Part shown: one piece after another, positions 1 to 64,000 of the stretch
Position numbering within the stretch: position 1 is the first letter of the stretch
Layout of the letters: the number at the start of each line of letters is the position of its first letter
Source: Bacteroidota bacterium
GTDB taxonomy: Bacteria > Bacteroidota > Bacteroidia > UKL13-3
NCBI GenBank assembly: GCA_027482225.1
Contig: JAIXWD010000007.1
Coordinates: 372,001 to 436,000, forward strand
Reading direction: 5' to 3'
Length of the DNA stretch: 64,000 nt
Notes under the pieces: model-generated
Told to the model about the DNA's origin: nothing
Databases searched by the model: none
The model's input: the letters and a program-made list of their open reading frames with translations, nothing else
Position numbers and translations under genes: made by a program

Positions 1-60
1 GCAAAATTTAATTGATAATAAGTAACAAACAAAAAGGCTTACTTCAATTTTATTTAGGCA

Positions 61-1347
61 TTACAAGGCTTCGGCAACAATAAAAGTGCTGCCACCTATA
101 AATATCATATCTGCTGGTGTGGCATTGTTTAAAGCTGCTTGCTTTGCCTCCGCTACGTTTACATAAACGTGGCCATTTAAACCAAATCCTTTCGCAATTT
201 CGGCCAAATCATTTGCTGGCATAGCCCTTGGTATGTTGGCATTGGTAAAATAATACGTAGCCTCTTGGGGCAACATGCTTAGCACTTTGGTAATGTCTTT
301 ATCGCTTACCATACCAATTACCATGTGCAAGTTGGTGTATGTTTGTTGTTTAATTTGTTCCAACACATAAGCCAAACCATCTACATTATGGCCAGTATCG
401 GCAACCATTAAAGGCTGTTGTTGTAATATTTGCCAGCGGCCCATTAGGCCAGTATTTTCTTTCACCTTGGCCATTCCGGTTAAAATGGCTTGAATGGGAA
501 TTTCGAAGCCAATTACTTTTAACTCTAATAGCGCGGTGATGGCTGTTTTGATATTATTGAGTTGGTAATTGCCCGTTAAGTCACATTTTAATTGCCTTAA
601 AAAAGGCTTGTCGTTGTAGTAAACATCAGCAGCAATGTACTCACTATTTTGGTTGATGTTTTGAAACGAAACGGTTTCTGAAGCTAAAATAATAGGACTT
701 TCTTTTACCTCAGCAGCATATTCAAATACGGGCCATGTTTCTTGATTAAACTCGCCAATAACCACAGGTGAACCACTTTTAATAATACCCGCTTTTTCGC
801 CTGCAATTTTGGGCAAGGTATCGCCCAACATATCCATGTGATCCCAACCAATGTTGGTAATTACACTTAACTCGGGTGTTATAATATTGGTTGAGTCTAA
901 TCGGCCACCTAAGCCTGTTTCTATAACTGCTACATCTACTTTTTCTAATGCGAAATAATGAAAGCATAAAGCAACCGTCCACTCAAAAAATGAAGGTTTA
1001 ATTTCATCAAAATTTGTTTGGTATTGCGCTACAAAATCAACCACAAATTGTTCTGGAATGGGTTCACCATTAATGCGAATACGTTCCCTAAAATCTTTTA
1101 AATGTGGCGAGGTATACAAACCCACTTTAAACCCAGCTTCTTGCAAAACACTGGCCATCATGTGCGAGGTGGAGCCTTTGCCATTTGTACCGGCAATGTG
1201 TATGGATTCAAACTCTTTATGCGGGTTGTTTAGCACCTTACATAAAGCAATGGTGTTGGTTAAATCTTTTTTAAAAGCCGCTGCACCAATTCGGGTAAAC
1301 ATGGGCAACTGGCTATATAAATAACTTAATGTTTGTTCGTAGTTCAC
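61..1347 (-). CDS. folC: Folylpolyglutamate synthase / dihydrofolate synthase
   Basis: Cytoplasmic ATP-dependent ligase of the Mur-ligase fold that adds glutamate to folates, and in many bacteria also makes dihydrofolate from dihydropteroate. The P-loop GTNGKGS lies at residues 53-59, followed by the folate-binding region around TSPHL (79-83) and the family motif ETGLGGRLDSTN (143-154). The 428-residue length is normal for FolC. The start is a GTG, chosen because the protein from there begins like typical Bacteroidota FolC (tyrosine-rich helix, then QLPMFTRIGAAA) and no better ATG is in frame. It stands alone on the minus strand; the gene on its 5' side is an unrelated small accessory gene. 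Confidence 0.95.
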   Translation of the reverse strand: MNYEQTLSYLYSQLPMFTRIGAAAFKKDLTNTIALCKVLNNPHKEFESIHIAGTNGKGSTSHMMASVLQEAGFKVGLYTSPHLKDFRERIRINGEPIPEQFVVDFVAQYQTNFDEIKPSFFEWTVALCFHYFALEKVDVAVIETGLGGRLDSTNIITPELSVITNIGWDHMDMLGDTLPKIAGEKAGIIKSGSPVVIGEFNQETWPVFEYAAEVKESPIILASETVSFQNINQNSEYIAADVYYNDKPFLRQLKCDLTGNYQLNNIKTAITALLELKVIGFEIPIQAILTGMAKVKENTGLMGRWQILQQQPLMVADTGHNVDGLAYVLEQIKQQTYTNLHMVIGMVSDKDITKVLSMLPQEATYYFTNANIPRAMPANDLAEIAKGFGLNGHVYVNVAEAKQAALNNATPADMIFIGGSTFIVAEAL

Positions 1348-1507
1348 TACCGCAAGTTTAAGCCGAAATTTTGAGAATTAAACTAAAGTTAAACTTTACT
1401 AAATGTTTTAGCATGGCTATTCCCAAAAGTTCTTGAGGTATAACATAAATATACTTGTAATTAACAATACAAAAGGTTTATTTAGTAGCGTAAAACTTAA
1501 AATAACC

Positions 1508-1756
1508 ATGAAACAAAACCCCGAAAACATCCATTCAGACAATATGTTTTACGTTTTTGTTGCGTTTAAAAAAATAGACGAGCGACCAGAATATTTTATC
1601 GTTCCAAGTAAAGAGGTTGCTAAACAAGTAAAAGACGGACATAAAAAATGGCTTGACACACCCGGCAAAAAGGGACAAGCACATAAGGACACACCAATGC
1701 GACAGTTTAGTGACAAAGATGGGAAATATTTAGAACGTTGGGACCTATTAAAATAA
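1508..1756 (+). CDS. Small uncharacterised protein, possibly a stand-alone nuclease C-terminal segment
   Basis: An 82-residue protein from the ATG at 1508; the open frame extends upstream to a TTG at 1433, but that extension looks non-coding. Visible features are FYVFVAFKKID, YFIVPSKEVAKQV, then HKKWLDTPGKKGQAHKDTPMR and a closing DKYLERWDLL-like stretch. From memory this resembles the last part of some PD-(D/E)xK-type hypothetical proteins, which would make it either a free-standing small domain or a remnant; this was not verified. No signal peptide and no membrane segment. It is followed by an intergenic element shared with other accessory genes in the window (motif at 1781-1805), which suggests transfer. 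Confidence 0.6.
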   Translation: MKQNPENIHSDNMFYVFVAFKKIDERPEYFIVPSKEVAKQVKDGHKKWLDTPGKKGQAHKDTPMRQFSDKDGKYLERWDLLK

Positions 1757-2180
1757 TACTTGACAAAAGCACGACCGCATAACAGCAACTACTGGAAATT
1801 GGCGGAATCGGTCATCGCTCGGGTGGAATAGAGATCGCTTCGCGTATTTTATTTGCCCTCGCTAATAAACAATTGAATCTTCATATAAACATTTTAGGTT
1901 ATAGACAGTTGACGCTTCGTAAGCCCAATGGCCATAAGCCATAAAACATTGCATGCCCAGTTTACCGTAATCTATTTTAGTTTGTTTTATTACATTAAAA
2001 AACCTACTATTAAATTGATCAAGTATTCATATTTATATCATCAGATTGAAGGCTATTGATGAAAGAAAACAATAGCAATTTGATACATTTGTAAAACCAA
2101 AATGCGAATAAATAAATGTGATAGCTAAAGCATGCGCTTCTATTACATTATATTAAGACTAAACGGGTACAATTAACAAC
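1757..2180. other. Intergenic stretch with cassette-end-like motif
   Basis: 424 bases without a convincing gene. The first ~200 bases carry the recurring accessory motif (1781-1805) and GC-richer remnants with words such as CGCTTCG, unlike the AT-rich remainder. Towards the right end TACATTTG at 2084-2091 fits the Bacteroidota -7 box TAnnTTTG and may start the transcript for the FAD oxidoreductase gene at 2181. A TTG at 2056-2058 is a weak upstream partner, spaced slightly too far (25 nt). Confidence 0.45.
1781..1805 (+). repeat. Cassette-end motif, copy 1 (RACAG-N10-AAATTGGMGG)
   Basis: AACAG, ten bases, then AAATTGGCGG, starting 25 bases after the stop of the small gene ending at 1756. The same two words with the same ten-base spacing recur at 38945-38969 and 40492-40516, each also just downstream of an accessory gene. 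No function is known to me. Confidence 0.6.
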
Positions 2181-3212
2181 ATGCATTACCAACAAATTAT
2201 TGTAGGACAAGGTTTAGCGGGCAGTTTACTTGCTCACCAACTGATAAAACTAAACCAACAGGTTTTGGTAATAGACAATGGCAATGTTCATTCTTCATCG
2301 CGTATTGCAGCAGGCATGTTTACACCCATTAGCGGCAAACGCATGGTTAAAGCGTGGATGGTAGACACCTTGTACCCAGAGGTAATAGGTACTTACAAAG
2401 AACTAGAAAACCTACTTGGTGCGCAATTTTTAAACGACATAAATATACAAATGAGTTTTGCTAGCATTAAGGAGCAAAACGATTTTTACAGTGCGTTAAA
2501 TGATAAAATTAACAAGTATGTTATTACCGAAACAACGCCTCACCAAGGCATACATGCTCCTTTTGGTTCGGTTGAAATTACACATAGTGGTTGGTTAAAC
2601 ACGCTGTTATTTACCAAAACTTTTAAAAAATACCTCACCAACTTAAACTGCTTTTTACAAGAACAATTTGATTTTAGTGCGTTAACTTATCACGACCAAA
2701 AATGGCATTACAAAAACCATACAGCTAACAGTGTGGTATTTTGCCAAGGGTATCAAAACAAAAACAACCCATACTTTAATCACATACCTGTAATTGACAA
2801 CAAAGGCGATGTGTTTAAAATAAAAACCACTGCTTTAAACAACCAAAAAATATACAAACGTGGTGCTTATGCAGTTAATTTGTTTGATGATGTGTTTAAA
2901 GTGGGTGCTACTTACAAATGGGATAATGACGACACCACTCCTACTCCACAAGGTTATGCAGAACTAAAAGATAAAACGGATGTTTTAATTGATGGGAGTT
3001 ACGAAGTATTGGAACACGTTGTAGGTATAAGACCAACCACCAAAGACCGCAGGCCCATTTTGGGAAAACACGAACAAGAACAGAATATGTATTTGTTTAA
3101 CGGACTAGGAAGTAAAGGTGTTTTAATTGCGCCATACTTTAGTAAAATAATGGCCGATTTTATATTAAATAATACAGTTATTGATAACGAAATTAGCACA
3201 AACAGATTTTAA
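2181..3212 (+). CDS. FAD-dependent oxidoreductase (DAO family)
   Basis: 343-residue flavoprotein of the D-amino-acid oxidase / MnmC C-domain type. The dinucleotide-binding GxGxxG is VGQGLAG at residues 8-14, with an acidic residue closing the second strand in LVIDNG. The SSRIAAGMF stretch and the C-terminal GIRPTTKDRRPILG plus FNGLGSKGVLIAPY are the usual second FAD-contacting segments. The substrate cannot be read from the sequence; glycine, proline or a modified tRNA base are family possibilities. It ends 1 base before the ATG of the next gene, so the two are probably co-transcribed and coupled. Confidence 0.85.
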   Translation: MHYQQIIVGQGLAGSLLAHQLIKLNQQVLVIDNGNVHSSSRIAAGMFTPISGKRMVKAWMVDTLYPEVIGTYKELENLLGAQFLNDINIQMSFASIKEQNDFYSALNDKINKYVITETTPHQGIHAPFGSVEITHSGWLNTLLFTKTFKKYLTNLNCFLQEQFDFSALTYHDQKWHYKNHTANSVVFCQGYQNKNNPYFNHIPVIDNKGDVFKIKTTALNNQKIYKRGAYAVNLFDDVFKVGATYKWDNDDTTPTPQGYAELKDKTDVLIDGSYEVLEHVVGIRPTTKDRRPILGKHEQEQNMYLFNGLGSKGVLIAPYFSKIMADFILNNTVIDNEISTNRF

Positions 3213-3213
3213 C

Positions 3214-3987
3214 ATGATTACTTTAAACTACAAAGAATACGGTAGCGGAGAAAAATACTTCATAATTTTACATGGCTTTTTAGGTTCATTGGATAATTGG
3301 CATAGCCTAGCCACCGAATGGGGAAACCATGGTTTACATGTTTTTGTAGTGGATCAAAGAAACCACGGTAAATCGCCACATACCTCATCACACAGTATAC
3401 CTTTAATGGTGGGTGATGTGAAAGATTTTATGGAGCAACACCACATTACAAAAACAACACTATTAGGCCATAGTATGGGAGGTAAAGTGGCCATGCAATT
3501 TGCTTTAACTTATCCGGAGTTAACAGATAAATTAATTGTGGCTGATATGGCTCCTCGACCATACCGCAATGGTGCACATGATGATGTATTTAAAGCCATA
3601 AACAATGTTGATTTAAGCAAAGCACAAACACGTAAAGATGTAGAGCAAGCCATGGCACAATACTTAGGCGATTTTGGTACACGACAGTTTATCATGAAAG
3701 GTTTGGATCGTGCAGACGAATCGAATTATACATGGAAGTTTAATGTGGAAGTATTGAAGCGTGATTACGTAAATATTTTACAAGAGATTTATTCGCTAAA
3801 TCATTTTTTGGGTGATGCCTTATTTATTAGAGGTGGCAACTCGCTTTATGTGCAAGAAAAAGATTTGCCAGCTATACATAAATTATTTCCGCACTACAAA
3901 TTAGTTACGGTTGATGATGCAGGTCATTGGCTGCATGCTGATAAACCTAAAAAAGTAATTGAGGAAGTGATGAATTTTTTGACATAA
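3214..3987 (+). CDS. Alpha/beta hydrolase, YbfF-like esterase
   Basis: 257-residue alpha/beta-fold hydrolase. The ATG at 3214 is used in preference to a TTG at 3181, because the protein from it starts directly at the first beta strand and the TTG would overlap the upstream gene by 32 bases. Oxyanion-hole region HGFLGSLDNW (20-29), DQRNHGKS after strand 4, nucleophile elbow GHSMGG with Ser87, and the catalytic His at about 238 in DAGHWLHADKP are all present. The pattern closely resembles E. coli YbfF, an acyl-CoA/short-ester hydrolase. No signal peptide, so cytoplasmic. It directly follows the FAD oxidoreductase gene. Confidence 0.9.
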   Translation: MITLNYKEYGSGEKYFIILHGFLGSLDNWHSLATEWGNHGLHVFVVDQRNHGKSPHTSSHSIPLMVGDVKDFMEQHHITKTTLLGHSMGGKVAMQFALTYPELTDKLIVADMAPRPYRNGAHDDVFKAINNVDLSKAQTRKDVEQAMAQYLGDFGTRQFIMKGLDRADESNYTWKFNVEVLKRDYVNILQEIYSLNHFLGDALFIRGGNSLYVQEKDLPAIHKLFPHYKLVTVDDAGHWLHADKPKKVIEEVMNFLT

Positions 3988-4022
3988 TTTGTAAAAACAA
4001 CTGTGCATCAAACCTAAACCAT

Positions 4023-4835
4023 ATGAAATTTTTATCCTTTATTTTTATTCTTGTTTTTGGCAACATAGCACTTGCACAAAACAACGATATACTTACCGTA
4101 CCCTACAATGGTTATACACCAAAGCCATCAGCACCAATAGATGTAAGTAAACAAGAGTTGAATACAGATATTAGTATGCAATCTAAATTAATAGTAGAGG
4201 CGTATATGCCAATTGGCTTACCACACGGTCAGTTTAAATCGTTAAGTGACGACATGTTGGGTATTGGTTTTGGTGGAGGTGTGTTGTATAATCCATTTTC
4301 ATCATCTGTTAACACCAGCTTGATACGCCCTTATGTTTTAGGGATGCAGTTTGATTACATGTGGTTTTCTCGCACCTCTTCTCATTCTGAAACAACCATC
4401 AATAACAGAAACTTTGATGTAGAATACAAACTAAATACAGGTGCTTTTAGTTTTGGATACCAAGGTAAGATCGAGTTTTTTGACACCAAGATTTATCCCT
4501 TTATAGCTTATCAAGCAGGCTTTAGGTACTTTGAAGGGGTACAGAAAATTATATACACAGCAGAATTTGCTAACGACCAACAATACGCTCCTACTGATGT
4601 GATTGACAATATAAGTGGTTCGTTTACTTCGTATTTTGGTTATGGAGGTGGTATAGGATTTGGTCATGAGGCCCTGCGTTTTGAAATTAAAGTGATGAAT
4701 CAGATAGGCAGCCAGGCAAGTTATATTGACCCTAATAGTGTGGTGGCCAACCCCAATAATACCTTTACCTATTCTAGCAAAAAATCAACCACAGACATGA
4801 TTGTACCACAGTTAACACTTTCGTTGCATTTTTAA
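4023..4835 (+). CDS. Exported protein, probable outer-membrane beta-barrel
   Basis: 270 residues with a clear signal peptide (MKFLSFIFILVFGNIALAQ). The mature part alternates aromatic and polar residues with glycine-rich turns (GIGFGGGVLYNPF, FGYGGGIGFGHEALRFEIKV) and ends in LTLSLHF, a terminal Phe typical of outer-membrane barrels. No specific family is recognised. It lies 35 bases after the esterase gene and is closed by a bidirectional hairpin at 4836-4878. Confidence 0.7.
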   Translation: MKFLSFIFILVFGNIALAQNNDILTVPYNGYTPKPSAPIDVSKQELNTDISMQSKLIVEAYMPIGLPHGQFKSLSDDMLGIGFGGGVLYNPFSSSVNTSLIRPYVLGMQFDYMWFSRTSSHSETTINNRNFDVEYKLNTGAFSFGYQGKIEFFDTKIYPFIAYQAGFRYFEGVQKIIYTAEFANDQQYAPTDVIDNISGSFTSYFGYGGGIGFGHEALRFEIKVMNQIGSQASYIDPNSVVANPNNTFTYSSKKSTTDMIVPQLTLSLHF

Positions 4836-4878
4836 AATAAAACAGCCCACTAAAAATATAGCAGGCTGTTCTATTTTA
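4836..4878. terminator. Bidirectional terminator
   Basis: AACAGCC (4841-4847) pairs with GGCTGTT (4864-4870), flanked by an A-rich tract on the left and a T-rich tract on the right. It sits between the convergent barrel gene and the PspC gene and can serve both. Confidence 0.65.
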
Positions 4879-4893
4879 GTTTTAAATAGTATT

Positions 4894-6762
4894 TTATTTA
4901 GTTTCTACGGTTCTTGTTTTTTTGATGGTAATAGGTCCAATTTTTTTGATGGTGGTATTAACCTTGGTCTTTTTATCTTTTGATGTGCTATCGATTATTA
5001 TTTCTTCTATTTCAATTTTGGTATCGGCTGTCCAATTGCTTCTATCGCAGGTTAAACAATCCACACCTTCATCAGTTACTTTTAAATACACGTAAGGTGT
5101 TTCCTCTATATCTTCAACTGCATTCTCTAAGTCTTCGTTTTTTATCATCTCTAACACATCGTATTGTACTTTTAAAACTGTGCCAATAGGTATCCATAAA
5201 CCAAGCGTTAATTCTTGGTTTTTAAATGGCTGATTAGCTAATCCAACACCGTTATCTAAAATCACTTTACTGCTATCAACCATTAAATTTAATGATGCTT
5301 TTCGGGCCAAGTCTTCTGCTTCTTCTTGTGTTTTACCCCACGATTCACGTTTTAACTTAACCTGCATTAAGTTATTTCCCGATGAATTTATGGTGATGCG
5401 TGGTTCTTTAAACAACAACATGTCGTTTTGTATTTTCCACGATACTTCTCCGTCATTTAAATGAAAATCAAATTCATCCACATCATCATCTAAAAAAGCT
5501 GGGTTTAATTTAATCAATAAGGTATCGTTAACGGGTAATTCTTGTTCGTTGGTAATTAACACCACTTCATGTTTAATTTCACTTCTATACATCACCAATG
5601 CTACAATACTTGATGCAATACCAGCCAAAAACAGTATGGTGGTAATTACAGAAACATACCTCACTTTTTTATGCGTAATCAATTGATAAGCCAAGGCTGC
5701 AAATCCTAACACAACAGAAAAAACAATGGCATTTATGCCCCATTTGGCAAGCATTAAAATGGTATCGTTAATGGTGATGGTACGCACAAATTCAGAAAAA
5801 TCTCCACTGCCATCAATACCAAAAGTTAATACTAAAAATAAAATACTACCTGGCAATACAATTGTAAACAACACCAATAAACCAACCATAATGGTAACTA
5901 CTTTTAACAAGTTTTTTAGTACCGGACTTGTAGTTGCTTTTTGTGTAATGTTTGATGCTGTGTTGCGAATTTCACGTTCAATATTATTGATGTCGATTTG
6001 GCTACCGCGCATTTGCAATTTTTCGGTGGCAGTTTTGGCTTCAGGAATGATTAACCATAAAATAAAGTAAGCCAATAAACCTGTACCAAAAGCAAAAAAC
6101 GAAATGATAAATACCACACGCATCACCACTTCACTCACACCTAAATACGAACCAATTCCTGAGCAAACACCACCAATCATTTTATCATCGGTATTGCGAA
6201 ATAATTTACGCGAACTAGTTCCTGAAAATTGAGGTAACTCATTAGGTGTAGCCTCTGGCATTATTATCCAAAGTATTAAATACAACAACAAACCCGAGCC
6301 AAAAACAAAGAATGAAATTAAAAATCCAGCACGCGCAATAATTGGATCTATGTTTAAGAAATTACCCAAGCCACCACACACACCACTAATTACTTTGTTG
6401 TGCGGATCGCGTTTTAATTTTTTAGGTCCTGCATTGTTTTGCGTATTGTTTTGGGTTGATGATTGCTGGTAAGATTGACTTGAAGATTGGGTTTCCTCCT
6501 CGCCTTCCATTTGCCAAGGATTACCCATCACCGCAATAACATCAGCCACATCTTTAGGTAAGATTACCGTGTAGTTATCGGTAAGTTTTAGCTGCAACAA
6601 CTCAGCTATACGCGTCTCAATGTCAGATATAATTTCGGCCGAACCTTCGGTACCTGAAAAGTGTTTGTGCAAAGCATCTATATATTGTTTTAACTGCTCG
6701 TATGCAACCTCATCAATACTAATAATGATGCCGTTTAAGTTAATGTTTACTACCTTATTCAT
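4894..6762 (-). CDS. Membrane protein with two PspC domains
   Basis: 622 residues. After ~90 residues of charged N-terminal domain and a Gln/Asn/Ser linker come two PspC domains at about 114-170 and 184-241, each with the GVCGGLG or GVCSGIG motif and a hydrophobic helix ending in LWIIMPEA or LWLIIPEA. Further membrane helices follow near 285-390, then a ~230-residue soluble C-terminal part ending in lysine- and threonine-rich sequence. PspC domains are known from envelope-stress systems; this long tandem form next to a PadR gene is a common Bacteroidota arrangement whose job is not settled. It starts 9 bases after the padR stop, so one operon. Confidence 0.88.
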   Translation of the reverse strand: MNKVVNINLNGIIISIDEVAYEQLKQYIDALHKHFSGTEGSAEIISDIETRIAELLQLKLTDNYTVILPKDVADVIAVMGNPWQMEGEEETQSSSQSYQQSSTQNNTQNNAGPKKLKRDPHNKVISGVCGGLGNFLNIDPIIARAGFLISFFVFGSGLLLYLILWIIMPEATPNELPQFSGTSSRKLFRNTDDKMIGGVCSGIGSYLGVSEVVMRVVFIISFFAFGTGLLAYFILWLIIPEAKTATEKLQMRGSQIDINNIEREIRNTASNITQKATTSPVLKNLLKVVTIMVGLLVLFTIVLPGSILFLVLTFGIDGSGDFSEFVRTITINDTILMLAKWGINAIVFSVVLGFAALAYQLITHKKVRYVSVITTILFLAGIASSIVALVMYRSEIKHEVVLITNEQELPVNDTLLIKLNPAFLDDDVDEFDFHLNDGEVSWKIQNDMLLFKEPRITINSSGNNLMQVKLKRESWGKTQEEAEDLARKASLNLMVDSSKVILDNGVGLANQPFKNQELTLGLWIPIGTVLKVQYDVLEMIKNEDLENAVEDIEETPYVYLKVTDEGVDCLTCDRSNWTADTKIEIEEIIIDSTSKDKKTKVNTTIKKIGPITIKKTRTVETK

Positions 6763-6771
6763 AAGATTATG

Positions 6772-7113
6772 CTAGTTATGGGTTTGATTTTTTTGAATAA
6801 TTTGGTTTACCGAGTTGGTTAGTTCGTTCCAGGTTAATTCCAACTCGTTTAAAAAAGTGTTACCCTCGGGCGTTAGTTGAAAGTACTTACGTGGTGGCCC
6901 CGACTTTGATTCAATCCATTGGTAACTTAACAAACCTTCGTTTTTAAGTCGGGTTAACAAAGGATACAAAGTACCCTCTACCACAATTAGCTGGGCTTGT
7001 TTTAATTCTTCTAAAATATCGGAAGCATACACCTCGCCCCTTTTAATAATGGCCAAAATGCAGTATTCTAAAATACCTTTTTTCATTTGTGCCTTCGAGT
7101 TTTCTACATTCAT
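6772..7113 (-). CDS. PadR-family transcriptional regulator
   Basis: 113-residue winged-helix repressor. Core pattern: GILEYCILAIIKRGEVYASDILEEL, then VVEGTLYPLLTRLKNEGLLSYQW, and GPPRKYFQLTPEGN, which is the PadR wing and the YY/YF-xLTxxG signature. It is the first gene of the operon with the PspC protein. By analogy with other PadR-PspC pairs it probably represses its own operon and responds to an unknown envelope signal; this is inference. The region upstream (7114-7150) is AT-rich and should hold the promoter. Confidence 0.92.
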   Translation of the reverse strand: MNVENSKAQMKKGILEYCILAIIKRGEVYASDILEELKQAQLIVVEGTLYPLLTRLKNEGLLSYQWIESKSGPPRKYFQLTPEGNTFLNELELTWNELTNSVNQIIQKNQTHN

Positions 7114-7578
7114 GTTATTTGTTATTTAGGCTTACTTTGTTTTTAATTTACATGTGGCGCTCACACTTCGAAGCATTAGCGTAAAAGTGAATCAACCTAA
7201 CTCCGGTTCTCGATACTCGCACTCACGCACATCCAACCCAAAGCGAACTCGAACAGGCTTTAACTTCAACTTGTCAACTAATTTCTGATCAACTCCTATT
7301 TTAGCTCCGCTGAACTTCGTTTCGATACTCACAATCACGCACATCCAACCCAAAGCGCATGCTGACGCTATGGTCAGCACTTAGCTCGAACAGGCTGTAA
7401 CTTCAACCCTCGCACTTTGAAGCTTCAGCGAAGAAGTGCTTCAACGCAACAAATGTAAATAAATGGTAAGGTACTATGCAATACAAAGTACCTTTCATAA
7501 AAATATAACACTGATTATCAATAACATTATTTTTACAAAACTTACCTGTTATTAAAATTAAGCCCTCATTTTTGTAGC
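7114..7578. repeat. Repeat-filled intergenic region
   Basis: 465 bases without a gene. A related pair of hairpin-forming sequences lies at the edges (CACTTCGAAGC... near 7162-7186 and CACTTTGAAGC... near 7413-7440). Between them are two direct copies of a ~60-base unit, 7211-7270 and 7323-7407, sharing the run CACGCACATCCAACCCAAAG and the end CTCGAACAGGCT-TAACTTCAAC. The second copy is interrupted by a hairpin at 7358-7384. A frame can be opened across it on the minus strand but is made only of repeat sequence. Confidence 0.7.
7358..7384. repeat. REP-like hairpin inserted in a repeat copy
   Basis: TGCTGAC (7360-7366) and GTCAGCA (7373-7379) form a perfect 7-bp stem with a 6-base loop. The 27 bases replace two bases of the unit that is otherwise the same at 7211-7270, so this looks like an inserted or mobile palindrome. 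The CTGAC/GTCAG words recur in hairpins near 15200, 15265 and 37480. Confidence 0.6.
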
Positions 7579-8211
7579 ATGTACCTTAGCAACCTGCAAA
7601 AAATAATAGATCAAAATCGTTGGTTTTATTGGCCTTACTTTTTGCTTGTTGGCATAGCGGCTTTAATTCAGGCTAATTACCACCAATTTGATATCAGTTT
7701 GTGGATTAACAGCCACCACAATTCCGCTCTTGATTTTACGTTTAAGCACCTTACCCACCTTGGCGATGGTTTGTTTGCAGCTGTGGTATGCGCCATTATA
7801 CTTGCGTTTTTCCGTCAACATTTTTGGAGCAGTATATTTTGCGTGTATGTTCCAGCTTTAGTTACACAAATTTTAAAACGTTTGGTATTTGTTGATCACC
7901 TTCGGCCTGCTGCTAAAATGAGTGCATACACCCAATTGCATTTTGTTGAAGGAATTACCATACATACACAAAACAGCTTTCCCTCTGGGCATAGTACAGG
8001 TGCATTTGCATTATTTTTATTTTTGGCATTGTTAATCCCAAACAAAAAATTGGGTATTGTATTTCTTGCCATTGCTTTACTTGCCGCGTTTACACGTGTT
8101 TATTTGCTACAGCACTTTTTCGAAGATGTTTTTGTGGGTTCTGTTATTGCTGTAACTTGCACCACATTATTGTTTACATTATTTATAACAAAACGTGCAA
8201 CACAAAAGTAA
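7579..8211 (+). CDS. PAP2-family lipid phosphatase
   Basis: 210-residue membrane phosphatase with about six hydrophobic helices. The three PAP2 motifs are present: K100...RP at 109-110, PSGH at 135-138, and R173...H179...D183 (FTRVYLLQHFFED). Family members dephosphorylate undecaprenyl diphosphate, phosphatidic acid or lipid A. Its coupling to an ArnT-like glycosyltransferase (17-base overlap) suggests a task in polyprenyl-phosphate sugar or lipid A chemistry at the inner membrane. The start ATG follows a CATTTTTG box by only a few bases, so its leader may be very short. Confidence 0.9.
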   Translation: MYLSNLQKIIDQNRWFYWPYFLLVGIAALIQANYHQFDISLWINSHHNSALDFTFKHLTHLGDGLFAAVVCAIILAFFRQHFWSSIFCVYVPALVTQILKRLVFVDHLRPAAKMSAYTQLHFVEGITIHTQNSFPSGHSTGAFALFLFLALLIPNKKLGIVFLAIALLAAFTRVYLLQHFFEDVFVGSVIAVTCTTLLFTLFITKRATQK

Positions 8212-9838
8212 CCTTATAAAAGTAGCCCTTTGGGGGTTATTGTTGTTTATGCCTTTTTTAGGCGCAGTTCATTTGTTTGATTGGGACGAAGTTAACTTTG
8301 CCGAATCGGCCAGAGAAATGATGCTTACCCAAGAGTACTTTAGGGTGCAAATAAACTTCTTACCTTTTTGGGAAAAACCTCCTTTGTTTTTTTGGTTACA
8401 AACTGTAAGTTTTTATTTGTTTGGAGTAAATGAGTTTGCTGCTCGTTTTCCCAATGCAGTTTGTGGTGTATTGGTGCTGGTTACCTTATTTAATATTGGC
8501 AAAACACATTTTAATGGCCGCATTGCCACACTTTGGGTATTGTTTACCACAGCATCATTAACTCCGCATTTATACTACAAAAGTGGCATTATCGATCCTT
8601 GGTTTAACTACTTTATTTTCCTTTCCATCTACCAACTTTATCTAGCATTTATTACCCCAGAAAAACGCAATACACATTTTGTATTGATGGGTATTTTTAA
8701 TGGATTGGCCATTTTAACCAAAGGTCCTGTTGCATTACTGGTGTTGGGTTTATGCGGATTTGTACTATGGGCATTTCAAAAATTTAAACCTTATTTTAAC
8801 CTCAAACAATTGTTTATAGCGGTATTCATTATAGCTGGAATTACATCTGTTTGGTTTATGGCCGAGTTGCTAAAAAATGGTCCAAAAGTATTAACCGATT
8901 TTATTGCTTACCAAATTGATTTGTTTTTAAACCCGGTGGCAGGTCACGGACAGCCTTGGTTCTACCATCCTGTAGTTATTTTCTTTGGTTGTTTTCCTGC
9001 ATCTATTTTCGCATTAAAAGCATTTGTATTGAAGCGCAAAAACGACTCATTACATCAACATCAATTTAAGTTAATAATGAACATTATGTTTTGGGTGGTA
9101 TTGATTTTGTTTTCAATGGTTACTACCAAAATTGTTCACTATTCAAGTTTATGTTACATCCCACTTACTTTCTTAGCTGCTTATTACGCTGATGATACAC
9201 TAACACGTGGCTTAGGTATATCAAAATTTAAAAGTATTTTGGTGTTAATTATTGGTTTGATTATTTCTGGTGCGTTTGCGGTATTACCTTTAATTGATGG
9301 CATTAAACAACACATCTTACCATACATAAAAGATGATTTTGCAGTGGCCAGTTTAAATGTATCTGGAAGTTGGAATGGTTTTGAATCAAGTATTGGCGGA
9401 TTGTTTGGCATTATGGTGCTTATATTTTTTATTCAACAACACCGTAAAAATACCATTGCTGCATTGTACAGTTTGTTAATTGCATTTAGCATTTTATTGC
9501 CTACTTACATTTGGCAAGTTGCCCCTAAAATAGAGCAATACAGCCAAGGCCCAGCTATAGAATTTTACAAAACCTTACAAGGACAAGATTGCTATGTAGA
9601 AACTTTTGGTTTTAAAAGCTACGCACAATATTTTTATCCGCAGCAAGTTCAACACACCAACCCAAATACAGGTAATAAAGAGTGGCTGTTTAAAGGTAAT
9701 GCAGACAAGCCAGTCTACATCGTGGCTAAAATCACTCATGAAAAGGATTGCAAACAATTACCTTTCGAAGAAATTGGTCGCAAAGGCGGATTCATATTTT
9801 ACAAACGTATTTTACCATCAACCAAAATTAACCCATAA
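8195..9838 (+). CDS. ArnT/PMT-like glycosyltransferase (GT39-type fold)
   Basis: 547 residues with about 10-12 membrane helices. The acidic pair expected in the first periplasmic loop is present in FDWDEVNFAESAR (31-32), followed by the EKPPLFFWLQ motif characteristic of this family. Enzymes of this type move a sugar from a polyprenyl-phosphate donor to lipid A or protein on the periplasmic face. The GTG at 8195 is chosen because it keeps the first transmembrane helix intact; an ATG at 8249 would cut it off. It overlaps the PAP2 gene by 17 bases, implying translational coupling. Confidence 0.87.
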   Translation: MQHKSNLIKVALWGLLLFMPFLGAVHLFDWDEVNFAESAREMMLTQEYFRVQINFLPFWEKPPLFFWLQTVSFYLFGVNEFAARFPNAVCGVLVLVTLFNIGKTHFNGRIATLWVLFTTASLTPHLYYKSGIIDPWFNYFIFLSIYQLYLAFITPEKRNTHFVLMGIFNGLAILTKGPVALLVLGLCGFVLWAFQKFKPYFNLKQLFIAVFIIAGITSVWFMAELLKNGPKVLTDFIAYQIDLFLNPVAGHGQPWFYHPVVIFFGCFPASIFALKAFVLKRKNDSLHQHQFKLIMNIMFWVVLILFSMVTTKIVHYSSLCYIPLTFLAAYYADDTLTRGLGISKFKSILVLIIGLIISGAFAVLPLIDGIKQHILPYIKDDFAVASLNVSGSWNGFESSIGGLFGIMVLIFFIQQHRKNTIAALYSLLIAFSILLPTYIWQVAPKIEQYSQGPAIEFYKTLQGQDCYVETFGFKSYAQYFYPQQVQHTNPNTGNKEWLFKGNADKPVYIVAKITHEKDCKQLPFEEIGRKGGFIFYKRILPSTKINP

Positions 9839-9907
9839 CTATGTTTTGGTATTTATCTTCACACTGATTGCATCAATAACTGGGTTGAAGTTTGTATCAG
9901 AGTAAAA

Positions 9908-10333
9908 TTAGTATTCCAATAACACTTCGCGTCTATCGGCTTGAGTAGATTTGATATGAACTTTTAACACTTCTTCATTTTGCAAAAGAGGTTCAATATT
10001 TTCTGGCCACTCCATTAAACAGATGTTATTGCTGTAAAAGTAATCTTCATAACCAATGTCATATACTTCTTCTAAGTTTTTTATGCGGTAAAAATCGAAG
10101 TGATAAACAATTTGTTGGGTGCTAGTTTCGTACTCGTTAACCAACGCAAATGTAGGGCTCGATACTTCTTGTATTACACCCAACTGATAACAAATTTGTT
10201 TAATCAAAGTAGTTTTACCTGCACCCATTTGACCGTAAAATGCAACCAATTTATGTGTATCCGATAACTGAATAATTGCTTTCGCAACTAAAGGTAAATC
10301 GTTTAAACCTACATCACTAAACTTTTGTTGCAT
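9908..10333 (-). CDS. tsaE: tRNA threonylcarbamoyladenosine biosynthesis ATPase TsaE
   Basis: 141-residue P-loop ATPase needed, with TsaB, TsaC and TsaD, for the t6A37 modification of ANN-decoding tRNAs. Walker A GQMGAGKT at residues 34-41, then SSPTFALVNEY, YHFDFYRIKN and the EWPENIEPL stretch, all diagnostic of TsaE. Length is standard. Its ATG lies 2 bases after the stop of the upstream GNAT-like gene, so they are co-transcribed. Confidence 0.95.
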   Translation of the reverse strand: MQQKFSDVGLNDLPLVAKAIIQLSDTHKLVAFYGQMGAGKTTLIKQICYQLGVIQEVSSPTFALVNEYETSTQQIVYHFDFYRIKNLEEVYDIGYEDYFYSNNICLMEWPENIEPLLQNEEVLKVHIKSTQADRREVLLEY

Positions 10334-10335
10334 AC

Positions 10336-11457
10336 TTAAAACTTGTAGCTATAGGTATAGTGCACTTTGGTTGTTTTTGCACCCAAGGCTTCAAACAACG
10401 AATGCATTTTAGGATTAAAATCACCAATCCATGATAGCTCTGATGAACGCAAATATTTATGTTTAATTACCGCTTCATGAAACTTCATAATCATACCCGT
10501 TTCTAAACCTAAATTTTGGTATTTAGGAATTACACCAAATACAATTCCACGTGCCCTATCAATACGACCAAAATTTCGGTACCAAAGGAACTTTACTTTA
10601 GCCCATAAATTCATTTTACCTCGTAAATGTTTAAAAATTTGATTCACATCAATGGTGTTAATGTAAAATCCTGCAGGCTCATCACCATGATAAGCAAACC
10701 AAATTAAGTCTTCGCGTAAAATTGGCCTTAATGCTTTTAAAGTTAACATCACACGCTCCATGGTCATGGGCGTAAAATCAGGTCGGTGTGCCCAACCTTG
10801 GTTGTAAATGCTTACAAAATCGTCAGCAAATTTATTAATATCATCATCACGATAATGCTCAAATTTAAATGCAGGATTGTTTAAAACACGGCTTGCAATA
10901 CGTGCAAAACGCTCGCGGTTAAAACCCTCTTCAGTAACTTCACTAGTTGATTGTTCGTAGAGTTTAGTAAATCCATAAGATTCAAAAAACTCTTGGTAAT
11001 AAGGCGGGTTATAATTTTCTAGGTAAGAAGGATTTTTGAAACCCTTTACCATCAAACCCCAAAAGCGGTCTTTTTCGCCAAAATTAATTGGGCCATCCAT
11101 GCTGGTTAAGTTTTTACTTTTTAACCAACTTTTGCATGTATCAAACAACATAAAAGCTGCTTCTTTATCGTTAATACATTCAAAAAAACCCATTCCTCCT
11201 GGCTTGTTACCGCTTTGCTCAATGTATTTTTGGTTGTAAAAAGCAGCAACACGTCCAATAATTTTGCCATTATCACCAAATAGTAACCAGCGACAAACCT
11301 CGCCATTTTTATAAAATGGATTTTGTTTGGAATCAAAAACCTCTTCAATATCTTGATTTAAAGGGGCAACCCACTCTTCATCGTTTTTGTATAAATGATG
11401 AGGAAACTTGATAAAGGCTTTATGATGTTGGGCACTAATTACTTCTACTATTTCCAT
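10336..11457 (-). CDS. GNAT-like acyltransferase family protein
   Basis: 373-residue cytoplasmic protein of a type common in Bacteroidota. It opens with a GNAT-like region (KNDEEWVAPL, then GRVAAFYN near residue 75) and contains the strongly conserved-looking blocks GPINFGEKDRFWGLMV and NPPYYQEFFESYGF. The second half, with GFYINTIDVNQI and VIPKYQNLGLETGMIMKFHE, looks like an acetyl-CoA-binding segment. The substrate is unknown. It precedes tsaE by 2 bases, an arrangement that need not be functional. Confidence 0.75.
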   Translation of the reverse strand: MEIVEVISAQHHKAFIKFPHHLYKNDEEWVAPLNQDIEEVFDSKQNPFYKNGEVCRWLLFGDNGKIIGRVAAFYNQKYIEQSGNKPGGMGFFECINDKEAAFMLFDTCKSWLKSKNLTSMDGPINFGEKDRFWGLMVKGFKNPSYLENYNPPYYQEFFESYGFTKLYEQSTSEVTEEGFNRERFARIASRVLNNPAFKFEHYRDDDINKFADDFVSIYNQGWAHRPDFTPMTMERVMLTLKALRPILREDLIWFAYHGDEPAGFYINTIDVNQIFKHLRGKMNLWAKVKFLWYRNFGRIDRARGIVFGVIPKYQNLGLETGMIMKFHEAVIKHKYLRSSELSWIGDFNPKMHSLFEALGAKTTKVHYTYSYKF

Positions 11458-11540
11458 GTGTTAAATTCCTGCAAACTTATTTTAATTAAAGGGGTAATTG
11501 TTTATTTTGCGTGGGTCAAAAATATAAAATTATTAATGGT

Positions 11541-12077
11541 ATGCTTCAAATAGGTGATAAATTACCCGAATTCAATTTAATTGGATACGATGATAAGATG
11601 CATTCTAACTATGAATTTGCAGATAAATACGCATTAGCAGTAGTTTTTACTTCTAATAGTTCGCCTGTATCTTTAGCATACAGCAAGCGATTGTTAGGTT
11701 TATTTGAAAAATACGAAGATGATAATTTAGCTATAATTGGTATTAACTCCAACGACAGCAGTCAATCTTCTACTGATACGTTAGCCGCAATGAAACGCAC
11801 AGCAGACCATTATAATATGGACCAATTGCACTTTATGTATTTAAAAGATGAAGACCAAAATGTTGCCAAATTATTTGGTGCAACTTGCAATCCTGAAGTA
11901 TTTTTGTTTAACTCAAAACGAGAATTAACATACAAAGGTGCAATTGATGATAATTGGGAAAGCGAAAATGGTGTTACAGCTGCTTACCTTGAAGATGCCA
12001 TTGAAGAGACATTAGATGGCATGGATATTGATTTCCCTGAAATACCAAGTAATGGAACACCCATTATTTGGAAATAA
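11541..12077 (+). CDS. Thioredoxin-fold peroxiredoxin-like protein lacking redox cysteines
   Basis: 178 residues from the ATG at 11541. A GTG at 11511 is in frame, but a TTATTTTGC promoter-like box lies just upstream of it and would start transcription after it. The fold follows the AhpC/TSA-like family: LQIGDKLPEFNLIG, then strand-turn-helix FTSNSSPVSLAYSKRL, cis-Pro region GATCNPEVF, GAIDDNWES and a final IIWK. Where the window's own paralogue (42563-43180) has CNHCP, this protein has SNSSP, and the paralogue's C-terminal GCTIKW is GTPIIW here. It is therefore unlikely to work as a thiol oxidoreductase and may bind a partner or ligand instead. Confidence 0.8.
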   Translation: MLQIGDKLPEFNLIGYDDKMHSNYEFADKYALAVVFTSNSSPVSLAYSKRLLGLFEKYEDDNLAIIGINSNDSSQSSTDTLAAMKRTADHYNMDQLHFMYLKDEDQNVAKLFGATCNPEVFLFNSKRELTYKGAIDDNWESENGVTAAYLEDAIEETLDGMDIDFPEIPSNGTPIIWK

Positions 12078-12102
12078 CATGAACAAAAAAATTAAACTTA
12101 AC

Positions 12103-12138
12103 AAACGCTAATCCGCAACAGGGTTGGCGTTTGTGCAT
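12103..12138 (+). terminator. Probable intrinsic terminator
   Basis: AAACGCTAATCC (12103-12114) pairs with GGGTTGGCGTTT (12121-12132) as a 12-bp stem with two G-U pairs and a 6-base loop, followed by a T-rich stretch. It separates the thioredoxin-like gene from lgt. Confidence 0.55.
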
Positions 12139-12154
12139 TTTATAAACATACATT

Positions 12155-13327
12155 ATGTATCCAACTATATCTGATTTAATTAAAGACCTATTTGGTTTTT
12201 ACCTTCCGTTACCTGTTCAAACATTTGGTTTTTTTATGGCCGTATCTTTTGCTGCTGCATACTACACCACCACAAGTGAATTGAAACGTAAAACAGCACA
12301 AGGCTTTTTAAAACCTATTCAACGCAAGGTTATTCAAAATAAAGCCATCACCGCAACAGATTATATATCCAACGTGATTTTAGGTGCACTGTTGGGCTAC
12401 AAAGGTTTAGAAATTTTACTAGACTATAACGCACTGGTTCAAAATCCACAGGCATTTATTTTATCGGCAAAAGGCAGCTGGTTTGGGTTGATGATAGGTG
12501 CTGCTATTGCTTATTATAACACTTATAAGGATGCTGATAAAGTTAAAGGCAAGCCACAAAAAGAAGTTTTAGTAGAAGTACAACCACATGAGTTAATGTG
12601 GAACATTACTGCCATTGCTGGTATTGCTGGCATATTGGGTGCAAAAGTTTTTCATAACCTAGAGTATATTGATGATTTAATTGCAGACCCAATAGGTGCT
12701 TTACTTTCGTTTAGCGGATTAACTTTTTATGGCGGATTAATAGTAGCCACTTTTGCTGTACTGTATTATACTAACAAAAATAAAATACCCACTAAACACA
12801 TGATAGATGCCGCAGCTCCAGGGTTAATGCTTGCCTATGGTATTGGTAGAATTGGATGCCATTTAAGCGGTGATGGCGATTGGGGCATAGTAAACCTTGC
12901 AGCAAAACCCGATTTTATAAGTTTTATTCCTGATTGGGCTTGGAGCTCAAGCTATCCAAATAATGTAATAGATGAAGGTGTGTTAATTCCAGGTTGCGAA
13001 GGACCACATTGTTACATGTTACCTCAACCAGTATTCCCTACTCCGCTATATGAAGTATTTATGGCTATTGGTTTGTTTAGCATATTATGGGCTGTACGCA
13101 AACGTGTTACTATACCTGGAATATTATTCTGCATTTATTTAATTGTAAATGGTATTGAGCGTTTTAGTATAGAAAAAATACGTGTAAACAGTACTTACAA
13201 TATTTTTGGCAACGCCATTACGCAAGCCGAATTAATTTCTACATTTATGGTGATTGCAGGTATAGTTGGAATTGTTATTTTAGCTAAACGTAACAAAACC
13301 AATGAAGCTACTCAAACTACTGTATAA
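12155..13327 (+). CDS. lgt: Prolipoprotein diacylglyceryl transferase
   Basis: 390-residue inner-membrane enzyme that adds diacylglycerol from phosphatidylglycerol to the lipobox cysteine of prolipoproteins. Multiple hydrophobic helices surround the signature GRIGCHLSGDGDWG, the Bacteroidota form of the Lgt motif, and LTFYGGLIVA corresponds to the family HGGL-type segment. The C-terminal region PTPLYEVFMAIG and NGIERFSIEKIRVN matches the conserved R-E-R region. It is longer than the ~290 residues of E. coli Lgt because of extra cytoplasmic and periplasmic segments, as is usual in this phylum. Its end overlaps the next gene by 26 bases. Confidence 0.93.
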   Translation: MYPTISDLIKDLFGFYLPLPVQTFGFFMAVSFAAAYYTTTSELKRKTAQGFLKPIQRKVIQNKAITATDYISNVILGALLGYKGLEILLDYNALVQNPQAFILSAKGSWFGLMIGAAIAYYNTYKDADKVKGKPQKEVLVEVQPHELMWNITAIAGIAGILGAKVFHNLEYIDDLIADPIGALLSFSGLTFYGGLIVATFAVLYYTNKNKIPTKHMIDAAAPGLMLAYGIGRIGCHLSGDGDWGIVNLAAKPDFISFIPDWAWSSSYPNNVIDEGVLIPGCEGPHCYMLPQPVFPTPLYEVFMAIGLFSILWAVRKRVTIPGILFCIYLIVNGIERFSIEKIRVNSTYNIFGNAITQAELISTFMVIAGIVGIVILAKRNKTNEATQTTV

Positions 13328-14504
13328 TCGCTCCTGTTTTCTTTTATTTTTAATTCCCATAAATGTTGCCTTAGGGCAAAATATGGTTGTAAACAGTGGC
13401 TTTGAAGATATAAATGTTTGTTGCGAGAAAAATGCACCATGTAGCCCTGAAGGTTGGTTTGGATTAGAAATACACCGCTACGACCACGACATTATTCCAC
13501 TTAACCCTGACTACAAAAATAAAGCAAATGGCCGAGCTGCTATTTGGATAGAAACAGGTTCTCCGGTCTTTAGAAACGGCTGGTCAAAATTTGGAGCAGT
13601 TACACCTTTAATTAAACCCCTTTTACCTAATCATACCTATATTATAAAATTAAAAGTAAAGGCACATGTGTATGCCATTAATGAGTTTCATGCTACGTTT
13701 TGCGATTCGGCATTGCCCATCATAAAAAAACAAAAACCTGCAATAACCTTTAAACATAAAAGATTTATTAAAGGTAAAAAATGGGTAGAGGTAATGCAAA
13801 CATACACCGCCACAGGAACAGAAAAGTTTTTGATTTTGGGATTGCTTAAACCCTGTAATCAAATTAGGTATAAATCAATTGATGGCAACAAAGGATTAGG
13901 TGGAATTTATATTGATGATGTTGAAATAATTCCAACCGATAGCATGGAAAAACAAGTTGTTTTGGCTGTAACAGATTCTGCACAGTTGCATATTTACAAC
14001 GAAAACAGAAGACATGACTTTCAACGTTTGTGTAGGGGTTCGAATATTTTGTTTCCTACCATAATGATAGATCATATCATAGACTCCACTACCACCATGA
14101 GAGATATTTTAAGTGAAGAAAGATTGGTTGCATATAATGCTGACATGAATAGAGGGGCATACTTAACTAATTTAACCTACAACGAAAGTTATCAATTAAC
14201 TCCTCAAGCTAACCATATCATCAACCCAATTTTAGAACAATTAAAAGCCAATAAACAAAGTGAAATTATACTGGTAGGTCATGTTGATGTGCGCACGTCT
14301 GATTTCGAAAACCATTCGATTAGCGTATTACATGCCATGGCTGTAAAAAATTATTTGGTAAAAAACGGCATTGCTAAAATACGCATTAGGGTTGATGGAA
14401 AAGGATCGAGCGATAACATTGGTAATATTGCACACCCCAAAGGATACAACTTAAACAACCGCATCGAATACATTATTACCCCAACTCCAATCAATAAAAA
14501 TTAA
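13302..14504 (+). CDS. Exported protein with C-terminal OmpA-like domain
   Basis: 400 residues. A signal peptide ends near ALGQ. The N-terminal half starts NMVVNSGFEDINVCCEKN and reads like a jelly-roll or carbohydrate-binding domain (GWFGLE, YIDDVEI). The C-terminal ~110 residues are OmpA-like: GHVDVR, NYLVKNGI, RIRVDGKGS and NNRIEYI hold the Asp and Arg expected to bind diaminopimelate. It may therefore tether the envelope or an adhesive domain to peptidoglycan. It overlaps lgt by 26 bases, suggesting one transcript. Confidence 0.78.
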   Translation: MKLLKLLYNRSCFLLFLIPINVALGQNMVVNSGFEDINVCCEKNAPCSPEGWFGLEIHRYDHDIIPLNPDYKNKANGRAAIWIETGSPVFRNGWSKFGAVTPLIKPLLPNHTYIIKLKVKAHVYAINEFHATFCDSALPIIKKQKPAITFKHKRFIKGKKWVEVMQTYTATGTEKFLILGLLKPCNQIRYKSIDGNKGLGGIYIDDVEIIPTDSMEKQVVLAVTDSAQLHIYNENRRHDFQRLCRGSNILFPTIMIDHIIDSTTTMRDILSEERLVAYNADMNRGAYLTNLTYNESYQLTPQANHIINPILEQLKANKQSEIILVGHVDVRTSDFENHSISVLHAMAVKNYLVKNGIAKIRIRVDGKGSSDNIGNIAHPKGYNLNNRIEYIITPTPINKN

Positions 14505-14626
14505 ATCCAACAACTTTAATAAATCGGCTAATTATGGCTTTTACATATCAACCCATTTTAAAGTTAACAGGTATTACCACTGCAAAATTATTTTTAGCAT
14601 ACACCAAAGTATATATGCAATTGGTA

Positions 14627-14634
14627 TAACTTTG
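14627..14634 (+). promoter_or_regulatory. Candidate -7 box for the DUF4294 gene
   Basis: TAACTTTG fits the Bacteroidota -7 consensus TAnnTTTG and lies 28 bases before the ATG at 14663. No clear -33 TTG at the usual distance, so the call is tentative. Confidence 0.35.
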
Positions 14635-14662
14635 GCATTGTTTTTATTCATTTGATTTGATC

Positions 14663-15193
14663 ATGAAAAACGTAGCATTATTATTTAGTTTATTGTTTGT
14701 GTTATTGGCTAAAGCACAACAACAATCTACCGATACATTAAAAACAGTGGATTTACCTCAGTTTATTGCCGAGGCCAAACGCGACCCTGAATACGAAAAG
14801 CGTTATCAGAAACTGATACGTGATGTTAAAAGGGTATTACCATACGCAAAGGTTGCTGGTTTTAGATTTCAACTAATGGAACAAAACTTACAAATGTTGC
14901 CAACAGATAAAGCACGTAAAGCATACCTTAAACGTACAGAAGAAGCCATTGAAGAACTATTTATGGACGACCTAGTTAACCTTACTGTAACACAAGGCAA
15001 ACTGCTAATAAAGTTAATTCACCGTGAAACCAGTAAAGACACATACACCCTACTTAAAACATACCGTGGTAACCTTACCGCTATTTATTGGCAAAGTTTA
15101 GCGTTGATCTTTACTTCCGATTTGAAAAATGAATACAATCCTGTTGAAGATTGGCAAATAGAAAAAATCATAAAGGACCTTGGAGTGGAGTGA
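14663..15193 (+). CDS. DUF4294 family exported protein
   Basis: 176 residues from the ATG at 14663; a TTG six bases earlier is less likely. The signal peptide is MKNVALLFSLLFVLLAKAQ. The body shows the DUF4294 pattern: RYQKLIRDVKRVLPYAK, LTVTQGKLLIKLIHRETSKDTY and IYWQSLALIFTSDLKNEYNP. The family is confined largely to Bacteroidota and has no settled function. It is highly charged and helical. It ends before a double hairpin region facing metH. Confidence 0.88.
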   Translation: MKNVALLFSLLFVLLAKAQQQSTDTLKTVDLPQFIAEAKRDPEYEKRYQKLIRDVKRVLPYAKVAGFRFQLMEQNLQMLPTDKARKAYLKRTEEAIEELFMDDLVNLTVTQGKLLIKLIHRETSKDTYTLLKTYRGNLTAIYWQSLALIFTSDLKNEYNPVEDWQIEKIIKDLGVE

Positions 15194-15195
15194 AA

Positions 15196-15296
15196 CCGTC
15201 AGACGCATCTCGCGTCAGCACGGTTGAGCAGTAAATTAGTATTTTCTCTCTTTACCAAAGGTCTGACGCCTTGGAGGCGTGCTGACCTTTTTTAAT
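15196..15296. terminator. Two REP-like hairpins, bidirectional terminator
   Basis: The first hairpin (about 15196-15228) has imperfect arms ACCGTCAGACGC and GCGTCAGCACGGT. The second (about 15261-15295) has AAGGTCTGACGCC pairing with GGCGTGCTGACCTT, flanked by A and T runs. They lie between the convergent DUF4294 and metH genes and share CTGACG words with the hairpins at 7360 and 37478. Confidence 0.6.
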
Positions 15297-17970
15297 TATC
15301 ATACCCCAAGTTTGGAGCTAACCATTTTTCTATAAAGGCAAGATCTTTTCCTTTACGTTTGGCGTAGTCTTCAACTTGGTCTTTATTAATTTTTCCAATA
15401 CCAAAGTATTTACTTTCGGGATGCACAAAATAAAAACCACTTACACTGGCTGCTGGATACATGGCAAAATTTTCGGTTAACTCAATACCCGCATTTTTTT
15501 CTGCTTGCAACAAATCAAACAGCAAACGTTTTTCTGTATGGTCTGGACAAGCCGGATAGCCCGGTGCAGGCCTAATACCAAGGTATTCTTCTTTTATTAA
15601 ATCTTCGGTAGTTAGCTCCTCATCTTTGGCATAACCCCAAAATTCTTTACGCACCAACTCATGCATTTTTTCGGCAAATGCTTCGGCCAATCTATCTGCA
15701 ATTGCTTTTATCATAATGCTATTATAATCATCATGATCTTTTTCAAATTGCTCCACTAATTTTTCAATTCCAATACCTGCAGAAACAGCAAATCCACCCA
15801 TGTAATCGGTTTTACCAGTTTCCTTAGGCACAACAAAATCTGCTAAGCAATTGTAGGTTTGGCCATCAGCCTTTTCGCTTTGTTGACGTAGGAAATGAAA
15901 AGTTGATGTATTGCCATCAGCTTGCAATTCCACATCATCACCCACCGCATTGGCAGGCCAAAAACCAATTACAGCTTTGGCTTGAAGTAACTGTTTTTCA
16001 ATTACCTCATCTAATAAATCATTGGCATCTTTAAATAACTTAGTAGCTTCTTTTCCTACAATTTCATCTTGCAAAATTTTAGGATAACGCCCTGCCAATT
16101 CCCATGTCATAAAAAACGGAGTCCAATCAATATAGTTACGTAATTCGCTTAATGGGAAGTTATCAAACACCTTAACCCCTGTAAAGCCGGGAGCTACAAT
16201 ATTTTTTACATCCACTTTAATTTTACAGGTACGGGCCCTTTCTATTGTTACAAAGTTTTTATCTCTTTTACGGTTTTTATAATCCTCTCTAAACTGGGCA
16301 TAATCTGCCTTTAAGTTGGCTTGAAAGGCAGGTCGGTTTTCTTTGCTAATTAAACTTTGCGCAACAGGTACACTCTTGCTGGCATCTAAAACATGAACAA
16401 CTGGTCCACTATAATTTTGATCGATTTTTACTGCTGTGTGCACACGAGAGGTTGTTGCACCACCAATAAGCAAAGGTATATTCATACCCATACGTTCCAT
16501 TTCTTTGGCAACGTAAACCATTTCATCCAAGCTTGGTGTGATCAATCCACTTAAACCAATTACATCTACATTTTCGGCTTTGGCACACGCTAATATTTTA
16601 TCAGCAGGAACCATTACACCCATATCAATAATTTCAAAATTATTACATGCCAAAACCACACCTACAATATTTTTACCTATATCATGCACATCACCCTTAA
16701 CAGTAGCTAACAATATTTTGCCTTGTCCGCCACCTGCTGCTGCGCCTGCTAAACGTTTTTCTTCCTCAAGGTAAGGAGTTAAAACAGCTACCGCTTTTTT
16801 CATTACACGTGCACTTTTAACAACCTGTGGTAAAAACATTTTACCTTGACCAAACAAGTCGCCTACTACATTCATTCCAGCCATTAAAGGACCTTCAATT
16901 ACGTTAAGTGGTTTACCATATTTTAGGTAAGCCTCTTCTGTATCTACATCAATAAACTCTACAATACCTTTAATTAAAGCATGACTCAAGCGTTCTTCAA
17001 TAGTGCCTTTTCGCCACTCTTCATCAATAACTTTTTCTTTGCCTTTGCCTTTTACTTTCTCGGCATATTCTAATAATTTTTCGGTAGCATCATCTTTCCT
17101 ATCTAACAATACATCCTCAACGTGCCCCAATAATTCTTTATCAATTTCATCGTACACTTCTAGCTGGCTAGGGTTAACAATACCCATATCCATTCCGTGT
17201 TTTATAGCATGATATAAAAATGCAGAATGCATGGCCTCACGCACTTTGTCGTTACCTCTAAAAGAGAACGAAACATTTGATACACCACCACTAATTTTAG
17301 CACCGGGTAAGTTTTCTTTTATCCATTTGGTGGCATTAAAAAAGTCGATGGCATTTTTACGGTGCTCTTCCATTCCTGTGGCAACCGGGAAAATATTTGG
17401 ATCAAAAATGATATCGCCCGCAGGGAAATGAACTTTTTCAGTAAGGATACGATAGGCTCTTTCGGCAATTTCAATTCTACGTTGGTAGTTATCTGCTTGG
17501 CCAACTTCATCAAACAACATCACAATTACAGCAGCACCAAAACGCTTTACAATTTTAGCCTGACGGATAAATTCTTCTTCGCCACCTTTTAGCGAAATAG
17601 AATTTACCACACACTTACCTTGCACGCATTTTAAACCAGCTTCAATAATTTCCCATTTTGATGAATCTATCATAATTGGAACACGAGAAATATCGGGTTC
17701 GGCCATCACCAGATTTAAGAAACGAGTCATGGCTTCCACACCATCAATCATTCCTTCATCCATGTTAATGTCAATTATTTGCGCACCACCTTGCACTTGC
17801 TCAAGGGCTACTTCTAGGGCTCCATCAAAATCACCCTCTTTTATTAAGCGCAAGAATTTTTTAGATCCAGTTACGTTGGTACGCTCGCCTACGTTTATAA
17901 AATTTGAGCCTTCAAATATTACCAGTGGCTCTAATCCTGAAAGTCGAAGTGTATAATCTTTGTTCGTCAT
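15292..17970 (-). CDS. metH: Cobalamin-dependent methionine synthase, without homocysteine domain
   Basis: 892-residue protein holding the later modules of MetH. Pterin-binding domain 1-280 ([25 protein letters not shown]), cap helices ~330-410, B12-binding domain with GDVHDIGKN (cobalt ligand His429) to ~540, and activation domain ~560-892 with [15 protein letters not shown] for AdoMet binding. The ~330-residue homocysteine S-methyltransferase domain that starts E. coli MetH is absent. In many Bacteroidota that domain is a separate adjacent gene, but here the next gene is an XRE regulator 288 bases away. The homocysteine module must be elsewhere, or another enzyme supplies it. No cobalamin or SAM riboswitch is evident upstream (17971-18258). 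Confidence 0.95.
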
Positions 17971-18258
17971 GTATGGGTTTCAAGAAAATCGAGGCAAGAT
18001 AGTAAATAGGTTGAACAGTGCATAATAGAAATGATTTAACGGGTAAAGAGTTTTACAACTCTGCTACTAGCAAGTTATTTAGGGCATTAGCCCCAATATG
18101 TTTAAGGAGCTATTTGCTGCAAGTCATTATAAGAACAACCTAAGGAATATGCGCAAAACTTGTAGCTTAGTATTTTTCATTACAAATAAAGATGAAAACC
18201 CAGGCAAAGAATGCATAAAGCATTTTAAAATCAAATATAGGTGATATAAGTATATGAT

Positions 18259-18645
18259 TTAAAGTTTATGGACATTTAAGCGATTTAAAATCTCATCAAA
18301 TTTAGCTGGGAATACCCCTCTTAACAAAACCAACATTTCTTGCCTTTCAACCTGATCCATATTCTTCAAAGAAGCGATAAACTCATCCCACGAATTGATA
18401 CGATAATTAAATGATTTTAAAGATGTCAAAAGAATAATTTGAACGGAATTACAATTTATTGCGTGACAAATACTTTGGAATCTATTAAAATCTAATTTTT
18501 TCAATTTGCCAGATTCAAAACGAGAGTAAGTAGTTTTGTCTTTATAACCAGCTTGTTTAGCGACCCAATCTTGGCTGTAATTTCTAAGTTCTCTAATTAA
18601 TTTGACAGTCTTGCCAATTTGTTGACTAGTTAATGCGTTATTCAT
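18259..18645 (-). CDS. XRE-family helix-turn-helix regulator
   Basis: 128 residues. The N-terminal HTH runs GKTVKLIRELRNYSQDWVA, AGYKDKTTYSRFESGKLKK, with the usual second-helix S-R-F-E-S-G recognition stretch. The C-terminal ~55 residues are helical and charged, with no recognised ligand domain. It is divergent from the small exported protein gene at 18859. Two tandem 17-bp dyads (18681-18718) lie between them, so it probably represses itself and the divergent operon. Confidence 0.85.
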   Translation of the reverse strand: MNNALTSQQIGKTVKLIRELRNYSQDWVAKQAGYKDKTTYSRFESGKLKKLDFNRFQSICHAINCNSVQIILLTSLKSFNYRINSWDEFIASLKNMDQVERQEMLVLLRGVFPAKFDEILNRLNVHKL

Positions 18646-18680
18646 AGGGTTTAAGTTAGGTTAATCAAATATAAAAATTA

Positions 18681-18718
18681 GTTGTATCATTTACAACCCT
18701 AGTTGCATGGTATACAAC
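18681..18718. promoter_or_regulatory. Two tandem dyad operators
   Basis: GTTGTA-n5-TACAAC at 18681-18697 and GTTGCA-n5-TACAAC at 18702-18718. The two 17-bp near-palindromes start 21 bases apart, two turns of the helix, which suits cooperative binding of two dimers on one face. They lie 36 bases upstream of the XRE gene start. Confidence 0.6.
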
Positions 18719-18858
18719 AGTATAACTTGAATATTGAATTTAGGTGCTATTAAATTTGAATTGGTAATTAACGAGTAAACACTGCAGGGTTTATATGTTG
18801 GTTATTACGGGAAGCTGAAAACGTATTAGAGTAGGCAAAAAAATTCACTTATAATAAC

Positions 18859-19248
18859 ATGAAAACCATTAATTTATCTTTATCAGTTATGCTTTTGCTT
18901 TTTGCATTTAATGTTCATGCAAAAGAAAAAATCGTTATCAAAAAGTTAGGTGGCGGACCAAAAGGTTACAAAAATGTAAAAGAACTCCATTCAGGTGGCA
19001 CACATAAACTTGAATGCAGTGATCCAGGATTCGCTCAATGTAATTGGATGGAGGGGTTTTCCGTTGTAACTAGTTCACAATTACTGGCAATCGAGAAAAT
19101 TGTTGATGAAAGAATTGGTGAAAAAGATTATTCGGGGAAAGGGAATTTAGCTGGCACCAAACTTTGGTTTTGCTGGGTTTATGATGCCTCTACAGGAACT
19201 ACTACATATTCTGTTACTGAAGATGCAGCCGACTGTAATTTTCAGTAA
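18859..19248 (+). CDS. Small exported protein with Cx3Gx3C motif (locus A)
   Basis: 129 residues. The signal peptide ends at FNVHAK. The mature part starts with a basic, glycine-rich stretch (KKLGGGPKGYKNV), then CSDPGFAQC, a Cys-x3-Gly-x3-Cys motif shared with the proteins at 34781 and 35235. The end, LWFCWVYDASTG, matches their FKWYQINGN and LVWYIDSNGK. Two further cysteines lie near the C-terminus. The leader's FNVxA wording recalls the NVEALA type of small exported Bacteroidota proteins; that link is from memory and unverified. Its stop overlaps the next gene's ATG (TAATG), so the two are translationally coupled. Confidence 0.75.
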   Translation: MKTINLSLSVMLLLFAFNVHAKEKIVIKKLGGGPKGYKNVKELHSGGTHKLECSDPGFAQCNWMEGFSVVTSSQLLAIEKIVDERIGEKDYSGKGNLAGTKLWFCWVYDASTGTTTYSVTEDAADCNFQ

Positions 19249-20891
19249 TGAACATGTATAATTCAAGTTTAATTCTAAAATCAGCATCAGTACTACTGAT
19301 GCTGATTTACACCATACCCGTTATTGCGCAGCACCGATATGATATCCTGCTAAAAAAGAGAAGTATTTTAAAGAATGACGAATTTGAGGATTGCAATGCT
19401 AAAATTCTCATATCCGATAACAAATTGATCCTATTCTCTGAACAAAAATCGCCAAAGAGAAGTTCAAATCAATTATACGAAGTTAACTACCCTGCATATG
19501 ATCTTAAAACCGGCAGAAAAACACAAATCAAAGTTAGAATTAATGAGCCTTTATTTGAGTACATAAATATTGGAAATTTGGAAACACATATTTGTGATAA
19601 TTTTATCCTTCTATGTATAAATGAATATGCCATACAAAATCTCGACTATGCTAAAACCAAGCTTATAATACTTAAAAAAACAGATGAAACAACATACACT
19701 GAAATTAACCATATAGATAACTTTCAACAATACGAAGGTGATATCTATCAAATAAGCCCGAGCAGGATTCTGTTTTATAAAAACAATGATTATCACCCAT
19801 TAGATGATTCCATTCCAACCATTACAAGTATTTATAATGTTGAATCAGGCACATTCGAGAAAAACCAGGTTGAAAATTTTGACGGGATTTATGTTACAAA
19901 CCTTGTTGGACAATTAGTTGCAGCAAAAAATAAAACCATATATAGAGCATATCCTACAAAAAACATGGTTACTGTTTCTGATGAGTCACTAAATACAACA
20001 GATACCGTATTTGTTCCTATCAGAAAGAACTACACCCAACTTTTTAACAAAATTGATTCGCTGAAACAAGTATATACATCAAAAAAAGAATTCATATACG
20101 CTTCCAAAAAAATTGACAAGTATATTGAAAGGATTGAAAGTATATATTTACTGAGTACCAATGAGCTTGGTATAATTATTAAACCTGAAAACGTTGATGA
20201 CTTTGAAACGCGCATGCTACTTGTATATGACCTTACCAATAAAAAGTTCACTAACACGATCCAACTTCATTATGATTATTCAGGGAGCAAAAGAATCATT
20301 TCAGAGCCAAACTTTACTTATAATGGCAATGCCTTACTTTTTAGCGAAGATATAAATGCTATAGTATATACCACAACTAACAATTACATTAAAAATGGCA
20401 AACTTAAAGGTAGTAAAAATTATTTCATACATGTTATGAAATTTAATCAAGGAACATCACAAACAGAGCATCAAAAGATAAATTCACACCAACAATTTGC
20501 ATCATATACAGACTCCAACCTAACTCTATTTAGTCTTAAAGGAGACACCGCAAGCTTATCACAATTACTTGCGAATAAGAGTGCTATTTTGGTAAAGAAT
20601 AAAAAAAACTGTTCCCCGTGTTTTAAAAAAGCCTACCAACTAATTAAGAAAAATTATAGCAATTATGATATATTCTATGTTTGTGAATATTCAGGCTTGC
20701 CACTTAATCATCTTATTGAAGAAAAAAACATTAAAAAGTCACTAAAAGTAAAAAATATTTATTACTTCAAAGCAGAGTATGAACAGAGCAAAGGATTACT
20801 AAATCTAAAAAATACACCTACCCCTTTTATATTAAGTTCAGATGATAAAACAATAAATTATGTGCCATTGGATTTAATAATGGAGGAGTGA
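19248..20891 (+). CDS. Exported propeller-like protein fused to a thioredoxin-like module
   Basis: 547 residues with a signal peptide (hydrophobic core VLLMLIYTIPVIA, cut near QHRYD). About 400 residues of beta-rich sequence follow, with repeating strand-turn units (ILISDNKLILFSE, LVYDLTNKKFTNTI) that suggest a beta-propeller. The last ~130 residues look thioredoxin-like: LANKSAILVKNKKN, CSPC near residue 458, and TPTPFIL at a cis-Pro position. The equivalent at 35740-37474 is split into two genes. It overlaps the small cysteine-motif gene by one base. A role in handling that protein's thiols is inferred from context only. Confidence 0.72.
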   Translation: MNMYNSSLILKSASVLLMLIYTIPVIAQHRYDILLKKRSILKNDEFEDCNAKILISDNKLILFSEQKSPKRSSNQLYEVNYPAYDLKTGRKTQIKVRINEPLFEYINIGNLETHICDNFILLCINEYAIQNLDYAKTKLIILKKTDETTYTEINHIDNFQQYEGDIYQISPSRILFYKNNDYHPLDDSIPTITSIYNVESGTFEKNQVENFDGIYVTNLVGQLVAAKNKTIYRAYPTKNMVTVSDESLNTTDTVFVPIRKNYTQLFNKIDSLKQVYTSKKEFIYASKKIDKYIERIESIYLLSTNELGIIIKPENVDDFETRMLLVYDLTNKKFTNTIQLHYDYSGSKRIISEPNFTYNGNALLFSEDINAIVYTTTNNYIKNGKLKGSKNYFIHVMKFNQGTSQTEHQKINSHQQFASYTDSNLTLFSLKGDTASLSQLLANKSAILVKNKKNCSPCFKKAYQLIKKNYSNYDIFYVCEYSGLPLNHLIEEKNIKKSLKVKNIYYFKAEYEQSKGLLNLKNTPTPFILSSDDKTINYVPLDLIMEE

Positions 20892-20997
20892 TTTTTTTTT
20901 AAAAAAATTGTGATTAAAAAATATTAGTAAATAATTTTAAAAAGAATAAAACCAAAATAATGAATCGCGATAACTAACAAACTAAAACACAAAACAT

Positions 20998-21630
20998 ATG
21001 AAACATCTATCAATCATTTTAATTTTTGTTGTAACAGGAGTTATGGCAAATGCACAAATCAAATACAACCAAGTTGGTCAATTAGGCGAATTTAAGTCTG
21101 ATTGGGTGTTGGTTGAACTTGATAACAAACTCGGATTCATTGATGAAAACGGAGAAGAAATCGTTAAACCTATCTACAAAAAGATTGGCCAATTCGGTGA
21201 ATTAAAATCGGATTGGGCATTAGTAAATCAAGACAACAAACTTGGTTTTATTAATGACAAAGGAGAAGAAGTCATCAAACCAACGTATGATAAGATTGGT
21301 CAATTTGGTGAGTTTAAATCTGATTGGGCTCTAATAGAACTGGACAACAAACTGGGTTTTATTAATGACAAAGGAGAAGAAGTCATCAAACCAACGTATG
21401 ATAAGATTGGTCAATTTGGTGAGGTAAAATCTGATTGGGCTTTGGTGCAACTTGGCAACAAACTGGGTTTTATTAATGATAAAGGGGAAGAAGTGATTAA
21501 ACCCAAGTATGATAAAATTGGTCAATTTGGTGAGGTAAAATCTGAATGGGCTTCAGTAAAATTGAATGACAAAGTTGGCTTTATCAACGACAAAGGAAAA
21601 GAGATGATTAAATCTAATCAAAAGCCATAA
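20998..21630 (+). CDS. Exported WG-repeat protein
   Basis: 210 residues: a signal peptide (MKHLSIILIFVVTGVMANAQ) and then five repeats of ~37 residues with the pattern YDKIGQFGEFKSDWALI, xNKLGFINDKGEEVIKP. This is the WG/KWG repeat fold found in many Bacteroidota surface proteins. The middle repeats are nearly identical at DNA level with a 111-base period (21241-21520), so copy number may vary by slippage or recombination. It lies 106 bases downstream of the propeller-thioredoxin gene across AT-rich sequence; membership of that operon is possible but not shown. Confidence 0.88.
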   Translation: MKHLSIILIFVVTGVMANAQIKYNQVGQLGEFKSDWVLVELDNKLGFIDENGEEIVKPIYKKIGQFGELKSDWALVNQDNKLGFINDKGEEVIKPTYDKIGQFGEFKSDWALIELDNKLGFINDKGEEVIKPTYDKIGQFGEVKSDWALVQLGNKLGFINDKGEEVIKPKYDKIGQFGEVKSEWASVKLNDKVGFINDKGKEMIKSNQKP

Positions 21631-21654
21631 AGAGTCTACTTAAATAACTTATTA

Positions 21655-21688
21655 TTTTGAATTAAATATTAGAAATTTAAATTCAAAA
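21655..21688. terminator. AT-rich convergent hairpin
   Basis: TTTTGAATT (21655-21663) pairs with AATTCAAAA (21680-21688). It lies between the convergent WG-repeat gene and menC and overlaps the menC stop codon. The stem is AT-only, so a terminator role is moderate at best. Confidence 0.4.
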
Positions 21689-22730
21689 CCTCCCCCAAAT
21701 CCCACCTTTTACTCACATCATAAACCAACTGCCCCTTACTTACCACTAATGGTGAAGGAATGTTGTTGGTATACAAACTGCCTGTGCCAAGACCATGTGG
21801 TACTTGTATATTCTTTGTTGCTGTCCACTGCGCTATGGCATTAAGGCCAATGTTACTTTCTAAGGCACTGGTGGCCCACCAACCTATGTTGTTATGTTGT
21901 GCAAGTTTTACCCAAGCATCACTATTTTTTAATCCGCCCAACAAAGTAGGTTTTAAAATAATATGTTGTGGTTTGATGTGTTGCAACAATTGCTGTCCAT
22001 CAACTAAAACATCAATGCCAATTAACTCTTCATCTAATGCAATAGGTATAGGCGTTTTGGCACAAATTTCCTGCATGGCATCCCATTGTTTGGGTTTAAT
22101 GGGTTGTTCTATACTGTGTACCTCAAAGCGAGAAAGTTCTCTTAGTTTTTCTAAAGCATCATCCTTTAAAAAAGCACCATTAGCGTCTAACCTGATGGTA
22201 ATTTTAAATGCATTAAATTGCTTTCTAAAAGTTTCAAGCATGCGGCATTCATCATCAAAATCTAGTGCTCCAACTTTAAACTTAATGGTGTCAAAACCTT
22301 GCTCAGCCTTTTGAAGGGCTTCTTGCAACATGGTTTCTTTCTCGTTCATCCAAACCAAACCATTAATGGCTATTGGTTGTTGGCCGCTGTAAAACGGAGT
22401 ATCAAACAATAAAAAATCTTCCTCGTGTTGTGCTGCTAAAAAAGCTGTTTCAAATGCAAATTGCACACTGGGGAAACCAGAAAAATCTAACATATTAAAC
22501 GTGTAACCATTGGTAACTGCAGCACATAATTCGGTTAGTTTATTTTCTATTTGTGTAACATCATCTATACTTAAACCTGGCAATGGTGCGGCTTCACCCC
22601 AATAACTTTTGCGTACACTTTTACTTGTTAATACCACATAATACACTGAGTGCATATGCATGGTATTGCGCGATGTTTTAGCAGGCTTTACAAATTGTAA
22701 TTGGTGTTTTATGAATGAGGCTGCAAACAT
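21669..22730 (-). CDS. menC: o-Succinylbenzoate synthase
   Basis: 353-residue enolase-superfamily enzyme that dehydrates SHCHC to o-succinylbenzoate in menaquinone synthesis. Catalytic layout visible: KFKVG (acid/base Lys), IRLDANGAF (metal Asp), SIEQPI (metal Glu), ALDEEL (metal Asp) and LKPTLLGG with the second catalytic Lys. The ATG overlaps the stop of menA by one base, so menA-menC form a translationally coupled operon. Confidence 0.92.
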   Translation of the reverse strand: MFAASFIKHQLQFVKPAKTSRNTMHMHSVYYVVLTSKSVRKSYWGEAAPLPGLSIDDVTQIENKLTELCAAVTNGYTFNMLDFSGFPSVQFAFETAFLAAQHEEDFLLFDTPFYSGQQPIAINGLVWMNEKETMLQEALQKAEQGFDTIKFKVGALDFDDECRMLETFRKQFNAFKITIRLDANGAFLKDDALEKLRELSRFEVHSIEQPIKPKQWDAMQEICAKTPIPIALDEELIGIDVLVDGQQLLQHIKPQHIILKPTLLGGLKNSDAWVKLAQHNNIGWWATSALESNIGLNAIAQWTATKNIQVPHGLGTGSLYTNNIPSPLVVSKGQLVYDVSKRWDLGEVLNLNF

Positions 22731-23695
22731 TATTTAACAAAATTATATATGGTATTGCTTACAAAAATGCCCAAAGCCACTGTTTGTAAAACCACAAAAA
22801 TAACCACCAACAATAAAATTGATAAACTTAACTGCTTTAATAACGCATTATATTTTGGTGATGGGGCTAAATTTTGAACCTTAATACCTTGCATCATAAT
22901 TGGAATAAATGCCAACAAACTTAAAAACTGTATCCAATGCAAAAGATTAACATAAATAAAAAACACAAGCGAAACAAAGGCTCCTATTATTAAAAACCAG
23001 TGATAAATGCGTGCATTGTTCAACCCGATTTTTACCACAATGGTATTTTTATTAGATGCTCGGTCGTTTTCTATATCACGAATATTGTTGGTGTTTAAAA
23101 CCGCTGTACTGAGCAAACCAATAGCTGTTGCAGGCAAAACCATCCATTTATCAACGGGCCAATGCCATGTAAAATGGTTGTGTAAAATGTATACCCCCAA
23201 CACAGCTACTAAACCAAAAAACACGAATACAAAAACATCACCCAAACCACTATAACCATATGCCTTTTTGCCAACTGTATATTTTATAGCAGCAGCAATA
23301 GCCACTAAACCCAAGATAAAAAACAACAAAAAGGAAAAATTCATATTACCATCAGCAGCCACATACAATAAGCTTACACCACTCATTAAGGAAAGTGCCA
23401 CAAAAAAAATTATCATACGTAACATGGCTTTGGGGGTAATATTTCCACTTTGTAAGGCACGCATATTCCCTACCCTATTTTCGTTATCGGTTCCTTTGGT
23501 AAAGTCGCCATAATCGTTGGCCAGGTTACTTAATATTTGTAAAAAAACAGCGGTGAGTAACGCCAAAATAGTAATTAATTTATGTGCCTCCACACCACTT
23601 AATTCAGCTAGTGCACTACCCATTAATATACCAGAAACAGCTAATGGCAGAGTGCGCAGTCGCATTGCACTAATCCATGTTTTAGTTAAATTCAT
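22730..23695 (-). CDS. menA: 1,4-Dihydroxy-2-naphthoate polyprenyltransferase
   Basis: 321-residue UbiA-family membrane enzyme that prenylates DHNA to demethylmenaquinone. Motifs NDYGDFTKGTDNENRVG and NNIRDIENDRASNKNT hold the two Asp-rich diphosphate-binding sites, and about eight to nine hydrophobic helices are evident. The ATG at 23695 (MNLTKTWISAMRLRTLP) is preferred to a TTG at 23713, because it gives the usual short N-terminus. It pairs with menC and diverges from hflX. Confidence 0.93.
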   Translation of the reverse strand: MNLTKTWISAMRLRTLPLAVSGILMGSALAELSGVEAHKLITILALLTAVFLQILSNLANDYGDFTKGTDNENRVGNMRALQSGNITPKAMLRMIIFFVALSLMSGVSLLYVAADGNMNFSFLLFFILGLVAIAAAIKYTVGKKAYGYSGLGDVFVFVFFGLVAVLGVYILHNHFTWHWPVDKWMVLPATAIGLLSTAVLNTNNIRDIENDRASNKNTIVVKIGLNNARIYHWFLIIGAFVSLVFFIYVNLLHWIQFLSLLAFIPIMMQGIKVQNLAPSPKYNALLKQLSLSILLLVVIFVVLQTVALGIFVSNTIYNFVK

Positions 23696-23744
23696 ATTTA
23701 ATTTAAGGCACAAAAGTAATTAATGAGGTGAATAAAACTTGTTG

Positions 23745-23753
23745 TATTTTTGC
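23745..23753 (+). promoter_or_regulatory. Candidate -7 box for hflX
   Basis: TATTTTTGC matches TAnnTTTGC, 13 bases before the hflX ATG. The leader would be very short. No good -33 element. Confidence 0.4.
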
Positions 23754-23765
23754 AAGTAACAACAC

Positions 23766-24950
23766 ATGGCAAAAGATACATTACACGAAACCCGCAAAAA
23801 ACAAGAAACAGCCGTTTTAGTTGGCGTGGTAACTCAACAACAAAAAATAGAACAAGCTGAAGAATATTTAGATGAGTTGGCTTTTTTAACTTTAACTGCT
23901 GGAGCACGCGTGGTGAAACGTTTTTTACAACGCCTACCTAAGCCTCACTCTGGTACTTTTGTGGGCGAAGGAAAACTTCAAGAGATTGCAGATTTTGTAA
24001 ACGAAAACGAAATTGATATGGTGATATTTGATGATGAACTTAGTCCATCGCAAATACGCAACATAGAACATACCCTTAAATGTAAAATACTAGATAGAAG
24101 CAATTTAATTCTAGATATTTTTGCCACCAATGCACGCTCAGCTCAAGCAAAAATGCAAGTAGAGTTGGCTCAGGCACAATACTTATTGCCACGTTTAACG
24201 CGTATGTGGACCCACTTAAGTAAACATGCAGGTGGAATTGGTACACGCGGACCAGGAGAAAGTGAAATTGAAACAGACAGACGCGTTATACGTGATACGA
24301 TTGGTAAATATAAAGCCCGATTAAAAGATATTGAACAACAAGCCGAAACCCGCAGAAAAAATCGTGATGATAAAGTTAGGTTAACATTGGTAGGCTATAC
24401 CAATGTGGGCAAATCAAGCATACTAAACATGTTAAGTAAGAGCGATGTGCTTGCCGAAGACAAACTATTTGCAACTTTAGATAGTACGGTGCGTAAAGTG
24501 GTAATTGATGACATTCCTTTTTTATTAACTGATACAGTTGGTTTTATTCGTAAGCTTCCTCATCAATTAATTGAGTGTTTTAAAAGCACCTTAGATGAAA
24601 TAACGGAAGCCGATGCATTGATACATGTTGTGGATGTTTCGCATCCTAATTTTGAAGACCAAATAGCAGTGGTGAATAAAACATTGGAAGAAATTAAAGC
24701 GCACAAAAAGCCAATATTATTGGTGTTTAATAAAATTGATAAATTAAAAGAACCGCTTAGGTTACCTGATGAGATTGAAGAAGGCGAAGAAGATATACCA
24801 TACATTGAGCGTTTAAAAAACACTTGGATGGCAAAAGAAAATGCACCCGCCATTTTTATTTCGGCTACACAAAAAACCAATGTGCAAGAACTTAAAGATG
24901 CCGTTATTGAATTGGTAAGAAAACACAACAAAGTGGGCTACTTTAAGTAA
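23766..24950 (+). CDS. hflX: Ribosome-associated GTPase HflX
   Basis: 394-residue GTPase that splits stalled or heat-damaged ribosomes. The N-terminal HflX domain includes GTFVGEGKL and the glycine-rich GGIGTRGPGESEIETDRR, which is diagnostic. The G domain has GYTNVGKSS (about 210-218), DTVGFIRKLP (G3) and NKIDK (G4). Length is normal. Monocistronic and divergent from menA. Confidence 0.95.
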   Translation: MAKDTLHETRKKQETAVLVGVVTQQQKIEQAEEYLDELAFLTLTAGARVVKRFLQRLPKPHSGTFVGEGKLQEIADFVNENEIDMVIFDDELSPSQIRNIEHTLKCKILDRSNLILDIFATNARSAQAKMQVELAQAQYLLPRLTRMWTHLSKHAGGIGTRGPGESEIETDRRVIRDTIGKYKARLKDIEQQAETRRKNRDDKVRLTLVGYTNVGKSSILNMLSKSDVLAEDKLFATLDSTVRKVVIDDIPFLLTDTVGFIRKLPHQLIECFKSTLDEITEADALIHVVDVSHPNFEDQIAVVNKTLEEIKAHKKPILLVFNKIDKLKEPLRLPDEIEEGEEDIPYIERLKNTWMAKENAPAIFISATQKTNVQELKDAVIELVRKHNKVGYFK

Positions 24951-25096
24951 CATACTTTATTGATTAACAACATAGTGGTTATTGGGGATTTATTTTTAGG
25001 CTATTTTTTATTAAAAATATTAAAAATATTAAACATTCTGATAATCAGAAAAAAACCAAAACCTTTTTTGGCATTAGTTTAAGCAACATATTTTCA

Positions 25097-25105
25097 TATT
25101 TTTGC
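25097..25105 (+). promoter_or_regulatory. Candidate -7 box for the parvulin gene
   Basis: TATTTTTGC fits the Bacteroidota TAnnTTTGC element, about 44 bases before the ATG at 25149. A TTGG lies further upstream at a distance a little longer than usual. Confidence 0.45.
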
Positions 25106-25148
25106 ATCTCTTCAAAAATTTAGATTAACAACAAAACCTATATAACAA

Positions 25149-27161
25149 ATGAATAAACAAGCAGTAACACTAAGTGTATTAACATTAGTTACTTCATTTA
25201 CATTTGCACAAAAGCCTATTAAAAAACAAGGCACTCCCGTTAAAGCTAACGTTCTAACAGCAACGGCAAAAAAAACTGATCCAATTGTATTTACCTATGG
25301 TGTAGACACTGTTTACAAGTCGGAGTTTGAGCGTTTATTATCAAAAAATCGGAACCAAAAAGAAACCCCTACAGAAGAAAGTGTTAGGGAGTACTTAGAG
25401 CTTTACCAAAATTTTAAAATGAAAGTTAAAGAAGCAAGAAACATGAATCTTGATACTTTCAGCAATTTTAAAAATGAATTGGCTGGTTACCGCAAACAAT
25501 TGGCTAACCCCTATTTAACTGATAAAAAAGCTTCAGAAAACTTAGTAAAAGAAGCTTATGAACATATGTTAACAGAGGTTAATGCAAGCCACATATTAAT
25601 TACTTGTACCGAAAATGCAAAACCTGCTGATACATTAATAGCATACAACAAAGCACTTGAATTACGTAAGCGCTACCTTAAAGGTGAAAGTTTCGACTCA
25701 ATAGCTGCAAAAAATTCTGACGACCCTTCAGCAACTTCTAATTATGGTAATTTGGGTTGGTTTGCTGCTTTTGATATGATTTATCCTTTCGAGAAAATGG
25801 CATACAATACGCCAAAAGGACAAGTATCAATGCCTTTCCGTACACGCTTTGGATACCACGTTATTAAAGTAAACAACACACGTGCTGCCACTGGCGAAGT
25901 AAAAGTGCAACACATCATGCGCAGCACAGGTGCCAATGCAAGTGCAGAAACTGTTGCTGAACAAAAAATTATCATTGATAGTGTAGCCCTAGCATTAAAT
26001 ACTGGAAAAGTAACTTTTGATGAAATGGTGACTAAGTATAGTATGGACGAAGGCAGTAAGCCAAATAAAGGCATCATGAACTGGATTTCGAGTAACAGCC
26101 GTTTCCCTGAAGAATTTAAAGAAGTTGCTTTTAGTTTAGAAAAAGACCAAGTATCTAAAGTGTTTTCAACCACTTATGGTTTTCACATCATTAAATTAGT
26201 TGAAAGCCGTCCTGTGGCTACTTTTAAAGATTTAGAAGAAAGCTTAAAAACTAAAGTAGCTCGCGATAGCCGCGCAGAAAGCAGTAAAGCATCTGTATCG
26301 GCTCGCATTAAACGCGAAAATAACTTTAAAGAAAATGCAGCTAATTTTAAAGCATTTGTTAATGCTTGCGATAGCAGTATTTTTATGGAAGGATATGTAC
26401 TTGACGAGAAAAAATTTGGCAAAAATGTATTGTTTAGTTTAGGCAAAAACAATTACACTGCTATTGATTTTGCTAACTACATTTTAAAAACTCACGATCA
26501 TTTCGAACCAGGTCAATCGGTTTACATGATGTTGAATAACATATACAAACGCTTTGTTGATGATGAAGCATTGGCATTTGAAGAAGCTCAATTAGAAAAC
26601 AAGTACGAAGATTTCCGCAACTTAATGCAAGAATATCATGATGGTATTTTGTTGTTTGATTTAACCGATAAGAAAGTATGGAATAAGGCTGTAATAGATA
26701 CTGTAGGTTTAGAGCAGTTTTATGAAGCCAATAAAACCAAGTACATGTGGAAAGAGCGTGTTAAGTATTTAACTTATAGCTGTCTTGACGAAAAAACAAA
26801 AAAGGCTGCTATGAAAATGGCTGAAGCAGGTAAAAGCAGTGATGAGATAAAAGCCAAACTAAGCAAAAAAATGACTGGTGCAGTAGTAGTTACCGAGCAA
26901 AAAGCGGAACGTGGTGAAAGCAGCAACACTGATAAACTTTACGATAAAAAAGGTGTGGTTGATATTGCTAACGAAAACAACCAATACAAGTTTAATTTTG
27001 TTGTTGGCCTTGTTAACCCTGAGCCCAAAACGCTCAGAGAAGCAAAAGGTTTAGTTACCAGCGATTACCAAAACTTCCTAGAAAAAGAATGGATAAATGA
27101 GTTAAAAGCTAAATATCCTGTAACAGTAAACGAAGAAACTGTGAAGTCGTTGTTTAAATAA
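25149..27161 (+). CDS. Periplasmic peptidylprolyl isomerase with two parvulin domains
   Basis: 670 residues with an N-terminal signal peptide ending near TFAQ. Two rotamase (PpiC/SurA-type) domains lie at about 142-235 (NASHILI ... FGYHVIKVN) and 250-345 (VQHIMRS ... YGFHIIKLVE). The ~300-residue C-terminal part is charged and helical. The architecture fits SurA-like folding helpers for outer-membrane proteins. An effective terminator follows at 27183-27219. Confidence 0.9.
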   Translation: MNKQAVTLSVLTLVTSFTFAQKPIKKQGTPVKANVLTATAKKTDPIVFTYGVDTVYKSEFERLLSKNRNQKETPTEESVREYLELYQNFKMKVKEARNMNLDTFSNFKNELAGYRKQLANPYLTDKKASENLVKEAYEHMLTEVNASHILITCTENAKPADTLIAYNKALELRKRYLKGESFDSIAAKNSDDPSATSNYGNLGWFAAFDMIYPFEKMAYNTPKGQVSMPFRTRFGYHVIKVNNTRAATGEVKVQHIMRSTGANASAETVAEQKIIIDSVALALNTGKVTFDEMVTKYSMDEGSKPNKGIMNWISSNSRFPEEFKEVAFSLEKDQVSKVFSTTYGFHIIKLVESRPVATFKDLEESLKTKVARDSRAESSKASVSARIKRENNFKENAANFKAFVNACDSSIFMEGYVLDEKKFGKNVLFSLGKNNYTAIDFANYILKTHDHFEPGQSVYMMLNNIYKRFVDDEALAFEEAQLENKYEDFRNLMQEYHDGILLFDLTDKKVWNKAVIDTVGLEQFYEANKTKYMWKERVKYLTYSCLDEKTKKAAMKMAEAGKSSDEIKAKLSKKMTGAVVVTEQKAERGESSNTDKLYDKKGVVDIANENNQYKFNFVVGLVNPEPKTLREAKGLVTSDYQNFLEKEWINELKAKYPVTVNEETVKSLFK

Positions 27162-27182
27162 AACACACCACTTAATCATATT

Positions 27183-27219
27183 AAAACGGTCGCTCTAAAA
27201 TAGAGTGGCCGTTTTTTTT
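27183..27219 (+). terminator. Intrinsic terminator
   Basis: AAAACGGTCGCTCTA pairs with TAGAGTGGCCGTTTT with minor mismatches, followed by an uninterrupted T run. Clear rho-independent terminator for the parvulin gene. Confidence 0.8.
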
Positions 27220-27575
27220 ATGCTTGGTTTAAAGTAAGATTCATTAAATAAATGAACACCTAATCTATTAAACATTATATTGCATACTAACCAATAAAAA
27301 TGCCTAGCTGCAGGTGCACAAAACCATCAAACGTATTCCGCAGTATCATCATGGTTATTAAATTAAACAACCTTAAAGGTCTGAGGCTTGTTAAGCGTTA
27401 GACCATAAATAACCGATTTAACCGTTTATACACGGATTATTTCGAAAATATCCGCTTAACTTATTGTTATACAGTGCAAGTCGCCACACCTTTGCCTCGT
27501 TGATTTTCAACAAAACAGTTATGCCTGCTTTAAACGTAGCAGGTAATTTTAAAAACCATTAATTATTTAACAGGT
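27220..27575. other. Intergenic region with palindromes ahead of ssb
   Basis: No gene. It contains a hairpin GGTCTGAGGCTT / AAGCGTTAGACC at 27378-27404, a degenerate copy of the window's 22-base palindrome at 27418-27439 (TTAACCGTTTATACACGGATTA), and an overlapping dyad CGGAT...ATCCG just after it. No convincing promoter box could be assigned for ssb. Confidence 0.5.
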
Positions 27576-27923
27576 ATGAACAACCTAAAAAACAGTGTGC
27601 GCCTAATTGGCCACTTGGGACAAACCCCAGAAGTAAAAGATTTAAGTAACGGAAAAAAATTGGCTAAATTTTCAATGGCCATTAATGAGAGTTACAAAAA
27701 CGAGGCTGGCGAGCGAGTTACCGACACGCAATGGCACAACATTACTGCTTGGGGCAAACAAGCTGAGCTGGTAAGTAAATTGCTTAAAAAAGGCAGCGAA
27801 GTAGCCATTGAAGGAAAATTAACCAACAACACCTACACCGATAAAGACGGTGTAAAGCGTTACAGCACAGAAATTGTGTTAAATGAGTTTACCATGGTTG
27901 GTGGTAAAAAAGAGCAAGCTTAA
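27576..27923 (+). CDS. Short single-stranded DNA-binding protein
   Basis: 115-residue SSB of the OB-fold type: NSVRLIGHLGQTPEVKDL, FSMAINESYKNEAGE, TQWHNITAWGKQAEL and GSEVAIEGKLTNN are standard. It stops right after the OB fold (KKEQA) and lacks the flexible linker and the acidic tip (normally ending DDIPF) through which housekeeping SSB recruits repair proteins. It is therefore probably an accessory or competence-type SSB rather than the main one. Flanked by strong terminators on both sides. Confidence 0.9.
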   Translation: MNNLKNSVRLIGHLGQTPEVKDLSNGKKLAKFSMAINESYKNEAGERVTDTQWHNITAWGKQAELVSKLLKKGSEVAIEGKLTNNTYTDKDGVKRYSTEIVLNEFTMVGGKKEQA

Positions 27924-27988
27924 AGTTAAACCATCTGCCCATTGATGTAAATTTTTAGGCAGTGGTTTTTTTTAAAACCTTTAAACCA

Positions 27989-28022
27989 AAACGCGGCCGC
28001 ACCTATAGGTGCGGCCGCGTTT
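27989..28022. terminator. Perfect 34-bp GC-rich palindrome, bidirectional terminator
   Basis: The core from 27991 to 28020 is a perfect 30-bp palindrome whose arms are ACGCGGCCGCACC and GGTGCGGCCGCGT around TATA, extended one A-T pair on each side to 27989-28022. It includes two GCGGCCGC words and is far richer in GC than anything around it. It sits between convergent ssb and the barrel gene. Confidence 0.75.
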
Positions 28023-28040
28023 GTATTGTATAAAATTATA

Positions 28041-29162
28041 TTACAATTTTGGCGGTGCCAATGATTGAACGTGTAAACCTATGCCCACAGATGCAACTGG
28101 ATATTTTGCAAGCGTATAGTCTGCATGAATTGTAAACAAAGACAACTTAAACCTAAATCCTGCTGTGGCCCTTAAATCACTAAAAGTACTGGTTAAAGAA
28201 ATTGGATCTTTTAACTCACGAACAACTTTGGGCTTTGATAACGGATCTAACGGATTATAATTGGGATTAATATCCGTTATTGGATACTCTCCTTTTAATG
28301 CAAATTCTGTTGTGGCCGATTGAAATCCTAAGCCCACATAAGGAGTAAATATGGAAAGTTTCTTAGACAACAATAAGTTAACGGTATAAGCCGAAGAAAC
28401 AAAGCTTGTGCTTTGCGAATACGTTTTATTTGGATTGGGATTATCGATGTTACTGGTGGGTTGATCGGCTTTTAATTCTGCTATTTGAACGCTGGCATCT
28501 AACCTGGTAAAGGCTGCCATTACAGATAAATCAAATGGCATTAATTTTATACCGGGAATCCATTGCTTGATGTCGTGCTTAATTCCAAAACCTATTATGC
28601 CTGCACTAATATCGTTGGTTTTAATTTGTGGCATGTATCTAAATGATACCTCTGTTCCAATACCAACCCCAACAGCTACTTGCGCTGTGGGCACCATAAA
28701 AAAATTAACCCCAATACCTTGCGGTAACTTAAACGACCCAAGCATGCTATCTGCATTAGCACCAGGATAACGAATAAATGAACCTAATTCTGGATTATTG
28801 GAATTTGAATTGCTACCAAAAAATGTAGATGAAGTATTTTTACCATTAATTACTCGCGTGTTATTGCTCAAGCCTAATGAGGTTACATCAAATGTTTTAT
28901 CACTACCGGGCACTAAAATAACATTAGGACATATTGTTACAGAAAACCCGCCTAACCCATGCACCTTAGCCGTGTTAAACCACCCAGCATTCATGCCTGC
29001 TCCAAAAGTTTTAAATAATGGAGAGGCATACGCACTTAATACTTTATTGCCATCATTAATACCCACTTTTAAAAACGAGGACATGTCGTTTTGAGCAAAC
29101 AAATTAGTTGATACCAAAGCTGAAACTAAAACAAGTTTGATTTTTTTAATTGTACTTTTCAT
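28041..29162 (-). CDS. Exported outer-membrane protein, DUF6588-like
   Basis: 373 residues with a signal peptide ending LFAQ. The start FLKVGINDGNKVLSAYASPLFKTFGAGMNAGW closely follows the DUF6588 family as I remember it. The rest alternates amphipathic strands with loops and ends in IGLHVQSLAPPKL. Probably a beta-barrel of unknown cargo. It diverges from the SIMPL-domain gene. Confidence 0.75.
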   Translation of the reverse strand: MKSTIKKIKLVLVSALVSTNLFAQNDMSSFLKVGINDGNKVLSAYASPLFKTFGAGMNAGWFNTAKVHGLGGFSVTICPNVILVPGSDKTFDVTSLGLSNNTRVINGKNTSSTFFGSNSNSNNPELGSFIRYPGANADSMLGSFKLPQGIGVNFFMVPTAQVAVGVGIGTEVSFRYMPQIKTNDISAGIIGFGIKHDIKQWIPGIKLMPFDLSVMAAFTRLDASVQIAELKADQPTSNIDNPNPNKTYSQSTSFVSSAYTVNLLLSKKLSIFTPYVGLGFQSATTEFALKGEYPITDINPNYNPLDPLSKPKVVRELKDPISLTSTFSDLRATAGFRFKLSLFTIHADYTLAKYPVASVGIGLHVQSLAPPKL

Positions 29163-29245
29163 ATGATCAGATTATTAGGTTCATCAAAAATGCTACTCTT
29201 TATAAAAAAAACCTAACCTTTTATTTAATTACGGTTATTTACTTA

Positions 29246-29253
29246 TAATTTTG
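29246..29253 (+). promoter_or_regulatory. Candidate -7 box for the SIMPL gene
   Basis: TAATTTTG fits TAnnTTTG, 17 bases before the ATG at 29271. The -33 element is not clear. Confidence 0.4.
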
Positions 29254-29270
29254 AACATAACTTAACGCTT

Positions 29271-30011
29271 ATGGTTAATAAAACTAAAGTAAGTAACCGT
29301 GTTACTTCATCAGCAGTTATTGCTTTTGCAATAATTGTCTCTGCTTGTATAGTTGCCTTTACTTGGCACAACAACATTAAATCGCAACAAACCATTGCTG
29401 TTACTGGATCGGCCAAGCGCGATATTGTATCTGATATTGGTATATTACGTGGCTCAATTCAAATAAATGCGGCTAACCCAAACGATGGGTATGTGCAATT
29501 AAAAAACCAAATGCCTGTTGTAATCAAATACCTTAATGAGGCAGGTATTAAAAAAGACCAAATAGAAATATTCCCCATCACCTCATTTGCAAATTACGAA
29601 TACACTCCGCAAGGCATGCAAACGGGAAGGATTTTAAACTACACCCAATCGCAGCGGTTTCAGTTAAAACTTAACGATGTACAAAAAACAAAAACACTTT
29701 CTCTGCAAATTACCGATTTGTTAAATCAGGGTATCGCCTTACAAATGGATGCACCTGAATATTACTACAGCAGATTAGCCAATTTAAAAATTCAAATACA
29801 GGCTGATGCCGCTAAAGATGCACAAACACGTGCTTCGAGAATAGCCGAATCTACCGACCAAAAACTGGGTGCCATGCGTGGTGCTAAAATGGGTGTACTA
29901 CAAATTACGCCTAAAAATAGTAATGTTATTGGCGATTATGGCATAAACGATGTGAGCTCTATTGAAAAAGAAATTACAGCAGTTGTTCATGCTAATTTTG
30001 AAATTGATTAA
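29271..30011 (+). CDS. SIMPL-domain (DUF541) protein
   Basis: 246 residues: a single N-terminal membrane anchor or signal segment (SAVIAFAIIVSACIVAF), then the SIMPL domain beginning TIAVTGSAKRDIVSDIGIL, with YLNEAGIKKDQIEI and a C-terminal ITAVVHANFEI strand. The family is periplasmic or membrane-bound in many bacteria and its molecular role is poorly defined. It is followed 8 bases later by a porin gene, probably in one operon. Confidence 0.88.
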   Translation: MVNKTKVSNRVTSSAVIAFAIIVSACIVAFTWHNNIKSQQTIAVTGSAKRDIVSDIGILRGSIQINAANPNDGYVQLKNQMPVVIKYLNEAGIKKDQIEIFPITSFANYEYTPQGMQTGRILNYTQSQRFQLKLNDVQKTKTLSLQITDLLNQGIALQMDAPEYYYSRLANLKIQIQADAAKDAQTRASRIAESTDQKLGAMRGAKMGVLQITPKNSNVIGDYGINDVSSIEKEITAVVHANFEID

Positions 30012-30019
30012 ACCAGTTG

Positions 30020-31099
30020 ATGTACAAACGAATTATAATTTTTATAAGCCTAATTTTTGTGGTGCAACAAGTAGTTGCACAAGTAAAAAAAGATTCAGTT
30101 ACCTTTACTTTGGGTGGTGGGGTTGATTTGTATTATGGCTACCATTCATCAAACCAAACAGATATACCCTACTATGTTTCGCATGCCAAACACAACCAAA
30201 TTAACCTAAACCTTGCTTACCTAAATTTTAACTTAAGTTACAAGCGGTTTAGGGCTAATTTTGTTCCTGCTACTGGTACATACATGTATGCTAACTATGC
30301 TGCCGAGCATCAAACAGCACAACATTTGGTGCTTGCAAATGCCGGTTATCTTTTACATAAAGAAAAAAAGATTTGGGTTGATGCAGGTATTTTAAATGCG
30401 CCATACACTTTAGAAACTCCTTTCTCTAAAGACCAATTGATGTACACCCGCTCATTGGCATCAGAATATAGCCCGTACTTTATTACTGGTGCACGATTAA
30501 CCGCCCCATTAAATAAGAAGTTAACTTTTTACGGTTATTTAATTAACGGCTGGCAACAAGTTAAAGATGTAAACAAATCGCTAAGCATAGGCACTACCCT
30601 TGAGTACAAACCTGACAGCCTCAATACCTTTGTATTAACTTTTTATGCAGGCGATGAAAAATCAACCCGAAACCCCAATTTTAACATGCGTTATTACACC
30701 GACATACAGTGGATAGCGAACATCAATAAATGGAATTTTGGGGCTGTGGCTTCTATTGGTTTGCAACAAAAATCAAACAACATCAACACAAGCCTAAACC
30801 ACATGTGGTGGCAAGCTACATGTATAGCTAAATATAATTTTAACGCAAAACATAGCATGGCTGGCCGTTTAGAATACTACAACGACCAACACCAAAGCAT
30901 AATAACGCCTTTGTACAATATGGCAAGTTTTGACGCCTTTGGAAGCAGCTTGTGTTATTCGTTTAAATTAAAACGCAACGCCATGTTTAGGTTAGAAGGC
31001 AAACATTTGTACAGTACAGATAAAATACAAGCCGATAAAAACAACAAAGCCACGAATCAATCGTGGCTTGCTGTGGGTAATATTACCATTTGGTTTTAG
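30020..31099 (+). CDS. Outer-membrane porin-like beta-barrel (BBP2-type)
   Basis: 359 residues from the ATG at 30020 (a TTG three bases earlier is ignored). Signal peptide MYKRIIIFISLIFVVQQVVAQ. The mature part follows the putative beta-barrel porin-2 pattern: FTLGGGVDLYYGYHSS, KRFRANFVPATGTYMYANY, and WVDAGILNAPY near residue 115. It ends in a typical SWLAVGNITIWF strand with terminal Phe. Its stop overlaps the stop of the convergent dihydroorotase gene by four bases. Confidence 0.82.
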   Translation: MYKRIIIFISLIFVVQQVVAQVKKDSVTFTLGGGVDLYYGYHSSNQTDIPYYVSHAKHNQINLNLAYLNFNLSYKRFRANFVPATGTYMYANYAAEHQTAQHLVLANAGYLLHKEKKIWVDAGILNAPYTLETPFSKDQLMYTRSLASEYSPYFITGARLTAPLNKKLTFYGYLINGWQQVKDVNKSLSIGTTLEYKPDSLNTFVLTFYAGDEKSTRNPNFNMRYYTDIQWIANINKWNFGAVASIGLQQKSNNINTSLNHMWWQATCIAKYNFNAKHSMAGRLEYYNDQHQSIITPLYNMASFDAFGSSLCYSFKLKRNAMFRLEGKHLYSTDKIQADKNNKATNQSWLAVGNITIWF

Positions 31100-32433
31100 C
31101 GGTTAAATTTTAACCGTGAGCCAAATTTACTTTCATCAAATTTTCCATTATCGTAAACCAAATGTCCGCTAACTATGGTATGGGTAACCACCGAGTTAAA
31201 GGTTGTTCCTTCAAACGGACTCCATCCACATTTGTATAACAAGTTGCTTTTATCAACTGTATATTTTTTGTTTAAATCAACCAAAACCAAATCGGCATAA
31301 TAACCTTCGCGTATAAAACCACGTCTGTCTATTTCAAACATTTCTGCTACGTTGTGACACATTTTTTGCACAATGGTTTCTAACGATATTTTACCTTGGT
31401 GGTAAAATTCCAACATGGCATTTAACGCATGTTGAACCAATGGCCCACCCGATGGGGCTGATAAAAATGGATGGCTTTTCTCTTCTATGGTATGCGGTGC
31501 ATGGTCGGTTGCAATTACATCTATCCTGCCATCTAACACGGCCGCAAAAATTGCATCCCTATCTGCTGCAGTTTTAACCGCAGGATTCCATTTTATTAAA
31601 TTACCTTTTGTGGCATAATCTGCATCACTAAACCACAAGTGGTGTATACAAGCTTCGGCTGTAATGCGTTTCTGGCTTAATGGAATATCGTTGCGAAATA
31701 AACTTAATTCTTTAGCTGTACTGATGTGTAAAATATGCAAACGGGTGTTGTGCTTCTTGGCCAAATCAACGGCAAAAGAAGATGACTTGTAGCAAGCTTC
31801 TTCGTTTCTGATAATGGGGTGAAAAGAGGCATCTATCTTATCTCCGTATTGGGCTTTAATAGCTGCCATGTTTGCCTTAACCAAAGGATCATCTTCGCAA
31901 TGGGTGGCAATTAATGTTTTTACTTCGGCAAAAATACGTTCCAATGCATTGGGGTCATCCACTAACATATCGCCTGTTGATGAACCCATAAAAATTTTTA
32001 CCCCACACACCGTTGCCGGATCAACACGCAACAACTCGTTTATATTGGTATTGGTGGTACCCATAAAAAACGAATAATTGGCCAACGAACACTGCGCTGC
32101 ACGTTCGTATTTTTGCTCTAACAATTCTATAGTAGTTGCACTAGGCGATGTATTTGGCATTTCCATGTAACTGGTGGTTCCGCCTGCTACAGCTGATTTT
32201 GCTTCGGTATAAATTTCTCCTTTATGTGTTAAACCGGGTTCTCTAAAATGCACTTGGTCATCAATTACACCAGGCATTAAATACAAGCCTTCGGCATTAA
32301 TCACTTTATCTGCTGGCATGGCAATGCCGTTGGTATCAATTTTTTCAATGATGTTATTTTTAATAAAAACATCTGCAAAATATATTTTGCCCTCGTTAAC
32401 TAATTTGGCGTTTCTGATTAGTAATGTACTCAT
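31096..32433 (-). CDS. pyrC: Dihydroorotase
   Basis: 445-residue amidohydrolase of the AllB-like dihydroorotase class, acting in pyrimidine synthesis. Visible: DDQVHFREPGLTHKG (near 58-72), GVKIFMGSSTGDM with the carbamylated-Lys candidate, ATHCEDD, HILHIST and ATDHAPHT. The first metal motif reads QxH instead of HxH; from memory many Bacteroidota orthologues share this. The protein is otherwise complete, so it is either active with altered metal ligation or a divergent amidohydrolase. A cggttaaa/tttaaccg hairpin spans the last codons (31100-31116) and may terminate both convergent transcripts. Confidence 0.87.
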   Translation of the reverse strand: MSTLLIRNAKLVNEGKIYFADVFIKNNIIEKIDTNGIAMPADKVINAEGLYLMPGVIDDQVHFREPGLTHKGEIYTEAKSAVAGGTTSYMEMPNTSPSATTIELLEQKYERAAQCSLANYSFFMGTTNTNINELLRVDPATVCGVKIFMGSSTGDMLVDDPNALERIFAEVKTLIATHCEDDPLVKANMAAIKAQYGDKIDASFHPIIRNEEACYKSSSFAVDLAKKHNTRLHILHISTAKELSLFRNDIPLSQKRITAEACIHHLWFSDADYATKGNLIKWNPAVKTAADRDAIFAAVLDGRIDVIATDHAPHTIEEKSHPFLSAPSGGPLVQHALNAMLEFYHQGKISLETIVQKMCHNVAEMFEIDRRGFIREGYYADLVLVDLNKKYTVDKSNLLYKCGWSPFEGTTFNSVVTHTIVSGHLVYDNGKFDESKFGSRLKFNR

Positions 32434-32901
32434 GAAGCAAAGATAGGTGATTATAATTTCTACGCCATACGGATGGATTTACCAGAACGGTAGATTTCAC
32501 TTCATTTAAATTTAAATGAAAGCATAATTGATATTGATGATTAGCTATTAAAATGATAGTTACCTATAACCCAAAGCGATACTAAACATTCCATTTGTTC
32601 TTTATGAGATTAAAGCTTATTAATATTTGGTGTTTTAACAAATTCAATTCAGTACCTTTAAAAAAATTTAATACTATAAGTTTAAAAATTTTATGGTAAC
32701 CGACAATATTTTGGGCTTTTTAATAAACCTAGTTGTTAATTTTTTAGAAGTATACTTTTTTCAGAGATAAAAAAGGCACGCAACTAATAAGCCATTTTTA
32801 AGATTTAATTGTTGCATGTTTAATGTAAAGTGCAAGCCAATAAATTACTTTTTGATTATTTATATGTAAGTTTATAAACCTATTAATGAGCAAATACAAC
32901 T
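32434..32901. other. AT-rich intergenic region
   Basis: 468 bases with no gene, RNA or repeat that I can support. It is strongly AT-rich with poly-A and poly-T runs and marks the left edge of the second accessory region. Confidence 0.5.
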
Positions 32902-33801
32902 ATGAATTTAAACCATACATTTAATGCTGCTTACCAACATTTGCTTTCGGAGCAAACACAAAAAAAAGGTGAACGAATTATTTTAGTTATAGCAATTTGT
33001 AGTTTCATTATCCATTTAATTACCATTGGCCTTTCTTATTTTGATGTAATACACTTTTGTAAAACCAATGGCTTAACCAATAATCCCATTGCAGCCATTT
33101 ACACACCGTTTTCGTTTATATTGGTGTACGAGGTGTACTTACTTATTTATTACCTGCCTAAATCGCTTACCATTTATATTACCAAACAGTACGAGATTAT
33201 TCTTTTAATTATTATTAGGCGGTTGTTTAAAGACTTATCTAACTTAACGCTATCATCTGATTGGTTTACCATTAAATACGACCTTCAATTTACCTACGAC
33301 TTGTTAACTTCCATTATCTTGTTTTACTTAATTTATTTGTTTTACAAACAGGGTTTAAAAAGCAAAAACAGCCGATATACAGAAGAAGCCAATGAGTTAG
33401 GCAAAACCAAGTATGTAAAAATTAAAAAAATAATAGCGGCATGTCTAGTTCCTGTTGTATTAGTGCTTGCTGTTTATTCGTTTATAAATTGGTTTATTGG
33501 CGTATTTAAAATGCCCGAAGCATCAATTGAACTGTTTAAGAATATTAACAATGTGTTTTTTGAGCAGTTTTTTTCTTTGTTAATTATTGTTGATGTACTG
33601 CTGTTGCTGGTTTCTTTTTTTTACAGCGATCAATTTCATAAAGTAATTCGTAATTCTGGATTTATTATTTCAACCATATTGATACGTATGTCGTTTACTG
33701 TGGAAGGCGTGATGAATAATGCATTAATTATTGTGGCCATTGTATTTGGACTAATTATACTTGTTATACAAAATAAATTTGAAGCCCAAATTAAGCAATA
33801 G
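32902..33801 (+). CDS. Uncharacterised multi-pass membrane protein
   Basis: 299 residues with about seven hydrophobic segments (for example IILVIAICSFIIHLITIGL, SIILFYLIYLFY, ACLVPVVLVLAVYSFI, ISTILIRMSFTV). The N-terminus MNLNHTFNAAYQHLLSEQTQKKGER is short and charged. No motif I recognise. It stands alone between a long AT-rich stretch and direct repeat copy 1, so it may be accessory. Function unknown. Confidence 0.7.
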   Translation: MNLNHTFNAAYQHLLSEQTQKKGERIILVIAICSFIIHLITIGLSYFDVIHFCKTNGLTNNPIAAIYTPFSFILVYEVYLLIYYLPKSLTIYITKQYEIILLIIIRRLFKDLSNLTLSSDWFTIKYDLQFTYDLLTSIILFYLIYLFYKQGLKSKNSRYTEEANELGKTKYVKIKKIIAACLVPVVLVLAVYSFINWFIGVFKMPEASIELFKNINNVFFEQFFSLLIIVDVLLLLVSFFYSDQFHKVIRNSGFIISTILIRMSFTVEGVMNNALIIVAIVFGLIILVIQNKFEAQIKQ

Positions 33802-33888
33802 CCACCCCCACCAGGCATATTTAAATTATTATATAAAACAGTTTATTACCACATGAGGTAATTATTACACGTACACTGTGTTTGTTTG

Positions 33889-34236
33889 CTGCTGCCCACA
33901 TTACGGCTATATAAAAAGCAGGTAATTACACCTAAGGCCTTTCCAAAACAATACCATTTAAGCGCATTAATGGGTTTATAACTTGTGTACCCAAAAAAAA
34001 TAAAAAGTATTATTTTTATTTCAAAAAATATACTTATTTAGCTGTGCCAACTAATTATATATAATGAAAACAATACACACCCCCGCACAGCAAACACGCT
34101 CGATTTGCATTCCATTTACCAAACATTATTACATAACAATTAACCGTTTATAAGCGGTTAAACTATTACTATTTGTGGCCTAAGGAGCTAATATGCGAAA
34201 AGATAAGGAAATTGATGTTCGCATAGATTTAAGTTA
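33889..34236 (+). repeat. Long direct repeat, copy 1
   Basis: About 348 bases that match 37749-38095 with small differences. Shared blocks include ATTACGGCTAT, AATTACACCTAA, CTTTCCAAAACA, an almost identical ~80-base core around TTAGCTGTGCCAACTAATTA and CACACCCCCGCACAGCAAAC, the 22-base palindrome TTAACCGTTTATAAGCGGTT(AA) at 34140-34161, and the end TTCGCATAGATTTAAGTTA. It ends 22 bases before the LytTR gene. Confidence 0.8.
34140..34161. repeat. 22-bp palindrome, copy 1
   Basis: TTAACCG and CGGTTAA arms around TTTATAAG. The same 22 bases occur at 40621-40642, with one difference at 37999-38020, and degenerate at 27418-27439. Confidence 0.65.
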
Positions 34237-34258
34237 GGTACAACTGCTGAATACTATT

Positions 34259-34645
34259 ATGAAAAATATTGTAATTGACGAAAAATTTAAGACCCCGGAA
34301 TTTTATACATTGGCTAAACTCCCAGTCTCTGCCGGTAAAGATATTATTTTGATTCCACTTTCCTCAATTATCTATATTGAGTCAGATGGTAGTTATTCAA
34401 AAATATACAATATTGAAAACGAAAATTTTTTCCATACGTGCAAAAACATCGGTCAATACGAAAAAAGTCTTCCACCTCATAGTTTTGTGAGAATTCACAG
34501 CAAATTCCTTGTAAATGTAACCTATATAAAAAATATAGTTAGGGAAAGTCACTGGAAAGTGGGTTTAATAAATCAAATACAGTTAAATGTCTCTGATGAG
34601 AAAAAGGAAATATTACTTCAAAAACTAGGATTAAATTACGAATGA
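34259..34645 (+). CDS. LytTR DNA-binding regulator without receiver domain
   Basis: 128 residues made up almost entirely of a LytTR domain (about 25-125): IPLSSIIYIESDGSYSKIY, then FVRIHSKFLVNVTYIKNI, both strongly diagnostic. There is no response-regulator receiver domain, so control is not by a standard phosphorelay. It lies just after direct repeat copy 1 and 135 bases before the two small exported proteins, in the same orientation, and is the likely regulator of locus B. Confidence 0.88.
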   Translation: MKNIVIDEKFKTPEFYTLAKLPVSAGKDIILIPLSSIIYIESDGSYSKIYNIENENFFHTCKNIGQYEKSLPPHSFVRIHSKFLVNVTYIKNIVRESHWKVGLINQIQLNVSDEKKEILLQKLGLNYE

Positions 34646-34780
34646 TACTTTAATATTCACCAAAAATCAATTTATATCTCCTGAGTATAAAGTTTCAATT
34701 AAAAAACGAAATAGAAAATCCAATTTCGTAAATACAATTACGCTATTGTTATACATTATTAAACATTTAAATTTAAAAAA

Positions 34781-35227
34781 ATGAAAAAAATCAAACTATT
34801 AATGTTAACTGTTACAGTATTAACAGTTAATTGTGTTTATGCAACAAAAGTAATAAAACACCGTGACCATTGGGGTATTTGGGGTGGTTATGAACAAGTA
34901 ACAGAAGTCACAGATGAAACAGCCGATGGTAAGGTTATCGATGTATGGTGTAGAGGAAATGGTGAAATGAAATGTAAAAGCGACATTGCAGCAAATGGAA
35001 TTCTAGTACATGACAATGGTCTTGAACTAACCAATATGGAATTAGACTTTATTGAATATTTACACCAATTCGCTGACTCAAATGGAAGTAATGGTTCATC
35101 TCAAGGACACAAAGAAGAGTACATTACTATTGGGTACCCTGATGGAACAACTATTTCTCATCTATTCATTTTGGTTTGGTATATTGATTCTAATGGAAAA
35201 TTCATTTCATCTGTAACATTCAATTAA
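34781..35227 (+). CDS. Small exported protein with Cx3Gx3C motif (locus B, first)
   Basis: 148 residues. Signal peptide to about VNCVYA. The mature start TKVIKHRDHWGIWGGYEQV is basic and glycine-rich, followed by CRGNGEMKC, the Cys-x3-Gly-x3-Cys motif shared with 18859 and 35235. The C-terminal half has ITIGYPDGT and LVWYIDSNGK, matching VVVNPDGN and FKWYQINGN in the next gene. It is separated from that gene by 7 bases. The function is unknown; a family of exported peptides or adhesin-like small proteins is inferred. Confidence 0.75.
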   Translation: MKKIKLLMLTVTVLTVNCVYATKVIKHRDHWGIWGGYEQVTEVTDETADGKVIDVWCRGNGEMKCKSDIAANGILVHDNGLELTNMELDFIEYLHQFADSNGSNGSSQGHKEEYITIGYPDGTTISHLFILVWYIDSNGKFISSVTFN

Positions 35228-35234
35228 TAACAAT

Positions 35235-35690
35235 ATGAAAAAAATATTTATCATACTGCTACTTACCACCATTGGGTTTAATGTAGAAGCTAAGTTTACG
35301 AAAATTTACAGAGAAAAAGTTGGCGGAAATAAAACAAACAAATTTGAAACGGTAGATAGAACTGTTAATGAAGGAAGTGAAGTAATATCAGTATATATTA
35401 ACTGCACTAACCCAGGTGATAAAGACTGTCCAACAGCCAAACCTTTAGCAACACCTGATCCTAATGTTGGTGAAGTTAACATAGACCCTGCAATTGCAGA
35501 GTATCTTGAAACCATTTATTTACAAATAGATAATTCATTTGATAATGGTGTAAATAACGGTGAAGAAATGAGAACAATAGTTGTTGTTAACCCAGATGGC
35601 AATGAATCTAGATACACTATTAAATTCAAATGGTATCAAATAAATGGCAACATTCAGAAATCTGAAATTGAAATATCAGACCATTTTTAA
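35235..35690 (+). CDS. Small exported protein with Cx3Gx3C motif (locus B, second)
   Basis: 151 residues. The leader reads MKKIFIILLLTTIGFNVEAK; its FNVEA ending resembles the NVEALA-type leader from memory. The mature part has KVGGNKTNKFETV, then CTNPGDKDC (Cx3Gx3C), a Pro/Ala-rich linker and the shared PDGN...FKWYQINGN end. It is paralogous to 34781 and 18859 by motif order and spacing. A strong hairpin (35698-35727) follows before the large exported protein gene and may keep its transcript more abundant than what lies downstream. Confidence 0.75.
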   Translation: MKKIFIILLLTTIGFNVEAKFTKIYREKVGGNKTNKFETVDRTVNEGSEVISVYINCTNPGDKDCPTAKPLATPDPNVGEVNIDPAIAEYLETIYLQIDNSFDNGVNNGEEMRTIVVVNPDGNESRYTIKFKWYQINGNIQKSEIEISDHF

Positions 35691-35697
35691 AATTAAT

Positions 35698-35727
35698 AAG
35701 AAGGTTTGGCTAACACCAAACCTTCTT
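35698..35727 (+). promoter_or_regulatory. Intercistronic hairpin
   Basis: AAGAAGGTTTGG (35698-35709) and CCAAACCTTCTT (35716-35727) are perfect 12-bp arms with a 6-base loop. It lies between the stop at 35690 and the ATG at 35740 and has no T run after it, so it fits an mRNA-stabilising or partial-attenuation structure better than a full terminator. Confidence 0.65.
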
Positions 35728-35739
35728 AAAACATACACA

Positions 35740-36936
35740 ATGAAATATCTTTTTTATTTTGCAATTTCGCTTTACTTTCAAAATATTGTCAGCTCACAAA
35801 CCATTCAGGAAAAGTTTAAATTAGACACTTTAATATTCCTTAACCATAAAAACATCACAATTGAAAAAATAAGAAAAGATGCAATAATATCATCAACAGA
35901 TAAATACATTCATATAGCATTTTCAAACAATGTATTTGGTAACGACACAAACTATATTATTTCTATAAATAAAAGTAGCTATAAGGTTTCATATTGGTCG
36001 TTTTGCTTGCCTAAAGAAATGAAAACAAGAACTTTAGATGCAATTTATTCATTCTCTACAAATGATTCAGTTTTCGCTTTAGGTTTTTATCAATCAATAC
36101 TAGTGTTAACAAAAAATAGTGAAAATCAACTTAGAGTTATAAAATTGATTGAATTAGAGCAATCATGTGCTTATTTAAAAGTTATAGATAATTTAGTGTT
36201 TGCTGGAAATATTTACAAAAAGAAAGATGTTGCGCAGAGTGCTGTGATTTATAAGTATGGTATTAATGAGCAATACAAAGAAGTAGACAGGTTCACCTTT
36301 AATTATCCATGTATTGAATTTTCATATTTTAGCCCAAACCATTGGATAGAAATTGACAAAGAAAACATATTTATAGCTCAAACATGTAACTATTCAATTG
36401 ACATTTATAATCATTCATTCAAAAAGAAAGGAGTTATCGAAAGTAAAAAAAAATCTTGGGTGGAAATAGATAAAAGTATTCTTAAAACTTTAAATCATCG
36501 AATAAATGCAACTCAACCAGTTCAAATGATTGACACTTTGTCAATTTACAATGACCGATTTATTAGTAGAGTAACTGGAATATGGAAATTTAATGATACT
36601 ATTCTTTTTATTGGTTGGTTCAAATTCGATTCAACCCTAAACAAAACAAGGAAACATATTGACGTATATAATTTAACTAGCAATAGCTTCCTTGAAGAAA
36701 ACTTGTACGACCCTAGTATGTTTCGTAGAGACTCAGCAATAGCAACCAAAGACTTTTATCCAATTATGTATTGGAACTATAATTTAGATATATCTAACAG
36801 CAATATAACTACACTTAGAAATTATGCAGAAATAGATTATATTAATAATCCTTGGAAAATAATATATGAAAACGAAAAGAAGTTTTTCATTAAAAATAAT
36901 CCCATTCCAACCCTTTTTATATATGAGCAAAAGTAG
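35740..36936 (+). CDS. Exported propeller-like protein (locus B)
   Basis: 398 residues from the ATG at 35740, which begins a clean signal peptide (MKYLFYFAISLYFQNIVSSQ); the frame is open further upstream but runs through the previous gene's end. The body is beta-rich with repeated strand pairs and resembles the first ~400 residues of the protein at 19248 in layout, for example HIDVYNLTSNSF against LLVYDLTNKKF. The thioredoxin-like part that is fused there is here the next gene, overlapping by 14 bases. Base composition is clearly more AT-rich than in core genes. Confidence 0.68.
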   Translation: MKYLFYFAISLYFQNIVSSQTIQEKFKLDTLIFLNHKNITIEKIRKDAIISSTDKYIHIAFSNNVFGNDTNYIISINKSSYKVSYWSFCLPKEMKTRTLDAIYSFSTNDSVFALGFYQSILVLTKNSENQLRVIKLIELEQSCAYLKVIDNLVFAGNIYKKKDVAQSAVIYKYGINEQYKEVDRFTFNYPCIEFSYFSPNHWIEIDKENIFIAQTCNYSIDIYNHSFKKKGVIESKKKSWVEIDKSILKTLNHRINATQPVQMIDTLSIYNDRFISRVTGIWKFNDTILFIGWFKFDSTLNKTRKHIDVYNLTSNSFLEENLYDPSMFRRDSAIATKDFYPIMYWNYNLDISNSNITTLRNYAEIDYINNPWKIIYENEKKFFIKNNPIPTLFIYEQK

Positions 36937-37474
36937 TATTCTAATGTTACTTATTTTTGTTAATGTATTACCATCGTTTGCACAAACTGTGGACTTAAGT
37001 AACAAATATGTTAAAACCATAGAAGGCGATAGTGTGCAATTACTTAAATTAAACAATAAAAAATCAATTACAATTATCGCAAATACATTATCCTGTTCAG
37101 GATGTTTAAATAATTTAATTGCTTTTCTTGATTCATTATCAAATCAACACACTTTAAAAGACGTTAACTTAAACATTATTATATGTATTGGTGAAGACGT
37201 GCTTCAGCAAAGACAACAAATTATTTTTTTTAAAAAGAAGTCTAAATTAATTAATGTATATTTTGAGAACATTAATTACGATACACACCTTAGTTATAGA
37301 AAACCTGATTACGGAATTTTGAAAGATTTTAATGCGACAGGTAATCCAATATTACTACTAATAAATAATACGCTGATAACATATGAATTGATTAACTATA
37401 ACAGTCTGTTTAATGAAATAAATGTAAGCGATTTAGCTCGCAAGAAGATTATCAACTTCCTCTGTTCACGCTGA
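36923..37474 (+). CDS. Exported thioredoxin-like protein (locus B)
   Basis: 183 residues from the ATG at 36923 (MSKSSILMLLIFVNVLPSFAQ, a signal peptide); an earlier ATG at 36866 would overlap the previous gene by 71 bases. The pattern GDSVQLLKLNNKKSITIIANTLSC-SGC places a CSGC active-site-like motif at the end of a beta strand, and ATGNPILLL may be the cis-Pro strand. It parallels GDTASLSQLLANKSAILV...CSPC in the fused protein at 19248. Translationally coupled to the upstream gene. Probably acts on thiols in the periplasm, perhaps of the Cx3Gx3C proteins. Confidence 0.72.
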   Translation: MSKSSILMLLIFVNVLPSFAQTVDLSNKYVKTIEGDSVQLLKLNNKKSITIIANTLSCSGCLNNLIAFLDSLSNQHTLKDVNLNIIICIGEDVLQQRQQIIFFKKKSKLINVYFENINYDTHLSYRKPDYGILKDFNATGNPILLLINNTLITYELINYNSLFNEINVSDLARKKIINFLCSR

Positions 37475-37748
37475 CGTGCCGTCAGTGTGCTGCAAAACAT
37501 CTTAACAAATTAGCTTAAAATTGATGCGTTAATTTATATTAACTTTAACAGCTAAATATAAGCTACATACTTATTTAGTTTTATATTTGGTTGAATATAA
37601 ATTTTATAAAAACAGATGATGTTAGGTTTCAAATTTAACATCAAGCAACAGATGAGTTTGTATCTCTACATTAGAGTATATAACTACACACGGACGGAAC
37701 GTCCTTGAACTGGCGGAGTTATTGTTATAACTTTAACATATTTATAAA
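37475..37748. other. Intergenic region after locus B
   Basis: Begins with an imperfect palindrome CGCTGACGTGCCGTCAGTGTG near 37478-37498, REP-like, which may terminate locus B. At 37692-37704 GGACG-gaa-CGTCC forms a small hairpin within the left arm of the inverted repeat at 37693-38121, followed by GAACTGGCGG (37707-37716), a degenerate form of the cassette-end word AAATTGGCGG. Confidence 0.5.
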
Positions 37749-38121
37749 CTGCTGCCAACATTACGGCTATTAAAAAAGCAGGCAATTACACCTAAAGCCT
37801 TTCCAAAACAAATCCATTTAAGCGCATTTAGGGTTTGAGTCTTGTACACCCTAAAAAATTAAAAAATATTATTTTTATTTCAAAAAATATACTTATTTAG
37901 CTGTGCCAACTAATTATATATGATGAAAACAATACACACCCCCGCACAGCAAACACGCTCGTCTTGCATAACATTTACCAAACTTTATTACATAACAATT
38001 AACCGTTTATAAGCGGATAAACCCGCGCTATTTAAAGACTATGGCCATGCTGTGGGTAATGGAGAAGGAATTGGGGTTCGCATAGATTTAAGTTATGCGT
38101 CATGTTCAAGGACGATCCGTC
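37693..38121. repeat. Inverted-repeat-bounded 429-bp block
   Basis: The left arm 37693-37710 (GACGGAACGTCCTTGAAC) and the right arm 38104-38121 (GTTCAAGGACGATCCGTC) are inverted with 17 of 18 bases matching. They enclose direct repeat copy 2 and no gene. Could be a small non-autonomous element or a folded recombination site; no target duplication is obvious. Confidence 0.6.
37749..38095 (+). repeat. Long direct repeat, copy 2
   Basis: Matches 33889-34236 over its whole length with small changes, including the ~80-base core and a 22-base palindrome with one changed base at 37999-38020. The pair, 3860 bases apart in the same orientation, brackets locus B. It ends 55 bases before the gene at 38151. 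Confidence 0.8.
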
Positions 38122-38150
38122 AACAAAGTCAAACAGAAAAATAAATAAAA

Positions 38151-38534
38151 ATGGACAGACAAGAAATTCAAAATTATATTAACAATTTCAGGAGACTTTT
38201 TAGTCGCTTTTTAAAACCTGACGTTGGAATACAATCGACTGTGTATCCTTACGACAAAGGAAGTGTTATTGTTTATGAACTTGGACTAAACCTACAAAAC
38301 AAGGACGACCTGAGAAGTAGTTCAAAGGAAATAACAGAAGCTCTTAAACGGACAAATTTGTTTGAAAATGAAAAAGGAGAGCAAAATCACTCTTTCGTTG
38401 GGACAAATATTTTACTTATAAAAAATAAAATAGTTGTAATTAAAGACGACAATTCAAAAGAATGGACTGAAGAGAAAGCACAATTAGACATTGAAAAAAT
38501 TATCCAACCTTCTAAAGATAAAATCAATGGCTAA
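38151..38534 (+). CDS. Uncharacterised cytoplasmic protein
   Basis: 127 residues, charged, no signal or membrane segment. It opens MDRQEIQNYINNFRRLFSRFL and shows a predicted beta-strand pair (GSVIVYELGLNLQN, TNILLIKNKIVVIKDD) and a Lys/Glu-rich end. No family recognised. It overlaps the next gene by 8 bases (ATGGCTAA), so the two are translationally coupled and probably act together. The surrounding repeats and AT-rich composition point to an accessory gene pair. Confidence 0.65.
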   Translation: MDRQEIQNYINNFRRLFSRFLKPDVGIQSTVYPYDKGSVIVYELGLNLQNKDDLRSSSKEITEALKRTNLFENEKGEQNHSFVGTNILLIKNKIVVIKDDNSKEWTEEKAQLDIEKIIQPSKDKING

Positions 38535-38934
38535 GATAAAAATAAGAGATATAGAAGGTGATGCAGACGAATTAAAAAACCTATTCAAAGATTTAGGTTG
38601 CGACCTTAATAGTTACATAAGCACAACTCCAATTAAGACTAAAATTCCAACTTATTGGCTGTTTATTTTAGGAGCAGCATTTTTTATTCTTACTTGTATA
38701 ATCTGGTGTGACTTGTTCAATCCTGCTTGGACAAAGGTTAGTATTCTTTCATTGTTTTTATTTTTAGGACTTATCTCCTTCATCGTTCACCACAACCACG
38801 ACAAATGGGCAATTACAGCTATTCCACTCGTTACTGGACTGTGTTTAATTCTTGTTTGCTTGAATGTTTACACACCACAAGAACTAGCTAAACGACTTGA
38901 GAATAAAACAATAGACAAGATTGATGGAAAGTAA
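38527..38934 (+). CDS. Small protein with soluble domain and membrane anchor
   Basis: 135 residues from the ATG at 38527. The first ~40 residues (KIKIRDIEGDADELKNLFKDL) are soluble. They are followed by three hydrophobic segments: IPTYWLFILGAAFFILTCII, VSILSLFLFLGLISFIV and AITAIPLVTGLCLILVCL. No family is recognised. It is coupled to the gene before it, which suggests a membrane-associated two-component unit; a defence or effector role is possible from context but has no direct support. The cassette-end motif starts 10 bases after its stop. Confidence 0.65.
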   Translation: MAKIKIRDIEGDADELKNLFKDLGCDLNSYISTTPIKTKIPTYWLFILGAAFFILTCIIWCDLFNPAWTKVSILSLFLFLGLISFIVHHNHDKWAITAIPLVTGLCLILVCLNVYTPQELAKRLENKTIDKIDGK

Positions 38935-38944
38935 AACTACGCAT

Positions 38945-39060
38945 GACAGGCGTTTGGCAAAATTGGCGGTTCAATGGTTAATTGAATATACTGCCTCGTA
39001 TAAACTTTTGTGCTGGGTTGACAATTTAGTGCTACGAAATCTGCTACGTTACCAGTAAGC
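38945..39060 (+). repeat. Cassette-end element, copy 2
   Basis: GACAG-N10-AAATTGGCGG at 38945-38969, then GGTTCAATGGTTAA and, later, TTAGTGCT-ACGAAA. It shares the motif with 1781-1805, and a longer stretch (GGTTCARTGGTTAA ... AGTGCT) with 40492-40610. It fills most of the gap between the genes ending at 38934 and starting at 39094. Confidence 0.6.
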
Positions 39061-39093
39061 CTAAAAGACGACACAACTATAAATAAAAAAGAT

Positions 39094-40464
39094 ATGACAC
39101 CAGAACATAAACAAAGTATTTTACCTCAACTTGACGAGTTTTGGAAACTAGACCTTGACAAACGAGTAGCAGAAGCTTACAAAGACTATCAAGACTTGAC
39201 ATCAGTTTACATTGGGTATTATTCGGTAACAGAATTTACGGAGTTCTCTAAAAAGGCAATTGGCCAATTAGGACAAATTATGCAGTCAAAACTGTTTAGT
39301 ATTTTACCATTTCAATATCAATTTCAAAATGACTTTGGTGCTGGAAATTTGCGTGATGACTTGGCAAATTTTATTGCTTTTTGTTCTAGTAATGACTTCA
39401 ATAGTGCAGTTGGACATTTATATAGACTTGTTTACTATCAACTTCAAAATGGACTTTGGGATAAAGACCAACCCATTGACAAGAAAAAGAAAATGGAAAT
39501 AATTGATGAACTTGAAAGCAAGTTGCAACTTATAGCTGAAAAATTAAAAATAAATGCAGACCTTAATCAACAACTCATTGCAGAATTACAAGCTGAAAAA
39601 ACAAGTATTACTCAACTTTTAGTAACAAAAAACACTGAACTATCTGAGATTTCAAATTTGCTTCCTACGGCAAGGACACATTCAGATGAAATTACAAGAC
39701 TATTGACTGCGAGTACTGACAGTAACCAACAAATTACAGGATTATTAAACCAACAAAATTCAAACCTTGAAACAGTAAAGACAAAACTAGAAGAAGAAAA
39801 AACTGTTTATGATACTTTTCAAAAGGAATTGAAAGACTTAAAAGATAGCTATAAAACAGAAATTGACACAACGATTAAAAAGAACGTTGACTTTGAAAAA
39901 CTTTTAAATTCTGTCCAAGATAGAAGTTCAACTTTTGAACAACGTCTTTTGGTATTAAATGAACTTATTGGAAAAGAAGGAGCAGTTAAATTATTCAGTA
40001 CATTTAATGATAGAAAAATTGAACTTGAAAAGCCTGTTAAGCGTTGGGCAAATATTGTTTTTACTACTGGCGGAATAGCACTTGTTTTAATTGTTGGTGT
40101 ATTTACAAATTTCTTTGGTTATGTCGGTGGCTTCCCTACTTCAATTGATTGGCATTATTTAATAATTAACTCTTTAAAATCTTTGCCTGTTATGATAGTT
40201 CTGTTCTTTACTATTAAGCAATACGCTAAAGAAAGAAGTTTTCAAGAAGAGTATGCATTTCGTTCTGCAATTGCGTTGACAATTCAAGCTTATGGAGACA
40301 TAGCAGGAAAAAATAAAGAAGATTTAATAAGCAAAGCGGTTGCAAGTATTTATGCTATGCCTACAATAATGAAAGAAAAATCTTCATTCTTTTCATTCAA
40401 GAGCAAATATTTAACGGACAGTATTAAAGAATTAAACGAAACAGTTAAAAACATCAAAGGCTAA
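39094..40464 (+). CDS. Coiled-coil membrane protein, unknown
   Basis: 456 residues. The first ~120 are globular and aromatic-rich. About 135-300 is a long coiled coil (repeated KLQLIAEKLKIN-, ELKDLKDSYKTE-type heptads). Two membrane helices lie at about 325-345 (IVFTTGGIALVLIVGVFTNF) and 360-380. The C-terminal cytoplasmic part has QYAKERSFQEEYAFRSAIAL, a pattern I have seen in membrane-anchored proteins of phage-defence or stress loci, though I cannot name the family. It stands between cassette-end elements and is probably horizontally acquired. Confidence 0.65.
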   Translation: MTPEHKQSILPQLDEFWKLDLDKRVAEAYKDYQDLTSVYIGYYSVTEFTEFSKKAIGQLGQIMQSKLFSILPFQYQFQNDFGAGNLRDDLANFIAFCSSNDFNSAVGHLYRLVYYQLQNGLWDKDQPIDKKKKMEIIDELESKLQLIAEKLKINADLNQQLIAELQAEKTSITQLLVTKNTELSEISNLLPTARTHSDEITRLLTASTDSNQQITGLLNQQNSNLETVKTKLEEEKTVYDTFQKELKDLKDSYKTEIDTTIKKNVDFEKLLNSVQDRSSTFEQRLLVLNELIGKEGAVKLFSTFNDRKIELEKPVKRWANIVFTTGGIALVLIVGVFTNFFGYVGGFPTSIDWHYLIINSLKSLPVMIVLFFTIKQYAKERSFQEEYAFRSAIALTIQAYGDIAGKNKEDLISKAVASIYAMPTIMKEKSSFFSFKSKYLTDSIKELNETVKNIKG

Positions 40465-40774
40465 ATGGACAGACGAAGAAGGCCTACTGGTAACAGCACC
40501 TAAAAGAAATTGGAGGTTCAGTGGTTAAATTAAGCTTTGTATCTCGGAGCATTGTGGTATTCAGTGCTTACAAAAGATTAAACCATTGATATCCACTACT
40601 AAGCTAATAACCAAACCTAATTAACCGTTTATAAGCGGTTAATACTGCAAAATATTTAGTTTATAAAACTATAATGCACAACAAATAGCGAAAATCGTTC
40701 CGCTCAGATTATAGCTAGCTTTTATGCTATGAGTACCGACACAAAAAATAGTTAAACGTAAAAACAAATCAAAA
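40465..40774. repeat. Cassette-end element copy 3 plus 22-bp palindrome
   Basis: AACAG-N10-AAATTGGAGG at 40492-40516, then GGTTCAGTGGTTAA and CAGTGCTTACAAAA to about 40610. The palindrome TTAACCGTTTATAAGCGGTTAA lies at 40621-40642. Close to the next gene is a GATTATAGCTAGC...TATGCTATGAGTACCGACAC stretch. No gene is present in these 310 bases. Confidence 0.6.
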
Positions 40775-41311
40775 ATGAGAAAAACAATTTTACTTTTCGT
40801 ATTCGTTGCGACAACAGCAATTTCTTTTGGGCAAACTAAAGAAAAAGAATTAACCCAAGCAGAACAATTTAGTTCTCAAGCAGGCACTTTAATTGAACGA
40901 CAATTTATTGATATCGGAAAAGTTAAAGGTGTTGAAATTAAAATTTTAAAATACAAAGACCTAAACGCAGGAACTGGAAAAAGTGCATTACGTTTTGAAT
41001 TTGAATACAAAAGTTCATATTCAACAGATACAAAAATTGCTTCACTTGATGCAGACGAAATTGACGGTCTAATAAAATCAATTAAAAATCTCCAAACAAA
41101 CGTATTTCCTACAACAAGAGATATTTATACGGAAGTAACATTTAAAAGTAGAACAGGATTTGAAGCTGGTGCATACTATAGCCCAGACAAAAGTATATGG
41201 ACAACATATATTCAAATTGAAAAATTTGATAGAAATTCTATGGTATTTCTATCAACTGAAGATTTCGCTTCTCTACTCAGTCTAATCGAACAAGCAAAAG
41301 GTAAAATGTAG
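40775..41311 (+). CDS. Exported protein of unknown function
   Basis: 178 residues with a signal peptide (MRKTILLFVFVATTAISFGQ). The mature protein is about 158 residues and mixed alpha/beta, with SALRFEFEYKSSYSTDTK, DADEIDGLIKSIKNLQ and a central YTEVTFKSRTGFEAGAYYS. No cysteines and no family recognised. It precedes the nuclease-domain gene by 21 bases, so the two may be co-transcribed, although one is exported and the other is not. Confidence 0.7.
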   Translation: MRKTILLFVFVATTAISFGQTKEKELTQAEQFSSQAGTLIERQFIDIGKVKGVEIKILKYKDLNAGTGKSALRFEFEYKSSYSTDTKIASLDADEIDGLIKSIKNLQTNVFPTTRDIYTEVTFKSRTGFEAGAYYSPDKSIWTTYIQIEKFDRNSMVFLSTEDFASLLSLIEQAKGKM

Positions 41312-41332
41312 AAATTAAACAAAAAATTAACT

Positions 41333-42412
41333 ATGGATTTTAAAGACCAAATCAAACAACTCGGAGACCGGGTTGCAAAACTGAAAGACCAAATTCAGAC
41401 AGAAGAAGCAACAAAAAATGCTTTCATAATGCCTTTTTTACAAGCATTGGGTTATGACGTTTTTAATCCAACTGAAGTTGTTCCTGAATTTATTTCGGAT
41501 ATTGGAATTAAAAAAGGAGAGAAAATTGATTACGCAATTTTTAAAGATGGTTCCCCAACCATACTTATTGAGTGCAAACATTGGGCTCAAAACCTTAACA
41601 TACATGATGGTCAGCTTTTACGCTATTTTCATGTTTCTAAAGCAAAGTTTGGCCTTTTAACTAATGGTATAAATTATCGTTTTTATTCTGACTTAGTTGA
41701 ACCAAATAAGATGGACGAGAAACCATTTTTAGAATTTAACATCAATGAAATTAAAGACAATCAGGTTGAAGAACTTAAAAAGTTTCATAAGACTGTTTTT
41801 GACGCTGAAAGCATCACAAATACAGCTAGCGAATTGAAATACATGAATGAATTAAAACACTTAATTCAGCAAGAACTTATTAATCCAACTCCTGACTTTG
41901 TTAAACACTTCGCAAGACAAGTTTACCCTAGTGTTGTAACTGCAAAAGTTTTAGAACAGTTTACAAATTTAACGAAGAAGTCTATTCAACAACATATTAG
42001 CGACCTTATTACAGAAAGACTTAAAACTGCTTTAACAAAGGAAGACGAAGAGACTAAGAAACAAGAAGCTATTCAAGCTGAACTAGCAAAAGTTGACGAA
42101 GTAAAAGTAGTTACAACTGATGAAGAACTTGAAGGATTTATGATTGTTAAAACCATTCTACGACAAAAAATAAGTGCAACAAGAATAACGCACAGGGATG
42201 CACAATCATATTTTGCAATTTTACTTGACGACAATAACCGCAAGACAATTTGTAGACTTTATTTAAATGGTGGCAGAAAGTTTTTTGCAACACTTGACGA
42301 CCAAAAGAAAGAGGTTAAAAATGAAATTAATTCTTTAGACGACATCTTTCAACATGCTGAAACACTCTTAAAAATCGTTGATCAATACGACAAATCTAAA
42401 GAGCTAGCGTAA
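41333..42412 (+). CDS. Solitary HsdR_N-type endonuclease-domain protein
   Basis: 359 residues. After a ~25-residue coiled coil, residues ~25-160 follow the type I restriction R-subunit N-terminal domain: MPFLQALGYDVFNP, KIDYAIFKDG, then ILIECKHW, which gives the D-x(n)-E-x-K nuclease core, and FGLLTNGINYRFYSD. No helicase or methylase gene is near. The C-terminal ~150 residues are helical, with a final beta segment (SYFAILLDDNNRKTICRLYL). Such stand-alone proteins are common in Bacteroidota; a defence or nucleic-acid-processing role is plausible but unproven. Confidence 0.82.
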   Translation: MDFKDQIKQLGDRVAKLKDQIQTEEATKNAFIMPFLQALGYDVFNPTEVVPEFISDIGIKKGEKIDYAIFKDGSPTILIECKHWAQNLNIHDGQLLRYFHVSKAKFGLLTNGINYRFYSDLVEPNKMDEKPFLEFNINEIKDNQVEELKKFHKTVFDAESITNTASELKYMNELKHLIQQELINPTPDFVKHFARQVYPSVVTAKVLEQFTNLTKKSIQQHISDLITERLKTALTKEDEETKKQEAIQAELAKVDEVKVVTTDEELEGFMIVKTILRQKISATRITHRDAQSYFAILLDDNNRKTICRLYLNGGRKFFATLDDQKKEVKNEINSLDDIFQHAETLLKIVDQYDKSKELA

Positions 42413-42506
42413 TCGAATAAAAGTAGCAGATAAAGTATGAAGTATTTACGTTTCATACCAAACCACTACTTCCTAATGCTTTAAAAGTAAAATATATAGT
42501 AAACAG

Positions 42507-42545
42507 AATCGCCCCAAAACATGAGTTTATTGGGGCGATTGCTTT
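42507..42545. terminator. Bidirectional terminator
   Basis: AATCGCCCCA (42507-42516) and TGGGGCGATT (42531-42540) form a perfect 10-bp stem, followed by GCTTTT. It lies between the convergent nuclease-domain and thioredoxin-family genes. Confidence 0.75.
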
Positions 42546-42562
42546 TATAATAAATCAATAAC

Positions 42563-43180
42563 TTATTTCTTCCACTTAATGGTGCAACCTATGGCCTTGG
42601 TATTGGTTTTGGCAACTGCTTTGCCGTTTAGTAATGCATTAACAGCTAACTCAACATGCTTTTCTTTAACTTGTTTTTCGTCTTCGTAATTATCATCAAT
42701 TGCACCAATGTATTGTACCGTGTTGCCTGCTTTTGTTTTTTGTATCACAAATACATGTGGGGTGCGTGTGGCTCCGTATGTTTTTGCTATTTGTTGGGTT
42801 TCATCATGCAAATACACAAACGGATATTTTTTTGCTTTGGCCAACTCTTGCATCTTGGCGTAACTGTCTTCAGGCTCACGTTTAGCATCGTTTGGGTTGA
42901 TGGCAATTACAGGGTAACCTTTTGCTGCATACTTGTTGTGTAAGTTAATAATACGTTGTTCGTATGCTTGCGAAAACGGGCAATGGTTGCAGGTAAACAC
43001 CACAATAAATCCTTTGGCTTTTTTAAAATCGGCCAACTTTACCATTTTACCATCTACATTACGTAGGTTAAAATCGGTGGCTACATCGCCAATTTGATAA
43101 CCGGGAGTTTCGTTTTGTTTAAATGCGGTTGCACCAAATACCAAGGTTGTAATGGCAAACAATGCGATTATTTTTTTCAT
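42563..43180 (-). CDS. Exported thioredoxin-family protein with CNHC motif
   Basis: 205 residues from the ATG at 43180 (a GTG at 43204 is in frame but would give an unusual extended leader). Signal peptide MKKIIALFAITTLVFGATA. The AhpC/TSA-like thioredoxin fold has the active site FTCNHCPFSQAYEQR, GATRTPHVF as the cis-Pro loop, GAIDDNYED, and a C-terminal Cys in GCTIKWKK. Likely a periplasmic thiol reductase or peroxidase. It is the redox-competent relative of the protein at 11541. Confidence 0.88.
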   Translation of the reverse strand: MKKIIALFAITTLVFGATAFKQNETPGYQIGDVATDFNLRNVDGKMVKLADFKKAKGFIVVFTCNHCPFSQAYEQRIINLHNKYAAKGYPVIAINPNDAKREPEDSYAKMQELAKAKKYPFVYLHDETQQIAKTYGATRTPHVFVIQKTKAGNTVQYIGAIDDNYEDEKQVKEKHVELAVNALLNGKAVAKTNTKAIGCTIKWKK

Positions 43181-43562
43181 GCTGTTTTGGTTTTGTATGA
43201 ACACAAATATGAGGAATAATTGGAGATTATTTGTGGGTTAAAAAAGGTTTATACAACTGTGACGGTTATTTTACTGCGGCATGGAGGGTATAGAACCACA
43301 GATTCCGAAGCTTCGGAAGCAGAGGGCAAAGAATAGGGTTTGAACCACAGAGGTACAGAGGCACAGCGGCTATAACATCTTACTGTTAAATTAGGTGGAT
43401 TCGGTGAGCGTTTATTCCTTGTGTACCTCGTGAAAAACTTTGTGTACATTGTGGTAAAAATTTAACAACAAAGGACACCAAGAAAACAAGAAATACACTG
43501 CTGAATTGGGGTTTAGAAACTTAGAGGCAGTGCGATTGAACAGGCTGTTATGTGCTAACCTA
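43181..43562. other. Intergenic region with palindrome and filler-type repeats
   Basis: 382 bases without a gene. TTCCGAAGCTTCGGAA at 43303-43318 is a perfect 16-bp palindrome. GAACCACAGA occurs twice (near 43294 and 43343), the second followed by GGTACAGAGGCACAG. On the other side is TTTGTGTACATTGTGGT. These words recall the simple filler repeats of many bacterial genomes. An open minus-strand frame across it is not protein-like. Confidence 0.5.
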
Positions 43563-44135
43563 TCAATGCCACTTTAGGGTTTTAGGAAATTCAAAATCCT
43601 CTAAATCGTTTAACAAGGTTTCTACATGGCCATTAAACAACAGCATGTTTTTAAAATCTTGTTTTAAAAATTTATGGTCAACCATGTGTTGCAACAAATC
43701 ATCTAAAGGTTTGTAAAACCCATTTACATTTAACACGCCACAAGGTTTAAAATGAAAACCCAGTTGGCTCCAAGTAAAGGCTTCAAACAACTCTTCCATG
43801 GTACCAATACCACCTGGCAAAGCAATGCATGCATCGCATAGTTCAAACATTTTAGCTTTACGCTCGTGCATGCTATCAACCACAATTTGTTGGGTAAGTC
43901 TGGTATGACCTACTTCTTTATCCATTAAACGTTTGGGTATAACACCAATAACTTCGCCACCTAATCGCAACATTTCATCGGCAATAATGCCCATTATACC
44001 TACGTTACCACCACCATAAACCAAACCGTAACCACGCTTGTGCATGTCTTGTATAAGTGCCAATGCTTTGGTTATATATATTTCTTCATCGCCAACAGAC
44101 GAGCCGCAATAAACAGCAATACGTTTTATCTTCAT
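43563..44135 (-). CDS. LOG family (TIGR00730) Rossmann-fold protein
   Basis: 190 residues. GGGNVGIMGIIADEM and the signature PGGIGTMEELFEAFTW are those of LOG-type cytokinin riboside 5'-monophosphate phosphoribohydrolases, many of which hydrolyse nucleotide monophosphates in bacteria. Cytosolic. It starts 5 bases after the DEAD-box helicase stop, probably one transcript. Confidence 0.92.
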   Translation of the reverse strand: MKIKRIAVYCGSSVGDEEIYITKALALIQDMHKRGYGLVYGGGNVGIMGIIADEMLRLGGEVIGVIPKRLMDKEVGHTRLTQQIVVDSMHERKAKMFELCDACIALPGGIGTMEELFEAFTWSQLGFHFKPCGVLNVNGFYKPLDDLLQHMVDHKFLKQDFKNMLLFNGHVETLLNDLEDFEFPKTLKWH

Positions 44136-44140
44136 TGTAA

Positions 44141-45487
44141 TTAAAATCCTTTTCTTTTTGCACGGTTACGCAATACATTTCGGTTTACAGATTGTGTTTT
44201 ACCTCCTGATTTTTTGTATGCACCACCTAAATTTACTTTTTTGTTTTTATCTTTTTTCTCATGGAATGAAGCGCCTCTTTCTTCAACAACTTTAACCGAT
44301 TTTAAGTAGTTTTTTTCTCTAAGTTTAGGCTTCTCATCATCGCTCATTATTTTAGAAAGCGCTACCTCTTGCGGAAAATCAAGGATGGTAAGTTTTTTAT
44401 TCATTACCTCTTCAATTTCAACCAAATATTCTTCTTCGGTGGCATTCATAAATGTAATGGCTGTTCCATCTTTACCAATACGACCGGTTCTACCAATACG
44501 ATGTAAATAATCATTGGGGTTATCGGGGGTATCGAAATTAATAACATGCGTTACATCCACTACATCTAAACCACGAGCGGCCACATCTGTTGCTACTAAA
44601 ATTCTTATTTCATTCTCGGAAAACTGTCTTAATGCTTCAAAACGCTGTGTTTGTGGCTTGCGCGAGTGTAATATACCAATGTTACTAGCAAAGTTTTGGT
44701 GTAACATGTCAAACAATTTATCGGCATTTTTAATTTTTGATGTAAACACCAATACCTTACCTAACGTTTCATCTGTTTGAAGTAAATGGGTTAATAAATT
44801 AACCTTAGTGCCAAAATTAGGTACGAAGTAACCCAATTGAATAATTTTCTCAAGGGGCGTTCCGTGTGCTGCCACTTCTACCTTTACGGGGTTATTAAAA
44901 AATTCGGTAAACAGCTTTTCTACCTCTTCGGTAAGTGTAGCCGAAAACAAAATATTTTGTCGTTTAGGTGGCAAATAATCCATAATGGCATTAAGCTGTG
45001 CCCTAAATTCTTGTTCCAGCATTTCATCCACCTCATCAATAACCAACCTTTGTATACTGGTTAATTTAATAGCGCCAATACTGGCCAAATCAATTAACCT
45101 TCCGGGGGTAGATACCAGCACATCTAAACCAGCAAAAACCATTGCTTTTTGTTTATTGATGTTACCACCACCATACATGGCTCCTACCCTTACGCTCATG
45201 TATTTGGTTAAACGATTTACCTCGCCATAAACCTGTAATACCAACTCGCGGGTTGGCACAATAATGAGCACACGCGGATGGCGTTGTTCAGAAAATTTTA
45301 ATTGCCTTAAAATGGGTAATAAATAAGCAAAGGTTTTACCTGTTCCGGTTTGTGCTATTGCAACCACATCGCGCCCCGACATTACTACCGGGAATGCCTC
45401 AATTTGCACAGGAGTTGGATGTATGTATTCCAAATCTTCCAATGCCTTTAGCAGTGGGTTGTTAATGTTTAAGTCTTTAAAATTCAT
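44141..45487 (-). CDS. DEAD-box RNA helicase
   Basis: 448-residue RNA helicase. Q motif PTPVQIEAFPV, Walker A AQTGTGKTFAYLLP, PTRELVLQV, TPGRL, the DEAD motif as DEVDEM, SAT, and the second domain with DVAARGLDV and HRIGRTGRIG are all present. The motif II reads DEVD rather than DEAD, a common variant. The C-terminus is lysine- and glycine-rich, which suits RNA binding (cold-shock or ribosome assembly). It is followed by the LOG gene. Confidence 0.94.
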   Translation of the reverse strand: MNFKDLNINNPLLKALEDLEYIHPTPVQIEAFPVVMSGRDVVAIAQTGTGKTFAYLLPILRQLKFSEQRHPRVLIIVPTRELVLQVYGEVNRLTKYMSVRVGAMYGGGNINKQKAMVFAGLDVLVSTPGRLIDLASIGAIKLTSIQRLVIDEVDEMLEQEFRAQLNAIMDYLPPKRQNILFSATLTEEVEKLFTEFFNNPVKVEVAAHGTPLEKIIQLGYFVPNFGTKVNLLTHLLQTDETLGKVLVFTSKIKNADKLFDMLHQNFASNIGILHSRKPQTQRFEALRQFSENEIRILVATDVAARGLDVVDVTHVINFDTPDNPNDYLHRIGRTGRIGKDGTAITFMNATEEEYLVEIEEVMNKKLTILDFPQEVALSKIMSDDEKPKLREKNYLKSVKVVEERGASFHEKKDKNKKVNLGGAYKKSGGKTQSVNRNVLRNRAKRKGF

Positions 45488-45554
45488 ATTTTATGTCCGG
45501 TTACGGTAATTTGCTTTTGAGTTGATTGGTATTAAAAAATCAAACTAAAAACTG

Positions 45555-47876
45555 TTATGCGTTTATTTTAAGTTTAGCAAATTTAAGCACCAACATTTTT
45601 TTGCCTTGTGCGCCAAAATCAATTTGTGCTTTGCGGTTATCGCCTGCTCCTTCCATTACAATTACAATACCTTTACCAAAACGTTGGTGTTCTACATTCA
45701 TACCAACAGCAAGCAACGAAGTATCATCACCCACAAAATCAGTATCTATAGATGCAGGTTGTGATACGGCCTTGTTAATGGGTTTAAAGTTTTTAGGAAC
45801 AGTAACCGTTGGCTGCGCAACGTTAGGTTTGTTGGCTCGGGTTGATTCAGTTAACTTCTTAGTGTAACTGCTCATTTGGTATGGTTTGCGTTGCTCTGTT
45901 GCTGGTTGATTGTTGTTGTATAATCCTTCAACAATTAAATATTGAGGATCTATTTCTTGCAAAAACCTGCTTGGTTCGCATTGAATCATGGAACCAAATT
46001 TAAACCTTGATGTAGCAAATGATAAAGTAAGTTTTTTCTCGGCACGGGTTAATGCCACATAAAACAAACGCCTTTCCTCTTCCAAATCTTGTCGGCTATT
46101 TAAGCTAAGTTGAGAAGGAAATAAATTTTCTTCTAAACCTACAATATACACGTTAGTAAACTCCAATCCTTTGCTTCCGTGTATGGTCATCATAACAACT
46201 TTATCATTGTCATCATCATTTCCTCTATCCGCATCGGTTAGTAGGGCAATGTCTTGCATGTAATCGGGTAAGGTATTTCCACGAAGCACGGCATCATCAT
46301 CAGCAACTTCTTCAATACTAAACTCTTTTATACCATTTAATAGCTCTTCTATGTTTTCGTAACGCGCAATTCCTTCCACTGTTTTATCATCATACAAGGA
46401 CTTTAACAACCCGGTTTGTTTGGCCACATGCATGGCTAAATCGTACGCAGGTTTTGCCAACATGGTTTGGAAACTGCGAATCATTAATACAAAATCGGTT
46501 AATAAATTAGCTGATTTTAAACCAAAATAATGTGCATTCTCCATAATCTCGAACCAAGATTTATTATGTTCTGATGCAAGAATGGTAAGTTGGTCGAGCG
46601 TGGTTTTACCTATACCACGAGTAGGATAATTAATAACACGTTTTAAAGCTTCTTCATCGCTGGGGTTAATAATTAAACGGAAGTATGCCAACAAATCTTT
46701 TATCTCTTTGCGTTGGTAAAACGATAATCCACCATAAATTTTATATGGAATATTCATCTTACGAAGGGCTTCTTCTAAACTACGACTTTGTGCGTTGGTT
46801 CGATATAAAATAGCAAAATCTTTGTTGTTCAGGTGTTGGTTCATTTTATCCTGAAAAATAGCTGATGCCACCATCTTGCCTTCTTCATTATCTGTTAATG
46901 CGCGGAAAACACGAATACGATCACCCAATTCATTTTGCGTAAATACCTTTTTCTCTATTTGCTCTTTATTTTGTTTGATGATGGAGTTGGCCGCATTAAC
47001 AATGGTTTTGGTACTGCGGTAATTTTCTTCCAACTTAAACACTTTGGTATCTGGAAAATCTTTGTGAAAGTTTAAAATATTTTTAATAGTAGCCCCACGA
47101 AACGCGTAAATACTTTGTGCATCATCGCCCACAACAGCAATATTTTGGTAAACGTTAGACAACATTCTGATAATGGAATATTGTGCATGGTTGGTATCCT
47201 GAAACTCATCAACCATAACATACTTAAACATGTGTTGGTATTTATTTAACACATCTGGGTAGTTGTGCAGTAACTCGTGTGTTTTTAGCAACAAATCATC
47301 AAAATCCATAGCACTTGCCCTAAAGCAACGTTGTTCGTATGTGGCATAAATAGCCCCAAAATGCGGGCGACCTGTGCTTTCATCAAAGGAGACATTTTCA
47401 GGATCTTGGTTGTATGCAGCTGCTTTAATTAATGCATTTTTTGCTGCAGAAATGCGTCCTAAAATTTGTGCTGGTTTGTACATTTTGTCATCCAACTTCA
47501 ATTCGGCCACAATAGATTTTATTAAACTTTTGGCATCATCACTATCATAAATAGTAAAGTTGCGTGGGTAACCAACCTTCTCACTTTCAATGCGTAATAT
47601 ACGGGCAAAAATACTGTGAAAAGTACCCATCCAAAGGTTTTTGGCTTCGGCACCAACCACACTAACAATGCGCTCGCGCATTTCTTTACTGGCTTTATTG
47701 GTAAAGGTTAAAGCTAAAATATTAAAGGCATCAACGCCTTGCTCTAACATATATGCTATACGATAAGTAAGTACCCTAGTTTTGCCCGACCCTGCTCCTG
47801 CAACTATCATCACAGGTCCATCTATTTGCTGAACAGCCGCGCGTTGCGGTTCATTTAATTGATCTAAATAATTCAC
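45555..47876 (-). CDS. UvrD/PcrA-type DNA helicase
   Basis: 773-residue SF1A helicase. Motifs in order: Q/Walker A GAGSGKTRVLTYRIA, TFTNKASKEM, DDAQSIYAFRGA (motif II region), LEENYRST, GLEFTNVYI and ALTRAEKKL. The GTG at 47876 (VNYLDQLNEPQRAAV) gives the standard N-terminus, whereas the TTG at 47891 would add five unusual residues. The C-terminal Tudor-like patch (VGMNVEHQRFGKGIVI) is typical of PcrA. It acts in repair and replication restart. Confidence 0.94.
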   Translation of the reverse strand: MNYLDQLNEPQRAAVQQIDGPVMIVAGAGSGKTRVLTYRIAYMLEQGVDAFNILALTFTNKASKEMRERIVSVVGAEAKNLWMGTFHSIFARILRIESEKVGYPRNFTIYDSDDAKSLIKSIVAELKLDDKMYKPAQILGRISAAKNALIKAAAYNQDPENVSFDESTGRPHFGAIYATYEQRCFRASAMDFDDLLLKTHELLHNYPDVLNKYQHMFKYVMVDEFQDTNHAQYSIIRMLSNVYQNIAVVGDDAQSIYAFRGATIKNILNFHKDFPDTKVFKLEENYRSTKTIVNAANSIIKQNKEQIEKKVFTQNELGDRIRVFRALTDNEEGKMVASAIFQDKMNQHLNNKDFAILYRTNAQSRSLEEALRKMNIPYKIYGGLSFYQRKEIKDLLAYFRLIINPSDEEALKRVINYPTRGIGKTTLDQLTILASEHNKSWFEIMENAHYFGLKSANLLTDFVLMIRSFQTMLAKPAYDLAMHVAKQTGLLKSLYDDKTVEGIARYENIEELLNGIKEFSIEEVADDDAVLRGNTLPDYMQDIALLTDADRGNDDDNDKVVMMTIHGSKGLEFTNVYIVGLEENLFPSQLSLNSRQDLEEERRLFYVALTRAEKKLTLSFATSRFKFGSMIQCEPSRFLQEIDPQYLIVEGLYNNNQPATEQRKPYQMSSYTKKLTESTRANKPNVAQPTVTVPKNFKPINKAVSQPASIDTDFVGDDTSLLAVGMNVEHQRFGKGIVIVMEGAGDNRKAQIDFGAQGKKMLVLKFAKLKINA

Positions 47877-47923
47877 GTGGTAAAAGTACAATAAATTACG
47901 CTATGCCATATGGTAAAATATGA

Positions 47924-47960
47924 ACAAAAAGCCGAATACGTTAAAGGTATTCGACTTTCA
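47924..47960 (-). terminator. Intrinsic terminator
   Basis: On the minus strand AAAGTCGAATAC pairs with GTATTCGGCTTT, then TTTT. It follows the DUF3078 gene and separates it from uvrD. Confidence 0.65.
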
Positions 47961-47981
47961 ATAAAAGTGCCATGTAAATAC

Positions 47982-48896
47982 TTACTTGGTATTACTAAAA
48001 GTATACATCACCCCTAGCGATATAACCTGAGAATATTGAATGTCTTTGTCTTGATCAAAATCGTATAACAATACGCCATTTAAATTGGTGCTGATGTACT
48101 TATTTACCTTGGCAGTAATATTTACATCTAAACGACTAACAATGTATTGAGTATTTAACCTTTCATAATCAAGCAAACCCATGTAACGGGCTTTAATGTT
48201 TACATTTTTCATCACCTCTTTGTCAAAATTTAATACGGTTTGAAAAATAATTTGGTTGCGCATATTCTCGCCACGTTTTACACCATAAAGTTCGTTAAAT
48301 TCTTTAGCAGTTGGGCTATAGTTATTGTAAAGTTGTTGGTCGGTAACAAAGGTTTGACGCAATGCACCTAAACCAAATTGTGCACTAAAATAGTTGATGG
48401 GTTTATATTCAAATCCAAGCGCTTCTGTTAAATAACCAGGAGCTAAAAAAGCTGAAATACGTTTTGATTGCTCAACTCCATTCACCAATTTGTATTCAAA
48501 ACCTGCATCAAACTGGCTCATAAAATTTAACGAGGCAAATAAATTCCAGTGGTTTGAAATTTTATGTGAGAACTTAGAATCGAAAAATATACGATCCGCA
48601 TTTTTTCTAAGGTCTTGTCCTTCGTTTTTAACAGTACCATAAAGCAACTGTAAATCGTTGGTCCATTCATTTAATTTGGTTTTACGAACAGCCTTTGCAT
48701 TTAAAAACGTACCCAACGAAATAGAGTTAACACCCCCAGCTTTCCAGTTTCCGCTATAACTAGCCTGGGTAATATTTAGTCCTGTTTCAAGATTGGTTTT
48801 CCATTTAGAAACGGGTTTTGGCTTGCTAGCTGTATCTGTTTGAGCCAATAAAAAAATGGGTGTAAAAACAATGAGCAGTAAAAAAAATGTTCTCAT
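47982..48896 (-). CDS. DUF3078 family outer-membrane protein
   Basis: 304 residues: signal peptide MRTFFLLLIVFTPIFLLAQ, then the DUF3078 hallmarks WKTNLETGLNITQASYSGNW and GGVNSISLGTFLNAKA. The remainder is beta-strand rich, ending VISLGVMYTFSN. Presumed outer-membrane barrel of Bacteroidota with no known cargo. It starts 16 bases after the cysteine desulfurase gene, so may share its transcript. Confidence 0.88.
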   Translation of the reverse strand: MRTFFLLLIVFTPIFLLAQTDTASKPKPVSKWKTNLETGLNITQASYSGNWKAGGVNSISLGTFLNAKAVRKTKLNEWTNDLQLLYGTVKNEGQDLRKNADRIFFDSKFSHKISNHWNLFASLNFMSQFDAGFEYKLVNGVEQSKRISAFLAPGYLTEALGFEYKPINYFSAQFGLGALRQTFVTDQQLYNNYSPTAKEFNELYGVKRGENMRNQIIFQTVLNFDKEVMKNVNIKARYMGLLDYERLNTQYIVSRLDVNITAKVNKYISTNLNGVLLYDFDQDKDIQYSQVISLGVMYTFSNTK

Positions 48897-48912
48897 AAAA
48901 GTAGGTTAAAAG

Positions 48913-50058
48913 CTATGCATTTGCTGATTCAACCAGCTTCAACATCACTTTCAACCTTTCAATAACATAATCTACTTCTGCTGTGGTGTTTCTGCTACCA
49001 AAGGAAAAACGAACTGCTGCGCGTTCTCTATTTGCACCAATTGCTTTTAGCACATGCGATCCCACATCACTTCCGCTGCTGCATGCACTACCGCCTGATG
49101 CACAAATGCCATCAATATCTAACTTAAACAATAACATTTCGCCAACAGGGCTAGGTGGAAATGATACATTTAAAACGGTATAAGACGAAGTACCTTCGGC
49201 ATCACCATTAAATGCTATTCCAGGAATATTTTCTTTTAATTGGGCTATGAAATAGTTTTTTAATTCTTGCAAACGCTTTTTGTCTTCCTCCATGTGAGCT
49301 AAACTTAACTCCAATGCTTTAGCCAAACCCACTATACCATATACGTTTTCGGTTCCACCACGCATGTTACGCTCTTGTGCACCACCCGTAATAAACGGAT
49401 GTAACTTAACATTGCTGTTAATATAAATAAAACCAACACCCTTAGGACCATTAAACTTGTGCGCACCTGCTGCAATAAAATGTACGTTTAACTTACTTAA
49501 ATCTAAAGGTTGATGACCAACAGTTTGAACCGTATCTGAGTGAAACAAGGCATTATATGATTTACATAAGTTACCTATTTGTTCCAAATCAATCATATTA
49601 CCCAATTCGTTGTTGCTGTGCATTAAACTAACAAGTGCATTGGTGTTATTTTTTAACAACTCCTCTAAATGTGCCACATCTACATGTCCGTTTGGGGTAA
49701 GGTTAACCAAATGCATGTTAATTTTACCTTGATGGGCCAATTCTTCAACAGTATGCAAAACAGCATGATGTTCAATGGCTGAGGTAATGATATTTTTAAC
49801 ACCTAAAGATTCAACAGATTGCCTAATGGCCATATTATCGGCCTCAGTACCACCAGAAGTAAAACAAATTTCGCCAGGTGTGCATCCCATTAATTTGGCA
49901 ACGGTTCTGCGGGCATCTTCAACCAAGGTCTTTACTTCCCTACCTTGGGCATGTATTGATGATGGATTTCCGTAATTGTGCAACATCATATCGGCCATAA
50001 CTTTTACCACCTCAGGGTGCATGGGGGTTGTTGCTGCGTTGTCGAAATATACTTTCAT
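48913..50058 (-). CDS. Cysteine desulfurase
   Basis: 381-residue class V PLP aminotransferase that releases sulfur from cysteine for Fe-S or thio-modification. DNAATTPMHP start, TSGGTEADN, HSDTVQ, PLP-binding Lys201 in AHKFNGPKG, and the persulfide Cys326 in SGGSACSSGS are all present. The short catalytic loop resembles the IscS/NifS type I class. No scaffold gene (iscU, sufU) is adjacent. Confidence 0.93.
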   Translation of the reverse strand: MKVYFDNAATTPMHPEVVKVMADMMLHNYGNPSSIHAQGREVKTLVEDARRTVAKLMGCTPGEICFTSGGTEADNMAIRQSVESLGVKNIITSAIEHHAVLHTVEELAHQGKINMHLVNLTPNGHVDVAHLEELLKNNTNALVSLMHSNNELGNMIDLEQIGNLCKSYNALFHSDTVQTVGHQPLDLSKLNVHFIAAGAHKFNGPKGVGFIYINSNVKLHPFITGGAQERNMRGGTENVYGIVGLAKALELSLAHMEEDKKRLQELKNYFIAQLKENIPGIAFNGDAEGTSSYTVLNVSFPPSPVGEMLLFKLDIDGICASGGSACSSGSDVGSHVLKAIGANRERAAVRFSFGSRNTTAEVDYVIERLKVMLKLVESANA

Positions 50059-50204
50059 TGGTTAAATTAATTTAATACGAATGGATAAAAATAGTTAAAA
50101 TTAAACAAATACATGTTGAACTCTTCTACAAATATAAGATGCCTATTTAATTTTATTACACACAAAGCCCACACTATAATTTGTATATGCTACTTTTGCA
50201 ATTA

Positions 50205-50963
50205 ATGAAACAAAATGTATTATTAGTTACAATGAGTTTAAGTTTGCTTTTGGGATGCGTATCAAAAAACAAGTTTACCCAAAGCCAAACAGAAATTACA
50301 CGCTTAAAAAGTGATAGTACCTTGTTAGAAAAACGAATTACGCAGTACCAAAACGAAAATGCACATTTACAAACATTGAGTGCAACCATCGAGCAGGCAC
50401 TAAACATTCGTTTACAAGAAAAAGAAGACTCGTTATATTTTAAAGAAAAACTGTTAAAAGACCGCGAATACAGCCTTAGAGACATGAAAGCGCGCAAAGA
50501 AGAAGAACAAGAAGCCTTTTATAGCCTATCGCGTAAAATATTTACTTCGTTTACTGATTATGATGCAAGCACATTAACTACCAAAACCAATTGTACACAA
50601 GCGGTAGTGATGGTAAATGATAAAAAAATGTTTGTTGGCAATAGTTTAAAAGCAGAATACTTGGCCACAGAAATAAACAACAAAGCAGCTGGGTTATTAG
50701 AAAAACATCCCGACTTAATGCTTACCATTGTTTGTTATGTTGATAGCAGCATGCAAATAGCGGCTAAAGAAGACCTTTGGAATTTAGCTTCTTTAAGGGC
50801 TAATACCCTGTCTAAATTACTTATATCAAACCATAAAAACCTTGCATTAAGGGTAAAAAGTGCCACTGGCTTACCAAACAACAACCAAACTGTAAAATAC
50901 CAGGCTTATTATACTGAGTACCAGTTTGTGTCTGGTTTAACGCCTTGTATCCCTGTAAAATAA
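50205..50963 (+). CDS. Lipoprotein with coiled coil and OmpA-like tail
   Basis: 252 residues from the ATG at 50205 (MKQNVLLVTMSLSLLLGC), chosen because it gives a lipoprotein signal with lipobox LLLGC; an earlier start at 50181 adds eight residues. Residues ~30-105 form a charged coiled coil. The C-terminal ~130 residues resemble a degenerate OmpA-like domain (LTIVCYVDSS, LASLRANTLSKLL). TACTTTTGC at 50191-50199 looks like a -7 box and would give an almost leaderless transcript. Confidence 0.68.
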   Translation: MKQNVLLVTMSLSLLLGCVSKNKFTQSQTEITRLKSDSTLLEKRITQYQNENAHLQTLSATIEQALNIRLQEKEDSLYFKEKLLKDREYSLRDMKARKEEEQEAFYSLSRKIFTSFTDYDASTLTTKTNCTQAVVMVNDKKMFVGNSLKAEYLATEINNKAAGLLEKHPDLMLTIVCYVDSSMQIAAKEDLWNLASLRANTLSKLLISNHKNLALRVKSATGLPNNNQTVKYQAYYTEYQFVSGLTPCIPVK

Positions 50964-51196
50964 TATTGATTATTAGAACAAGATATCATTCAACAAGATG
51001 GTGTTGTTAAACTTGTTTATGTTTTGACTTACCTTAAATTATGCAACATTGCATAGGGATGTGCTTTTACAACACAAAATAAAATAATGACAGCAAAAGC
51101 CTCAATGCTAAAAACTGCTATGTAATACTGGTATTTGATGTGTAATTTGTAGCTAACTAATTTATGGTATGCTGTTAGCGATAAATTGATAGGTAA

Positions 51197-52000
51197 TTAA
51201 TTCCAAATTGGAATCTCGTAATCGCCATTAACATCGGTAAGTACCTCGGCAAATGTAGGAGTAACTAAAATAGTATGCTCAAATTGTGCAGATAGCTTTC
51301 CATCAATTGTACGGGCTGTCCAACCATCGTTTTTATCAACCTTGGCGCGTGCTTTACCTGCATTTATCATGGGTTCGATGGTAAATATCATACCAGGTTG
51401 CATAACAGGCCCTGTATTTGCATCAGCAATATGGCTCACTTCAGGTTCTTCATGAAACTTCAATCCAACTCCATGTCCACAAAACTCATATACGGTGCTG
51501 TAACCATGCTTTACTGCATGTTTGTTAATTACATATCCAATATCGCCAATACGTTTGCCGGGTGTACATTGTTCAATACCCAAACGCAAACATTCTTTGG
51601 TTACATCTATTAACTTTTTGGCATGTTCGGTTACCTCTCCAATGGTAAACATTGAGCTTGTATCACCGTAATAACCATTTAAAATAGGTGTTACATCTAC
51701 ATTTAAAATATCTCCATCACGTATTTCTAACGTACCCGGAATACCATGACAAATTACATCGTTAACCGAAATACAACTGGCTTTGGTGTATCCGTGGTAA
51801 CCAATAGTTGCAGGTATTGCACCATGATCGCGCATAAACTGCTCGGCCAAATCATTTATATAACCGGTTGTTACACCGGCTTTAATATATGAAGCAACTG
51901 CTTTTAGGGTTTGACCTGCAAGTTTGCTGGCTTTACGTATGCCTTCAATTTGTTCAGGTGTTTTTATAATTATTTTCGACTTGGTATCTCTAAATGCCAT
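51197..52000 (-). CDS. map: Methionine aminopeptidase type I
   Basis: 267-residue metalloprotease that removes the initiator Met. GYHGYTKASCISVNDVICHGIP, VDVTPILNGYYGDTSSMF (two metal Asp), EFCGHGVGLKFHEEPEV (metal His), TIEPMIN and AQFEHTILV (metal Glu) are all conserved. Full length. It follows valS by 31 bases on the same strand. Confidence 0.96.
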   Translation of the reverse strand: MAFRDTKSKIIIKTPEQIEGIRKASKLAGQTLKAVASYIKAGVTTGYINDLAEQFMRDHGAIPATIGYHGYTKASCISVNDVICHGIPGTLEIRDGDILNVDVTPILNGYYGDTSSMFTIGEVTEHAKKLIDVTKECLRLGIEQCTPGKRIGDIGYVINKHAVKHGYSTVYEFCGHGVGLKFHEEPEVSHIADANTGPVMQPGMIFTIEPMINAGKARAKVDKNDGWTARTIDGKLSAQFEHTILVTPTFAEVLTDVNGDYEIPIWN

Positions 52001-52031
52001 TTTTTACTTTTTATGTTAAGGCCGATAAATT

Positions 52032-54746
52032 TTATAAATTAGCCAAACTTCCTTTTAGCACTTGAATTTTAGCAACGGCATCGGCTTTTTTCTGGCGCTC
52101 TTTTTCAACCAAATCCGGCTTAGCATTGGCCATAAACTTCTCGTTACTTAATTTTGCATCAACCGATTTCATAAAGCCTTCTAAGTATTCTATCTCTTTG
52201 AATATTTTGGCTTTTTCAGCTTCCACATCAATCTGAAGGTTTAAAAATGCATAAACCTCATCTGTATCAACAGGTAATAAAACCGCTTTGTCTTGTTTGT
52301 TATTTACAAAAGTAATATTACCAATATTGGCTAACTTTTTAATTAAAAAAGCATACGGTTTATACATTTCCTCTTGAGTTGATTTGATGGCAATATCAAA
52401 AGTTTCCTTAGGACTTATGCCTTTGCTGTTACGTAGGTTTCTTACTTGTTGAATCAACTCGTATGCTAAATCTAATTTAGGTGCAGTTACTTTATTTACG
52501 GTTTGATTAGAACCAAAAGGATAAGCTGCTACACAAATTGATTCACCTGCATGCCTGTTGCTTAAGTTTTGCCAAATTTCTTCGGTAATAAAAGGCATAA
52601 ATGGATGCAACAAGCGCATCAACTCATCAAAAAATGTAATGGTTTGGTTGTATGTTGATTCATTAATTGGCTTGCCGTATTCAGGCTTAATCATCTCTAG
52701 GTACCATGCACAGTAATCATCCCAAATTAGTTTGTACATGCTCATTAACACCTCACTTAACTTATAGTCGGTGTACTTTTCGTTTATATCTGTGTAAGCA
52801 TCATTTAACTTTCCTCTAAACCAATCGGCACTAATTTTATTACTTTCTAAAATTTCTACATCAAATTCAGCATCAGGTTTTACCTCTAACCCTTTAACCA
52901 ATCGAAACGCATTCCAAATTTTATTGGCAAAGTTACGTCCTTGCTCTACCTGGCTTTCATCAAACAAAATATCATTACCTGCAGGCGAACTAAGCAACAT
53001 GCCCATGCGCACGCCATCAGCGCCATGTTGTGCTATTAAATCTAACGGATCGGGGGAGTTACCCAACGATTTACTCATTTTTCTGCGTTGTTTATCGCGA
53101 ACAATACCCGTGTAATAAACATTTTTAAATGGCTTCTCACCCATCCATTCATAACCAGCCATAATCATACGTGCCACCCAAAAGAACATAATCTCTGGAG
53201 CAGTAACTAAATCGTTGGTTGGGTAATAGTATTTAATATCGGCATTTTCTTTACTCACTTTGCCATTGTCCATTTTCTCAAATCCATCAAACACACTTAT
53301 TGGCCACAACCAAGACGAAAACCAGGTATCCACCACATCATCATCTTGTTTTAGTTGTTGAGTGTTTGAAGTTGGATATTGAATTTTATAATGAGCCATT
53401 GCCTCATCATGCGTTATAGCTACAACAAAATTCCCTGCCTCATCATACCAAGCCGGAATACGCTGTCCCCACCACAATTGACGACTAATACACCAATCTT
53501 TAATGTTATCAATCCAATGCTTATACGTGTTTTTCATATTGGCAGGATGAAACTTAATTTCATCATTCATTACCGCATCTAACACTTGTGGATTTTTAGC
53601 TACAAATTTCTTCATATCAACCCACCACTGTAAAGTTAAACGAGGTTCAATTACTGCACCTGTGCGCTCACTGGTTCCAACTTGGTTTTTATATTCGTCA
53701 ATTTTTAAAATATGGCCTGCTTCTTCCAAGTGCACTGCAATTTCTCTGCGAACAGCAAAACGATCTTTACCAATGTAACGCAGGTCTATTGCTTTCTCAT
53801 TTAAAAATCCTTCTTCGTTTAAAATATCTATTACTTCTAAGTTGTATTTCTTGCCCAACTCGTAATCGTTTTTATCGTGTGCAGGAGTAACTTTCAAACA
53901 ACCTGTACCAAACTCCATATCCACATATTCATCGGCAATAATGGTTATAGGCCTGTTAATAAAAGGCACCAAAACTTGTTTACCCACTAGGTGTTTAAAT
54001 CGCTCATCATTGGGGTTCACGCATATTGCAGTATCTGCTAAAATGGTTTCAGGACGCGTAGTTGCAATAACTACATAATCCATACTTTCCTTATTCGAAT
54101 TTTGGATTTCGGATTTCGAATTTTCGGTTAAAAAGTACTTAATGAAATACAATTTAGATTGAACATCTTTAAAAATAACCTCTTCATCGCTCAATGCTGT
54201 TTTACCTTGAGGGTCCCAATTAACCATGCGCAACTCACGATATATTAATCCTTTATTGTATAAATCAATAAAAGTATTAATTACAGCTTCGCTCATTTTA
54301 GGTTCCATAGTAAAACGCGTACGATCCCAATCGCAGCTTGCACCAAGTTTTTCTAATTGTTTTAAAATGATTCCTCCATATTTCTCTTTCCACTCCCAAG
54401 CGTATTTCAAAAATTCATCTCTACTTAAGTCTGATTTTTTGATGCCTTTTTCACGCAACATTTGCACTACCTTAGCTTCTGTTGCAATTGATGCGTGATC
54501 GGTACCTGCCACCCAAAGTGCGTTTTTACCTTGCATACGCGCCTTGCGTACCAATACATCTTGTATAGTATTATTAAGCATGTGACCCATGTGTAAAACA
54601 CCAGTAACATTAGGCGGAGGTATAACAACAGTAAAGGGTTCGCGACCATCTGGTGTGCTTTTAAATAACTTGTTGGCAAGCCAGTAGCTGTACCATTTAT
54701 CCTCTATTTGTTGTGGGTTATATGTTTTTGTTATTTCGGTACTCAT
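52032..54746 (-). CDS. valS: Valyl-tRNA synthetase
   Basis: 904 residues from the ATG at 54746; a 12-residue upstream extension is unlikely. The class I signatures are HMGH in NVTGVLHMGHML and KMSKS in RRKMSKSLGN. The editing domain TTRPETILADTA, the DTWFSSWLWP stretch and a C-terminal coiled-coil arm are present. Two low-complexity insertions with repeat-like DNA interrupt the normal sequence, at about 54090-54127 (ENSKSEIQNSNK) and 53349-53390 (KIQYPTSNTQQLK). Neither breaks the frame. Confidence 0.95.
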   Translation of the reverse strand: MSTEITKTYNPQQIEDKWYSYWLANKLFKSTPDGREPFTVVIPPPNVTGVLHMGHMLNNTIQDVLVRKARMQGKNALWVAGTDHASIATEAKVVQMLREKGIKKSDLSRDEFLKYAWEWKEKYGGIILKQLEKLGASCDWDRTRFTMEPKMSEAVINTFIDLYNKGLIYRELRMVNWDPQGKTALSDEEVIFKDVQSKLYFIKYFLTENSKSEIQNSNKESMDYVVIATTRPETILADTAICVNPNDERFKHLVGKQVLVPFINRPITIIADEYVDMEFGTGCLKVTPAHDKNDYELGKKYNLEVIDILNEEGFLNEKAIDLRYIGKDRFAVRREIAVHLEEAGHILKIDEYKNQVGTSERTGAVIEPRLTLQWWVDMKKFVAKNPQVLDAVMNDEIKFHPANMKNTYKHWIDNIKDWCISRQLWWGQRIPAWYDEAGNFVVAITHDEAMAHYKIQYPTSNTQQLKQDDDVVDTWFSSWLWPISVFDGFEKMDNGKVSKENADIKYYYPTNDLVTAPEIMFFWVARMIMAGYEWMGEKPFKNVYYTGIVRDKQRRKMSKSLGNSPDPLDLIAQHGADGVRMGMLLSSPAGNDILFDESQVEQGRNFANKIWNAFRLVKGLEVKPDAEFDVEILESNKISADWFRGKLNDAYTDINEKYTDYKLSEVLMSMYKLIWDDYCAWYLEMIKPEYGKPINESTYNQTITFFDELMRLLHPFMPFITEEIWQNLSNRHAGESICVAAYPFGSNQTVNKVTAPKLDLAYELIQQVRNLRNSKGISPKETFDIAIKSTQEEMYKPYAFLIKKLANIGNITFVNNKQDKAVLLPVDTDEVYAFLNLQIDVEAEKAKIFKEIEYLEGFMKSVDAKLSNEKFMANAKPDLVEKERQKKADAVAKIQVLKGSLANL

Positions 54747-54846
54747 TGTGCTGCAAAATAAGGGTGCTTGTTGTAATCCCAAAATGGTAAATCAACAATT
54801 TTAGTTGTAATGAATGTGGGGTTGAATGGTTTAGGTTTGAATTAAC

Positions 54847-54882
54847 AAAAAACCCCGAGACGCTTTAGCGAACCGGGGTTTT
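54847..54882 (-). terminator. Intrinsic terminator after rplS
   Basis: Read leftward, AAAACCCCG and CGGGGTTTT form the outer stem with an inner CGCT/AGCG pair, followed by a T run. It closes the ribosomal cluster. Confidence 0.8.
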
Positions 54883-54901
54883 ACAATCAACTATGAAAAA
54901 A

Positions 54902-55258
54902 TTAACCTCTTCTTTCTTTAACACGTGCTTTTTTACCTGTAAGTTCGCGTAGGTAGAATAAGCGCGCTCTGCGTACTTTACCACGGCTGACCAACTCGAT
55001 TTTATCGATATTTGGTGAGAACAGAGGGAAAATACGCTCAACACCAACACCATTACTCATTTTACGTACAGTAAATGTGCTGCTGATGCCTGCATTGCGT
55101 CTTTGTAAAACAACACCTTGGTATTGCTGAATACGTTCTTTAGCTCCCTCTTTAATTTTATAGTATACATTTACTGTATCGCCTGCTATAAATGTAGGGA
55201 AGTTTTTATCAGCGGTAAATTCGCTTTCAACTAATTTTATTGCCTCAACTGCGTTCAT
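54902..55258 (-). CDS. rplS: 50S ribosomal protein L19
   Basis: 118 residues, standard L19: [24 protein letters not shown]-like [44 protein letters not shown], and a basic tail. It is the last gene of the ffh-rpsP-rimM-trmD-rplS cluster, with a terminator after it. Confidence 0.97.
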
Positions 55259-55388
55259 GACGGTAATGTTTTATTTTTAACGGACTGCGAAAGTACGTTT
55301 TCTATTCTAAATACAAAATTTTTTTCAATAATTTCTTATCATTTCTAATTAACCTTTGTAAAACAACCTAATAATTTTTGTTTTCAAA

Positions 55389-56075
55389 CTATTCATTAGC
55401 ATCGCGGAACAGTCCTGGACGTTTTTGTTTTGTTCGTAAAACACTCTGTTCATGCCTCCACTCCTCTATTTTAGCTTGATGTCCGCTTAACAACACATCG
55501 GGAACTTTCCAACCTTTGTATTCAGCAGGGCGCGTATATACAGGCGGACTAATCAAATCATCCTGAAATGAATCGCTTAAAGCCGATTGTTCATCGCCAA
55601 TTGCACCAGGTATTAATCGCACAATGGCATCAACAATAACTGCTGTAGCCAACTCGCCTCCTGTTAGCACATAATTGCCAATACTTACCTCACGCGTTAT
55701 TAAATGTTGGCGCACACGCTCATCAACCCCTTTGTAATGCCCGCACAAAAACATAATATTTTGTTTGGTTGATAATTGATTGGCCATTTTCTGATCAAAC
55801 AACTCACCATCAGGACTCAGGTATATGATTTCATCGTAAACGTTTTTTTCTTTTAAAGCAGAGATGCACAAATCTATAGGTTCTATTTGCATAACCATAC
55901 CTGCTCCACCTCCAAACGGATAATCATCAACCGAGCGCTGCTTACTTTTACTGTATTCGCGAATGTTGTGCAAACCGATGTTAACCAAATTATTGGCCAC
56001 AGCACGTTTAATGATGGAATGCCCAAACGGACTTTCAAACATTTCGGGAAATAATGTAAGTATGTCTATGTTCAT
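55389..56075 (-). CDS. trmD: tRNA (guanine37-N1)-methyltransferase
   Basis: 228-residue SPOUT methyltransferase that methylates G37 next to the anticodon and prevents frameshifts. Start [39 protein letters not shown] and the knot region [14 protein letters not shown]-type sequence with DAIVRLIPG are standard. It lies downstream of rimM with a 97-base gap and upstream of rplS. Confidence 0.97.
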
Positions 56076-56172
56076 ACCGTTATATTGTTTTGGTTGGGTA
56101 GAGAGCTAATTAATTATGGTATTTTTAACTACTAATTTAGCGTTGCAATGGCATTATAGCAGCGTTTAAAAA

Positions 56173-56688
56173 TTACTCATACAATTCAAAAAAACCTTCA
56201 GGTAGGTTTAAGTATATAATTTCTTTTGCCTCATCCACATTATGAATAAAGGCTTCAACCATTGGTATCATTACTTGTTGTCCTTTGTAATGAGTAATCA
56301 ACATGGTTTGTTGAGGCAACTCTTCAGTAGCCACAATTTCTCCTATTTCACCTAGGTTTATATCAACCAATTTAAACCCATTTAAGTTAAAATCGCCTTC
56401 CTTGGGCTTATTCTTTCCTTTGGTTTTGGGCACTAATAATTTATAGCCGAGATAAGCTTGAGCTTGCTCCATACTGTTGATGCCTTGCAATTTAACTAGC
56501 CATTCATCATGATTTGCCGTTTGAGCTTGTTCGATATAAAATGGAACGGGCTTTTCTCGAATTTCGAGAAAAGCCCATTCAGTTAGTTTAACCTTTATAT
56601 CGGTAACAATTTTTAACTCTCCTTTAGTTCCGTGCGTTTTGGCAACTGTACCGGCCACCATGAAATCTTTTTTTAGAATTGATTTCAA
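56173..56688 (-). CDS. rimM: Ribosome maturation factor RimM
   Basis: 171 residues. The N-terminal domain has TVAKTHGTKGELKIVTD and the C-terminal PRC-barrel region has VEAFIHNVDEAKEIIYLNLPEGF. It binds S19 and helps mature the 30S head. The start could be TTG at 56688 or ATG at 56661; the TTG version leaves the usual residues before the first beta strand and is used here. It sits between rpsP and trmD, as in most bacteria. Confidence 0.92.
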   Translation of the reverse strand: MKSILKKDFMVAGTVAKTHGTKGELKIVTDIKVKLTEWAFLEIREKPVPFYIEQAQTANHDEWLVKLQGINSMEQAQAYLGYKLLVPKTKGKNKPKEGDFNLNGFKLVDINLGEIGEIVATEELPQQTMLITHYKGQQVMIPMVEAFIHNVDEAKEIIYLNLPEGFFELYE

Positions 56689-56706
56689 AGTTATTGGAGT
56701 TATAAA

Positions 56707-57315
56707 TTATTCAGCGCTGTTGGTATCTTCTGTAGCAGCAGGTGTTTCTTCAACCACTGCAGGAGTTTCTTCAACTACAGCTGGTGCTTCTTCAACTACA
56801 GCAACTACTTCTTCGGCAGCAGCTTCTTCACTTGCAGCATTAACTGCAGCTTGAGCAGATGCTAATTTCTCCGCTAATTTAGCAGCACGAGCTTCTTTCA
56901 CCTTTGTTTCGTGAGCTAAGGCAGCAACTTTTGCATTTGCTTTAGTAGTTGCGCTTTTTTCTACATGAGCAACAACTTTTGAAACTTTATCGTTAACCCA
57001 AGCTTCAAATTTAGCGTTTGCTTGTTCTTCGGTTAAAGCACCTTTAGCCACACCACCTAATAAGTGATGCTTGTATAAAGCACCTTTGTAAGAAAGGATA
57101 GCGCGACAAGTGTCTGTTGGTTGTGCACCATTGTTTAACCAATTTACTGCCGAGTCAATGTTTAATTCAATAGTTGCTGGAACTGTAGTTGGATTGTACA
57201 TTCCAATTTTTTCAATGAATTTACCATCTCTCGGAGCACGTGAATCCGCCACCACAATGTGATAATACGGTGCATGGGTTCTACCATGACGTTGTAATCT
57301 AATTTTTACTGACAT
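56707..57315 (-). CDS. rpsP: 30S ribosomal protein S16 with long acidic tail
   Basis: 202 residues. The first ~85 are normal S16 (KIRLQRHGRTHAPYYHIVVADSRAPRDG). Residues ~110-165 are Ala/Lys-rich helix, and the last ~35 repeat VVEE(A/T)PAVVEETPA. Bacteroidota S16 is often extended, but this tail is made of a short imperfect nucleotide repeat. First gene of the cluster after ffh; a tandem heptamer array lies in its leader. Confidence 0.95.
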   Translation of the reverse strand: MSVKIRLQRHGRTHAPYYHIVVADSRAPRDGKFIEKIGMYNPTTVPATIELNIDSAVNWLNNGAQPTDTCRAILSYKGALYKHHLLGGVAKGALTEEQANAKFEAWVNDKVSKVVAHVEKSATTKANAKVAALAHETKVKEARAAKLAEKLASAQAAVNAASEEAAAEEVVAVVEEAPAVVEETPAVVEETPAATEDTNSAE

Positions 57316-57450
57316 AATATTTTTTAGTTAAAATGTTAATCCGCTGAGTCTCCTGTTCAGCGGGGTGCAAATATGAGGCATTTATTTTAAATATCCAAAC
57401 GGGGCGGGAGATTGGTTTTGAGTTGATTCTTTATGGTTACAATTCAACAC

Positions 57451-57506
57451 TAATTACTAATTACTAATTACTAATTACTAATTACTAATAACTAATAACT
57501 AATAAC
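57451..57506. repeat. Heptamer tandem array
   Basis: Five copies of TAATTAC followed by three of TAATAAC, 56 bases, perfectly in phase. It lies between the ffh stop and rpsP start (transcribed leftward), about 135 bases upstream of the rpsP start. Confidence 0.85.
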
Positions 57507-57521
57507 TCAACACTCCTCCCA

Positions 57522-58859
57522 CTATCTTCCAAAAGGCATCTTTGGCATTAAACCTTTGGGCATTCCACCACCACCCATTTTGCTGAAGGTTTTCATCATC
57601 TTACGCATTTCTTCAAACTGCTTCAACAATTGATTTACCTGTTGAATATCTGTTCCACTACCATTAGCGATACGTTTTCTGCGGCTTCCGTTTATGATAT
57701 CAGGCGTTTTACGCTCGCCAGGGGTCATAGAGTTTATAATGGCCTCGATACCTTTAAAGGCATCATCGCTAATATCAATATCTTTCATGGCTTTACCTAC
57801 ACCTGGAATCATGGCCATCAAATCTTTGATATTACCCATTTTCTTAATTTGCTGAATTTGGGTATAAAAATCCTCGAACGTAAACTGATCTTTTAATAAT
57901 TTCTTCTGAATACGATCTGCTTCTTCTTCATCAAACACCTGTTGGGCACGTTCAACCAAACTCACAATATCACCCATCCCCAAAATACGCTGGGACATAC
58001 GATCAGGGTGAAACTGATCCAATGCTTCCATTTTTTCACCCATCCCCACAAACTTAATCGGCTTATTCACCACCGATTTAATGGAAAGCGCAGCACCACC
58101 GCGGGTATCACCATCTAATTTGGTTAAAATCACACCGCTAAAATCTAACACATCATTAAATGCTTTTGCAGTATTTACGGCATCCTGGCCAGTCATGCTA
58201 TCAACAACAAATAAAATCTCATTAGGGTTAATGGCATTTTTGATGTTGCCAATTTCAGCCATCATTTCTTCATCAACACTTAAACGACCAGCAGTATCCA
58301 CAATCAATACACTTGCACCTTGATCTTTAGCTGCTTTTAAGGCATTTTGAGCGATACTCACAGGATTGTTATTTCCTTCTTCAAAATATACAGGTACCCC
58401 AATTTGTTCGCCCAATACTTTTAACTGCTCAATTGCAGCTGGACGATACACATCACAAGCTGACATCATTACGGTGCGGCCTTTTTTCTTAATGTAATTG
58501 GCTAATTTGGCTGAGTGTGTGGTTTTACCTGAACCTTGCAAACCAGCCATTAAAATTACGGCAGGACTTCCAACTAAATTAATTTCTTCTGTTTTACCAC
58601 CTAATAAAAGTGTTAACTCATCATTCACAATTTTGGTTAGCAATTGCCCCGGTGTAACGCTGGTTAATACGTTTTGTCCTAATGCTTTTTCTTTAACAGT
58701 ATCCGTAAACTGTTTGGCTATTTTATAGTTAACATCGGCATCAATTAACGCTTTACGAATTTCTTTAACCGTTTCGGCTACGTTAATTTCAGATATTTTA
58801 CCTTGACCTTTAAGGGTTTTAAATGCTTTCTCGAGTTTACTACTTAAGCTTTCGAACAT
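57522..58859 (-). CDS. ffh: Signal recognition particle GTPase
   Basis: 445 residues, SRP54. N domain, then the G domain with GLQGSGKTTHSAKLA, DTAGRLSVDEEM, TKLDGDTRGG and KFVGMGEKMEALDQFHPDR. The methionine-rich M domain ends in GGGGMPKGLMPKMPFG. It targets inner-membrane and secreted proteins with 4.5S RNA and FtsY. Full length. Confidence 0.97.
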   Translation of the reverse strand: MFESLSSKLEKAFKTLKGQGKISEINVAETVKEIRKALIDADVNYKIAKQFTDTVKEKALGQNVLTSVTPGQLLTKIVNDELTLLLGGKTEEINLVGSPAVILMAGLQGSGKTTHSAKLANYIKKKGRTVMMSACDVYRPAAIEQLKVLGEQIGVPVYFEEGNNNPVSIAQNALKAAKDQGASVLIVDTAGRLSVDEEMMAEIGNIKNAINPNEILFVVDSMTGQDAVNTAKAFNDVLDFSGVILTKLDGDTRGGAALSIKSVVNKPIKFVGMGEKMEALDQFHPDRMSQRILGMGDIVSLVERAQQVFDEEEADRIQKKLLKDQFTFEDFYTQIQQIKKMGNIKDLMAMIPGVGKAMKDIDISDDAFKGIEAIINSMTPGERKTPDIINGSRRKRIANGSGTDIQQVNQLLKQFEEMRKMMKTFSKMGGGGMPKGLMPKMPFGR

Positions 58860-58977
58860 AATTTTACGTACTTTTGAAGCGCGAATATAAGAATATTGAA
58901 CGATTTGAAATTTTACTTATTCGTTTTTAATATAAATCAGAAAATAAAATATTTACCTCAACCAAATCAAACACCCC

Positions 58978-59370
58978 ATGTACCCATCGCAAACAATAAT
59001 TTTTTATGATGGCCTTTGTGGCTTGTGCGATAAAAGTGTGCAGTTTATTTTAGAAAAAGACAAGCACGAACAATTTTTATTTTGTGCCCTTCAAAGCAAT
59101 TATGCCCGAGAAGTTTTGGGGGATAAAATATCTTTTGATAGTTTTATTTTGTATGACAACGGAAAGACTTATACTAAAAGTACAGGTGCATTACTTACTT
59201 TAAAGAAACTAGGTGGTTTATGGCAGCTGATGTATATTTTTATTATTGTACCTGCCTTTTTAAGAAACGAGGTGTATAGCTATATTGCTAAAAATCGATA
59301 CCAATGGTTTGGTAAGTTTGATAATTGCAAAATCCCTACAGCACAACAAAAAAAGAGATTTATTGAATGA
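58978..59370 (+). CDS. DCC-family thiol-disulfide oxidoreductase-like protein (DUF393)
   Basis: 130 residues. The motif YDGLCGLCDKSVQFIL gives the DxxCxxC pattern of the DCC family, and LLTLKKLGGLWQLMY and PAFLRNEVYSYIAKNRY are also typical. No signal peptide. Its last bases overlap the next gene's start (ATGA), so it is translationally coupled to a kinase gene, which is an unusual partner. Confidence 0.9.
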   Translation: MYPSQTIIFYDGLCGLCDKSVQFILEKDKHEQFLFCALQSNYAREVLGDKISFDSFILYDNGKTYTKSTGALLTLKKLGGLWQLMYIFIIVPAFLRNEVYSYIAKNRYQWFGKFDNCKIPTAQQKKRFIE

Positions 59371-60260
59371 TAACTTTAAAAGGAATTGTGCAAAGTTATT
59401 ACTTTAACGAGCAAACTGATCTAATTACGAAAGGCAAATTCAATAAAGTTTTTAAAGGTGTTAATGAAAGTAACAACCCTGTTTGTATTAAACAACTCTT
59501 GCCACATTTAGCCCATGACCAACAAGCTATTATTTACTTTAAGCAAGAGTATATTTTTCAATTACAACACCCAAATATTATTGCTGCATCAGATTATATT
59601 GTTAATGATGGTAAACACTATTTGGTTAGGTCTTGGATTGATGGTAACGACTTGAGCAAAACCGCACACAAGCTAAATGAAAAAGAAGCTTTGAATGTTA
59701 TTAAGGAGGTACTCATCGCATTAAATTATTTGCACCACAAAGGAATTTTACATTTAGATATTCAACCGAAAAATATTTTAATTGGTAAAGATGGAAAAGT
59801 TTTTTTATCTGACTTTGGATTAGCTAAACGTATTGATCGCATTATATACAAGCAACCTTTTAATATTTATTACAGCTCACCCGAACAAATTTTAAATCAT
59901 TTTAATCTGTTTAATTACTCAACCGACTTATTTGCTGTAGGAGTTTTATTGTATGAATTGCTATTAGGCGAAAGACCGTTTAACAACGAGAACCCTGAAG
60001 TATTAATGAATATTGTAATTGCATCTCCACTTCCAACCAACGGATTGAGTATAGATGTAGCAGTAGTTTTGGAAAAAGCTACAGCAAAACCGCGCTTTAA
60101 TCTACCACCCACAAAATACACTTACGATGAGTTAGATGGACAATTAATTGTAGCACAAAAATTACGTTATCAATCTGCAGAAGAATTTTTAAAAGCAATA
60201 AAAACATTGGAAGGGAAAAACTTAGTTACCAGAAGATGGTGGAAGTTTTGGGAGAATTAG
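59367..60260 (+). CDS. Serine/threonine protein kinase
   Basis: 297 residues, a single kinase domain without membrane segment or sensor. ATP-binding Lys at ~42 (VCIKQLL), catalytic HLDIQPKNIL near residue 130 (HLD replaces HRD; the Asp is kept), SDFGLAK near 148, SPEQIL instead of APE, and DLFAVGVLLYELLLG. All catalytic residues are present, so activity is likely. It is coupled to the DCC-protein gene and overlaps the convergent gene's end by four bases. Confidence 0.88.
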   Translation: MITLKGIVQSYYFNEQTDLITKGKFNKVFKGVNESNNPVCIKQLLPHLAHDQQAIIYFKQEYIFQLQHPNIIAASDYIVNDGKHYLVRSWIDGNDLSKTAHKLNEKEALNVIKEVLIALNYLHHKGILHLDIQPKNILIGKDGKVFLSDFGLAKRIDRIIYKQPFNIYYSSPEQILNHFNLFNYSTDLFAVGVLLYELLLGERPFNNENPEVLMNIVIASPLPTNGLSIDVAVVLEKATAKPRFNLPPTKYTYDELDGQLIVAQKLRYQSAEEFLKAIKTLEGKNLVTRRWWKFWEN

Positions 60261-60661
60261 GTTAATAAAACTCCTAAACAATCCAATACAGGCAATTTCA
60301 TTAGGCGATCTTCAGTTATGGTATTTTCTTTGAAAGTTAACTTCTTATCAATCATATTTCCATTGTTGTAAAACACTATAAAGTATTCGTTATTTAACTC
60401 AAACAAATCGGGATTAATGGGTTCAACTTTAATGGCGGTTTGCGAATCAATATCATCTAAAAAATAACGCATCAAAGTTGTTTCTTTTTCTGTACCATTA
60501 ATTATACCATAACCTTTACAAGTAATAAATACATTTACAATTTTTTCATCGCCTAAATTTACCACAAACACATTCCATATCACTTCAAGGTCATCGTTTA
60601 ACTCCTTAACAATGGCTACACCAACGTTGGAGTTATGTTCTAGTTTTATATCTTTAAGCAT
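60257..60661 (-). CDS. Uncharacterised protein
   Basis: 134 residues from the ATG at 60661, preferred to a longer frame that would add 12 unusual residues. Mixed alpha/beta with WNVFVVNLGDEKIVNVFITCKGYG and NNEYFIVFYNNGNMIDKK. No signal or membrane segment, no family recognised; such proteins occur next to the YkuK-like gene in related genomes only as far as I can guess. The 48-base spacing to the upstream gene suggests co-transcription. Confidence 0.65.
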   Translation of the reverse strand: MLKDIKLEHNSNVGVAIVKELNDDLEVIWNVFVVNLGDEKIVNVFITCKGYGIINGTEKETTLMRYFLDDIDSQTAIKVEPINPDLFELNNEYFIVFYNNGNMIDKKLTFKENTITEDRLMKLPVLDCLGVLLT

Positions 60662-60709
60662 GGCGCAAATATAGGGTTTGACAAAACCCAATACCAAACC
60701 TATTCCTTA

Positions 60710-61210
60710 TTAATGCACAATTTTGTTGGCACAATAAGAACTTGCGAATGCATCGGGCTTTGCTTTAAATACAAAGCCCATACTTAAAATATATCCCATT
60801 GCTTCGCTTAATGCCGTATTAGATTTAAAACTTGGATTGGTATTTATATCAGCATGAACCTCTAAATCTACTTCGTATAGATCTAACAAGTCGCACAATT
60901 GGTATGCAATTTCAATTGATTTAGAAACCTCCAATAACATTCTTTCTTTGATACTCATTTTTTGGGTGCTTTTTTCGCTACTAATTAGCATGAAGCCACC
61001 TTTTTTTTGCCTAACAAATACAATTACAGTAGCAAATTCGGTATTATTTCCAGTAACTTGAGAATCGGTTCCAATGCATACTTTTAGTTTGTTACCTTTT
61101 GCGGTTTCAGATATAATTAACTGTTCCACCTCATCAACAATGTTGGCAGTAACTTTCTCTCCATTAAATTTCCGCCATTGCATCTCACTTTTGTAATCGC
61201 CTAGCATCAT
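60710..61210 (-). CDS. YkuK-like RNase H-fold protein (DUF458)
   Basis: 166 residues. WRKFNGEKVTANIVDEV, KVCIGTDSQV with the first acidic residue of an RNase H-like core, FVRQKKGGFMLISSEK, LEVHADINTNPSFKSN and GYILSMGFVFKAKPDAFA fit this family, which is widespread and largely uncharacterised. Two adjacent ATGs (61210 and 61207) can start it. Nuclease activity has not been shown as far as I know. Confidence 0.82.
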   Translation of the reverse strand: MMLGDYKSEMQWRKFNGEKVTANIVDEVEQLIISETAKGNKLKVCIGTDSQVTGNNTEFATVIVFVRQKKGGFMLISSEKSTQKMSIKERMLLEVSKSIEIAYQLCDLLDLYEVDLEVHADINTNPSFKSNTALSEAMGYILSMGFVFKAKPDAFASSYCANKIVH

Positions 61211-61310
61211 AATAATTTAATTAATGTTATACTAAATTATGCTTCCATTGTAAATATAACATCATCAAATTCTAAATGTTCGTTAAATGTTTGTAAACAA
61301 TTAAAATCAA

Positions 61311-62045
61311 TCATTTACGGCTCGCATCAAATTGAATTAAACACTCTTTAATAGTACTAATCAAATCATAATCGGATGCATAAATAACAAAATCTTTATC
61401 TAGCTTACAAAAGCCTATAAATTCATCTAATTGTATATCGGATAGGTTAGATACACGCTTAACCAAATTTCGGTTATACCTTCTATCGGCTTGTTTTTGC
61501 TTTTCCATGTAAGCCATAAACTCTTCAAATCTTACAGCATCTTTTCCTTCTTTACTAAACTGCTGATACATCGCAGTAAGTGGACTCATCAAGCCACCCT
61601 TATCTCTGTTTAAAATTCTATCATAATTGTTCATCAGCGGGTCGTTTTTTAAAAACTCTGCAGCAGCACGGGCAATGCTATCCCGTTTTGGGTTTGATGA
61701 AACAATGCGGACCTCCTTTAGCCTAACTATTTTTGATTTTAAAATAACCAAAACAGTATCGTTGTTAAAATTAGGATACAGACTTGATGTGATTATTTTA
61801 ACACTATCAAATCCAATGGCTGTAATTAAAATGGAATCACTGGGTGAGTAATTTAATTTAAAATATCCTTGCCGGTTACTGATGTATTTTTTACCTGTAT
61901 TGATATTTAAGATACTTGCCAACTGAACTACTTCTGCTTGTTCTGCAGTTATGGTACGGCCAATCAATACTAATTGTTGAGCATTTAAATTAGTTGAAAT
62001 GGTAAGCCCAATTAACAAAAAAAAAGAATAAATAAATTTATACAT
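61311..62045 (-). CDS. Exported protein with carboxypeptidase-regulatory-like domain
   Basis: 244 residues. Signal peptide MYKFIYSFFLLIGLTISTNLNAQ. The ~90-residue beta-sandwich (LVLIGRTITAEQAEVVQLASI, YISNRQGYFKLNYSPSDSILITAIGF) is of the CarboxypepD_reg-like type common at the N-terminus of Bacteroidota envelope proteins. The helical remainder ends in CLIQFDASRK. It is divergent from rlmI with only 26 bases between the starts. Confidence 0.8.
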   Translation of the reverse strand: MYKFIYSFFLLIGLTISTNLNAQQLVLIGRTITAEQAEVVQLASILNINTGKKYISNRQGYFKLNYSPSDSILITAIGFDSVKIITSSLYPNFNNDTVLVILKSKIVRLKEVRIVSSNPKRDSIARAAAEFLKNDPLMNNYDRILNRDKGGLMSPLTAMYQQFSKEGKDAVRFEEFMAYMEKQKQADRRYNRNLVKRVSNLSDIQLDEFIGFCKLDKDFVIYASDYDLISTIKECLIQFDASRK

Positions 62046-62071
62046 GAACTATACAACGAAAAAAGCCATTT

Positions 62072-63262
62072 TTGCAACACAAACATACACAGAAATTGCA
62101 AACATTATTTTTAAAATCGGGGCGCGAACGCTCATTGGTAAACAGACATCCTTGGGTATTTAGCGGTGCAGTAAAAACGCTACCTATTGCAGAAAATGGC
62201 GAAATAGTAAAAGTATGCACCAACCATAACGAACTTTTAGGATATGGATTTTTTTCACCAAACAGCCAAATTACGTCTAGGGTATTTGAATTTACATCAA
62301 CCGAAATAAATATTGATGCTGATTTTTGGAAACAAAAAGTACACCGCGCTTTCAATTTGCGCAAATTGGTTTTACCTGCAAATACAAATATTTATAGGCT
62401 AATGCATGCCGAAGGAGATTTTTTACCCGGTGTAATTATTGATGTGTATGATGATACTGCTGTGGTGCAATTATTAATAAAAGGTACTGAGTTAATTAGT
62501 CGATTTATTTTTGATGCCATAGGTGAAGTTGGTGTAAAATACATTTACCTTAAAACTAAACAAAACACCCAACGATTGGAAAATGTGGGCATGGAAAGTG
62601 GTTGGGTTGGAGCAACCAGAAGCATGCCTATTTCCGCTTTAGAAAATGGTGTAAATTTTTTGGTAGATGTAGAGAAAGGACAAAAAACTGGTTTTTTTAT
62701 TGACCAACGTGAGAATAGAAAAATATTAGGCGAATACAGTAAAGGTAAAAAAGTATTAAACACGTTTAGCTACTCGGGCGGATTTAGTTTATATGCACTT
62801 GCTAGCGGAGCAAGTTTGGTTCACTCAGTAGATAGTAGCAAGGAGGCCATTGATATGTGCGACCAAAATGTTGCAGCCAATTTTAACAATGCGCCACATG
62901 CAAGTTATGTGCAAGATGTGTTTGATTTTATGAAGGAGAATAATGAAGATTACGACATAATGGTGCTTGATCCTCCGGCTTTTGCCAAAAACGCAAAAGC
63001 AGTTCCTAATGCAAGCAGAGGCTATAAAAACTTAAACTTAATTGCATTTAAAACCATAAAGCCCGGTGGATTGGTATTTACGTTCAGTTGTTCGCAGCAT
63101 ATTGATAGAGATTTATTTAGAAAAATTGTGTTTAGTGCGGCTGCAGATGCAGGCAGAAATGTGCGCATTTTAAAACAACTTACACAACCCGAAGATCATC
63201 CCATTAATATTTTCCACCCGGAAGGCGAATATTTAAAGGGGCTGTTGCTTCATGTAGAGTAA
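62072..63262 (+). CDS. RlmI-like rRNA (cytosine-C5)-methyltransferase
   Basis: 396 residues. An N-terminal PUA domain (FLKSGRERSLVNRHPWVFSGAV) is joined to a SAM-dependent methyltransferase: KTGFFIDQRENR, NTFSYSGGFSLYALA (SAM binding), DYDIMVLDPPAFAKN (motif IV with the DPPAF signature) and FSCSQHI holding the catalytic Cys. This architecture belongs to RlmI, which makes m5C1962 in 23S rRNA in E. coli. The start is a TTG at 62072; no ATG in frame precedes the PUA domain. Confidence 0.9.
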   Translation: MQHKHTQKLQTLFLKSGRERSLVNRHPWVFSGAVKTLPIAENGEIVKVCTNHNELLGYGFFSPNSQITSRVFEFTSTEINIDADFWKQKVHRAFNLRKLVLPANTNIYRLMHAEGDFLPGVIIDVYDDTAVVQLLIKGTELISRFIFDAIGEVGVKYIYLKTKQNTQRLENVGMESGWVGATRSMPISALENGVNFLVDVEKGQKTGFFIDQRENRKILGEYSKGKKVLNTFSYSGGFSLYALASGASLVHSVDSSKEAIDMCDQNVAANFNNAPHASYVQDVFDFMKENNEDYDIMVLDPPAFAKNAKAVPNASRGYKNLNLIAFKTIKPGGLVFTFSCSQHIDRDLFRKIVFSAAADAGRNVRILKQLTQPEDHPINIFHPEGEYLKGLLLHVE

Positions 63263-63314
63263 TTTTATTTTTAGGCATGATGATTGCAATTAAAATTTTC
63301 ATTCTTAACTAATA

Positions 63315-63758
63315 ATGAGAAAAGCAGTTGTATTCATTTTATTTTTTATAGCTTGCATGCAACTTAAAGTTGACGCGCAACAAAACTATAAGCGCACACT
63401 TACTGCTTCAGAAGTGAAAATACTCGCCCATTACAGCGACTCCATTCTAAAGCAAATAAAAAAGATTCACCGCAAGGAAATCAAGGAACAATTACCCGGT
63501 AAATACCAACCACAGCGTATTGCTTTAGTACGCGATTTTTTATGGCTATTTGAGTATTTTGAAAACCAATATCCTGTTGTAAACTTTACGTCCAAAAACA
63601 TCATAAACATAATTGGTTTGGCCGATAAAACCTTCACCGAAGATGGTTATTTGGTGATGGAATATACGGCTCAAAATAACCCCCATTTAAAACTAAAAAA
63701 CTTTAAATACACCTTTGTATTTAAAAATAACTCACTTATAATGGTGAAACGTTATTAG
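63315..63758 (+). CDS. Exported uncharacterised protein
   Basis: 147 residues with a signal peptide (MRKAVVFILFFIACMQLKVDAQ). The mature part is helix-rich and basic (LAHYSDSILKQIKKIHRKEIK, RIALVRDFLWLFEYFENQ) and ends in a beta-rich YTFVFKNNSLIMVKRY. No family recognised. It follows rlmI by 52 bases. Confidence 0.68.
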   Translation: MRKAVVFILFFIACMQLKVDAQQNYKRTLTASEVKILAHYSDSILKQIKKIHRKEIKEQLPGKYQPQRIALVRDFLWLFEYFENQYPVVNFTSKNIINIIGLADKTFTEDGYLVMEYTAQNNPHLKLKNFKYTFVFKNNSLIMVKRY

Positions 63759-63806
63759 AATTCTCTCAAACTTTTAATTTATCGGTTTTAAGTGCATAAT
63801 TGCAAC

Positions 63807-64000
63807 ATGTTATTAATCCCAGAGCAAGCACAACTCATTATTTTTGATATGGATGGTTTATTGGTAAACTCTGAGCCATTCTGGAAAATAGCAGAAAAAG
63901 AAGTTTTTGGTAAATTAGGATTAAACTTAACCGATGATTTATTACGTCAGGTTATGGGATTTAGATTGAGCGAAGTTGTAAAACACTGGTATCATTATCA
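63807..64000 (+). CDS. HAD-family sugar phosphatase (partial, cut by window end)
   Basis: The first 64 residues of a HAD hydrolase; the rest lies beyond the window. Motif I is IIFDMDGLLVNSEPFW (nucleophile and acid Asp of DxDG), followed by cap-domain helix LGLNLTDDLLRQVMGFRLSEV. It resembles hexitol phosphatase/beta-phosphoglucomutase-type members (E. coli HxpB group). The ATG is preceded by TAATTGC, which resembles a promoter box only weakly. Confidence 0.88.
   Translation, partial: MLLIPEQAQLIIFDMDGLLVNSEPFWKIAEKEVFGKLGLNLTDDLLRQVMGFRLSEVVKHWYHY

Follow-up and report, generated by a model that had tools for sequence, protein, structure and literature searches.

The window analysed here is a stretch of 64,000 nucleotides (G000:C3:372001-436000) from a genome, designated G000, of 2.72 Mb in 24 contigs. 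Within it, two divergent genes, encoding a PadR-family regulator and a PAP2-family phosphatase, enclose an intergenic region that carries two copies of a repeat unit, A and B, in direct orientation (Table 1). The nearest named relatives of the PAP2 protein are found in metagenome assemblies labelled Bacteroidetes or Chitinophaga. An inverted repeat, GGTACTATGCAATACAAAGTACC, was also observed upstream of the PAP2 gene (7470-7492); it is conserved in G000, G008 and G003 and partly in G005, and it may be the PadR operator.

Table 1. Features of the intergenic region and its neighbouring genes (window coordinates)
Feature	Position	Strand	Description
PadR-family regulator gene	6772..7113	-	left neighbour of the intergenic region; PF03551, 6.8e-18
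Unit A	7210..7259	+	plain class II TCGATAC-arm-CTCGAACAGGCT, 50 nt, no insert
Spacer between units A and B	7260..7300	+	tandem pair period 112 bp
Second insertable module	7301..7321	+	TTAGCTCCGCTGAACTTCGTT; directly 5' of the TCGATA of unit B; 21 nt, net 20
Unit B	7322..7396	+	type of unit A plus the hairpin module, 75 nt
25-nt hairpin module, subtype b	7360..7384	+	inserted between A and CTCGA of unit B
Palindrome	7360..7379	.	7-bp stem 7360-7366/7373-7379, loop GCTATG 7367-7372
PAP2-family phosphatase gene	7579..8211	+	right neighbour, divergent; PF01569, 4.4e-17

A preliminary description of this DNA had reported a tandem unit whose second copy is interrupted by a palindrome, and the alignment bears this out: 7210-7245 matches 7322-7357 (94% over 36 nt) and 7248-7270 matches 7385-7407 (96% over 23 nt). 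With up to 3 mismatches allowed, the window contains just two occurrences of a 22-nt stretch of the unit, compared with none in 100 shuffled sequences. The insertion had been given as 27 bases at 7358. Unit B does hold 27 bases (7358-7384) in place of the AA of unit A (7246-7247), a net gain of 25, but when B is compared with ordinary units, which read GCGCA|CTCGA, its insert is a clean 25 nt, TGCTGACGCTATGGTCAGCACTTAG, located at 7360-7384. Likewise, unit A is the uninterrupted copy that it was said to be, but because it reads GCGAA it does not represent the exact pre-insertion sequence. The second module of unit B was absent from that description. As single-stranded DNA, the 27-mer forms a 7-bp stem with a predicted energy of -6.5 kcal/mol (z -3.66), and none of 200 shuffled sequences was as stable; the whole of unit A, a single sequence, folds no better than shuffled DNA (z -0.3).

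To define the unit, we used nine genomes of the genus, G000 to G008, the window's own included (completeness: G002 65%, G003 81%, G006 82%, G008 88% and G005 98%). The unit has the form TCGATAC-arm-CTCGARNNGGCT, in which the fixed ends TCTCGATAC and ACTCGARNNGGCT enclose exchangeable, self-pairing arms. The pattern TCGATA-N(10-40)-TCGARNNGGCT gave 174 matches in seven of the nine genomes (G000 15, G001 47, G003 26, G005 20, G006 30, G007 21 and G008 15) and none in G002 and G004, and the reversed pattern, included as a control, gave none in any of the nine. When the search was extended to 64 genomes of the order, all from one family, nine had a match, and the two that lie beyond the genus had one match each, with unrelated arms and no more than the control. 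As judged from these searches, the unit is a genus-restricted palindromic repeat. The units of the window belong to arm class II (TCGC...GCGA and variants), whose inner ends were seen by inspection to change yet stay paired (TCGC/GCGA, AAGC/GCTT, TTGC/GCAA, CGC/GCG); other units have arm stems such as CCCGAT/ATCGGG, ATTGC/GCAAT and ACCCGA/TCGGGT. Units occur as inverted pairs and as arrays, of which G003:C320, with eight alternating units, is an example. The alternating orientation and regular spacing typical of BIMEs are thus found in the arrays, while the window pair is direct. As for a likeness to MITEs, the unit ends TCTCGATAC/GTATCGAGA point outward in pairs, and the hairpin inserts show no clear target duplication.

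The 25-nt module, searched with up to 3 mismatches, was found in 13 copies in five of the nine genomes (control, 0), all of them directly 5' of CTCGA or a one-base variant of it. A genome-wide count of the palindrome, as the preliminary description had suggested, found its 18-nt pattern exactly once in G000, with three close copies in one array. Beyond the window site, the core hairpin [AT]GACGCTNNGGTC[AT] is present in 79 copies in five of the nine genomes (G000 13, G001 26, G006 5, G007 24, G008 11); the reversed control gave none in the nine, and the pattern was absent from G002 to G005, two of which, G003 and G005, have units. These copies represent 77 distinct contexts. A strict rule places 29 of them in units, including units with unrelated arms, and six more lie in units with a damaged CTCGA (seven sites were flagged, and L281 1089 was excluded by eye as false). 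The other 42 were not placed in a unit and correspond to two further repeat types, to hairpins standing alone or to hairpins next to a GIY-YIG gene of the tRNA-linked kind. One of the 42 contexts is interrupted by Ns, in L272 the start of a unit runs into another repeat, and a few (L242, for example) resemble coding sequence. CTCGA is therefore not the only home of the hairpin. One further repeat that contains the same core hairpin, approximately CCAATGCCGAAGGCGTTGCTARCAGACGCTTCGGTCTGYACCAATGGTCTGCG, was seen at L274, L270, L253 and L260. Even though other repeats carry the hairpin, its fixed point within units led us to reject the idea of a free element that lands anywhere.

The stem varies in a paired manner, since subtype a (ACAGAC/GTCTGT) and subtype b (GCTGAC/GTCAGC) differ by changes on both sides. 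Among 56 distinct 24-mers, the pair adjoining GAC/GTC is A-T in 43, T-A in eight and unpaired in five, under a pattern that demands A or T on both sides. Pairing at the next two positions outward exceeds that of shuffled sets (5 and 7 of 2000 as high, with kinship among the 24-mers ignored), and no excess was found further out.

The preliminary description took the two window copies as direct evidence that the palindrome moves. This does not hold for the window alone, because a single fixed point (13 of 13 copies) is also expected of a mere subfamily of units, so that relatives are needed to show insertion. Of 27 hairpin-bearing units read, 20 have a hairpin-free partner that is at least 86% identical. 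In these pairs the main gap spans 25-28 nt, and the alignment allows it to lie immediately 5' of CTCGA (in one pair, TTCGA); the L249 pair has further small gaps besides. Three pairs from G001 are identical outside the gap (C10 and C95, 50/50; the C84 pair, 42/42; C20 and C73, 51/51). Moreover, at one orthologous locus, whose flanks are collinear for about 1.9 kb or more on each side and 82-89% identical over about 4 kb, the hairpin is present in two species (G000 and G008) and absent from two others (G001 and G006). Identity of the PAP2 protein to that of G000 is 93% in G007, 93% over 181 residues in G008 (85% for a second fragment), 88% in G006, 84% in G001 and 58% in G003, an order under which the simplest history is that the lineage of G000 and G008 acquired the hairpin. 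The second module behaves in the same way: one G008 unit has a copy that its orthologues are without, and the unit on the PadR side has it in G006 and is without it in G001 (59 of 62). Given the pairs with and without the hairpin and the orthologous site, we rejected the reading of a fixed unit subfamily. Insertion of the hairpin into pre-existing units, as the preliminary description proposed, is well supported by these sequence comparisons, and the hairpin is probably younger than the units. As for IS200/IS605-type insertion, the inserts show no clear target duplication and, within units, a fixed point, A^CTCGA; no transposase was linked to it. In G006 (C154, L287), the region of about 2612-3255, at the hairpin-free unit of the orthologous locus, also contains a tandem duplication, roughly 322 bases in length.

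The uninterrupted form that the preliminary description looked for in a relative was found in G008, where unit A stands alone between the same PadR and PAP2 genes; with the core hairpin also present beyond the window site, neither of the two outcomes named there as refuting was observed. G003 and G005 are without a unit at this locus. In G001 and G006, the PadR gene is accompanied by a class II unit with another arm and the PAP2 gene by other units, and the contigs are broken in between; the G007 contig begins at the PAP2 gene, its PadR gene not being found, and G002 and G004 have no comparable locus. Unit B is present here only in G000 and absent from G008, G003 and G005. Since its nearest hairpin-free partner among the units read is A (47/51), the preferred reading is that B arose by local copying of A and acquired modules afterwards, most likely both of them.

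The genus encodes 30 GIY-YIG genes, 15 of them small. Five of the small genes, which we refer to as the array subfamily, lie inside unit arrays (G000:C22, G001:C20, G001:C73, G006:C4 and G007:C125), where a less strict unit pattern counts 6 to 15 units within 1 kb; it counts none near the remaining ten small genes. Gene order indicates that the five represent one or two ancestral loci, and we consequently do not count the synteny of the arrays as independent support for the link. The core hairpin was found within 1 kb of eight of the 15 small genes, compared with none of 11 Y1 transposase genes read; three of these eight belong to a different, tRNA-linked subfamily. At L276, L279 and L210, a small GIY-YIG gene, which in G008 adjoins tRNA-Ser, is followed by a sequence that resembles the 3' end of a tRNA and carries the hairpin GAGACGCTTCGGTCTC or a close variant; in G007:C128 such a sequence also precedes the gene.

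The array protein is encoded by an open frame and matches PF01541 (1e-18, 67.8 bits, cut-off 22.6). No match to it was found in NCBIfam. A PADLOC search gave only marginal matches (0.005 and 0.009). As a one-domain GIY-YIG protein of some 100 residues, the array protein resembles the UPF0213 proteins (PDB 1zg2, 1ywl), but the array genes lie among repeats, whereas Bacillus yazA lies between trmNF and rsmI, with no copy in 23.6 kb of the flanking motif described below. GIY-YIG homing endonucleases, which cut the empty site and are copied together with their gene, share the nuclease fold, and the array nuclease, too, might cut DNA around its own gene; no intron or intein host was noticed at the loci read. 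The association is also incomplete: in G005 (98% complete), 20 units were counted but no small GIY-YIG gene; G003, with 26 units, has a single small gene, a homologue of the array genes with no unit and one motif copy nearby; and in G008 (88% complete), which has units and hairpins, the array gene was not found. The units of G003 and G005 without a nearby gene and the hairpins outside units stand against a strict pairing of nuclease and repeat.

Homologues of the array protein are present in 43 of 62 genomes of the family, genus included. Outside the genus, their flanks contain other TCGA palindromes, such as TTTCGAGCGAAGTCGAGAAA or CCCTGAGCTTGTCGAAGGG. We read 17 of the 23 homologues outside the genus that score at least 68 bits, one per genome, several with flanks cut by contig ends, and counted the motif GAGC(2-3)GYCGA, which had been chosen after reading these same flanks. 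It was found within 1 kb of 16 of the 17 (68.5-132.6 bits), in six genera besides that of the window, although three of the 16 loci (G043, G033, G051) come from close relatives; the G028 homologue (59% identical) has no copy. The motif was absent within 1 kb of eight more distant GIY-YIG genes and at 30 Y1 loci, one of which is from the window's genus. Arbitrary stretches from 16 of the same 17 genomes held eight copies in 365,505 bases, falling in 6 of 182 windows of 2 kb; this count omits L341, which held the G050 nuclease locus, and with it the figures become 11 copies in 385,505 bases and 7 of 192 windows (Fisher, 1e-17). For the 16 of 17 homologues, Fisher values are 8e-18 against the arbitrary windows, 8e-6 against the weaker GIY-YIG genes and 1e-11 against the Y1 loci, and since the rows share ancestry these are not strict probabilities. 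Inverted arms of at least 4 bp flank 75 of 95 motif copies (14 loci), compared with 47 of 840 random positions. On a 39-row GIY-YIG tree, the label 'embedded' requires five changes, compared with a mean of 13.2 for shuffled labels, none of 500 of which was as low.

Homologues also occur in 13 plasmid records, five of which were read. At three of the four alphaproteobacterial loci read, those of Methylobacterium bullatum, M. aquaticum and Sphingomonas parapaucimobilis, the gene is flanked by palindromes to its left and right. In M. bullatum, the only three copies of CCTCAGGATGAGG in 24 kb lie on the gene's two sides. The Methylobacterium repeats (L349, L351), which were noticed by eye before being counted with a different word, have the fixed ends CCTTCGAGG...CCTCAGGATGAGG and different hairpin arms, and so resemble the genus units in combining fixed ends with exchangeable arms. 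The motif GAGC(2-3)GYCGA itself is not enriched at the two Methylobacterium loci, where 0 of 13 and 1 of 9 copies fall inside the 1-kb flanks; in S. parapaucimobilis it occurs five times within 1 kb, of 15 in 24 kb, and it was absent within 1 kb of the Sphingomonas paeninsulae and Bacillus subtilis homologues. At the level of sequence, the genus units are a local version of a wider class of TCGA-ended palindromes around one small, stand-alone GIY-YIG subfamily.

From this neighbourhood we infer that the nuclease may drive the repeats. The explanation that we tentatively favour, at not quite even confidence, is one of two nested layers of small repeats: the outer layer consists of the TCGA-ended units, linked to the GIY-YIG nuclease, and the inner layer of the hairpin, which enters them at A^CTCGA. 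The second module inserts directly 5' of TCGATA, at the other end of the unit. The nuclease would recognise or nick the TCGA ends; repair at the cut would then capture the hairpin at the exact point A^CTCGA and would multiply units into arrays. A broader form of this proposal is more doubtful: the common TCGA-ended palindromes of Bacteroidota and some Alphaproteobacteria may be the cognate repeats of the GIY-YIG subfamily, which would cut beside CTCGA. Such cutting could multiply units, swap arms and create the point at which smaller hairpins nest.

The main rival to nuclease action is ordinary spread by replication slippage, template switching or gene conversion, with the GIY-YIG gene as a passenger or parasite that settles among such repeats or travels with them but does not act on them. 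We consider this possible, if somewhat doubtful. Arrays were observed, as was the tandem duplication of a region that includes a unit, units exist in G003 and G005 without a nuclease gene nearby, and the presence of the same module beside different arms is what recombination between units could give. Against this reading, the inserts enter at one exact point without the flanking sequence of a donor unit, and one GIY-YIG subfamily recurs beside repeats of other kinds in six further genera and, as judged by eye, in Alphaproteobacteria.

A Y1 transposase, either RAYT or IS200-like, could instead move the hairpin in trans as single-stranded DNA, as proposed for REPs. We searched for PF01797 in G000 and 58 genomes of the family. 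G000 has two Y1 genes (RAYT or IS200), one of them broken; the other, on contig C20, is a RAYT (NF047646, 98.6 bits), so that the gene whose presence the preliminary description asked about does exist, but its flanking palindrome differs from that of the window. Contig C20 (L029, 1-3762) is small, with identical 60-base ends, and carries the RAYT gene and a partial second copy of its start; palindromes of the form CGACACAC.GACGGCA...CGTGAAC flank the gene on both sides, and two similar ones lie in the window about 190 bases apart in opposite orientation (37461-37492, minus strand, and 37684-37713, plus strand). The short hairpin, the lack of a clear target duplication expected of single-strand transposition and the resemblance of the stem CTGAC/GTCAG to that of the C20 palindrome agree with such a mover. 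Nevertheless, 11 of the 13 Y1 genes of the genus were read, some with flanks that end at contig ends, and none has the unit or the core hairpin within 1 kb. Seven Y1 genes whose flanks were read lie among other hairpins; at L160, L161, L162, L163, L165 and L166, the relatives' genes stand among short hairpins, each set unlike the window's by eye. In addition, G006 (82% complete) has units and hairpins and no Y1 match. We consider a Y1 mover unlikely, and at 11 of the 13 genus loci we found no link by which the RAYT could be retained as the mover of the hairpin.

The copy number also bears on the earlier description of the palindrome as REP-like; the reading as a RAYT-mobilised REP is not supported. 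REPs are described as usually exceeding 100 copies per genome (PMC2817692), whereas the core hairpin has 13 in G000 and at most 26 in any genome of the genus. Like a REP, the window copy is a short palindrome (a 25-nt module with a 7-bp stem) between two genes, but no cognate RAYT with the same palindrome was found among the 11 Y1 genes read, and the foot of the hairpin has no GTAG-type tag (no GTAG or CTAC in 7351-7395).

A further possibility is that the hairpin is the older state and that hairpin-free units are precise deletions. Palindromes delete readily, and both states coexist. Against it, the units of G003 and G005 occur in the absence of any core hairpin, and the orthologous site is hairpin-free in the genomes with 84% and 88% PAP2 identity and occupied in the one with 93% (181 residues); furthermore, the borders of subtype b offer no direct repeat usable by slippage. 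We regard precise loss as very improbable. A cellular function that maintains the modules, for example as a transcript end or an attenuator, in place of a selfish nature is hardly credible: although three stem pairs beyond GAC/GTC tend to stay paired among 56 distinct copies (kinship ignored), Rfam gave no match in 6700-7700 at E up to 1, presence differs among close relatives, and the two window units stand between divergently oriented genes rather than where transcripts end.

Among known systems, BOX and ERIC are modular bacterial repeats in which a short internal module may be present or missing at a fixed position, as in the genus unit, but the genus module is also found alone, in other repeats and in units with unrelated arms. 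The REP, BIME and REPIN elements mobilised by RAYT (TnpA_REP) share with the genus units short palindromes with fixed ends, inverted pairs or arrays, and density near a gene for a DNA enzyme. They differ in that the enzyme beside the genus arrays is a GIY-YIG nuclease and not an HUH tyrosine transposase, that the arms of the genus units are exchangeable between fixed ends, and that the hairpin is low in copy number. By analogy, the proposed pair of GIY-YIG nuclease and TCGA palindrome would correspond to that of RAYT and REP, with an enzyme of unrelated kind. The CGTC-tagged REPs, as presented in PMC3733652, are likewise a palindromic family without a known transposase; their tag is different, and the passages describing them make no link to GIY-YIG. 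Among open-access titles, none linking GIY-YIG nucleases to palindromic repeats was apparent.

With the pairs of units with and without the hairpin, one of them orthologous, precise insertion of a 25-nt hairpin is directly visible. If the GIY-YIG subfamily is the partner of the TCGA-ended palindromes, a widespread class of short repeats would gain a testable origin, and the nested hairpins would be natural records of the sites at which the enzyme acts.

Follow-up and report, generated by a model that had tools for sequence, protein, structure and literature searches.

The locus studied here raises the question of whether small exported proteins that share a Cys-x3-Gly-x3-Cys motif form a functional unit with the genes beside them and, if so, what this unit does. 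The window, i.e. the whole stretch of 64,000 nucleotides of a Bacteroidota bacterium that was analysed, carries such genes at two distant sites. A sequence-only reading had recognised three of them (S), each set being linked to a large exported beta-rich protein (P) and a thioredoxin-like module (T), and had proposed exported peptides served by a dedicated thiol partner. The genes concerned and the features around them are as follows.

18259..18645, minus strand: XRE-type helix-turn-helix regulator (HTH_3, E 4e-6), divergent from the first cassette, which it may control
18859..19248, plus strand: S gene of the single-copy type, 129 aa, CSDPGFAQC
19248..20891, plus strand: P-T fusion, with an exported beta-propeller (about residues 28-405) followed by a C-terminal thioredoxin-like module (CSPC)
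33858..34236, plus strand: left member of a pair of imperfect direct repeats that flank the second cassette
34259..34645, plus strand: LytTR-domain regulator (LytTR, E 3e-16), 136 bp ahead of the second cassette and, from this position, its putative regulator
34781..35227, plus strand: S gene, no. 1 of a tandem pair, 148 aa, CRGNGEMKC
35235..35690, plus strand: S gene, no. 2 of the tandem pair, 151 aa, CTNPGDKDC
35740..36936, plus strand: P gene, encoding an exported, beta-rich, propeller-family protein of 398 aa, homologous with the P parts at other loci
36923..37474, plus strand: T gene, encoding an exported thioredoxin-like protein with CSGC and the cis-Pro position
37718..38095, plus strand: right member of this repeat pair, on the other side of the second cassette

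At each of the two sites, neighbouring cassette genes abut or overlap. The Sec-type leader, the Gly-rich basic stretch and the aromatic C-terminal segment first read from the three small ORFs (18859, 34781 and 35235) are all present, as are, at both sites, the exported beta-rich protein and its CxxC thioredoxin-like partner, either as separate genes or as one ORF. The start of the large protein, initially placed at 35644, had to be corrected to 35740; that of the thioredoxin-like ORF is probably 36923. Directly downstream of the P-T fusion lies a gene encoding a WG-repeat exported protein (20998-21630), which is also found in the related genome G006 (L005 558-1310; G and L numbers designate genomes and loci).

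The two S proteins of the tandem pair share only 23-24% identity with the first one (18859), and the second matches the third with an E value of 0.002. These three sequences are too dissimilar pairwise to have settled by themselves whether they form a family, which the wider family does. A profile built from six sequences detected S proteins (E < 0.01) in 16 of the 64 genomes from the family to which the window belongs; members were also found in other families among 395 genomes of the class, and a phylum-wide search of 296 genomes added ten S proteins from nine genomes. Globally, 60 S proteins of about 120-165 aa were gathered over the Bacteroidota, with identities often as low as 15-25%. The spacing of C-x3-G-x3-C, on whose conservation among orthologues the initial proposal depended, is kept exactly in 55 of the 60, and in an alignment of 25 members no column is invariant apart from the three defining residues of this motif (Cys, Gly, Cys). 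A profile deprived of the motif columns still retrieves S proteins in taxa outside the training set, 17 of its 22 matches carrying the motif, which therefore belongs to the family and is not an artefact of the search. The exceptions are a clade with C-x5-C-x2-C (first copy of L092, L093 and L100), which has P but no T gene, a protein with one additional residue (L210), and a second S copy located after T (L206, 5686-6075), which is devoid of cysteines while the remaining domain is kept. In the C-x5-C-x2-C clade, the loss of T thus coincides with an altered cysteine motif. Two other profile matches, L103 and L104, owed their similarity to the leader only and were discarded.

S lies directly beside P, the genes mostly abutting or overlapping, in 42 of 46 S loci. 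Of the other four, L097 lies at the end of a contig, and in L089, L095 and L096 the place of P is taken by an exported ORF (365-457 aa) that goes undetected with the P profile. Reciprocally, a search of the class with the P profile alone returned 22 places, S adjoining P in 19 of them; the remaining ones are L215 and L216, which lack S, and one contig fragment. All ten S proteins added by the phylum-wide search are followed by P and then by a CxxC protein. Matches scattered without partner genes, which would have spoken against a unit, are thus not what was observed. In most loci T comes after P, also mostly as an abutting or overlapping gene, and variants of the order are known (P-T-S in L102, S-S-P-P-T in L048). 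However, six S-P pairs have no T beside them (L051, L052, L090, L093, L100 and the first pair of L092), three of which retain the canonical cysteines. P is therefore the core partner and T an accessory one. The functional unit that had been proposed thus stands, and is phylum-wide, whereas the near-obligate partner of S turns out to be P and not the thiol protein. The existence of the S-P-T cassette as a unit is near-certain. Further sets, in L042 (1874-3078 and 5462-7497) and L053 (925-2997), associate a small Cys-bearing lipoprotein or exported protein with a CxxC protein and include a propeller-like lipoprotein; they escape both the S and the P profile and are possibly other branches of the same kind.

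None of the three proteins gave anything convincing in PDB sequence searches, and neither S nor P has a family in Pfam, NCBIfam or PHROGs. The 19 aligned T proteins all display a CxxC motif and a proline, Pro143, at the putative cis-Pro loop position. The window T protein matches Redoxin with an E value of 0.0018, which is under the curated cut-off, and the iterated T profile also collects ordinary redoxins within the window. As this profile is unspecific, membership of T rests on position and motif (in L214, T was recognised by eye only). The window ORF 19248-20891 encodes P and T as a single polypeptide, as does G028 (L053). A contig search with this fusion matched one MAG, which is G006; there, the two parts are read as two overlapping frames (L055 1465-3199), by a frameshift or an assembly error.

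An iterated profile search shows that the P proteins constitute one homologous family. The model of the P-T fusion is of moderate confidence (pLDDT 65), its best part being around residues 140-340. This model suggests a propeller over residues 28-404, with Z scores up to 15.6. Foldseek matched it to 149 PDB chains at E <= 0.001 and, among the matches listed, nearly all are propellers. With Z 15.6 and an rmsd of 4.9 over 306 residues, the best VIA-align match is the Bacteroides vulgatus structure 3s9j, which belongs to DUF4221.

The term peptide understates what S appears to be. The mature second S protein (35235), modelled by AlphaFold2 from 45 alignment rows with a pLDDT of 91.5 and a pTM of 0.82, is predicted to be a compact folded domain with the strand order beta-beta-beta-alpha-beta-beta-beta. 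The model places the two cysteines, residues 38 and 46, on and at the end of the strand 31-45. The best PDB matches of this model (Foldseek E 0.04; VIA-align Z 6.0, PAS-like) are in the range of chance matches. A PAS fold was not assigned, as both programs returned only weak PAS-like and viral matches.

The constant linkage of S with P, the P-T fusions and the invariant cysteine pair of S together point to a three-part envelope cassette in which P docks S and T forms or reduces its disulfide, a reading that we place just on the probable side. S would be a small Sec-exported beta3-alpha-beta3 domain whose conserved chemistry is a cysteine pair around a glycine. The exported propeller would bind it as a specific partner, and T, a periplasmic enzyme of the thioredoxin family sitting with P, would make or break its disulfide. 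The redox and folding state of S would thereby be fixed until it acts, for which the periplasm or the cell exterior is the likeliest site. The two-way gene linkage and the CxxC and cis-Pro residues found in 19/19 T proteins fit this scheme, in which we infer the binding of S by P, the action of T on S, the redox direction and the final role of S. Several observations fit it less well. T is not always needed, judging from the six pairs without it, three of them with canonical cysteines, and the S copy of L206 has no motif cysteine at all. Furthermore, the two cysteines of the modelled S protein lie on and at the end of a single strand, the P-T model has the moderate confidence mentioned above, and neither linkage nor fusion proves that the proteins touch or which way electrons would pass.

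The propeller matches of P also bear on a handling of metals or cofactors, since siderophore- and B12-binding Bacteroides lipoproteins are among those found by Foldseek. The cysteine pair of S would then be a ligand of a metal (e.g. copper) or of haem, T, as a thioredoxin-like protein, would keep it reduced so that it can be loaded, and P would serve as a platform for binding or delivery, in the manner of the propeller lipoproteins XusB and BtuK1. There is an established precedent, as the reduction of ScoI by TlpA precedes its metallation (work cited in PMC6107167). However, these propeller matches are at fold level only, no conserved His or Met stands beside the cysteines in the alignment of 25 S members, and no transporter, oxidase or TonB receptor recurs in the cassette neighbourhoods, so that such a role appears unlikely.

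The genes adjoining the cassettes suggest another possibility, a cell-cell signalling in which S would be an exported signal and P its receptor or processing partner, while the products of adjoining genes (XRE, LytTR or response regulator) would control the signal or report it. The immediate upstream gene encodes a regulator in about 11 of 35 loci, belonging to several lineages, i.e. a divergent XRE protein, a response regulator, a LytTR protein or a sigma factor; a divergent XRE gene upstream of S is found, besides the window, in L041, L054, L055, L087, L088 and L091. The patchy distribution and the tandem divergent S paralogues would also suit signals. Most loci, however, are devoid of any regulator, no sensor kinase or transmembrane receptor is constant, and S is predicted to be a folded domain and not a short peptide. 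We consider signalling improbable.

The tandem paralogues are old. In a maximum-likelihood tree, 34781 groups with the first-position S of G099 (99/96 support) and 35235 with the second-position S of the same genome (100/99 support), and such position-specific grouping recurs in other genera. The tandem copies have thus been held in order since old duplications and, to judge from the tree, are two distinct lineages side by side that are probably functionally non-redundant. These position-specific lineages are consistent with the docking of S by P followed by the action of T.

The two direct repeats enclose the second cassette together with its LytTR gene (LytTR-S-S-P-T); they lie 3.86 kb apart and are 79-91% identical, including stretches of 265 nt (84%) and 119 nt (79%). 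Full copies of the repeat are found nowhere else in the genome, and its matches in close relatives are partial and more diverged. G002 and G006 carry the first cassette and lack the second. The repeats and this absence indicate that the second cassette is patchy and probably an acquired accessory. Its apparent insertion between long repeats, the patchy accessory occurrence, the presence of several cassettes in some genomes and the rapid divergence of S would also be expected in interbacterial antagonism or defence, where S would act as an effector outside the cell, with P (together with T) as its chaperone or immunity protein. We regard this as very unlikely: neither an export apparatus nor a toxin fold nor an immunity family was detected, no structure convincingly matches the S fold, a phage search gave no match to the second S and a plasmid search none to P.

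The remaining question is that of origin. The sequence FNVEA at the end of one leader had led to the guess that S is related to the NVEALA peptides, of which two gut Bacteroidales genomes encode 17 and 19. This leader motif is restricted to FNVEA (35235) and FNVHA (18859) and is unconserved across S, and PF14055 matches none of the three window S proteins at E <= 10 and none of the 25 S members at E <= 1. The guess nevertheless gains support from elsewhere. A Cys-Gly-Cys loop is present in ten of the 55 NVEALA peptides compared, in most cases as C-x-G-x-G-x3-C with a P behind it (e.g. CNGIGSLDCP, CIGEGTVDCP, CVGKGNIDCP); motifs of S include CAGNGYKACP, CTGMGYKKCP and CNGSGSNTCP. The gene order is also shared: L120 and L121 encode successively an NVEALA peptide, a TolB_like propeller and a thioredoxin lipoprotein with CTSC, the CTSC gene comes immediately after that of the peptide in L150, L153, L154 and L156, and gaps of 1-10 bp separate the motif-bearing peptides from the propeller and/or the CTSC thioredoxin lipoprotein. 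A CxxC thioredoxin is found near 7 of the 10 motif-bearing peptides and 2 of the 45 others (p about 2e-5), a result that is indicative only, being hand-scored on partly related genomes with three more regex matches in Cys-rich tails excluded. Finally, the S profile ranks the peptides of L120, L153, L154, L156 and L118 at the top of the 55 (E 2e-4 to 3e-3, in a small set) and hhalign gives a probability of 84% for S versus NVEALA; both scores include the leader and are weak on their own. The S-P-T cassette thus probably represents the NVEALA type of cassette in a larger version that spans the phylum, a distant branch lying outside the NVEALA family as defined.

For the propellers, likeness stops at the fold. 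A DUF4221 member adjoins the NVEALA peptide of L118, and the P model is closest to a protein of that family. Yet hhalign comparisons of P with the TolB_like, DUF5128 and DUF4221 sets give probabilities of 1-9%, which are not significant (the first two sets overlapped after iteration). This result, the failure of S to match PF14055 and the shorter length of most NVEALA peptides all leave room for convergence, in which two unrelated small secreted proteins would each have acquired a Cys-Gly-Cys loop next to unrelated propellers and thioredoxins. This alternative concerns descent only and is compatible with any mechanism. We consider it less likely than not, in the face of the near-identical motif C-x-G-x-G-x3-C-P, the common gene order with its short gaps, the top ranks of motif-bearing peptides in the S-profile search, the hhalign score (partly due to the leader) and the DUF4221-like fold of P. 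The motif and order shared with the NVEALA subset, together with the match of P to 3s9j, would also agree with a docking of S by P and a redox action of T. Literature searches found no open-access paper describing NVEALA loci or the S-P-T cassette. It is conceivable, although rather doubtful, that S-P-T is an undescribed phylum-wide system in which a propeller-thioredoxin pair of its own matures a new family of secreted domains, the NVEALA loci being its shortened Bacteroidales branch; if so, one mechanism would account for many unexplained loci of both gut and environmental Bacteroidota.

S, P and T have no curated model today, and this work supplies a family entry for them. The NVEALA peptide loci of gut Bacteroides are equally unexplained, and S-P-T is either their relative or a look-alike. 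A motif-defined relative of NVEALA, present across the phylum with steady partners and P-T fusions, would lead to concrete predictions about the binding pairs, the key cysteines and the enzyme acting on them.

Among known systems, the architecture of the P-T fusion recalls NHLRC2 and SOQ1, which also join a thioredoxin module and a propeller in one chain. In human NHLRC2, the thioredoxin domain packs against a six-bladed propeller, its cysteine motif lies in a cleft and protein ligands have been proposed (PMC6107167), a precedent for the proposed action of a propeller-borne thioredoxin on S. However, the thioredoxin of NHLRC2 is N-terminal with a CCINC motif and the protein has no conserved operon partner, whereas P-T opens with the propeller, has CxxC as its motif and is constantly accompanied by S. 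The fusion 19248-20891, which has no CC(I/V)NC and carries its thioredoxin module at the C-terminus, thus falls outside the NHLRC2 type. T resembles the periplasmic thioredoxins of the TlpA/ResA type by its CxxC, its invariant cis-Pro position and its export, but matches curated models below cut-off only and is bound to one gene context. The DUF4221 protein (PF13970, 3s9j), although the top structural match of P, shares 8% identity with it and no significant profile similarity. The closest parallel is provided by the NVEALA loci, which like S-P-T encode small exported proteins with cysteines, several of them frequently at one locus, with a propeller and/or a CxxC lipoprotein. Unlike S, however, the NVEALA peptides are mostly 70-110 aa long, have the NVEALA leader, match PF14055 and for the most part lack C-x3-G-x3-C, and the propellers and thioredoxins of their loci are lipoproteins, whereas the P proteins of S cassettes mostly are not.
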